Below are positions 1-31,032 of a DNA stretch of 31,032 nt, one piece after another. The stretch comes from a virus. Positions within the stretch are counted from its first letter, which is position 1; each line of letters opens with the position of its first letter. The stretch spans positions 1-31,032 of the IMG/VR virus record IMGVR_UViG_3300046000_005217; one strand, written 5' to 3'. The notes under the pieces were generated by a model that saw nothing but the letters and a program-made list of their open reading frames with translations, did not search any database and was not told where the DNA came from. The position numbers and the translations under genes were made by a program.

Positions 1-126
1 TTCAAGATTCAATAATCATCCACCAGAAACAAATGATTGAAAAATACATTGTTGTTACTGGTGTACAGTCACAGAAAGAAGAAGATTTGGAAAGCATGTA
101 TAACTTGAAGAAGCAAGTAGAGATAG
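1..126. repeat. Terminal direct repeat, left copy
   Basis: Bases 1-126 are identical to 30904-31029. The repeat lies inside one open reading frame and the two flanks join in frame, as expected from a circular or circularly permuted genome whose assembly overlaps itself. The last three bases of the contig (31030-31032) do not match and look like an end artefact. Confidence 0.95.
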
Positions 127-251
127 ATGAATCAAATAAGAAATTTGATGATGAATTAGTGCGTAAAAAACGATGGAGAAAAAGAACATTTGTTGTATCT
201 GCAATTGCAATTATTGAAGGTGCTATAATTTACATAATAATAAACATGTGA
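1..251 (+). CDS. Spanin-like membrane protein, 3' part (gene crosses the contig ends)
   Basis: This is the C-terminal part of a gene whose start lies at 30732 at the other end of the contig. Because bases 1-126 repeat at 30904-31029, the frame entering here at base 3 continues from there. Joined, the protein has 140 residues: a signal-like N-terminus, a long polar helical middle with coiled-coil character, a basic cluster RKKRWRKR and a hydrophobic C-terminal segment of about 20 residues that ends the protein. Read alone, the first ATG here (33) would give only 72 residues and hide the N-terminus. It follows and partly overlaps an i-spanin-like gene (30479-30844), so a role in disrupting the outer membrane at lysis is inferred from layout and topology, not from recognised homology. 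Confidence 0.7.
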   Translation, partial: QDSIIIHQKQMIEKYIVVTGVQSQKEEDLESMYNLKKQVEIDESNKKFDDELVRKKRWRKRTFVVSAIAIIEGAIIYIIINM

Positions 252-256
252 AAATT

Positions 257-285
257 GGGAAGATTGGGAAGATTGGGAAGATTGG
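257..285. repeat. Tandem 9-base repeat, three copies
   Basis: GGGAAGATT occurs three times head to tail (257-265, 266-274, 275-283), followed by GG and preceded by a decayed partial copy. It fills the 34 bases between the stop codons of the two converging transcription blocks. No hairpin terminator is visible there. It could be a slippage product or a protein-binding site. Confidence 0.9.
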
Positions 286-492
286 TTAGTTCAATCCCAT
301 CAATTGCTCATTCTCACCTATCAATTCAAAATCATAAAAGAAGGATTCAATTCCTTCCAGTGAAACGATATAGATTACAGTTCCTTTTCTGATGATATAG
401 CCAGTTACAAAGCGTAACCGACTGTCAACATCACTGCGACAATAGACAATGTCACCAATGCGATATCGTACTTTGAAATTTAAATCTATCAT
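286..492 (-). CDS. Small conserved-looking hypothetical protein, 68 aa
   Basis: Last gene of the leftward block. The start overlaps the end of the metallophosphoesterase gene by 4 bases (ATGA type), so it is probably translated by coupling. The protein alternates short hydrophobic and polar stretches (for example YRIGDIVYCRSD and GTVIYIVSLEG), which looks like a small beta-barrel of SH3 or KOW type. I do not recognise a family and no function can be assigned. Confidence 0.7.
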   Translation of the reverse strand: MIDLNFKVRYRIGDIVYCRSDVDSRLRFVTGYIIRKGTVIYIVSLEGIESFFYDFELIGENEQLMGLN

Positions 493-1448
493 AGTATCTG
501 TCCTTCATGTATTCTGAAATTCTGAACACTGAAACCATCTTTTCCGCGCTTAGTTACTATGGCAAATCCATGATTGTATTTTGCAAATGGAGCATACTCT
601 GGATTCAATTCACTTAAGCATCCTACACTCCAGCAAGTAGTCAGTTTTCCATTGATATCTTTTTCTGTATGTTCAGATGTCTGGTGTGAATGTCCACAGA
701 TTGCAGACGATTTCGCTCTTAAGTACAATCCCCTTGCAACATTGACTGGTGAGAATGTAGACTTACCAAATTCATGACCATGAACAACAGCAAGTGAATT
801 GATTCTTGCTAATTGCTTACCATGAATTACATCAATTCCAAATTTATCAAAGCCTAATAAGTTTGATAGTTCAAAGTCTTCAATTCCATCCAGTGCACTT
901 GCATTTTTGCGTATGTATCTTTCATATCTTTCTTCATGATTACCCATCTTCGCATAAATTCTTGCTTTTGGAAACTTGAATCTAAGGAAAGAAAAGAATT
1001 GCTTTGTCAACTGAAGTTCTGATTTGAATGACCTTCTGCTTTTTTCTTTTTCAAAGCTACTGATTTCATAGCAATCTATATAATCACCACCAAGAAGTAC
1101 AGTATCACATCCATTCTTTACTCCATGATTGATTGCCAAATGAAGTGCATCATTATCATGATATGGGATGTGCACATCAAACAACATTAATACTTTCTTT
1201 CCTTCAATCTCTACTATGCTTTTTTCTTTTGTATCTGATTGTGGTAAATGATGTGCAACTGGAATTGATTCATCAAACTTTTTAGCTTTCTTTTTGGAAG
1301 TAACATATCGATGATACTTGGATTTGATATTACCAATAGTAGTTCCATACTTTGTTGCCATTCGAATATTAAATTCAAATAATTTCTCTCCTTCTTTCAA
1401 GGTTTCTATTTTGAAAATCTCTTCCCATTTCGCATTGTGTTGTGGCAT
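489..1448 (-). CDS. Calcineurin-like metallophosphoesterase, 319 aa
   Basis: The metal-binding motifs of the family appear in order: D91 and H93 in LFDVHIPYHD, GGDYID at 120-125, GNHEER at 169-174, VHGHEF at 222-227 and GHSH at 252-255. These residues normally hold two metal ions and cleave phosphoester bonds; the substrate cannot be told from sequence. The first 60 or so residues are outside the catalytic domain and contain a short Lys-rich, possibly helix-turn-helix, segment. It follows the amidase gene after an intrinsic terminator and ends in a 4-base overlap with the last gene. Phages use such enzymes for DNA or nucleotide processing or for countering host defence; which applies here is unknown. 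Confidence 0.9.
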   Translation of the reverse strand: MPQHNAKWEEIFKIETLKEGEKLFEFNIRMATKYGTTIGNIKSKYHRYVTSKKKAKKFDESIPVAHHLPQSDTKEKSIVEIEGKKVLMLFDVHIPYHDNDALHLAINHGVKNGCDTVLLGGDYIDCYEISSFEKEKSRRSFKSELQLTKQFFSFLRFKFPKARIYAKMGNHEERYERYIRKNASALDGIEDFELSNLLGFDKFGIDVIHGKQLARINSLAVVHGHEFGKSTFSPVNVARGLYLRAKSSAICGHSHQTSEHTEKDINGKLTTCWSVGCLSELNPEYAPFAKYNHGFAIVTKRGKDGFSVQNFRIHEGQIL

Positions 1449-1468
1449 GATTTACAATTTTAGATTAT

Positions 1469-1492
1469 AAAAAAAGGAGATGTATTCTCCTT
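1469..1492 (-). terminator. Intrinsic terminator after the amidase gene
   Basis: On the minus strand AAGGAGA, loop ATACA, then TCTCCTT is followed directly by a T run. The stem overlaps the amidase stop codon. It should reduce transcription into the metallophosphoesterase gene. A TATAAT-like hexamer just beyond it might restart transcription, but I see no convincing upstream element. Confidence 0.75.
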
Positions 1493-1901
1493 ACAAATTT
1501 GCATACTCTTTTTTCGCATCAAAGCATGGACAAGCCTTTGCGACATTTGGAAAATCTCTATGACCTTGAATTATTGCATCTGGAAACATAGATTTCAGTG
1601 ATTTCAATCTGGTGTACAATTGCTTTTTTTGTGCATCAGTTCTGTTGTCAACTGGCTTTCCATACTTATCTACTCCACCTATATAACAAACATTGATGAT
1701 TGAATGATTCATTCCTTTTACACCATTAGATGGTTGAGCAATTGTCAGCAATTGTGTTTCTTTTCCATCTGCTTCAATCATGTAATGATATCCTACTTGC
1801 TTCCAGCCTAATTTCTCTTTCCAATATTTCTTGATTGATTCAATCTTTGCGTCTTGTCCAGTAGCTGTGCAATGAACTGCAATGTGTGTGATGTTTCTCA
1901 T
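1491..1901 (-). CDS. N-acetylmuramoyl-L-alanine amidase (endolysin), 136 aa
   Basis: A compact single-domain amidase of the Amidase_2 / T7 lysozyme type. It starts with the typical THIAVHCTAT strand carrying H10, has GYHYMI at 37-42, and ends with GHRDFP (H114) and KACPCFD. H10, H114 and C124 are the likely zinc ligands. The enzyme cuts the amide bond between muramic acid and the stem peptide. There is no signal peptide, so it needs the holin encoded immediately upstream, with which it shares an ATGA overlap at 1898-1901. The length is normal for a phage endolysin without a cell-wall binding domain. Confidence 0.92.
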   Translation of the reverse strand: MRNITHIAVHCTATGQDAKIESIKKYWKEKLGWKQVGYHYMIEADGKETQLLTIAQPSNGVKGMNHSIINVCYIGGVDKYGKPVDNRTDAQKKQLYTRLKSLKSMFPDAIIQGHRDFPNVAKACPCFDAKKEYANL

Positions 1902-2383
1902 TCTGCTTCAATTTGGAACTGTCCTTTTTCGTCAAATGTTTTTAACCTTTTTAGAATCCACTTTGGAAGTAAGTCTGGTTTGATTGCACCAATGTTTTCA
2001 ATAATTGAAATTGCTTCACGAACTAACAATGCAGCATAACATAATTCTTCTACCCAGATAAAGATTGATTTTGTCAATTCATTCTGGCTGAAATTTGTAA
2101 GATTATGAACCACCACCAAGAAGAATGCATACAGCACACTTTTTATTACAAGTCCACCGAACTTTGAACTGCTTATTATACCATATTTAAAAGCCTTCCA
2201 GATACCTAAAACTGTATCAATCACTATCAGTATAACCAAGTACACCAAGAAAGACCAATCATCAAAAATATAGGTATTAAAAAGAGAAGCAATAGAAGAC
2301 CATGCAACAGCTATTAATACTGGTGCTTTCATCTTAACTATTTCCACATAAGGAAAAAATATTTCCAAAGAATCATCTCTCAT
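1898..2383 (-). CDS. Phage holin, 161 aa
   Basis: Membrane protein with several hydrophobic segments, roughly residues 20-40, 43-62, 75-95 and 110-125, including VYLVILIVIDTVLGIWKAF followed by the small motif SSSKFGGLVIKS. This pattern matches the toxin secretion / phage lysis holin family (Phage_holin_4). It would open the inner membrane so that the amidase reaches the wall. The start at 2383 overlaps the end of the preceding small gene; an internal Met at residue 18 (2332) is an alternative start. The gene ends in an ATGA overlap with the amidase. Confidence 0.85.
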   Translation of the reverse strand: MRDDSLEIFFPYVEIVKMKAPVLIAVAWSSIASLFNTYIFDDWSFLVYLVILIVIDTVLGIWKAFKYGIISSSKFGGLVIKSVLYAFFLVVVHNLTNFSQNELTKSIFIWVEELCYAALLVREAISIIENIGAIKPDLLPKWILKRLKTFDEKGQFQIEAE

Positions 2384-2567
2384 TTGGCTTTTGTTTTTTC
2401 AGTTGTGCAATGTGTGTTTTCAACTTTTGCTCTACTGATTTCCGTAGTGCTTTTCCCCTTGTCTTTTTAGCATCCATACCATCTACGATTACATGAACTT
2501 GAATATCCACTTCTTGATGATGGTGTATTGCCAGTGCTAAACACCATCTTACTTCTTGAATAAACAT
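2373..2567 (-). CDS. Small basic protein, up to 64 aa
   Basis: This frame overlaps the 3' end of the connector gene by about 100 bases. A second ATG at 2477 (ATGGATGCTAA overlapping the connector's stop) would give a 34-residue Lys-rich protein. The C-terminal half (KKTRGKALRKSVEQKLKTHI) looks like a real amphipathic helix; the first half is less certain. It ends in an overlap with the holin start, which supports a translated gene here. It could also be the tail of the connector reached by a frameshift. Function unknown. Confidence 0.5.
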   Translation of the reverse strand: MFIQEVRWCLALAIHHHQEVDIQVHVIVDGMDAKKTRGKALRKSVEQKLKTHIAQLKKQKPNER

Positions 2568-3039
2568 TTTTCACTGGTGGTGTATCTGGAAAAGTGTTGC
2601 TTGTGTATTCTGGAAATAGACTTGCATTGTGGCAAAGATAATCCACCAACTTTTTTGAATAGTGAAATGCCTTTCCTCTTGAATCATCAATCAATCTATC
2701 AAGTTCACTTTGTGTAATGACTTCTGAATCTTCGCTGGTATGCTTAACCAGTGAACCATTATCTTGTCTGTAATATAATGATGGCAATAATTCTACCATC
2801 ACAAACCACACTAACGCTTTGCGTATGTAATCATTTCGCAAGGTTAAATAAACACCAGTGATTGAAGCATCAGCACTATCATCTTTAATCTTGTTCCACA
2901 AATCTGTTCCAAGATATTGTTCAATATGCAAATCTTGTGCAACATAAATTGCTTGATAAATTCTATTAGCATCTACTGCTCCATTTACGTTTGTGTATTT
3001 TTTAACGTAGTTTTCATCTACTATGCAAATCTCTGGCAT
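2467..3039 (-). CDS. Head-tail connector / head completion-like protein, 190 aa
   Basis: Acidic, helical protein located directly after the portal (4-base gap). Phrases such as AQDLHIEQYLGTDLWNKI, then a helix RNDYIRKALVWFVMVELLP, and a Tyr/His-rich stretch before a proline-rich tail resemble the head completion proteins that follow portal genes in Bacteroidota phages (DUF6712-like). It would form the ring under the portal. The last 30 residues are Ser/Cys-rich and overlap another open frame, so the true C-terminus is uncertain. Assigned mainly by position and general resemblance. Confidence 0.65.
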   Translation of the reverse strand: MPEICIVDENYVKKYTNVNGAVDANRIYQAIYVAQDLHIEQYLGTDLWNKIKDDSADASITGVYLTLRNDYIRKALVWFVMVELLPSLYYRQDNGSLVKHTSEDSEVITQSELDRLIDDSRGKAFHYSKKLVDYLCHNASLFPEYTSNTFPDTPPVKNVYSRSKMVFSTGNTPSSRSGYSSSCNRRWYGC

Positions 3040-3043
3040 GTGT

Positions 3044-5035
3044 TTAATATTTTAATGAACCTCTGCTTGGTGTATTTATTGGTCTAATTGATTCCTTTCC
3101 TTTTGGAACTAAGAAATCAAGTCCACTATCTTTTACTCTTTCATCATTCTTCAATCCATTGTTTGGAAGAAACTTTCCATTCTTTCTTTTTCTAAAGTAG
3201 ATTCTTCTAAGCCATGAATGATGGCAGAAACATCCACCTTTCCATGTAAAAATATCATAGCTTTGTTGTCCTTCTGGAGCAAAAGTTCCATTCACTCCTT
3301 TTGCACTCATGATTGAAATATCTTCAAATCTATATACAACTCCAGTTATTGATTTTGCTACTTCATTGACGCAAAACTTTCTTGAATTTTCACTTATGTT
3401 TTCAGAATACTTATATCGCAATTTGTATAATCCACTATCTCTTTCACTTGGTTCATTTGGCTTTGCATAAGCCATATTCACATTCTTAATTGCAAGTTGA
3501 TAATCACTTTCATCATTAACACTACCAGCAACTTCTTCACTTAATAATTCCCATTCTTCTTCATCTACCACTTCACCAACACCATCAAGAAAAGTCATCC
3601 ATTCTTCTTCTGCTTCTTTTGTAAATTCTGGTATTTCATCAGCAGATAATTTTACTTGACAACATCCACTACTTTTTTTTTTACTCTCCAGATGAGAAGA
3701 CAACTTCTGTACAGCTATTGCTCCACCACCAGCAAAGAATGCTTTTGCAACTTCTTCTGGCAACTGCAAGAATTGTATCAAGAAAATAGTTGCTTGTTCT
3801 TCTGTCAAGATTCCTTCTTTTACCTTTGCAATAATATCAATTGCAGAAGAAATTTGTGCACCATTGTAACTTACATCAGCAGCAGTTGCATCTGATGTTG
3901 TAGATACTGGTGCAGTAGTAGTAACATCTGTTGACATTTCATCACCATTATTCAATATGAATACAGAAGAAGACACTCCGCACATTTGCAATATCTCTTC
4001 TGCTGCTGATGTAATTAATTGTTGTGATGGATTAATTACTTGTTCATTGAATATTTTAAGTGCAGTTTCCATTTCATCTTTGTTACTGCCTAATCCACCA
4101 CCTTCACGAATACCAAATAATAATGGTGATGTAACTCTATGAGACATCATGATTTGTCTGGTACAAGTTTCTTCATATAACTGATAAACTTTATCATTAT
4201 CATTTGTAGGAAATGGAATAAATTCTGCTGACCTATCTCTATTTTCATTGAATGTCACAATGAACTTACCAGCATTTGATGCACCAGAAATATTCTTTTC
4301 TATTTCTCTTTTCTGTGCATCCATTTCTTCTACTGTTTCTGGAATACCATTGTTGAGATTTACAACAAATGATGGAAACAATCCATTCTGGATATTGTTA
4401 ACGTGAAAAACAGACAACTGTCTGCTCATTTCAATGTAGTTCAAAGATGAAATGTAGTCTGGCTTTCCATAATATGATGCACTGGTAGAATTCTTGAATG
4501 AATACAGTGCTTGTCTTGACATGCCTTCTTGTTTTTTTCCATTAAACAATGGAATAAACTTTGGAACATTTCTTTTCTTTCTGATATTTTTCCAATCCTT
4601 GCTGAACCAAATACCATTGACTTCACCAGTTTCCTTATTCACACCTATTCTACAACATTCAAATGGCAAATGCTCAATTGAATGTGGTTCACCTTTCATG
4701 TCAAATATTACTTCCCAATAAAAGCCACCATGCAATTCTAAATCATTTGCTGTATTGCTATTTGCATCTACAATTCCAAGTGATAATAGTAATGATGCAG
4801 CACCAACATCCTTTGATGTGATTGTCTTTCCAGCAATCATCTGTGATATTGAGCGAACTAAACTACCATGCACTGGTGACTGCTCTGATAATTCAATGCA
4901 GTATTCAGCAAACATGTTTTTATCACCATAGTCAATCCATCCACCTTGTGATTCTTTTTCTTGTGCTGAAATCTGCACATAACTCTTTGAAAGATTAATG
5001 GAAGTTGCCTTAGTATTATTGAATGATGATGTCAT
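3044..5035 (-). CDS. Portal protein with C-terminal head-protein extension, 663 aa
   Basis: Residues 1 to about 400 read as a phage portal: an N-terminal arm, a wing rich in Phe, Tyr and Trp (GGFYWEVIFDMKGEP), the YGKPDYISSLNYIEMSRQ helix, and the clip/stem part ending around NEQVINPSQQLITSAAEEI. A hinge at about 440-460 contains three Lys codons in an A10 run. The last 150 residues carry YKLRYKYSE, SRKFCVNEV and GGCFCHHSWLRRIYFRKR, a Cys/His-bearing module often fused to portals in Bacteroidota phages and reminiscent of SPP1 gp7/MuF head proteins. The dodecamer would form the DNA entry channel at one capsid vertex. The start overlaps the upstream gene by 20 bases. Confidence 0.9.
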   Translation of the reverse strand: MTSSFNNTKATSINLSKSYVQISAQEKESQGGWIDYGDKNMFAEYCIELSEQSPVHGSLVRSISQMIAGKTITSKDVGAASLLLSLGIVDANSNTANDLELHGGFYWEVIFDMKGEPHSIEHLPFECCRIGVNKETGEVNGIWFSKDWKNIRKKRNVPKFIPLFNGKKQEGMSRQALYSFKNSTSASYYGKPDYISSLNYIEMSRQLSVFHVNNIQNGLFPSFVVNLNNGIPETVEEMDAQKREIEKNISGASNAGKFIVTFNENRDRSAEFIPFPTNDNDKVYQLYEETCTRQIMMSHRVTSPLLFGIREGGGLGSNKDEMETALKIFNEQVINPSQQLITSAAEEILQMCGVSSSVFILNNGDEMSTDVTTTAPVSTTSDATAADVSYNGAQISSAIDIIAKVKEGILTEEQATIFLIQFLQLPEEVAKAFFAGGGAIAVQKLSSHLESKKKSSGCCQVKLSADEIPEFTKEAEEEWMTFLDGVGEVVDEEEWELLSEEVAGSVNDESDYQLAIKNVNMAYAKPNEPSERDSGLYKLRYKYSENISENSRKFCVNEVAKSITGVVYRFEDISIMSAKGVNGTFAPEGQQSYDIFTWKGGCFCHHSWLRRIYFRKRKNGKFLPNNGLKNDERVKDSGLDFLVPKGKESIRPINTPSRGSLKY
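3673..3682 (-). other. A10 homopolymer inside the portal gene, possible slippage site
   Basis: On the coding strand the run reads AGT-AAA-AAA-AAA-AGT, codons 452-454 plus one base. A -1 slip would read AAG then TAG, ending the protein at 455 residues, near the length of a core portal without the fused head module. Whether slippage occurs is not shown by sequence alone. Confidence 0.5.
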
Positions 5036-5399
5036 TTGATGATGTTGTTTGTACGATATCGTAATAATCTTTTATGTCACCTATAACCAAGTATCCAATC
5101 TCTACAATACCAACAACAGAAGCATCTTCTGCATCTGTATTAGTGCTTGAATTTTGACCATAGACTATGTATCTGTATCTTCCAGATTGTGTTATTCCAA
5201 CAGTTGTGATAGTCAAATTACTATAATTGCTTCCATCAGAAACAATTGTAGGAACTTGATTTAATTCACTACCAGTTTCACTATTTTCTTCATGAATGAT
5301 AGATACCATGTAATGCGAAAAATCAGCCAATGTACACCTACCTTCAAACAAGGAAAGATACACTGACTGATTAGAAGTGTTTGGCTGTAAATAAACCAT
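5016..5399 (-). CDS. Hypothetical structural-region protein, 127 aa
   Basis: Lies between the tail tube and portal genes. The frame opens further upstream (to a TTG at 5444), but that part is an intergenic hairpin, so the ATG at 5399 (MVYLQPNTSNQSVYLS) is the better start. The protein is Ser/Thr-rich with alternating strands (NLTITTVGITQSGRYRYIVYGQ) and resembles a small Ig-like or beta-sandwich domain. It may decorate or join head or tail parts; I do not recognise a family. Its end overlaps the portal start by 20 bases. Confidence 0.65.
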   Translation of the reverse strand: MVYLQPNTSNQSVYLSLFEGRCTLADFSHYMVSIIHEENSETGSELNQVPTIVSDGSNYSNLTITTVGITQSGRYRYIVYGQNSSTNTDAEDASVVGIVEIGYLVIGDIKDYYDIVQTTSSNDIIIQ

Positions 5400-5411
5400 A
5401 AGCAAAGATAG

Positions 5412-5443
5412 TGACTGGTGATGATTTTTCACACCACCAGTCA
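5412..5443 (-). other. Strong intergenic hairpin
   Basis: On the minus strand TGACTGGTGGTG pairs with CATCACCAGTCA (12 pairs, one G-T) around the loop TGAAAAAT. It sits between two genes and has no T run after it, so it is more likely an RNA-processing or stability element than a full terminator. Confidence 0.7.
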
Positions 5444-5452
5444 ATATTAAAA

Positions 5453-5992
5453 TTAGTTATCTTCTACTGTAATACCAGCGAAGTTATCAAAAGGAACAGT
5501 TGTATAAGACTCCAAACGTGGAGCACGATATTTATCTTCTGAAACAAGTGTTAAGGTATAACCATTTAAGTCACCTTTTGCTGCTCCAGTTGAACCATTA
5601 CCACCATTCATCAAGCATCCTTCATATGTTCCAATCATCCAAATGTTATCATTTGAATCACGAACAAATACTACCCATCTACCAAATGCAAGTGATTGAA
5701 GTTCTTTTTGCTTTACTTGCGAAAGACCTTTCAATGACAATGAAATAGTGCTGGTAAAAAATACAGAACCAGTTTCAATACTTGCAGTTGTTTCTTCTAC
5801 CCAATTCGCAGTATTTTGATGCGGAACATACTTGAAAATTGTTGCAGTTGGTAAAGCATCCACTGAACCACCAGCATCATAAGTGATTCCAGCAGTTGTG
5901 ATTGTAGACCAATTACCAAAATAGATTTCTTTTACACCACCGATTGAATCATTACAGCCTTTTCCAAAGCCTCTTGTTATTTCACAACTCAT
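5453..5992 (-). CDS. Major tail tube protein, 179 aa
   Basis: Begins MSCEITRGFGKGCNDSIGG followed by VKEIYFGNW, an opening I associate with tail tube proteins of Bacteroidota siphophages. The body is beta-rich with a central EETTASIETGSVFFTSTISL strand pair, then LQSLAFGRWVVFVRDSNDN and GTYEGCLMNGGNGSTG, typical of the stacked tube subunits. The length fits this class. It follows the capsid gene across a terminator-like hairpin. The start is supported by an A-rich leader (ATAAAAACATG). Confidence 0.8.
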   Translation of the reverse strand: MSCEITRGFGKGCNDSIGGVKEIYFGNWSTITTAGITYDAGGSVDALPTATIFKYVPHQNTANWVEETTASIETGSVFFTSTISLSLKGLSQVKQKELQSLAFGRWVVFVRDSNDNIWMIGTYEGCLMNGGNGSTGAAKGDLNGYTLTLVSEDKYRAPRLESYTTVPFDNFAGITVEDN

Positions 5993-6013
5993 GTTTTTAT
6001 TTTTTTAATGTGT

Positions 6014-6050
6014 AAAAAAAAAAGGATGGATGCTTTACCCATCCTTTTTT
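6014..6050 (-). terminator. Intrinsic terminator after the major capsid gene
   Basis: AAAAAAGGATGG (6018-6029) pairs with CCATCCTTTTTT (6039-6050) around a 9-base loop, with the T run extended on the minus strand to 6014. The run of A and T on both sides makes it look bidirectional. Leftward transcripts carrying the capsid gene would end here in part, keeping capsid mRNA above downstream mRNA. Confidence 0.85.
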
Positions 6051-6066
6051 ATATTTCATTCAGAGA

Positions 6067-7014
6067 TTATGGGTTAACATAACCAATTACTACATCACTT
6101 GCAACTGCAATTTGTGTTCCTACACGATAACGCATGATTACACGAACATTGTCTGAACCATCATTTGGAGTCATGTCAATCACCATTGCTTCATTCAAGT
6201 CAGAAAGCAAATCTGTACCTACAAACAAGTTCTGAACTTCAGAAGCTACCATTGTTGAATCTGGCATTCCAGCACAAACATAGATTTCATATCCATCAAT
6301 CCAAATTGGAGCATCTGGATTGTTGTTATACAACTGCTGATATCCAAGAGCATTGATTGCTTGACGATAAAATTGCGCTGTCTTTCTGTTGACATACAAT
6401 TTCACAGTATCTGTCTTTCCAAACAATGCTGCTGGTAGTGTTGCAAGAACTGACTGCATTTGTGCAATTACGTTTGCAGCAGAAGTAGCAGCAGCAAAAT
6501 CAACATCTGGTGTACCAGACTTTGCATTGTCAATTGTGCGAAGAAGACCAGCGAATGCAGTGTAAGTTGGTGTTGCATTACTTGATGCAGCATCAAAGTT
6601 ACCTTGCCAGATATTATACTCAATTGCTTCACCAACTTTTGCAGCAACATGTGCTAACATGAAATCGGAAAATTCAACTGGAACAACATCATTGATAAAA
6701 CCAGCACCAGTATTGTATGCTTCCCAATCTTGTACAAATTGCTTTTTGCAAAGTTCAATATTTGTATCAAGGTCAGTAGTAGTCAATACTGCTTCTGCCA
6801 ATGTTAGTGAACCACCAGTAGTGAAGTCACAAGTAGCAGAAGTAACAAGTCCACTTGACGAAAGAATCTTGATTACTGCTTTGTATTTTACATTCTCTTT
6901 AATGGTCACATATCCCTTAGATAGTGTTTCACCAGAAAGAATTGCTGCTTGTACATATGGCAAAGCCAAAGCACCAGCATAAGTAGACGAACTAATAGTT
7001 AATGAAGTTGCCAT
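6067..7014 (-). CDS. Major capsid protein (HK97 fold), 315 aa
   Basis: Ala- and Thr-rich N-terminus, then the E-loop region and a long spine-helix-like segment (AHVAAKVGEAIEYNIWQGN), and a conserved-looking C-terminal P-domain (NLFVGTDLLSDLNEAMVID, RVIMRYRVGTQIAVASDVV, IGYVNP). This is the usual pattern of HK97-type capsid proteins in Bacteroidota phages. It follows the scaffold-like gene by 3 bases and is followed by a strong terminator, as expected for the most abundant structural protein. Confidence 0.9.
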   Translation of the reverse strand: MATSLTISSSTYAGALALPYVQAAILSGETLSKGYVTIKENVKYKAVIKILSSSGLVTSATCDFTTGGSLTLAEAVLTTTDLDTNIELCKKQFVQDWEAYNTGAGFINDVVPVEFSDFMLAHVAAKVGEAIEYNIWQGNFDAASSNATPTYTAFAGLLRTIDNAKSGTPDVDFAAATSAANVIAQMQSVLATLPAALFGKTDTVKLYVNRKTAQFYRQAINALGYQQLYNNNPDAPIWIDGYEIYVCAGMPDSTMVASEVQNLFVGTDLLSDLNEAMVIDMTPNDGSDNVRVIMRYRVGTQIAVASDVVIGYVNP

Positions 7015-7017
7015 TTC

Positions 7018-7608
7018 TTAATTGTTTTTGAATTTAGTGATGATGCTCAATGCAACATCTCGTGTTGTTTTTTTCTTTTGGAACATTTGCGGAACATCTG
7101 TATTCTCAACAATCACTTCCTTCTTAACAGAAGTTGCTGCTGGTTTTTTAGATAGTTCAGTCACCTTTGCTTGTGATTTAATCAAGTCAGATTTTGCTGA
7201 TGCAAGGTCTGTTTTCACAGATGCTAACTCAATTTCTCTTTCTGCAAGTTGACTTTTAATTGAAGTCAATTGTTCATCCATTGCTGCAATAGTTGCTGCT
7301 ATGTCTGCACTCATTTCTTCTTCTACTGGTGCTGCTTCTTTTACTTCTGTGATAAGACCATCTGCAGTAACAATCACCATTCCACCTTCAAGTGTATGTT
7401 CACCATCTGGTGCTGGTGATGGATTACCATCTGCATCAATGACATAAAATTCTGAACCAACAGCAAATGAATCACTTGGTGTTGCCACCATAGTTCCGTC
7501 TGTTAGTTTTCCTTCCATTGACATTGTAACTTCTTTCACTTCAGAAAGTTTCACACCTTTAATTTCATGCTTCTTAATCAGAGCATTCAATGTATCTATT
7601 ACTTTCAT
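7018..7608 (-). CDS. Scaffold-like capsid assembly protein, 196 aa
   Basis: The ATG at 7608 (MKVIDTLNALIKKHEIKG) is chosen over an upstream non-ATG start because the upstream extension is hydrophobic junk reading through the promoter and terminator. The N-terminal 80 residues contain a beta-rich domain (GSEFYVIDADGNPSPAPDGE) and residues 95-150 form a clear coiled coil (IAAMDEQLTSIKSQLAEREI onwards). It is next to the capsid gene, so a scaffold or capsid-assembly role is likely. The basic C-terminus would suit binding to the capsid inner face. Confidence 0.7.
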   Translation of the reverse strand: MKVIDTLNALIKKHEIKGVKLSEVKEVTMSMEGKLTDGTMVATPSDSFAVGSEFYVIDADGNPSPAPDGEHTLEGGMVIVTADGLITEVKEAAPVEEEMSADIAATIAAMDEQLTSIKSQLAEREIELASVKTDLASAKSDLIKSQAKVTELSKKPAATSVKKEVIVENTDVPQMFQKKKTTRDVALSIITKFKNN

Positions 7609-7629
7609 ATGAATTGATTTATACCAGAT

Positions 7630-7657
7630 AATATAAATCAGAATGCACTTTGGACAA
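7630..7657 (-). promoter_or_regulatory. Weak candidate promoter for scaffold and capsid genes
   Basis: After the terminator at 7672-7703 the minus strand shows TTGTCC, 16 bases, then TATATT, about 20 bases before the scaffold ATG. The spacing suits a sigma-70 type promoter, but the TAnnTTTG form seen elsewhere in this genome is absent. The gap 7609-7743 holds only this candidate and the terminator. Confidence 0.3.
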
Positions 7658-7671
7658 ATAATTATTAACAA

Positions 7672-7703
7672 CAAAAAAAATCCCACCTATTACAGATGGG
7701 ATT
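7672..7703 (-). terminator. Intrinsic terminator after the prohead protease gene
   Basis: On the minus strand AATCCCATC pairs with GGTGGGATT (9 pairs, one G-T) around TGTAATA and is followed by eight T. It separates the protease and tail genes from the scaffold-capsid pair. Confidence 0.88.
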
Positions 7704-7743
7704 CCACTTAACAAAACACTTGACAAATTAGCCAACAACAACA

Positions 7744-8334
7744 TCAGCTACGAAGCGAAGATAAATAATTTTCTACTTCATTAATGAAAGATGATAGGTT
7801 TTCTTCTCTTGACATTTCAACACCTATTTCGTTAAGAAATGCTTCAATAGAAAATCCTTTTATTTTTCCTTCTTTGACTTGATTCCAGACTTCATCATTA
7901 TAAACTTTCACACCAACAAACCATGTACCTACTGGCATGTCAAATCCAAATTCATTTGACTTATCACTATCACCTTCTTTAATCCATGATTCAACAACTG
8001 TCAAACCAGTGACAGCAAATGTGTGTTCCACTGTATGGTTATGGTGCAGATTCTTTTCCAGCAATCCATATGCAAGTTTCTCAATTAGTCTTTTAGTGAA
8101 CTTACCATAGTATGGTGTTCCATCTTCTTCTTCTCTGTAGATTAATTTGTCTGGTATGAGCACTGCTCCATACACCATTCTTCTGTCTTCTTTTACTTCT
8201 GCTAATTTCATTTGCTTCTGTTTAGCAAGAGCAATGAAGTCTGCTTCAATAGCTGGATGTTCTACCAGTGATATTGCTGACATTCCCAAGAATCCTTGTT
8301 CGTCAATGTCGTATTCTCTGATTTCTTTTTTCAT
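7744..8334 (-). CDS. Prohead protease (XkdF-like), 196 aa
   Basis: Reads as the XkdF-type putative serine protease: GAVLIPDKLIYREEEDG, then H112 within HHNHTVEHTF, VVESWIKEGDSDKSNEFGFD and PVGTWFVGVKVYNDEVWN, ending KEGKIKGFSIEAFL. The His, the Ser in VESW and the conserved GFSIEAF match the family. It would cleave scaffold and capsid N-termini during head maturation. It is placed unusually, between the tape measure gene and a terminator, but still just upstream of scaffold and capsid. Start is the ATG with a good A-rich context. Confidence 0.85.
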   Translation of the reverse strand: MKKEIREYDIDEQGFLGMSAISLVEHPAIEADFIALAKQKQMKLAEVKEDRRMVYGAVLIPDKLIYREEEDGTPYYGKFTKRLIEKLAYGLLEKNLHHNHTVEHTFAVTGLTVVESWIKEGDSDKSNEFGFDMPVGTWFVGVKVYNDEVWNQVKEGKIKGFSIEAFLNEIGVEMSREENLSSFINEVENYLSSLRS

Positions 8335-8335
8335 G

Positions 8336-10204
8336 TTATAATACTGTTTGGTCTTGTATTTTTTGATTTGTTTCTAATGCCGAAGATACATTACTGCTCA
8401 ACACAAATGCTTGAACTGCTCCAGTTTGTGATGGTCTATTATTCAAGAATGATGTATTCAAAGGATTGAATGATGGTGTTACACTTGTCATTGATGAACC
8501 ACCAAAAGAACCACCACCACCACCACCAGAAGCAGAACCACCACTACCAGTAGATGTTGATTGAAATTGTGTTTTAGCAATCTTTGCAACATTTGCTAAT
8601 CCCATTGCAAGTGATATACCAGCCTTCACATAGTTAGCACCAGTTATCGCATCTTGTGGAACTGATAATTGTGCATTCACCGCTTGATAAGTTGACATGA
8701 TTGCTTGTGCCATTGACAATGCTTTGTTTATCTGAAAAGATTTCCTTGCAGACTTTTCATTTCCTTTTGAGAATGCATCATTCAAAGCCATCAGAGCACC
8801 AATAGCATCAGAAGCCATTTGTAATTTCTGCTCTTGTAATTGCTTTTCTGTTGCTAACTTTTTTTCTGATGCTTCTTTATCTTTATCCGCTTGTTCTTTC
8901 CTATACTTTTCTTCTATATCAGCAAGGTCTTTTTTCTGCTTATCTGTAAGTTCTTTTTCTTTTTCTGCATTTCCATTTGCTAATTCAAATTGAGCATCAT
9001 AATCAGCTACCAAAGCATCAATTTCTTTTTGCTTTGCATCAGTAATTAGAAATTGACTTACTGCATAATAGTCTTCTTGCCTTTTTAATCTTGCAGCATT
9101 CAATGCAACTTCATCTGCTGCATTCATTGCTTCCAATTCAAGAATCAGATTGTGGATTTCTTCTTGACTTTTAAGGTCTGCTTCTCTTGCTGCTTTATCT
9201 TCTGCTGCTGTTTTATCTCTTTTGGCTTTTGATTTGGCTGCATCTTCTGTTCTAAACTTTTCTCTTAATTGTTTTTTCTTTTCTTCATATGCCCAATCCA
9301 GTTTATAAATATCTTCTTCATTAGCACCAGCAGCCTCAATCTTTCTGCGCTGGTCTGAATACCATTGAGCAATATTATCTTGTTCAATTTCTCTGGCATT
9401 CATTCCAGACTGAACTATGATTTTATCATATTCAAGATTTGCAGCATTCAATATTTGTATTTGCTTCAATGCTTCAATCTCATAATCTACTCTTTGCTGT
9501 GCATATTTTTTACGAAGGTCATCAAGGTCTTTTATTTGCTGTTCACTTAATCCGTATGCTTGTCTTTCCATCCACATTAAGTTATCAATCTTATCCTTCG
9601 TATCCTTCAAATCTTCCTTCATACTTTTACGCTTCAAGTCTGAAAGTTCCTTTTCATTACCTGCTGCTTCTTGCATACGCAATCTTTCAAGATTATGTCG
9701 CTGTTCGTTTGATGCATCTATAGATTTATTTGCAGCATCAACATCATTTCTCTGGTCATCAAGAATCATCTTGATTGCACCACCAATAGCTACAAGCGCA
9801 GCAACTAATAAGAATATCGGATTAGTAAGCAATGCTGTACCAAGTGCTTTCAATGCACCACCAAAATCTTTTATACCACTGATAGCACCTTTGAAACTTA
9901 CATTGCTTACTTGTCCAGCAAGACCTTTTACAGAACTTGTTACACCTTCAAAATCAAGGTTCATCAACCTTTCTTTCAATAAAGAACTGTTGTTTTTTAA
10001 TCTTTCAAATGCACTACCAGCATTCGCATTCATTGCTTCTGCTGCATCATTCACTTGGTCTTTCAATTCACCAGCCTTGTCAGCCAGTTCTTGGAAAGCA
10101 GCAGAATTTGGATTCATCGTAGCAAGTTCTTGCTTCAATTTTCGCAATTCTGCTGTCAACGAAATAACACTTCCCGTCGCTGTATTTGGACTTGATTCTG
10201 CCAT
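8336..10204 (-). CDS. Tail tape measure protein, 622 aa
   Basis: Long helical protein: N-terminal coiled coil (LTAELRKLKQELATMNP), a hydrophobic stretch around residues 118-147 (ALLTNPIFLLVAALVAIGGA), then about 300 residues of Lys/Glu/Ala coiled coil, a second hydrophobic helical part near 520-560 and a Gly/Ser-rich tail. This layout is that of tape measure proteins, which set tail length and enter the cell envelope during DNA injection. 622 residues would mean a tail of roughly 90 nm if the usual 1.5 angstrom per residue holds. The neighbours are tail genes upstream and the protease downstream. Confidence 0.85.
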   Translation of the reverse strand: MAESSPNTATGSVISLTAELRKLKQELATMNPNSAAFQELADKAGELKDQVNDAAEAMNANAGSAFERLKNNSSLLKERLMNLDFEGVTSSVKGLAGQVSNVSFKGAISGIKDFGGALKALGTALLTNPIFLLVAALVAIGGAIKMILDDQRNDVDAANKSIDASNEQRHNLERLRMQEAAGNEKELSDLKRKSMKEDLKDTKDKIDNLMWMERQAYGLSEQQIKDLDDLRKKYAQQRVDYEIEALKQIQILNAANLEYDKIIVQSGMNAREIEQDNIAQWYSDQRRKIEAAGANEEDIYKLDWAYEEKKKQLREKFRTEDAAKSKAKRDKTAAEDKAAREADLKSQEEIHNLILELEAMNAADEVALNAARLKRQEDYYAVSQFLITDAKQKEIDALVADYDAQFELANGNAEKEKELTDKQKKDLADIEEKYRKEQADKDKEASEKKLATEKQLQEQKLQMASDAIGALMALNDAFSKGNEKSARKSFQINKALSMAQAIMSTYQAVNAQLSVPQDAITGANYVKAGISLAMGLANVAKIAKTQFQSTSTGSGGSASGGGGGGSFGGSSMTSVTPSFNPLNTSFLNNRPSQTGAVQAFVLSSNVSSALETNQKIQDQTVL

Positions 10205-10410
10205 TACAATACTATTTTATATATAATATAACCAATCAAGATTATTGAGCAAATCTTGCCGCCCCATTTTATGAAATTGAATAACTTAATATTCTTTATG
10301 TGATATTGTCCAGCATAAATATTATATGAATGCGTTTCACCAACAATACCAATTTTGTCCAATTCAACTATTTCTTTCAAGTCATCATGGATTGAATTTA
10401 GATTTATCAT
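10204..10410 (-). CDS. Small C-terminally anchored membrane protein, 68 aa
   Basis: Overlaps the end of the large tail gene by 4 bases and abuts the tape measure start, so it is in the same transcript. The last 20 residues form one hydrophobic segment (ICSIILIGYIIYKIVL). The polar N-terminal part has no recognised motif. A membrane protein in this position is unusual among tail genes. Function unknown. Confidence 0.6.
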   Translation of the reverse strand: MINLNSIHDDLKEIVELDKIGIVGETHSYNIYAGQYHIKNIKLFNFIKWGGKICSIILIGYIIYKIVL

Positions 10411-13250
10411 TTGATTTGTGTATATTTTAGAACACCACTTATCTCAACAGTGTATGGATAACCACTACCACCAGTCATTCCGATTGATAACCTATGCTTT
10501 GATGTATCACTAATTACATCAATGGAAGCACCAAGTGTATTCAAACTTCCTACTTGTGTGATAGTAGTTACTGCACTGGCTGCTGCTGTTGTATCTTTAT
10601 AAATGTGAAATGCAAATAATGCACTTTGCTTTGTTGATGCATTTTGCGACATTACAATTGAAAGTTCGCAAAGCCACATAGCACCATCATCAAGATTTAA
10701 TCTATCAACACCATTCAATTTTATTTCGATTTTTGAACCACTGGCAGAATATGAACCAGCACCAGAAAAAATCAATAATCCACCTTGTGACTTTCCAGCA
10801 ATGTTTGCATTTGATAAATGGAATCCTTTTTCTTTTACAATAGCACCATCACCAAGAACTAATGAACCATTAGCTGATGATTTTACAATGTTTCTGTTTC
10901 CAATAACTTGTGTAATATCATTTCCACTTTCAACTATGTTTGCTGTTCCGCGAACAATTGGTTTGTTCACTGCAACAAATGATTCATTTGATATCTGTGA
11001 TGGTCTTCCATTGTTTCCAAATGCATAACACTTTTCACTTTCTGGATTCCAAGTATATCCATATAATTCACAACATGATTTTGAACCAGCAAGATTAGTG
11101 TAAACACCATCAGTAAACATTATCTGACCATTAGCCAGTGATACATATGGAGTATATGCACATGCTTCTGGTATTGAAATAATCTTTGCCAACTTACACT
11201 TCACACTTGTCTTTTTACCTACATTGAAATCACTTATTTCAAGCAATCTCCAGTAGCTATCTTTCACAAAGATTACATCACTAAATTGTATTGCAATGAA
11301 ATCAGATGGTGATAGTTCAAAGTATGATTCCATAATCCTTGATTCATCACTGTACAATTCATTATAGTATCTTCTCCAGTAAAGATTCCACATGTTGTTC
11401 ACTGGATGTGCAAGATAATTTTGGAGATATGTTTCTGGAGCAAAGTTTAAATCAAATGAAGCAACATCTGGAATTGATGTGCTGCTATGACTGAAATGTG
11501 ATATTGATTTAAATTCACCTACTTCATCCACTTCATTGTACACTGCTATTGATGGTTCAAGTTCTGTCACATACAGCATTCTTGCACCAGCATTTACAAA
11601 TGCTCCTTGACTATCAACAAACTTTGGAATAGGTAGATTAGTATTTGCAACTTCGTTTAATGGTGTGCTTGATAATTGCAATTCAATACCATCTTGTCCA
11701 GTTGCAAAATCATTGTTGGTTTGATACAATTCATAATCACCATAAATTCTTTTCCCAGCAGTTACAAATAGCTGTGACAAGTATTCGTTTCCAGCCTTAT
11801 ATGACCATCTAAATGTTTTCTTTTGTTCATCTGTTGGTGCATACAATACAATGTCCTTTTCCAAGTCTTGCTTCTTTGTCCAGTCTACACTTGCACCACT
11901 GCTTAAGTATGATTCCATTGTCTCAATCACAATGTGTGTTGGATTGTTTTCATCTGGTATTAATACAAGATTGTGCAACTTAATGATGTCACGAATCAAA
12001 TCAACTTGTGCGTAATCTGGTGCATTCTTTGGTGCATTAAATTCACCACCTTGCAAGATGATTCCGCTTGATGTAGATATTAATGAAAAGCCAGTGCCAT
12101 AATACAAGTCATGGTCAGAAAATATTTCTAAAACATCAAGTTCATTAACATAATAATAGTCAATCAATGTAAACATCATCTCAACTCTTTGTCCATATGC
12201 AAGAGTTAATGTTGGTGTAAAATAGTTTTCAGTATAGTTTCCATGCTCAACACCTTCTGCTGTCCATAGTATCTCATTTGTATCTACATCTCTAATAAAT
12301 ACAGTGAATGAATTGTATCCTTGATACAGTGTTTCAGTCCAGTCTGCAATAGCAATATTTACCTTCACTCCAAATTGATATGCTGATGCATATGGTGCTG
12401 TGAATACAAAGTTTGCATCTACATTACCACCATTATCTGCATACTCGACCATTGATATTGATGTCAAGTTATAACCAGTGCCAGATGATAAAGTACCACC
12501 ATCATCAGATGCTAAACTGAAATATGCTGTTTCTGGTGTTTCAGTTGTGAGCACATCTTTACTAACTACAAATGGAATGAAATAACTTCCCATTACACCA
12601 TCTATTGATGATGTTTCATATGTGAAACCAGCATCAGCAAATACTTGGTCAAACAAATATTGTACTTGCACAAATGGTGTTAAGTCACCAACATATAAAG
12701 GATTTTGTGTTGATGCAATTGGTCTTCCACCAGCATCCCAATCAGTTGGATTCTCTGACCATTTCTGTCCTCTGTCTGTTAATCCATAAAGCACCACATT
12801 ACTTTCAAATGGACTTGGAACATTCTCAAAAATCATTTCATGATTTAGATTAGGCAAGTCTGTAAGTTCAGATATTTTTTTAGTACCAATAGCAGAAATC
12901 AAATTGGGAAACATCGAAAAAAAAACTATTTCAATCTCATGCCAGTTGTCTCCTTTGCTGTACACTTTTTTTACTTGGACATATCCAGTTGCTACTGGTA
13001 TTGTATCATCTGTGATTCGTGCATTTATTTTTCTTTTGAAAGAGAATTCAGTTTCATTTGGATTCCAAATATTTGAAAAGAATTGTGCATTTCTTTTTGT
13101 TACTGGTATTCTAAAATCTCTGGAGAATCCACCTCTTGCTGCGAAGTCAGTGATGTTTGAAAATAACTTTGTGAGATAAATACTTTCCGCTTCAATCAAA
13201 TCAAGAATGAATGGATTGTTGTCATCATCATATACTGTTAGATGTATCAT
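10407..13250 (-). CDS. Large tail tip / baseplate-type protein, 947 aa
   Basis: The N-terminal third contains a stretch I associate with a tail protein common in Bacteroidota phages: GGFSRDFRIPVTKRNAQFFS, then KRKINARITDDTIPVATGY and VYSKGDNWHEIEIVFFSMFP. The middle is beta-rich; around residues 640-720 come WNLYWRRYYNELYSDESRI and VIFVKDSYWRLLEISDF. The last 200 residues resemble a fibre-like beta-helical end (VNKPIVRGTANIVES, NRNIVKSSANGSLVLGDGA). It likely forms part of the tail tip and may contact the receptor or fibre. It overlaps genes on both sides by 4 bases. Confidence 0.75.
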   Translation of the reverse strand: MIHLTVYDDDNNPFILDLIEAESIYLTKLFSNITDFAARGGFSRDFRIPVTKRNAQFFSNIWNPNETEFSFKRKINARITDDTIPVATGYVQVKKVYSKGDNWHEIEIVFFSMFPNLISAIGTKKISELTDLPNLNHEMIFENVPSPFESNVVLYGLTDRGQKWSENPTDWDAGGRPIASTQNPLYVGDLTPFVQVQYLFDQVFADAGFTYETSSIDGVMGSYFIPFVVSKDVLTTETPETAYFSLASDDGGTLSSGTGYNLTSISMVEYADNGGNVDANFVFTAPYASAYQFGVKVNIAIADWTETLYQGYNSFTVFIRDVDTNEILWTAEGVEHGNYTENYFTPTLTLAYGQRVEMMFTLIDYYYVNELDVLEIFSDHDLYYGTGFSLISTSSGIILQGGEFNAPKNAPDYAQVDLIRDIIKLHNLVLIPDENNPTHIVIETMESYLSSGASVDWTKKQDLEKDIVLYAPTDEQKKTFRWSYKAGNEYLSQLFVTAGKRIYGDYELYQTNNDFATGQDGIELQLSSTPLNEVANTNLPIPKFVDSQGAFVNAGARMLYVTELEPSIAVYNEVDEVGEFKSISHFSHSSTSIPDVASFDLNFAPETYLQNYLAHPVNNMWNLYWRRYYNELYSDESRIMESYFELSPSDFIAIQFSDVIFVKDSYWRLLEISDFNVGKKTSVKCKLAKIISIPEACAYTPYVSLANGQIMFTDGVYTNLAGSKSCCELYGYTWNPESEKCYAFGNNGRPSQISNESFVAVNKPIVRGTANIVESGNDITQVIGNRNIVKSSANGSLVLGDGAIVKEKGFHLSNANIAGKSQGGLLIFSGAGSYSASGSKIEIKLNGVDRLNLDDGAMWLCELSIVMSQNASTKQSALFAFHIYKDTTAAASAVTTITQVGSLNTLGASIDVISDTSKHRLSIGMTGGSGYPYTVEISGVLKYTQIK

Positions 13251-14545
13251 AGGTCTTCATTTGAATATCTTACACGAATAGTCAAGTTGTAAACTTTACC
13301 ATCTCTTGTTCTTCGCTCTGTATAATTATTTTCTTCTATCACCACTGGCAGTATTGTTTGGTCATCATTTATGATGTACACATCATTGCTGCGAATCAGA
13401 TTCTTTAATAATGCAAATTCATTCTCTTTGATATAATCACTTGCCATAGAGATGTATGTTCTTGTCTCAACATTTCCTTCCATCAATCCTCTATCAGCAG
13501 TATCATATCCAAATCCACCACTTGCACTTGAATAATTACCTACTACTCTTTGTACTCTTTTCCTTTCAACTTCAATTGACTGTTCATTCTTTTTAGAGAA
13601 ATTGAAATAGTCATAACCACCACTAACTGGACTCCACCATGCTACACGAATATTTTCATATATGCAATCTATTTCTTCTGGATAGAAAACATATTCAGCA
13701 CTTAGTTGTGTTGCTCCAGTGCTATTGACAACTGTGATAGAATAGTATCTGAAGTTTGGATAATCATTTGGATTGATTAATGATGTTGTTCCTTCAAGTG
13801 ATTTTGGATACGCTGGTATTTTTACAATGCCATTTCCACCAATAGCTTCTGTTGCAAATATATTTCCACCACCACTTGGAACTAACTTCATTCTTACATA
13901 AGTGTTAGTTGACAATCCACTATCCTTTGCACTTAAAGCATCAGCATAATCTGTTACATAGTACAAGTATCCACCATCAAGATTTGTGTTTCTTATTGGA
14001 ATAAATACGCGCGAAGAACTTGCACTTAATCCACTGGGCATTACTCTTGGAATATGTGTTCCACTATTCCTATCACCCATCAGTAATTTTGTTACACCAT
14101 CAAGTCCATATCTGTTATCTGGATTAGGTCTGTATCCATCCATGTGAGAATAAGAACATGAAATAAAATAGTGGTAATTAGTTTCTGCTGTTTCAGAATC
14201 TTCAGTGAATACACCATCAACAATGTATCCTTCCATCACCACAATCTTATACAAGTACACTGGATAAGTGCTGCTCTGAAAATCAACAGATGGTTCAACA
14301 TCTTCTAATTCCAACTTGGTTTCTATCCTATGCTTTACAATAGTAGACAAGTCAAATATTCCTTGTGGTGTTGCTTCTGGAGTAGGCACAACATACACAG
14401 TAGATATCAAGTTAGTTGTGCCTTCATATATTTTAAAAACAAATCTGAATCCATTATTAGCAACATTTGTTGATGTTGTTCTATAGATTAATTTCTGACC
14501 AGATTTTGTGAAAGAGTATGGTTTCTCTTGTATTGTTACAGCCAT
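13247..14545 (-). CDS. Tail protein, distal tail-like, 432 aa
   Basis: Beta-rich protein with a C-terminal block typical of tail proteins in these phages: YFNFSKKNEQSIEVERKRVQ, RGLMEGNVETRTYISMASDY, then LKNLIRSNDVYIINDD and KVYNLTIRVRYSNE. It precedes and overlaps the large tail tip gene by 4 bases, and its start overlaps the gp10-like gene by 10 bases. By position it should connect tube and tip. No enzymatic motif is visible. The family call rests on general resemblance. Confidence 0.65.
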   Translation of the reverse strand: MAVTIQEKPYSFTKSGQKLIYRTTSTNVANNGFRFVFKIYEGTTNLISTVYVVPTPEATPQGIFDLSTIVKHRIETKLELEDVEPSVDFQSSTYPVYLYKIVVMEGYIVDGVFTEDSETAETNYHYFISCSYSHMDGYRPNPDNRYGLDGVTKLLMGDRNSGTHIPRVMPSGLSASSSRVFIPIRNTNLDGGYLYYVTDYADALSAKDSGLSTNTYVRMKLVPSGGGNIFATEAIGGNGIVKIPAYPKSLEGTTSLINPNDYPNFRYYSITVVNSTGATQLSAEYVFYPEEIDCIYENIRVAWWSPVSGGYDYFNFSKKNEQSIEVERKRVQRVVGNYSSASGGFGYDTADRGLMEGNVETRTYISMASDYIKENEFALLKNLIRSNDVYIINDDQTILPVVIEENNYTERRTRDGKVYNLTIRVRYSNEDL

Positions 14546-15072
14546 CCTTCATTGATTTTTCTTACCACATATTTTTCTATCATTCTTGAAACATCTGCTC
14601 CCCTAATCCTTAATTCTTCATCTATTGCTTCTTGCCAGTAATAAATTCCCTTGAATCCATCCTTTGCTATTTTTCTTCCAATCACAAATGCTAATCCACT
14701 TCTCCACTTATCTATATCATTCACTCGAATGAATTTACCACTTGCATCTCTTGGTTTTAATCCTTTCTTTGTTATCCACTGAATCAATTTATCTGGTGGT
14801 GGAAATCCTTTGTCTGGTCTTCTGCCTTGTTCAATTACATCTGCATATTGTTGCGCTCCTTTCGAATAGAATTTCATCTCTGGAACACCACCTCTATCTA
14901 TTAATCTGTACCTTAATGAATCTCGTAGTCTTCCAGTAGTGTTAGTTGCACTTGTGTAGTTTCCGCGAACACCTTTCCTATTTCTTTTCTTCATCAAGTT
15001 ACTCTTTGCCTTCACCACAATTGATGCAGCAATATCACTTAACAATGCTTCAAGTTCGTCATCAATTTCCAT
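14536..15072 (-). CDS. HK97 gp10-like tail completion protein, 178 aa
   Basis: Starts with a helix (IDDELEALLSDIAASIVVKAK), then the TGRLRDSLRYRLIDRGG segment, QQYADVIEQGRRPDKGFPP and LIQWITKKGLK, and ends in YYWQEAIDEELRIRGADVSR. The LRDSL / YA-x2-IE-x-G-R-P sequence is characteristic of the HK97 gp10-like family, which sits at the head-tail interface. A position between the fibre fusion and the distal tail gene fits a connector role. Confidence 0.75.
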   Translation of the reverse strand: MEIDDELEALLSDIAASIVVKAKSNLMKKRNRKGVRGNYTSATNTTGRLRDSLRYRLIDRGGVPEMKFYSKGAQQYADVIEQGRRPDKGFPPPDKLIQWITKKGLKPRDASGKFIRVNDIDKWRSGLAFVIGRKIAKDGFKGIYYWQEAIDEELRIRGADVSRMIEKYVVRKINEGWL

Positions 15073-15076
15073 TTTC

Positions 15077-15361
15077 TTATTCTGTTGAATTCAATTCATC
15101 TGTAAGAACAGAAATATATTCTGTAAATTCTTCTGCTCTAATAACTGCCGCATTGAATTGAACATTAGTTAAATCAGTTACAACGTGATTAATAGCAGGT
15201 TCAATACCTCCACACATACGTTTAGCAGTAACTCTATTTACAATTATAGAATCATCTATTGTGATTTGATATTCCGCATCAACACAACTTTGATATGTAC
15301 AAAGATTTGATAGATTGCCATTTGGCAAATTGAATGTGCTAATTAATTTTATATATTTCAT
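15077..15361 (-). CDS. Hypothetical protein, 94 aa
   Basis: Starts 1 base into the overlap with the stop region of the fibre gene (15358) and ends 4 bases before the gp10-like gene. It contains three Cys (two in LCTYQSCVDAE) and a strand-rich middle (YQITIDDSIIVNRVTAKRM). No family recognised. By position it may be a small tail component or fibre-assembly factor, but that is inference only. Confidence 0.65.
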   Translation of the reverse strand: MKYIKLISTFNLPNGNLSNLCTYQSCVDAEYQITIDDSIIVNRVTAKRMCGGIEPAINHVVTDLTNVQFNAAVIRAEEFTEYISVLTDELNSTE

Positions 15362-18033
15362 ATTACACCACCTTTACAAGTTATTCCAACATAATCAACA
15401 GTTGCTTGAATTGAAGTGAGACCAGCTAATTTATTTACACCAATAACTGGTGCACCAGCATAGTTGTTTGATACTCTCACAAATCTACTTGAAACAGCAT
15501 AAGTCATTCCACCATCTGCTGAATAGAAGAAAACACAATCACCTAAATTATTTGGATGATATGTACCAAGCACAACAGCATTTGTTGTTACTGCTAAAGA
15601 AGTTGTTGTATCAGTAATTAATGTACCAGCAGTATTTGAAGAATAGTTTCTCCAAAATGAATTTGCAAAAGAAGCATACCATGTCATACTACCAGTTACA
15701 GAAAGACCAGTTGTATTAGAACTACTGCTTATGCCAACACCAAAAATAAAATCTTGTGCTGCTGTTGGTAACTGCTCTAATCTTATTCTTGATACAACAC
15801 AATATTTAGAAAATGAACCAGCACTTGTAAAAAATCCACTTCTTCCCATTGCCTTTAACGTTCCGCTATTATTAGCAACAGTACCTGTGGAGAATGTTAT
15901 TGTGCCTAATCCATTAAGGATTTGATTATCATTTCTAATAAAAGCACCAGTTCCACTTGCAATACCAATACCAGTTTCACCAAAGTAAGTAGTAGGAGAA
16001 GCAGCATTAGGAGCACCAAGCATATCATCAAATGCCATGTGACCATTATTTGAATCAGAAGAAAGAACACCCCAATCAGTTCCGTTGTGAAGTAATGTTA
16101 TCTGTTCACTTGGAAATAAGAAGTAAGCACTCCTTCCTTGAAATCTCATTCTGTTTGCAGCACTTGAATTGGTGCTGTTCTTTTCCAGAATCATTAAATT
16201 ATCTGATGAACTATTTAGAATTGTAACCATACGACCAGCATAACCACCAGCTATTCCACTGTAAACTTGAATCTTGTCTGTATAGTTTGCATTTATGCTA
16301 ATCACCTTTTCATCATCCCATCCAGTAGGTGCATAATTATCATATCGTGCAGATGTTTCCGTTAACGAAAGAACACCCCAATCTGCTGAAGGAATATTTT
16401 GATTTTCCCACAAGCCAGAAGTTGAATTGTAAATTAATCCTTGATTGTTTGTAGGACTTGAAACAGTTACACCATGCAATTCATTTAACTCATATCCATT
16501 CTGGATTGCAAGTACAATCCTTCCTAAAGTTGGATGTGCTCTTGCTATGTATCCAATGAAGACAGTGTGATTTGGTTCTGCTGGTGGTGTTGCTGTGAAT
16601 GCACCAGCAGTTGTTGCACTTAACCATACAGCATCACCAGCAGTAAATGCAGATGTATTCAAGTTGTGAAGTGTACCACTGACAGCAACTTGTCCATCAC
16701 TATTATTTGTGATATCAGCTACTACTATTCCAATTGTCTTGCTTGATGTTGCTTCTGTATTTGCTTGTGCAAGAACAGCATTTGGTCTGTTGCCAGTAGC
16801 ACCAGAAAGATAAACTACTTGTCCTTTTGTTAGTGTAACACCAGTTGAATTGCGAACAACTATCTGAATTGTTTCAGCACTATCAACTATACCATCATTG
16901 TCTGTATCGTATGTTGATTTGAACATGTCACCGAATCCAGACAAGTCTGGTTTGTTCAATATTTCTTTTGATCCACTTGTAGCATTCCAATCAGAATAGG
17001 TTTCAACTTCCCATACTGCAGCACTTTCAGTATTGTCAGTGCACACATAGATATCACCATTGTCTAATACCCATCTGGAAGTAACATAATATCCTTTTGT
17101 GATATCATCATTCGCTGTTGGTACAATATTAAATTTATAATTCACTTCACGAATGCTGTCACCGTTTCCATTCATCACATATTGACTTCCAGCTTCCCAT
17201 TTAAGTTCATAACCAACACCACAGATTTGAGCAATACCTTTGTAACCACCAGTATCAGCATCAATTGTTCCTTCACGAAGTCTTGAACCATTGTCCAATA
17301 ACACACCACCACCAGCACCAAATTTCACTTCTGCTGCATCTATTAATTCAATGTCATTTGTTGTAGTATTTCCAACATCAGTTACATCTTGAAGTGAACC
17401 ACCACCAGCACTTCCATTAAATACTATTTCAATTTTATTGCCATTAACAGTTGCTATGAAGTCATCACTAAAATCAAGAAATGAAGTGTATCCAACAAAG
17501 TCACCATCATTGTACACACCAATCTTTGTAAGTACACCACCACCTACTTCTGGATTGTCAGAAATATTTGGTGAATAGTCTGCTGGTATATCACATGCTG
17601 ACCAATCATATGGTAATCTTAAAGTGAAATCAAGTTGCACACCAGTTAACCGATGCATAAATTCTTCTGCAAATGGAAGTATGGATGCTCTTTGGTCTAC
17701 TATTTCTGCATCATCACCAAATAATATTTGCCCATTCTGAACTTCAGAAATCAGATGCAGTGCAATCCTATTCATGTCACTGATGATTTCCTTCTGGTGC
17801 TCTGTCTTATCTTCCTTATCTCTTCCAATGTCAGCAAATCTAACAGACAATTGATAATCCAGAATCCCTTCACTTGGTGATATCTCATTGCATATTACAT
17901 GCATCAATGGATACATTGGTTCTTTATCCAAATCTGCTGCATCAATTTGTCCATGATAGAATTTCTTTAATATGAAATGCCCATCTGCAAATTGTCTCAA
18001 TCTTTCAATGACTGTTCTATAGCTGTTTAACAT
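15358..18033 (-). CDS. Tail terminator-like domain fused to tail fibre, 891 aa
   Basis: Residues 1-155 form a compact alpha/beta domain (RTVIERLRQFADGHFILKKF, LQLSVRFADIGRDKEDK-like stretch, EEFMHRLTGVQLDFTLRLPY, DWSACDIPADY) that resembles tail terminator / tail completion proteins. The remaining 730 residues are Gly-, Ser-, Thr- and Asn-rich fibre sequence. Around 370-385 there is a calcium-loop-like DTDNDGIVDSAE, and after it a repeat module with GQVVYLSGATGNRPNAV and TAGDAVWLSATTAGAF seen in phage fibres. The C-terminus would bind the receptor. One protein would thus combine a neck or tail-end ring with an adhesin, or the fibre domain may be displayed at the neck. It starts inside the frameshifted chaperone gene. 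Confidence 0.75.
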   Translation of the reverse strand: MLNSYRTVIERLRQFADGHFILKKFYHGQIDAADLDKEPMYPLMHVICNEISPSEGILDYQLSVRFADIGRDKEDKTEHQKEIISDMNRIALHLISEVQNGQILFGDDAEIVDQRASILPFAEEFMHRLTGVQLDFTLRLPYDWSACDIPADYSPNISDNPEVGGGVLTKIGVYNDGDFVGYTSFLDFSDDFIATVNGNKIEIVFNGSAGGGSLQDVTDVGNTTTNDIELIDAAEVKFGAGGGVLLDNGSRLREGTIDADTGGYKGIAQICGVGYELKWEAGSQYVMNGNGDSIREVNYKFNIVPTANDDITKGYYVTSRWVLDNGDIYVCTDNTESAAVWEVETYSDWNATSGSKEILNKPDLSGFGDMFKSTYDTDNDGIVDSAETIQIVVRNSTGVTLTKGQVVYLSGATGNRPNAVLAQANTEATSSKTIGIVVADITNNSDGQVAVSGTLHNLNTSAFTAGDAVWLSATTAGAFTATPPAEPNHTVFIGYIARAHPTLGRIVLAIQNGYELNELHGVTVSSPTNNQGLIYNSTSGLWENQNIPSADWGVLSLTETSARYDNYAPTGWDDEKVISINANYTDKIQVYSGIAGGYAGRMVTILNSSSDNLMILEKNSTNSSAANRMRFQGRSAYFLFPSEQITLLHNGTDWGVLSSDSNNGHMAFDDMLGAPNAASPTTYFGETGIGIASGTGAFIRNDNQILNGLGTITFSTGTVANNSGTLKAMGRSGFFTSAGSFSKYCVVSRIRLEQLPTAAQDFIFGVGISSSSNTTGLSVTGSMTWYASFANSFWRNYSSNTAGTLITDTTTSLAVTTNAVVLGTYHPNNLGDCVFFYSADGGMTYAVSSRFVRVSNNYAGAPVIGVNKLAGLTSIQATVDYVGITCKGGVI

Positions 18034-18759
18034 TCGATGCGTTTTTAAGGTGAAGTCTGTATGTGTAGTAATACATAAGTTCTTCTATTGGATAATATAT
18101 GAGTGACTTAAATTTGACCAAATCATTCTCTGATATGTCCATGAAGAAATAATACCAGCCAAAAATATCAGAAATGCTTTTTACTGTGGACTGCTCAAGT
18201 TCGTTATCGTTTCCATCACTTGATTCATCTGACTGTCTAAATACATTTGGGAATTGTTCTGTAAGTCTTTTCGTATAATCGAAAAAAAAAGCAGCACACC
18301 ATTCACAACATCCATTGTCAACTTCATCATGTGCTCTTCATTCTTCAGATGCTTTGCACTGTCATACACTTCTATATCATAAGTATCACCATGAACTGCA
18401 CTGATTGGTCTGTAAAGGATGCAAAGAACTTTGGCAATATCTTGTTTGATATTCTCATTGTTTGTGAAGTGCATCAAGTCAGCAAATGCTCCACCAGTTA
18501 ACTTTCTTTTGAAGTCTGGAATCAATCCAAAGTCTGTTCCATTTAATGTAAATCTATTCTTGAATACAGCACCATGACCATTCATTGCTTTTTCAAATAG
18601 GTCAAATTCCAGATTGATTTCTTCCAGTGCTGTATCTCTTGCTTGTTCATATGACTTACCACTGATAGCTTGATACTTCATGATGTCATTAGTTGCTGAA
18701 TGCCATCCTATGTATTCACCAACAGTTATATCTGATAATTGTAGTTCAGTATTAATCAT
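18017..18759 (-). CDS. Tail assembly chaperone, long frameshifted form (G-T type), about 247 aa
   Basis: The 0-frame gene (18181-18759) contains CTT-TTT-TTT-TCG at 18291-18280. If the ribosome slips back one base there, the new frame begins at 18283 and is open for 88 codons to a TAG at 18019-18017. The extension ends in a domain with DIFGWYYFFMDISENDLVKF and YYPIEELMYYYTYRLHLKN, the Trp/Tyr-rich form I know from the T part of tail assembly chaperones. It fills the otherwise empty 18034-18180 and stops just inside the next gene. Long and short forms are normally needed in a fixed ratio for building the tail tube around the tape measure. Confidence 0.8.
18181..18759 (-). CDS. Tail assembly chaperone, short form (G type), 192 aa
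   Basis: Product of normal decoding. The start shares an ATGA overlap with the small terminase gene. The protein is helical, with the core GGAFADLMHFTNNENIKQDI and VLCILYRPISAVHGDTYDIE, then KHLKNEEHMMKLTMDVVNGV just before the slip site. After the site, 33 codons follow in frame to a TAA. The T9 slip site and the open -1 frame beyond it are the reason for the chaperone call. The distance from the tape measure gene (8 kb) is unusual; in most siphophages the two are adjacent. Confidence 0.75.
   Translation of the reverse strand: MINTELQLSDITVGEYIGWHSATNDIMKYQAISGKSYEQARDTALEEINLEFDLFEKAMNGHGAVFKNRFTLNGTDFGLIPDFKRKLTGGAFADLMHFTNNENIKQDIAKVLCILYRPISAVHGDTYDIEVYDSAKHLKNEEHMMKLTMDVVNGVLLFFSIIRKDLQNNSQMYLDSQMNQVMETITNLSSPQ
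18280..18291 (-). other. Slippery sequence for -1 frameshifting (T9)
   Basis: The coding strand reads C followed by nine T and CG. Both shifted codons can re-pair as Phe, fitting the X-XXY-YYZ pattern as T-TTT-TTT. The open -1 frame after it codes for a recognisable domain, which supports function. Confidence 0.75.
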
Positions 18760-19091
18760 ATCTTATCACTTATAGTTATCTGCACTGGAGCAATGTTAGT
18801 ATCTATTTCTTGACGTTCAATGTATCCTCTTTTTTTGCCTTTTGTCTTCAAGAAAAAAATAGTTGATGATACTTCACCATTGCTAATCTGTTTATGAAGT
18901 TGTGATTCTGCAAAGTCCAGTGCAATGTCTTCAATTGATTTCACTGAAGTTGAATAGTCTTCATCTTCACGCATCCATCTGTAATGAGTTTCTCTGGCAA
19001 TACCAACTGCTTTACATGCAGAAGTAACAATGCCTAAAGATTTCTCCAGAGCATTAATCATTGCCTTTTTATTTATGTCACTATTTGTCAT
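18756..19091 (-). CDS. Terminase small subunit, 111 aa
   Basis: The N-terminal 60 residues form a helix-turn-helix of the small terminase type: INALEKSLGIVTSACKAVGI, then ARETHYRWMREDEDYSTSVK. The following helix (DIALDFAESQLHKQISNGE) and the phrase TIFFLKTKGKKRGYIERQE are typical of small terminase proteins of phages infecting Bacteroidota and Firmicutes. It recognises the packaging site and loads the large subunit, which here lies 9 kb away on the other strand. Start and stop overlap or abut their neighbours, so it is in the ParB/chaperone transcript. Confidence 0.85.
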   Translation of the reverse strand: MTNSDINKKAMINALEKSLGIVTSACKAVGIARETHYRWMREDEDYSTSVKSIEDIALDFAESQLHKQISNGEVSSTIFFLKTKGKKRGYIERQEIDTNIAPVQITISDKI

Positions 19092-19100
19092 AGACTTAAC

Positions 19101-19673
19101 TTATTTCAGTTTGTTTTCTTTTAGTTTTTCAATTATGAATCCACCGATGTACAAACCTTTATCTTTCCACAACTGAATTAACTTTTGCGCTTCTTTCAAG
19201 TGCTCTGGTTCAAATTCAATTGATATTGTTTTTTTAGAATCACTGCTGCTTTCTGAATCAGTATCAGCAATATCATCATCAATGATTGGATAATCATCAT
19301 CTGATGGTTCAGTCCATACATCCAATGCCCATTCGTTAAGTTCACCAGAATCAAATTCATTTGCAAGAATATCCCAATCCCACTGACCAAATGATATATT
19401 GTCTTTGATGATAAATTCTTTTTGTTGCTCTGGTGTTAGTTCAGATGCCATGATAATATGCACCTTTTTCAATCCAGCATCCTTTGATGCTCTTAATCTC
19501 ATGTTACCACCAAGCACCATCATATTTTCATCTACTACAATAGGGCGCAATTTAAGCATCTCTGGAAAGTCTTTGATAGATTGCACCAACTTGGTGAACT
19601 TATCATCTTTAATGATACGCGGATTGCTTGTATTGGGTTTTATATCACCAATCTTGACTTCAATTATGTTCAT
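19101..19673 (-). CDS. ParB/Srx-fold domain protein, 190 aa
   Basis: The ATG at 19673 overlaps the stop of the preceding gene by 14 bases and is preferred to a TTG at 19682. Residues 1-75 match the ParB N-terminal / sulfiredoxin-like fold: VKIGDIKPNTSNPRIIKDDK, LRPIVVDENMMVLGGNMRLR and ASKDAGLKKVHII, with GGNMRLRA at 55-62 in place of the usual G-x-x-R. The middle is very acidic (DDDYPIIDDDIADTDSESSS) and the end is basic. In phages this domain often sits beside terminase or methyltransferase genes; it may bind nucleotides and DNA or nick DNA. Its exact role here is unknown. Confidence 0.8.
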   Translation of the reverse strand: MNIIEVKIGDIKPNTSNPRIIKDDKFTKLVQSIKDFPEMLKLRPIVVDENMMVLGGNMRLRASKDAGLKKVHIIMASELTPEQQKEFIIKDNISFGQWDWDILANEFDSGELNEWALDVWTEPSDDDYPIIDDDIADTDSESSSDSKKTISIEFEPEHLKEAQKLIQLWKDKGLYIGGFIIEKLKENKLK

Positions 19674-20013
19674 GGAAATCAATTGTTAGATTTAGCTTTA
19701 CATCATCACCATCTGTGATTATGTTTTTGTTCATGCGGAATAGGAATGTTTTCTTCTTAGTTCCTTTTTCAGTCATTGAGTATTCAATATAGTTTGCTCC
19801 AATAGACTTGTGCAATCTTTTGCGAACAAATGCAGCCAGTTGTTTTTCTGATTTGAAAAAAACATTCTTTGCTTTTAATACTTTGACCAGTGTAGAGTAT
19901 TCAAGTTGTGCAACAGTTTGAATTATCTCATTAGTCTTTGATTCACTTATTATATCTGTATCCATAATCTTATACTTTAAGTTGTATTCCCGAACTAAAA
20001 GAGCATACGACAT
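19660..20013 (-). CDS. Hypothetical protein, 117 aa, first gene of the morphogenesis transcript
   Basis: Starts at the ATG at 20013; an internal ATG at 19965 (MDTDIISESK) is equally well placed. The sequence is basic and helical, with KVLKAKNVFFKSEKQLAAFV and RKRLHKSIGANYIEYSM. It could bind nucleic acid. I do not recognise a family. It is the first gene after the 20014-20439 leader region, so any regulation by that leader would act on it and the genes behind it. Confidence 0.65.
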   Translation of the reverse strand: MSYALLVREYNLKYKIMDTDIISESKTNEIIQTVAQLEYSTLVKVLKAKNVFFKSEKQLAAFVRKRLHKSIGANYIEYSMTEKGTKKKTFLFRMNKNIITDGDDVKLNLTIDFHEHN

Positions 20014-20263
20014 CCTTAACTGCTGGTCACAGATGCTTATGCTCCTTTGATTTCTAACTTATACTTTTAAGAGTATCCGTCACCATCAGAGATGTTGCTC
20101 AATCGTATAGGTGGCAACACTTGGATTCTACTTCAAGATGCTCTATACGCACCTATTGACTTTTGGCTTCATCCTTTATACTACCAATGCACTTTGTCAA
20201 TTTCCCACAGTAATGCTTTTATTTCAAGTTCCGCTGTTGTCATTCGCCCGACCAGAACTGATG
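20014..20263 (-). other. Gene-poor leader with alternative stems
   Basis: Between the promoter at 20264-20295 and the gene at 20013 lie about 250 bases without a long ORF. On either strand CGTATAG (20104-20110) can pair with CTATACG (20143-20149), and ATAGGTG (20107-20113) with CACCTAT (20150-20156). The two pairings share four bases and exclude each other. A near-perfect 16-base palindrome, ATACTTTTAAGAGTAT, lies at 20061-20076. Together this looks like a structured 5' leader or an operator region; no known riboswitch was recognised. Confidence 0.45.
20181..20243 (-). CDS. Possible leader peptide, 20 aa
   Basis: ATG at 20243 opens a frame coding for MTTAELEIKALLWEIDKVHW and a TAG. It begins about 20 bases after the candidate promoter and lies before the alternative stems, which is where a leader peptide would sit. 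There is no other support, and it may be chance. Confidence 0.25.
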   Translation of the reverse strand: MTTAELEIKALLWEIDKVHW

Positions 20264-20295
20264 CAAATATTGACTTGATATTTTAAAATACACAA
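20264..20295 (-). promoter_or_regulatory. Candidate promoter for the morphogenesis genes
   Basis: On the minus strand TTG (20295-20293), 21 bases, then AATATTTG (20271-20264), one mismatch from TAnnTTTG. Spacing equals that of the other promoters of this genome. It lies just after a terminator and points to the block of structural genes. Confidence 0.55.
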
Positions 20296-20330
20296 TTTAA
20301 TTGCCAACATTCCAAACAGAAATTGTTAGA

Positions 20331-20362
20331 AACAAAAAAGCAGTCCTACGTTTAAGACTGCT
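20331..20362 (-). terminator. Intrinsic terminator after the first leftward gene group
   Basis: On the minus strand AGCAGTC, a 10-base loop and GACTGCT are followed by TTTTTG. It ends transcripts carrying the nuclease, sigma-like and Cys-rich genes and separates them from the structural genes. Confidence 0.82.
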
Positions 20363-20439
20363 GAATTGTAAAATTAATAAATAAACTGCGAAGTAGGAAT
20401 GCCTATCTACTTCCAAAAGATTGAAGATTCAAATATAGT

Positions 20440-20853
20440 CTATCCTACATCTGACTTCAATTTTGTTAGCAAATCTTTCACGCATGGTGCACAATTGGAG
20501 ACTGGTAACTTATGACCAGTAGCAATGAATGCAAGGTCATATAACTTCACCAAATCTTCTCTACTGATATAATCAGTGTTGATGGTTTTTAAGAATGCTC
20601 TTGCTTCTTCTTTTTGTTCTGCTGTCATCTCACCTACAGCAGACCATTTACCAACTGAACATTCCACATTTCTGAATGCAGTTTTCACAGTCATGTTGCA
20701 GCCACATAACTTGTGTTTCTTTTTCTTGAAAGTTACAGTGCCACCGATTACTGGTGTACCACACCATGTTCCTTTGGCGAACTTTTGAGCAAACTTACAA
20801 TCCTTGCAAATTGCTCTTCTCTCTTCAATGATTTCTTTCGATGCGAACCACAT
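20440..20853 (-). CDS. Cys-rich, probably zinc-binding protein, 137 aa
   Basis: The ATG at 20853 (MWFASKEIIEERRAICKDC) has an A-rich leader (AAATCAAAAAAT) and overlaps the sigma-like gene by 29 bases; the longer frame would need a TTG start and a 140-base overlap. The first 65 residues carry six Cys: C16-x2-C19, C31 in TWCGTPV, C50-x-C52 in HKLCGCNM and C64. This arrangement suits one or two zinc sites. The rest is helical, with a CxxC near the end (SNCAPCVKDLL). Such proteins are common in Bacteroidota phages; function unknown. Confidence 0.75.
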   Translation of the reverse strand: MWFASKEIIEERRAICKDCKFAQKFAKGTWCGTPVIGGTVTFKKKKHKLCGCNMTVKTAFRNVECSVGKWSAVGEMTAEQKEEARAFLKTINTDYISREDLVKLYDLAFIATGHKLPVSNCAPCVKDLLTKLKSDVG

Positions 20854-21322
20854 ATTTTTTGATTTTAGATTTGATATGATTGATGTATTTATACATGTAC
20901 TCAACATTGACTCCAGCAATTCCGCTCCAATATTCATAGCTGAAATCTGGCTGCAAGTATTCTTCAAATATTATTCTCTCGTGCTCTGGAAGTCTACTGA
21001 TGGCAATATCAACATTCTCTATTCTGATTCTATCATGAAATGTTACATGCTGAATTGTTTCAATTTTCTCAACATTCAGTTCAGTAGTGTTCAATTTAAA
21101 TATCTGTCTGAAGGATGATGTCTTTGAGTACCATCCCAGATACATTGCCCTATGTATGTATGAATGAAGTTCTGATTCCGTCATGCTATCCATCTTATCC
21201 TTTGAATGAACCATGCAGTATTCAATTGTATGGTGCAGTAGTTCATCAGCATCAAATTTGTTTCTGGTGATTTTAAGAGCACACTGGTGCAATGATGAAT
21301 AGATGATGGTTATATTACTCAT
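20825..21322 (-). CDS. Sigma-70-family-like transcription factor, 165 aa
   Basis: The N-terminal part (HQCALKITRNKFDADELLHH at about 12-31, then TIEYCMVHSKDKM) resembles sigma region 2, and residues 108-160 (LPEHERIIFEEYLQPDFSYE followed by a helix-turn-helix GIAGVNVEYMYKYINHIKSK) resemble sigma region 4. The length fits a reduced ECF-type sigma factor. If active it would direct the host RNA polymerase to phage promoters, most likely the morphogenesis genes. The gene has its own promoter and a repeat-rich leader. The match is by eye; region 2 is weaker than region 4. Confidence 0.65.
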   Translation of the reverse strand: MSNITIIYSSLHQCALKITRNKFDADELLHHTIEYCMVHSKDKMDSMTESELHSYIHRAMYLGWYSKTSSFRQIFKLNTTELNVEKIETIQHVTFHDRIRIENVDIAISRLPEHERIIFEEYLQPDFSYEYWSGIAGVNVEYMYKYINHIKSKIKKYVVRIERNH

Positions 21323-21425
21323 TCATGTACGATTGATTGCCTTATGATGGTTATATTAGTCATTTAATGATTCATCATGTTGTTTCATCTTTCGTGAAAT
21401 GATTTGCATTGTTTCATCTTTTGTG
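21303..21425. repeat. Two pairs of direct repeats in the leader of the sigma-like gene
   Basis: A 21-base sequence starting ATGATGGTTATATTA occurs at 21303-21323 and 21344-21364 with one mismatch. TTGTTTCATCTTTCGTG (21380-21396) recurs at 21409-21425 with one mismatch. The first pair duplicates the start of the sigma-like gene itself; the second lies at and just downstream of the predicted transcription start. Confidence 0.8.
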
Positions 21426-21457
21426 CAAAGTTAGTCATTCATGTACCATTGTATCAA
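21426..21457 (-). promoter_or_regulatory. Promoter of the sigma-like gene
   Basis: On the minus strand TTG (21457-21455), 21 bases, then TAACTTTG (21433-21426), an exact TAnnTTTG. It overlaps the end of the nuclease gene and gives a leader of about 100 bases. Confidence 0.65.
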
Positions 21458-21769
21458 TGATAATGCTTCTGGTGTTCCTTTGCATACCTTCGCATAATAA
21501 CCATTATCACATAACTTCTTTATCCATTCCTTCTGTGATGCTTGTGCTGTACCTTTAGTTGTCTTCAGTTCAATTGCTAATCCATGATAACCTTTCCTTG
21601 ATTCATAGATGAACAAGTCTGGGAATCCTTTTACATATCCAGTGCGCTTCATTTTTATTGCTTGTTTGATGCTGGTTCTTACACCACCAGCAGATGCACA
21701 ATAAAGAGCATTTGGATATTGGTATTTGAGATAGTTAACTACTGCTATTTGTACAAATTCTTCTGTCAT
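21431..21769 (-). CDS. VRR-NUC domain nuclease, 112 aa
   Basis: Small stand-alone nuclease of the VRR-NUC (PD-(D/E)xK) class: KGFPDLFIYESRKGYHGLAI with D51, then E67-x-K69 in IELKTTKG, and Q79 in ASQKEWIKKLCDNGYYAKV. These are the active-site residues of the fold. The length equals that of other phage stand-alone members. It would act on branched or structured DNA during replication, recombination or packaging. It is the first gene of the leftward block with a very short mRNA leader. Confidence 0.88.
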   Translation of the reverse strand: MTEEFVQIAVVNYLKYQYPNALYCASAGGVRTSIKQAIKMKRTGYVKGFPDLFIYESRKGYHGLAIELKTTKGTAQASQKEWIKKLCDNGYYAKVCKGTPEALSLIQWYMND

Positions 21770-21776
21770 TTTAGCA

Positions 21777-21808
21777 CAAATCTAAATATTTTTCTTTTTG
21801 ATTTTCAA
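21777..21808 (-). promoter_or_regulatory. Leftward promoter for the nuclease gene
   Basis: On the minus strand TTG (21808-21806), 21 bases, TAGATTTG (21784-21777). Only 7 bases separate it from the ATG at 21769, so the mRNA would be almost leaderless. Confidence 0.7.
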
Positions 21809-21811
21809 TCA
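21799..21811. promoter_or_regulatory. Inverted repeat over the leftward -33 element
   Basis: TGATT-TTC-AATCA covers the TTG of the leftward promoter. It could be an operator for the phage HTH protein, but the arms are only five bases. Confidence 0.3.
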
Positions 21812-21835
21812 GTTACAAATTATTTTGCATTACCA

Positions 21836-21868
21836 TTTGTTTTTTTGGAAACAATGTATATATATTTG
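21836..21868 (+). promoter_or_regulatory. Rightward (early) promoter
   Basis: TTTG (21836-21839), 21 bases, TATATTTG (21861-21868), an exact match to the Bacteroidota -33/-7 pattern. It gives a leader of about 65 bases, ending in CAA repeats, before the gene at 21940. Confidence 0.8.
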
Positions 21869-21939
21869 CCCATGCTTTTGAAAATCAGCACAACAAATAT
21901 AGAAAGAAACACAACAACAATTTAAACAACAACAACACA

Positions 21940-22296
21940 ATGAAAAACAACAGCACCATTCGCGCAATCAACATCTTGAAACAAGCAACTGATTTTGGTT
22001 TTGAAATTAAGATAACCAATTCACTTGAAGACATTCTTATTGCAGCAGAGCAGTATCTAATTGAATGCGGAAATGATTTTTCAGAAGAAGTTCAATTAAC
22101 TGTTCATGGCGCAAGTCAATCATTTAGTTATTCTGATGGACTTGGATACGAAAAAACAGTTACTGGTGAAATCATAGGTCGTGACAGCTATAGAAAAGCA
22201 GATAATATTCGTAAAAGAAATGAATCAATTGAACATGTAGTAGATACTATAGTTAACACTGAAGGTCGTGTAGTAGAATTATACGTTAATATCTAA
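21940..22296 (+). CDS. Early hypothetical protein, 118 aa
   Basis: First gene of the rightward block, with a clear promoter and the leader AACAACAACAACACA before the ATG. The protein has an N-terminal helical half (AINILKQATDFGFEIKITNS) and a beta-rich C-terminal half. No motif or family recognised. First-expressed genes of phages often inhibit or redirect host functions, but nothing here shows which. Confidence 0.75.
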   Translation: MKNNSTIRAINILKQATDFGFEIKITNSLEDILIAAEQYLIECGNDFSEEVQLTVHGASQSFSYSDGLGYEKTVTGEIIGRDSYRKADNIRKRNESIEHVVDTIVNTEGRVVELYVNI

Positions 22297-22328
22297 ATAG
22301 AAACAATAACAAGTTAAAAAACAACAAC

Positions 22329-22652
22329 ATGAAAACAGAATTAGAAATGGCTGCATGGTCAGCATTCAAAAGTCAAGTAGGAATCAATCCAAAGAACTTT
22401 GGTTATGTCGTATACGGCAGAAGTGACGGAACAACTAATCATACTATTCATGGCAATGTTGATTCAGTATCTTCTGAATATAATAGTATGCTTTTGGAAG
22501 TCATTACAGCAGCAACAATCTATTCAAAATACAGAAGGTATACACCATCAGAAAGATTTGCTTTTATTGCTGCATTTGTATCCAGAGATGGTGAACACCA
22601 ATTGACAAATGCCATCATGCTTAATTCAATTACAATCAATCCAGAATCATGA
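22329..22652 (+). CDS. Early hypothetical protein, 107 aa
   Basis: ATG preceded by AAAAAACAACAAC. The protein has a helix rich in Ala (MLLEVITAATIYSKYRRYTP) and a C-terminal segment with SERFAFIAAFVSRDGEHQL. Its end overlaps the next gene by 4 bases. No family recognised. Confidence 0.72.
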   Translation: MKTELEMAAWSAFKSQVGINPKNFGYVVYGRSDGTTNHTIHGNVDSVSSEYNSMLLEVITAATIYSKYRRYTPSERFAFIAAFVSRDGEHQLTNAIMLNSITINPES

Positions 22653-22915
22653 GCACAACAGAAAGCATAGACATGAAGTTCATTGACAAAAAGAACATGC
22701 AGATTATCATGGAGCAGATAAGAAGTCTGCTTTTGGAAGCACAAGAAATAGATGAAACTGTCTGGCTAATTGAAGAATCATTTGAATACAATGGATGGAT
22801 AGTAACATTTACAGCAGCCATTACAGATACTAAACAGTCACACATATTTACAATTGAAAGTCTAATATTTGAACCAATCACATCAGCACTTTGCGAAGAG
22901 ATTTTTATAAATTAA
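22649..22915 (+). CDS. Early hypothetical protein, 88 aa
   Basis: Starts in an ATGA overlap with the previous gene and is acidic. It shows a helix (IIMEQIRSLLLEAQEIDETV) followed by strands (WLIEESFEYNGWIVTFTAAI). No family recognised. It could work with the preceding gene given the coupling. Confidence 0.7.
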   Translation: MSTTESIDMKFIDKKNMQIIMEQIRSLLLEAQEIDETVWLIEESFEYNGWIVTFTAAITDTKQSHIFTIESLIFEPITSALCEEIFIN

Positions 22916-22935
22916 TCAACATAAAACAATTTACA

Positions 22936-23589
22936 ATGTCAAAAGAAAATAACAACACAAAACTGAAATCTAAATATGATTTCTTTGATAAACTGGTAGA
23001 ACCAGTTCGAACACAAGCTATGGAAAATACTGAAGAAGTTGATTTAATTACTCCTTTTCATTTCGATGATGAAAGTATTACTTCAATTCTTCGTCAATCA
23101 TTCTCATTTGCACATACTCCAGAAGGTCGCAAATATTGGATTGAAATCCATAATTCTTTAAGAGATGGTGAAGATAAATATCTGGCAAAACCAAAATTGC
23201 AGTTGAAAGAAGGAGACAAGATAGTGCTCAAATCAGATTTAATTCCAGTGCAGAAATACAATGATGTGTTGTGGGTAGAAATAATGAATGCACCATCATT
23301 AACAGTAGAATATGTTTCTGCACATAATGATACATTTCTTGTGTGTGAAAATCAAATGCTTTATGGAATCGATATGGTAAGTCACATTATCAATGATGAC
23401 GTTATCACTGACAAATTAAAGCACAATGAAATTGAATTTGAGAATCAAGATTCCAGAATAGATTATTATGCTGGTATTGCTTTAAGTCAACTAATGATGA
23501 CATCACTTGACATCATGTCTACTGAAGAAATATGCAGCAAAGCTGTTGCCATTGCACAAGGAATGATTAACCAATTAAACAAAAAATAA
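22936..23589 (+). CDS. Early hypothetical protein, 217 aa
   Basis: The ATG at 22936 (MSKENNNTKLKSKYDFFDKL) with the leader AAAACAATTTACA is preferred over a TTG at 22891. The middle part is strand-rich (LKEGDKIVLKSDLIPVQKYN) and resembles a small beta-barrel. The C-terminus is helical. It precedes a 140-residue protein and a DNA-binding protein and may belong to a recombination or replication set, but I recognise no family. Confidence 0.72.
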   Translation: MSKENNNTKLKSKYDFFDKLVEPVRTQAMENTEEVDLITPFHFDDESITSILRQSFSFAHTPEGRKYWIEIHNSLRDGEDKYLAKPKLQLKEGDKIVLKSDLIPVQKYNDVLWVEIMNAPSLTVEYVSAHNDTFLVCENQMLYGIDMVSHIINDDVITDKLKHNEIEFENQDSRIDYYAGIALSQLMMTSLDIMSTEEICSKAVAIAQGMINQLNKK

Positions 23590-23590
23590 G

Positions 23591-24013
23591 ATGGATAATA
23601 CACTACACTTAAATTCAAGCCTATATGACATTGCAACAATAAAAGATAATGCAATAGATGGTACGATGAATGCGATTGAAGCATATGTGCAATTGAAGAA
23701 ATTAGAAAAGGTGATTAAAGAATCAATTGATAAAGTGCAAGAACTTGCAATTGATGAAGGATTAAAATACAATCAGAAATCATTTGTTGCCTATGGAGCA
23801 ACAGTTGAAATGAAATCAGCACCATCCAGATGGGATTATTCAAAGTGTATGCAAGTACAGCATCTGTCTGCTAAATTGAAGACCATGCAAGAACTTTCAC
23901 AACTGGCAGTTAATTCAACTATGTATGATGAAGATGGTCTGCAGATTGAACCAGCAACAAAAATAGAAGGAAAGCAATCAATAGCTATTACACTTGAAAA
24001 AAACAAATCATAA
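23591..24013 (+). CDS. Hypothetical protein, coiled-coil N-terminus, 140 aa
   Basis: Helical protein: AIEAYVQLKKLEKVIKESID then KVQELAIDEGLKYNQKSF, followed by a short strand region (FVAYGATVEMKSAPSRWDYS). This pattern of a helical coil and a YGA-x-VEMK strand occurs in proteins next to single-stranded-DNA-binding genes in many Bacteroidota phages, so a recombination or replication role is possible. It is not identified more precisely. The start follows the previous stop by 1 base. Confidence 0.68.
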   Translation: MDNTLHLNSSLYDIATIKDNAIDGTMNAIEAYVQLKKLEKVIKESIDKVQELAIDEGLKYNQKSFVAYGATVEMKSAPSRWDYSKCMQVQHLSAKLKTMQELSQLAVNSTMYDEDGLQIEPATKIEGKQSIAITLEKNKS

Positions 24014-24098
24014 TATCTCTCTGGATGAATGGGATGCAAGAGATATACAGTTAGCAGAAAAGTTTACTATTTACAATAATCAATTAAATCAAAACAAC

Positions 24099-24782
24099 AT
24101 GAATCAGAAAAAAGGAATCTATGCTGGTGGACAGCAAAAAGAACGTGAAGTAATTGCACAAGGAACACATGTAGCAACTTGCTATTCAGTAATCGAAATC
24201 GGCACTTGCAAGAGCACTTTTGAAGGTGAAGAAAAACGATTGAAGAAAGTTAGAATCACATTTGAATTGCCAAACATGATGCGAATATTTGACGCAATCA
24301 AAGGTGAGCAGCCAATGGTGATTAGCAATGAATATACTTTATCAATGTCTGACAATGCTAATCTTAGAAAGTTCATTAGTGGGATGATTGGAAGAGAAAT
24401 CATTGGTCGTGAAGCATATGATTTTGACATTACTAATTTGATTGGGATGTCATGTCTACTGAACATTGTGCACAAGAATGTTGGTGATACAACATATGCT
24501 AACATCCACAATGCATCACCATTAATTATGGGAATGGAAGCACCAGTGCAAATCAATCCATCACAATGCTTGATGTATTCCAACTTTGATTTTGATGTAT
24601 ACAATAAGTTGCCAAAGTTCTTGCAAGAAAAGATTTCTGTAACACCAGAATGGAATGCACTCCAAGATTATCTTGCATACAAGTCAAAAGAAGAAGCAGC
24701 AGTTTCAGATATCAGAAACAAAGATGTATCTATTGCAGCATCTGAACCAACACAAATTGAAGAAGATGACTTACCATTCTAA
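24099..24782 (+). CDS. Single-stranded-DNA-binding-like protein, 227 aa
   Basis: The ATG at 24099 (leader AATCAAAACAAC) is chosen; the longer frame would need a TTG inside the previous gene. Residues 10-135 are strand-rich (GTHVATCYSVIEIGTCKSTF, KRLKKVRITFELPNMMRIFD), as in DUF669-like phage ssDNA-binding proteins, and the protein ends in the acidic tip EEDDLPF, the signature of SSB proteins that recruit partners. It would cover single strands during replication. The SSB call rests on the tip and context, not on a full OB-fold alignment. Confidence 0.65.
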   Translation: MNQKKGIYAGGQQKEREVIAQGTHVATCYSVIEIGTCKSTFEGEEKRLKKVRITFELPNMMRIFDAIKGEQPMVISNEYTLSMSDNANLRKFISGMIGREIIGREAYDFDITNLIGMSCLLNIVHKNVGDTTYANIHNASPLIMGMEAPVQINPSQCLMYSNFDFDVYNKLPKFLQEKISVTPEWNALQDYLAYKSKEEAAVSDIRNKDVSIAASEPTQIEEDDLPF

Positions 24783-25029
24783 ATGGAAGACATTTGTCAA
24801 GAAGAATTTCAAGAATGCAGCATCATTTGCTGCACTTCTTGGAATACATCGCAATACGGCAAATCTCTACATAAAAAAACCAAGCAAATTATCTGTAGAC
24901 CAGATAGTAGTTATTGCTTATCACACAAAAACAGACATAACACAAATTGTAAAAATAACAACAGAACATGAGTATAGATACAGTATTCATCAAGCAACTT
25001 CTACCAATGGTGAAGGAAGACAAGATTGA
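24766..25029 (+). CDS. Small helix-turn-helix DNA-binding protein, 87 aa
   Basis: Starts at an ATG inside the end of the previous gene (17-base overlap). The core NAASFAALLGIHRNTANLYI then KKPSKLSVDQIVVIAYHTKT is a Cro/CI-type helix-turn-helix with the recognition helix RNTANLYI. At this size it is a likely regulator of the divergent promoter region or a replication protein. A different frame open at 24783-24971 is Cys-rich and unlikely to be real. Its last 62 bases overlap the next gene. Confidence 0.75.
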   Translation: MTYHSKWKTFVKKNFKNAASFAALLGIHRNTANLYIKKPSKLSVDQIVVIAYHTKTDITQIVKITTEHEYRYSIHQATSTNGEGRQD

Positions 25030-25429
25030 GGAATTTGTTCGTGCATTCACAAAAATGCCATTGGAAACAAACAAAGCAATCAAAGAAGCAGAAGTATTAC
25101 GCATCTATGGATTGATAATGGAATGGGCAATGATATACTTTGGTGTATCTGATAGGGATATAAAATCAGCAAGTAGATTACAGCCTATTGTATTCATCAG
25201 ACAAGTAGCTATTTACGCACTGCACAATCATTTCAATGGTGTTATATCATTGGAGAAGATTGGATTGATTTTTAATAGAGACCATTCAACAATCATCTAT
25301 GCAAATAGAAAATGCAAAAATGCTATCTATGATAAAAAGATTGCTTCATTCTTACTTTCCTTGAATGAGTATTTTCACGAACGTAAAATCTATTCACTGG
25401 ATGAAATTTGCAAACCACTAATAAAATAA
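24968..25429 (+). CDS. Stand-alone DnaA domain IV-like replication protein, 153 aa
   Basis: Residues 42-125 match the C-terminal DNA-binding domain of the bacterial initiator DnaA: FIRQVAIYALHNHFNG at about 76-91, SLEKIGLIFNRDHSTIIYA with the signature RDHST at 104-108, and NRKCKNAI. The ATPase domain III and domains I-II are absent; the N-terminal 40 residues are a short helical extension. It could bind DnaA boxes on phage or host DNA, either to start phage replication or to interfere with host initiation. The leader AACAACAGAAC precedes the start. Confidence 0.85.
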   Translation: MSIDTVFIKQLLPMVKEDKIEEFVRAFTKMPLETNKAIKEAEVLRIYGLIMEWAMIYFGVSDRDIKSASRLQPIVFIRQVAIYALHNHFNGVISLEKIGLIFNRDHSTIIYANRKCKNAIYDKKIASFLLSLNEYFHERKIYSLDEICKPLIK

Positions 25430-25433
25430 ACAC

Positions 25434-25838
25434 ATGAACAAAGCGGAACAATTCTTCTACAAGAATGCAACACCAACAACAGATGATTTGATTTCACCAG
25501 ATGAATGCATAAGACTTCTGGAATTGTATGTCAAAGAAAAGACAGTATTCACACCACCAGCAAAAGAAGAAGTCATGCAGTATTTCAAATCAAAAACTGA
25601 TGGATGTGATGATGATGCAGAAAGGTTTGCATCTAAGTTCATAGCACACTATGAATTAAAGGACTGGAAGTATGGAAACAAGAAGATGAAGGATTGGAAA
25701 AGAGCAGCAGTTGCAGCATGGGATATGAGCAAATTTGTAACTATTAAATCATTAAGCAATGGACAATTTGGAAAAGGTACATCCAGACAAGGACTTGAAA
25801 ACATCCTTGCACAATTTGACAAAGGTCAGCAATGTTGA
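25434..25838 (+). CDS. Replisome organiser-like C-terminal domain protein, 134 aa
   Basis: The segment PPAKEEVMQYFKSKTDGC then AERFASKFIAHYELKDWKYG and NKKMKDWKRAAVAAW is the pattern at the end of many phage replication proteins (P-x-EEV, A-x-x-F, YE, W-x-x-G, MKDWK-x-A-V-x-x-W). Here it stands almost alone, without the winged-helix origin-binding part. Together with the DnaA-like gene just before it and the two genes after it, it likely recruits host helicase or DNA. The assignment is by motif. Confidence 0.7.
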   Translation: MNKAEQFFYKNATPTTDDLISPDECIRLLELYVKEKTVFTPPAKEEVMQYFKSKTDGCDDDAERFASKFIAHYELKDWKYGNKKMKDWKRAAVAAWDMSKFVTIKSLSNGQFGKGTSRQGLENILAQFDKGQQC

Positions 25839-26556
25839 TTACAGAAAAATAATTGCAGCAAAGGAATCATCTGAACTGATTACTCTTGTATCTGGAAAGG
25901 AATTTGCGTATGTATTCTTTGCACAACTGGTATTTCATGGTATTCCACAGCCAGAAATGATTGAACCAATTCAACAGATGCATTCTTTTATTTCAGATAA
26001 TTTTAGCTGGTGCACAGTTGCAGACTTCAAACTTGCATTTGAATTTAATGCTGCTGGAAAATTATCAAACAAACTAAATGCTTTCAAATCATTTGATGCA
26101 ACATATGTTGGTAGTGTACTTGATGAATATTATAAGATGCGAATGGAAGCAATGAAGAAATGGAATGATGTAAATGTTAACTACATTGAACCATCACATC
26201 AACTTGCATCATCAACAACTTATGATGAAAAGCAAATGTTCATGACATCATTAAATACAGACATTGAAAAAGCAAGAAAAGGAAATTACATGACTGCATC
26301 ATTGCTTGGTTCTGTTTGGTTTGACAATCTGTACAAACATCAATTGGTGACAGATGACTTCTGGACTGATTTAGAATGGTCAAATTTCAAATCAATTGCA
26401 AAAAAGAACATTGTGCATGAGAAGGAATTGACAAGGACTAAATACGCAAAGTTAAAAGACAATCCCAGATTGTATGAATTGCACCAGCAAGATGTGAAAA
26501 GTGAAATAAAAAAGATAATGTATGTTGACTATCTAAAAAAACAAATAACAAAATGA
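25759..26556 (+). CDS. Conserved-looking hypothetical protein in the replication cluster, 265 aa
   Basis: The only ATG that covers the start of the frame, 25759, overlaps the previous gene by 80 bases; TTG codons at 25807 and 25816 are alternatives. The protein is helical, with SGKEFAYVFFAQLVFHGIPQ, FKLAFEFNAAGKLSNKLNAF and VLDEYYKMRMEAMKKWNDVN, and a basic end. No NTPase motif is visible. Position between replisome organiser-like and winged-helix proteins suggests a replication role; the function is not identified. Confidence 0.65.
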   Translation: MDNLEKVHPDKDLKTSLHNLTKVSNVDYRKIIAAKESSELITLVSGKEFAYVFFAQLVFHGIPQPEMIEPIQQMHSFISDNFSWCTVADFKLAFEFNAAGKLSNKLNAFKSFDATYVGSVLDEYYKMRMEAMKKWNDVNVNYIEPSHQLASSTTYDEKQMFMTSLNTDIEKARKGNYMTASLLGSVWFDNLYKHQLVTDDFWTDLEWSNFKSIAKKNIVHEKELTRTKYAKLKDNPRLYELHQQDVKSEIKKIMYVDYLKKQITK

Positions 26557-26924
26557 TAAAAGGATTTGAAGAATATACAGCAGTAATAACAAAAGAAGAA
26601 TCTAAATTGATATCAGCATTCTCCTTTATGTTACAGTTTAGAATTGGTAAATCTGATGCCATCACAAATCAAGAAATCATTGCCAACTTTCTACGAGATG
26701 GAATAAAGATTTCACCAGCAAGAATTAGAAAGTTGATTAACTACATTCGTGTTCATAATTTAGTTGAATGTTTATGTGCATCCAGTGATGGATACTATGT
26801 TGCACATACTACACAAGAGCTTGATGATTACATTCTGTCTTTGCAGCAAAGAATTTCAGCACAACAACTGGTTCTATCTTCATTGCAAAAACAAAGAAAA
26901 AACACTAATGTATATTGCTTATAA
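26553..26924 (+). CDS. Winged-helix DNA-binding protein, 123 aa
   Basis: Core of a winged helix: DAITNQEIIANFLRDGIKIS then PARIRKLINYIRVHNLVECL and a wing SSDGYYVAHTTQELDDYI, followed by a helical tail (LQQRISAQQLVLSSLQKQRK). This two-part form (winged helix plus coiled tail) is common in replication regions of Bacteroidota phages. It could act at the origin or as a regulator. The start is in an ATGA overlap with the previous gene. Confidence 0.75.
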   Translation: MIKGFEEYTAVITKEESKLISAFSFMLQFRIGKSDAITNQEIIANFLRDGIKISPARIRKLINYIRVHNLVECLCASSDGYYVAHTTQELDDYILSLQQRISAQQLVLSSLQKQRKNTNVYCL

Positions 26925-26950
26925 TACTCATAACATAATCAACAACAACA

Positions 26951-27940
26951 ATGAATGTATTATCACTGTTTGATGGAATGTCCTGTGGACAACAAGCTCT
27001 TAAAAGAATAGATATTAAAGTAGATAAATACTATGCTTCTGAAATTGATAAGTATGCAATTTCGATTACACAAAAGAACTATCCGAGCACGATTCAATTA
27101 GAATCCGTTGTCAATGTTGATGTTACCAAATTAGAACGAATTGATTTATTGATTGGCGGTTCACCTTGTCAAAGTTTTTCTTTTGCCGGTAAGCGAAAAG
27201 GAATGTCCACAAAGGATGAAATTGAGATATTGACATTAAATCAATACCTTGAATTGAAAGAACAGAACTTTGAATTTGAAGGTCAGTCTTATTTATTTTG
27301 GGAATATATGAGAATACTAATTGATATCCGAAAAACTAATCCAGATGTAAAGTTTCTTCTTGAAAATGTAATGATGGGCGAAAAGTGGGAAAAGGTTTTA
27401 AGTAAAGCAATAGGTGTTAATGCAATTGAGTTTAATAGTTCATTGGTCTCAGCCCAGAATCGCAGACGATTATACTGGACAAATATTGGAATGAAACCAG
27501 CAGGACTTTTTGGAGATTTGGAGAGTATTATTGTTCAGCCAAAGGACAAAGGCATTTTGTTAAAAGACATTCTTCAAAGTGAAGTTGATGAAAAGTATTT
27601 TTTGAGTGAGAAAATGATTGCTTCGTTTCAAAAACACGATGGAAAGACTTATTGTCTTGATACAGGCAACACTAATGCGGTTGAGATTGTTGCGATGGAC
27701 TTTAGAACTGATGAAGGATTAAGGATTAGGAACGAAGGCAAAACACCTACTTTGTGCATAAATACACCAGTATATACTAATACTCCTCGCATTCGCAGAT
27801 TAACACCTACAGAATGTGAAAGGTTACAAACCGTAAAAGACGGATATACTGATGGTGTGAGCGACACCCAACGATATCGAATGTTGGGAAATGGATGGAC
27901 AGTTGATGTAATAGCACATATATTAAATTATTTAAAGTAA
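26951..27940 (+). CDS. DNA (cytosine-5)-methyltransferase, 329 aa
   Basis: All key motifs are present: motif I LSLFDGMSCG at 4-13, motif IV GGSPCQSFSFAG with the catalytic C73, motif VI ENV at 138-140, motif VIII QNRRRLYWTNIG at 169-180, and motif X MLGNGWTVDVI near the end. It transfers methyl from S-adenosylmethionine to C5 of cytosine, protecting phage DNA from restriction. The target site cannot be read from sequence. No restriction enzyme is next to it. The gene has about 25 CpG in 990 bases against about 13 in the next 1.3 kb, so it was probably acquired from a different source. Leader ATCAACAACAACA. Confidence 0.95.
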   Translation: MNVLSLFDGMSCGQQALKRIDIKVDKYYASEIDKYAISITQKNYPSTIQLESVVNVDVTKLERIDLLIGGSPCQSFSFAGKRKGMSTKDEIEILTLNQYLELKEQNFEFEGQSYLFWEYMRILIDIRKTNPDVKFLLENVMMGEKWEKVLSKAIGVNAIEFNSSLVSAQNRRRLYWTNIGMKPAGLFGDLESIIVQPKDKGILLKDILQSEVDEKYFLSEKMIASFQKHDGKTYCLDTGNTNAVEIVAMDFRTDEGLRIRNEGKTPTLCINTPVYTNTPRIRRLTPTECERLQTVKDGYTDGVSDTQRYRMLGNGWTVDVIAHILNYLK

Positions 27941-29238
27941 TGTACCTTCCTAATTATACTGCCAGACAAGAAGAAGCATTGACTGCTTTATCACCATCAT
28001 CCAGCATTGAAACAGTGTTGTATGGTGGTGCTGCTGGTGGTGGAAAAACATTTCTTGGATGCTCATGGCAAATCAACAGAAGACTGAAATATCCTAACAC
28101 GAGAGGAGTAATTGCCAGAGCAGAATTGAAAAGATTACGACAGTCTACAATGGCAACATTCTGGACAATTGCAAACAACATGAAATTGGTAAATGGCATT
28201 CATTACACTTACAACATGTCTGACCATATTATCAAGTTCTATAATGGTTCTGAAATAATGCTTCTGGATTTAGCATACAAGCCATCAGATAGTGAGTATA
28301 CAAGGCTTGGTTCGATTGAGATTACAGACTATTTTGTAGACGAAGCAGCAGAAGTAAGCAAGAAAGCAGTTGACATCCTTGATTCTCGTGTTAGGTATAA
28401 TCTTATTCATAATGTTCCAAAAGGATTACTATCATGTAATCCAACAAAAGGATGGTTATATTCAGATTATTTTGATGCTGACAGAAAGAATACTATTCGT
28501 GAAGATAGATTCTTTATAAAAGCACTGCCATCAGATAACGAATATCTTCCAGAAGCATATCTTGAAAAGCTATCCAGACTTCCAGAAAGAGATAGAAAGA
28601 GATTGAAAGAAGGTGATTGGGATTATGATGAAAGCAATGATAGATTATTCTACTATGATGATTTGCTTCGCTGTTTTAGAAATGAAATTATTGGCAACAC
28701 CATGCACATCACTGCTGACATTGCTGGACTTGGTGATGATAAAACAATCATTGGATTATGGAATGGATGGTCTCTTGTGGATATCTTCATGCTGGAAAAA
28801 AAGTATCCAAATGAAGTAGCTGATTTCATTCGTAATTTAGCAAAAGAAAGAAATGTTCGTCTGGCTAATATTGTGGTGGATGCTGATGGATTAGGAATTG
28901 GTGTTGTTGGAATACTGAAATGTAGAGCATTCAATAATGGTGGTAGAGCAGTTGACAATGAAACTTACATGAACTTGAAAGCAGAATGCTATTTCAAACT
29001 TGGTGAAAAAATAAATGCAAATGGAATCACAATCTGCACAAGCAAGTTCAAAGAAGAAATAATTAAACAGATGGAAGTTGTTCGTGAATCGAATGTAGAT
29101 AAAGAAAAGAAAAAACAAGTCACCAGCAAAGATGAAATCAAAAAGCAACATGGTTATTCACCAGACTTTGCTGATATGATAATGATGCGTATGTACTTTG
29201 ACTTGTATCCTAACTATGGAAAGTATGCTATTAGATAA
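27940..29238 (+). CDS. Terminase large subunit, 432 aa
   Basis: ATPase part: Walker A GGAAGGGKT at 29-37 and Walker B DYFVDEAAE at about 130-138, with SCNPTKGWLY as the coupling motif. Nuclease part (RNase H fold): D260 in TADIAGLGDD, D314/D316 in IVVDADGLG, and D409/D412 in SPDFADMIMM. It cuts the concatemer and pumps DNA through the portal. The start overlaps the methyltransferase stop by one base. It lies on the opposite strand from the small subunit and 9 kb away, which is unusual. Confidence 0.93.
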   Translation: MYLPNYTARQEEALTALSPSSSIETVLYGGAAGGGKTFLGCSWQINRRLKYPNTRGVIARAELKRLRQSTMATFWTIANNMKLVNGIHYTYNMSDHIIKFYNGSEIMLLDLAYKPSDSEYTRLGSIEITDYFVDEAAEVSKKAVDILDSRVRYNLIHNVPKGLLSCNPTKGWLYSDYFDADRKNTIREDRFFIKALPSDNEYLPEAYLEKLSRLPERDRKRLKEGDWDYDESNDRLFYYDDLLRCFRNEIIGNTMHITADIAGLGDDKTIIGLWNGWSLVDIFMLEKKYPNEVADFIRNLAKERNVRLANIVVDADGLGIGVVGILKCRAFNNGGRAVDNETYMNLKAECYFKLGEKINANGITICTSKFKEEIIKQMEVVRESNVDKEKKKQVTSKDEIKKQHGYSPDFADMIMMRMYFDLYPNYGKYAIR

Positions 29239-29262
29239 TTATTAATTAAAAAAAAACACACA

Positions 29263-30267
29263 ATGATTTTAGACAAAAGTATTACTGGGATTCCACAAGA
29301 AATGTGGAATGATTTAAGCAATTTTATAATCAATGGAAGAGTAGTTAATGACTTGCTATTGAACAGAAAACTTGTAAAAGAAACTCTTAAAGTTCCAAAT
29401 CCAAAATGGGCTGGTAGATATTTAACGCAAACAAAATATGTCTGGAAAGACGGATTTGTTAGTTCATCAAATCAAATTCATTCACCATCTTATTTGCTCA
29501 ATCTTGTATCAATGTACATCAATGATTATGGTTATGTTGTAACTGGAAAAAATGATAATGGACATTGGCAATTATATCGTTCAGAAATATCATGGCAGTT
29601 GCCCGACGGAACAACTCATACAGAGAATGAGAAGTTAATCACTATTGTAGTAGATGGTATGGATGTAATGTTTGATGATGTTGAGAATAAAAATCAATGG
29701 TCATTCAACTGGATAGTAAATGGAAAGACAACTGTTCTTGAATATGATGTTTCAGAGATTGCAGAAATTATGAAGGTGAGTGAAGATACAGTTCTTCAAA
29801 TGCAAAATGATTTTTTTCATGGAGATTATTATGAAGAACAAGACAAATACATCACTAACATTTTTCCATCATTAGAATGGGATGGTAATTTGCTTCGCGG
29901 AACATTTTTTGTAAACGAAAAAGAATGGAACACATTCAATTACTCACAACTAAGAACTTGCTATGGTACAGCACAAGGTGATTTCAGAATATCATGGACA
30001 TTGTACAATGGATGTGAAAGACCAGCTAATGCAATTGATGCTGATTCAACTGGCAACTTTGGTGAGTGCTGGAAGTCTGGTTATCTTACAAAAGAAAATC
30101 CAGAATCATTTGTGCTGGATATTAATTCACTTGCTGATATTGACTACACAACTAATGCTCACATCAAGTTTACAATACACTTCTTACCATTGACTGGAAA
30201 GGAATTTAGACTGGAGATATATGCTAACTTGAATACAAAGAAAATTAGCCTAAGTCCATTCGCTTAA
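29263..30267 (+). CDS. Hypothetical protein, 334 aa, between large terminase and terminator
   Basis: Acidic, aromatic-rich protein with the leader AAAAAAACACACA. It contains an N-terminal helical section (WNDLSNFIINGRVVNDLLLN), a long Trp/Tyr/Asn-rich middle (KNQWSFNWIVNGKTTVLEYD) and a beta-rich end (KFTIHFLPLTGKEFRLEIYA). Such composition would suit a virion or surface protein or an inhibitor, but I recognise no family. It is the last gene before a strong terminator and follows the terminase by 24 bases, so it is cotranscribed with it. Confidence 0.7.
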   Translation: MILDKSITGIPQEMWNDLSNFIINGRVVNDLLLNRKLVKETLKVPNPKWAGRYLTQTKYVWKDGFVSSSNQIHSPSYLLNLVSMYINDYGYVVTGKNDNGHWQLYRSEISWQLPDGTTHTENEKLITIVVDGMDVMFDDVENKNQWSFNWIVNGKTTVLEYDVSEIAEIMKVSEDTVLQMQNDFFHGDYYEEQDKYITNIFPSLEWDGNLLRGTFFVNEKEWNTFNYSQLRTCYGTAQGDFRISWTLYNGCERPANAIDADSTGNFGECWKSGYLTKENPESFVLDINSLADIDYTTNAHIKFTIHFLPLTGKEFRLEIYANLNTKKISLSPFA

Positions 30268-30274
30268 TTAATAG

Positions 30275-30307
30275 GTGAGCATGATTAAGTTCATGCTCAC
30301 TTTTTTT
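30275..30307 (+). terminator. Strong intrinsic terminator of the rightward block
   Basis: GTGAGCATGA pairs perfectly over 10 bases with TCATGCTCAC around TTAAGT, followed by seven T. It separates the terminase group from the spanin-like genes. Confidence 0.95.
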
Positions 30308-30318
30308 AACTTAACACA

Positions 30319-30495
30319 ATGATTGAAAATATAAACAATAGACAACTGGCACTACAATGTGCTACTGAAATAGTTAAAGCACAAATTACATCAGAACAAA
30401 TTAATTATGATGATGTATTTGAAATGGCAAATCATATGTTTCACTTTCTTGAAGATATTAAATATAAAAAAATAAGCAATGAGAAAAATAAATGA
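30319..30495 (+). CDS. Small hypothetical protein, 58 aa
   Basis: ATG with leader TTAACACA, 12 bases after the terminator. It codes for a helical, mixed-charge protein (NNRQLALQCATEIVKAQITS then EMANHMFHFLEDIKYKK). Its end overlaps the next start by 17 bases, which supports translation. No family recognised. Confidence 0.65.
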   Translation: MIENINNRQLALQCATEIVKAQITSEQINYDDVFEMANHMFHFLEDIKYKKISNEKNK

Positions 30496-30844
30496 AACAC
30501 ACCTTGTGATATTAGTATCAGTTATCCTATTAACTATTTTCTTCATTCTTCTTTCAAATCGAAAACGTGAAGATTTGTCACCACTTCAAATTGAGATTCA
30601 GAAACTGGAGAAGAAACTTGAAAAGCAAGAACGTATGATTCATGATATGCTGATTGAAATAAAAATGCATTCAGATACAGTGTACTTTTATGAACAGAAA
30701 AAGCCAATCATCACTAATAATTATTTTGAAAATGAAAAGATTATTCTTACTGCTTCTGATAGCAGCAATGCCAAACTTCGTTTCCGCAATCAACTTGAAT
30801 TTGAGAGCAGATACTTCAAAGGTAGATACACTCCAGTTAAATAA
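30479..30844 (+). CDS. i-spanin-like (Rz-like) membrane protein, 121 aa
   Basis: One N-terminal membrane anchor at residues 8-27 (HLVILVSVILLTIFFILLSN) with Arg/Lys before and after it, then a coiled coil (LQIEIQKLEKKLEKQERMIH) in the periplasm. This is the layout of inner-membrane spanins. The last 113 bases overlap the start of the next spanin-like gene in another frame, as in Rz/Rz1 pairs. Role (linking and fusing inner and outer membrane at lysis) is inferred from layout, because spanins share little sequence. Confidence 0.65.
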   Translation: MRKINETHLVILVSVILLTIFFILLSNRKREDLSPLQIEIQKLEKKLEKQERMIHDMLIEIKMHSDTVYFYEQKKPIITNNYFENEKIILTASDSSNAKLRFRNQLEFESRYFKGRYTPVK

Positions 30845-31032
30845 TGACCAATCATTCAATCTATGTTATAACTCACTTGAATACTGGTGGATGTATGCAA
30901 AGATTCAAGATTCAATAATCATCCACCAGAAACAAATGATTGAAAAATACATTGTTGTTACTGGTGTACAGTCACAGAAAGAAGAAGATTTGGAAAGCAT
31001 GTATAACTTGAAGAAGCAAGTAGAGATAGCCT
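30732..31032 (+). CDS. Spanin-like membrane protein, 5' part (continues at base 1)
   Basis: ATG at 30732, inside the previous gene in another frame, starts MKRLFLLLLIAAMPNFVSA, a good signal peptide with likely cleavage after VSA. The frame runs through ...SLEYWWMYAKIQDSIII into the terminal repeat and ends at 251 after rejoining, giving 140 residues. There is no lipobox Cys at the signal's end, so it is not a classical Rz1 or a clear unimolecular spanin. The C-terminal membrane segment is preceded by RKKRWRKR, which conflicts with a periplasmic middle; a shorter form from the ATG at 30891 would instead be a tail-anchored protein. Confidence 0.65.
   Translation, partial: MKRLFLLLLIAAMPNFVSAINLNLRADTSKVDTLQLNNDQSFNLCYNSLEYWWMYAKIQDSIIIHQKQMIEKYIVVTGVQSQKEEDLESMYNLKKQVEIA
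30904..31029. repeat. Terminal direct repeat, right copy
   Basis: Identical to bases 1-126. Removing one copy with the three odd end bases leaves about 30,903 unique bases as the likely circular length. Confidence 0.95.

Follow-up and report, generated by a model that had tools for sequence, protein, structure and literature searches.

Near-complete loss of GATC and of the asymmetric word CCTG/CAGG from a tailed-phage genome of Bacteroidota type

Why does a phage genome of about 31 kb contain the tetranucleotide GATC only once? The window analysed here comes from IMG/VR virus record IMGVR_UViG_3300046000_005217 (positions 1 to 31,032), and a first-pass annotation, made by eye, had placed its only GATC at 16970-16973, in a fibre gene, against roughly 100 sites predicted by chance. 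A program count over the whole window finds the same single site in the same place, where it spans the codons GGA TCA:

16970-16973, no strand: sole GATC of the window, in the fibre-type gene
15358-18033, minus strand: fibre-type gene with the residual GATC, a mosaic between relatives

Base composition predicts 97.8 sites, close to the annotation's estimate. The Markov count that the annotation had proposed as a check is far from its expectation, with 1 site against 138.0 under a second-order model (z -14.6, the lowest among all 256 tetranucleotides). Synonymous-codon shuffling, in which every protein and the codon usage are preserved, still gives 65.7 +/- 6.9 sites (z -9.4), and all three codon phases are depleted (observed 0/1/0, expected 26/17/22). 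There is good support for selection acting on this word at the level of double-stranded DNA.

Matches of the terminase, the portal and other proteins are to tailed phages of Bacteroidota:

27940-29238, plus strand: terminase large subunit, used for phage placement
3044-5035, minus strand: portal protein, used for phage placement

The terminase shares 41% amino acid identity with that of Flavobacterium phage 11b and the portal about 32% identity with that of Nonlabens phage P12024S, and there is a 53% terminase match on a short contig in a Flavobacteriaceae metagenome bin. Judging from these relatives, our guess is that the putative host belongs to the Flavobacteriaceae. The two ends of the window (about 1-125 and 30905-31032) repeat each other over about 125 bp, the final few bases differing. 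Since contig L002, from a sister phage, spans the end-to-end junction, this repeat indicates that the window is a near-complete, circularly overlapping or circularly permuted genome of ~30.9 kb. A predicted Cas12i at 25759-26556 (PADLOC, E 2e-5) matches one stretch of a 949-position model and was taken as a chance hit.

The first-pass annotation was right about GATC, but it missed several other depleted words. Across the whole window CTAG is absent (46 expected), as is GGCC (6 expected), AGCT is reduced to 34 occurrences against 104, and CCTG and CAGG together number 6 against 87; under codon shuffling, CCTC/GAGG is found 13 times against an expected 72. CCTG/CAGG is non-palindromic, and each of its one-base extensions, on either side, is depleted, so the four-base word itself is the avoided unit. 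Three of the window's six residual sites fall within a methyltransferase gene:

9660-9663, plus strand: residual CCTG
15196-15199, plus strand: residual CAGG
15884-15887, plus strand: residual CCTG
26982-26985, plus strand: residual CCTG, methyltransferase gene
27501-27504, plus strand: residual CAGG, methyltransferase gene
27663-27666, plus strand: residual CAGG, methyltransferase gene
26951-27940, plus strand: C5-cytosine DNA methyltransferase (PF00145)
27615-27791, plus strand: variable, target-recognition stretch of the methyltransferase, at which the DNA alignment with the sister phages ends

The losses are maintained in sister phages that are ~92% identical to the window. Outside the methyltransferase gene, the 18.2 kb compared contain 1477 substitutions; placing these randomly, with coding constraint ignored, gives an expectation of ~22 GATC, ~19 CTAG, ~25 CCTG and ~23 CCTC in the sisters, and the observed numbers are 0, 0, 1 and 0. 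Coding constraint lowers some ordinary words as well, and these can reach a similar z in this substitution test (TTAA, 84 against 125), yet it does not bring them near zero; the only words with no copies or almost none are GATC, CTAG, CCTG and CCTC. Because the sisters show no GATC where ~22 would be expected, selection against this word is still acting.

At greater distance the set of avoided words changes. G350 is a syntenic relative of 30.5 kb with ~70% nucleotide identity, most of whose genes are common to the window and whose proteins are up to 85% identical to the window's. As a whole it has CATG at 1 observed against 108 expected, GGCC at 1/31, CCGG at 7/39, GATC at 25/122 and CCTG at 127/114. 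Over the 21 kb that can be aligned, the window and G350 contain, respectively, 0 and 17 GATC, 3 and 92 CCTG, and 82 and 0 CATG. The partial relatives L252-L254 and L256-L259 follow the G350 pattern of CATG/GGCC avoidance. As G350 and these partial relatives avoid CATG and GGCC, with GATC avoided only in part by G350, and the window avoids GATC, the avoided set has been replaced within one lineage, as expected if the restriction enzymes of the hosts change.

Other relatives have their own sets, among them L006, of 17 kb (GATC 0/101, CTAG 0/46, AGCT 0/49), L019 (GTAC 0/29) and L116 (CATG 0/66). GATC is below 0.1 of its expectation in 17 of the 107 viral relatives with enough GATC expectation (median ratio 0.45); at least one palindrome is below 0.1 in 69 of 108, and an asymmetric word in only 6. 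We also note the asymmetric 4-mers nearly eliminated from L157, L127, L162, L138 and L154 (GACC 0/25, CGTC 1/33 and 1/25, CCGC 0/17, CCAG 2/32).

The loss of CCTG/CAGG is about as strong as that of GATC and more unusual, and it is the part that could yield something new. Kept in the sisters and absent from G350, it may reflect a Bacteroidota defence that recognises a four-base non-palindromic word, an explanation that we offer tentatively and that could well be wrong. None of the restriction enzymes described to date is known to us to recognise this site, and a literature search for such an enzyme gave nothing relevant. In the parts of the Lake Biwa metaepigenome report available to us, the text has no CAGG or CCTG motif, and the sole Bacteroidetes genome is not linked to GATC. 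If the explanation is true, CCTG/CAGG predicts a specificity to seek in host methylomes.

The segment around the window's residual GATC (...SDWNATSGSKEILNKPDLS...) is absent or different in relatives, and its context has no exact match in other viral contigs. The single GATC of the sister L159 and its four CCTG/CAGG sites all lie within the methyltransferase gene (L159 9988-11476). The corresponding gene of the sister L004 (925-2385) likewise holds that contig's only GATC and all of its CCTG/CAGG. This confinement in both sisters points to recent import of the gene, and the residual GATCs of the window and its sisters lie in DNA that has apparently been swapped recently, namely the fibre module and the methyltransferase gene. 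Sites would re-enter chiefly with such newly imported DNA and would then be lost again. Across 15 GATC-depleted loci, methyltransferase genes contain 4 of the 18 residual GATC sites in 7% of the DNA, an excess that is only suggestive.

Might the phage methyltransferase itself protect GATC? Its catalytic motifs (FDGMSCG, PCQ, ENV, QNRRR, GNG) are intact. With 107 residues between motifs, its target-recognition region is shorter than that of every other family member in which one could be delimited (34 in all; 129-303 residues in the rest), and it has only two short target-recognition segments; the sister phages carry a 265-residue version. Relatives of the enzyme in many viral contigs have a common core and a target-recognition part made of exchangeable segments, and in G350 the gene is at another location and is inverted with respect to the genes around it. 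None of 80 family members, the window's included, was found to contain the target-recognition segment of the flavobacterial Sau3AI-type methyltransferase, and the window enzyme therefore probably does not protect GATC. The methyltransferase, with a target-recognition part swapped among relatives, would form a second layer that apparently does not cover this word. An association between target-recognition segments and avoided words across 71 loci was unconvincing, the best uncorrected p of 0.004 among roughly 70 tests not surviving multiple testing.

SPbeta-type Bacillus phages have multispecific C5 methyltransferases, in which a C5 catalytic core is combined with exchangeable tandem target-recognition segments. 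The family described here is similar in both respects, the exchangeable segments being clear in the relatives of the window enzyme, and differs in the unusually short variable region of the window copy.

With regard to candidate hosts, whose restriction systems the first-pass annotation had suggested listing, GATC-cutting systems of the DpnII and Sau3AI types do exist in Flavobacteriaceae. The DpnII family is over the cut-off in 6 of 300 genomes (~2%) and the MutH/Sau3AI family is present in 12 others (~4%), together about 6% of the species sampled; a second sample, of 250 genomes from a single flavobacterial genus, has 6 with DpnII over the cut-off. In each of two DpnII loci that were checked, the operon also contains a dam-like methyltransferase and one further adenine methyltransferase. 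One checked MutH-family protein matches the solved structure of Sau3AI along some 400 residues (E 2e-74) and has a C5 methyltransferase next to it. Where related terminases are carried, the same listing came out differently: DpnII and MutH/Sau3AI-family genes are in none of 50 such bacterial genomes, 18 of which have GATC-depleted terminase loci.

We consider it very probable that GATC has been purged by purifying selection caused by cleavage of unmethylated GATC within the host range, most likely by an enzyme of the DpnII/MboI or Sau3AI kind. Orthodox Type II enzymes in part of the host range would cut any GATC that enters without methylation, and with essentially no sites the injected DNA would escape cutting. 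The annotation had attributed the loss to selection by such enzymes or by another GATC-directed defence: the selection is upheld by the depletion in all phases, its maintenance in sisters and its restriction to particular lineages, and a host enzyme that cuts GATC is the probable agent. Another GATC-directed defence, either phosphorothioation-based (Dnd) or a DpnI-like enzyme acting on m6A-GATC gained in other hosts, has a small but real chance of being the driver. It would suit the absence of DpnII/Sau3AI-family genes from the 50 genomes with related terminases. Most F. psychrophilum carry an orphan GATC methyltransferase that modifies cytosine and has no cognate enzyme (PMC11837570), and phage restriction based on Dnd phosphorothioation is documented (PMC10470545). 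Against it, conventional GATC systems are present in Flavobacteriaceae, and such an alternative system in a host is hypothetical.

The remaining explanations dispense with a host defence. Cytosine methylation of GATC followed by deamination to GATT/AATC, with no selection, would account for the over-representation of these words (548 against 436) and for the AATC or GATT found in the window at 8 of 17 GATC sites of G350. GATG/CATC, which arises by transversion, exceeds its expectation just as much (1.26-fold), however; CTAG and CCTG are also lost, CCTG mostly standing opposite CCAG (37 of about 70), the phage methyltransferase has no Sau3AI-type target domain, and the loss is too complete across the sister divergence, all of which makes such a mutation bias very unlikely. 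We give an equally slight chance to a phage-encoded GATC nuclease that would digest the DNA of the host while the phage keeps its own genome site-free. Candidates for it would be several small genes without assigned function and the following:

21431-21769: VRR-NUC protein

This gene and most of the others are common to G350, which retains 25 GATC, no restriction-nuclease family was found among the proteins scanned, and the same GATC loss occurs in distant relatives with different gene content. (A small protein, 20825-21322, is encoded beside the VRR-NUC protein, perhaps the same pair as in P12024S, where a VRR-NUC gene is followed by a sigma-70-like gene.) As for a chance product of base composition, through codon usage or a low GC content, codon usage alone does cut the expectation from 138 to 66, but the deficit that remains under the codon null, in every phase, refutes it, and a relative as close in protein sequence as G350 keeps its 25 sites; it has almost no chance of being correct.

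The window's GATC loss is in itself a clear but ordinary case of documented restriction-site avoidance, probably through purifying selection by GATC-cleaving hosts. Avoided words can be read as a history of the restriction enzymes that a phage lineage has met, and their turnover at ~70% identity might help to pair uncultured phages with hosts. The nearest isolated relatives found, Flavobacterium phage 11b and Nonlabens phage P12024S, resemble the window in avoiding palindromes; unlike it, they avoid GGCC (0/22 and 0/35) and CCGG, and not GATC (43/78 and 82/101). In the survey of Type II avoidance by phages (Rusinov et al., 2018; PMC6286503), GATC is among the most consistently avoided sites, as in the window, and is under-represented in 46 of 46 phages with hosts encoding a GATC enzyme; about one viral genome in ten has had sites eliminated, and avoidance is almost wholly confined to orthodox Type II sites. 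In the window, as in those cases, a 4-bp palindrome known as a Type II site has been almost completely lost. It differs from them in that here we infer the host and the enzyme, and in that an asymmetric word, CCTG/CAGG, has been eliminated about as strongly as the palindrome.
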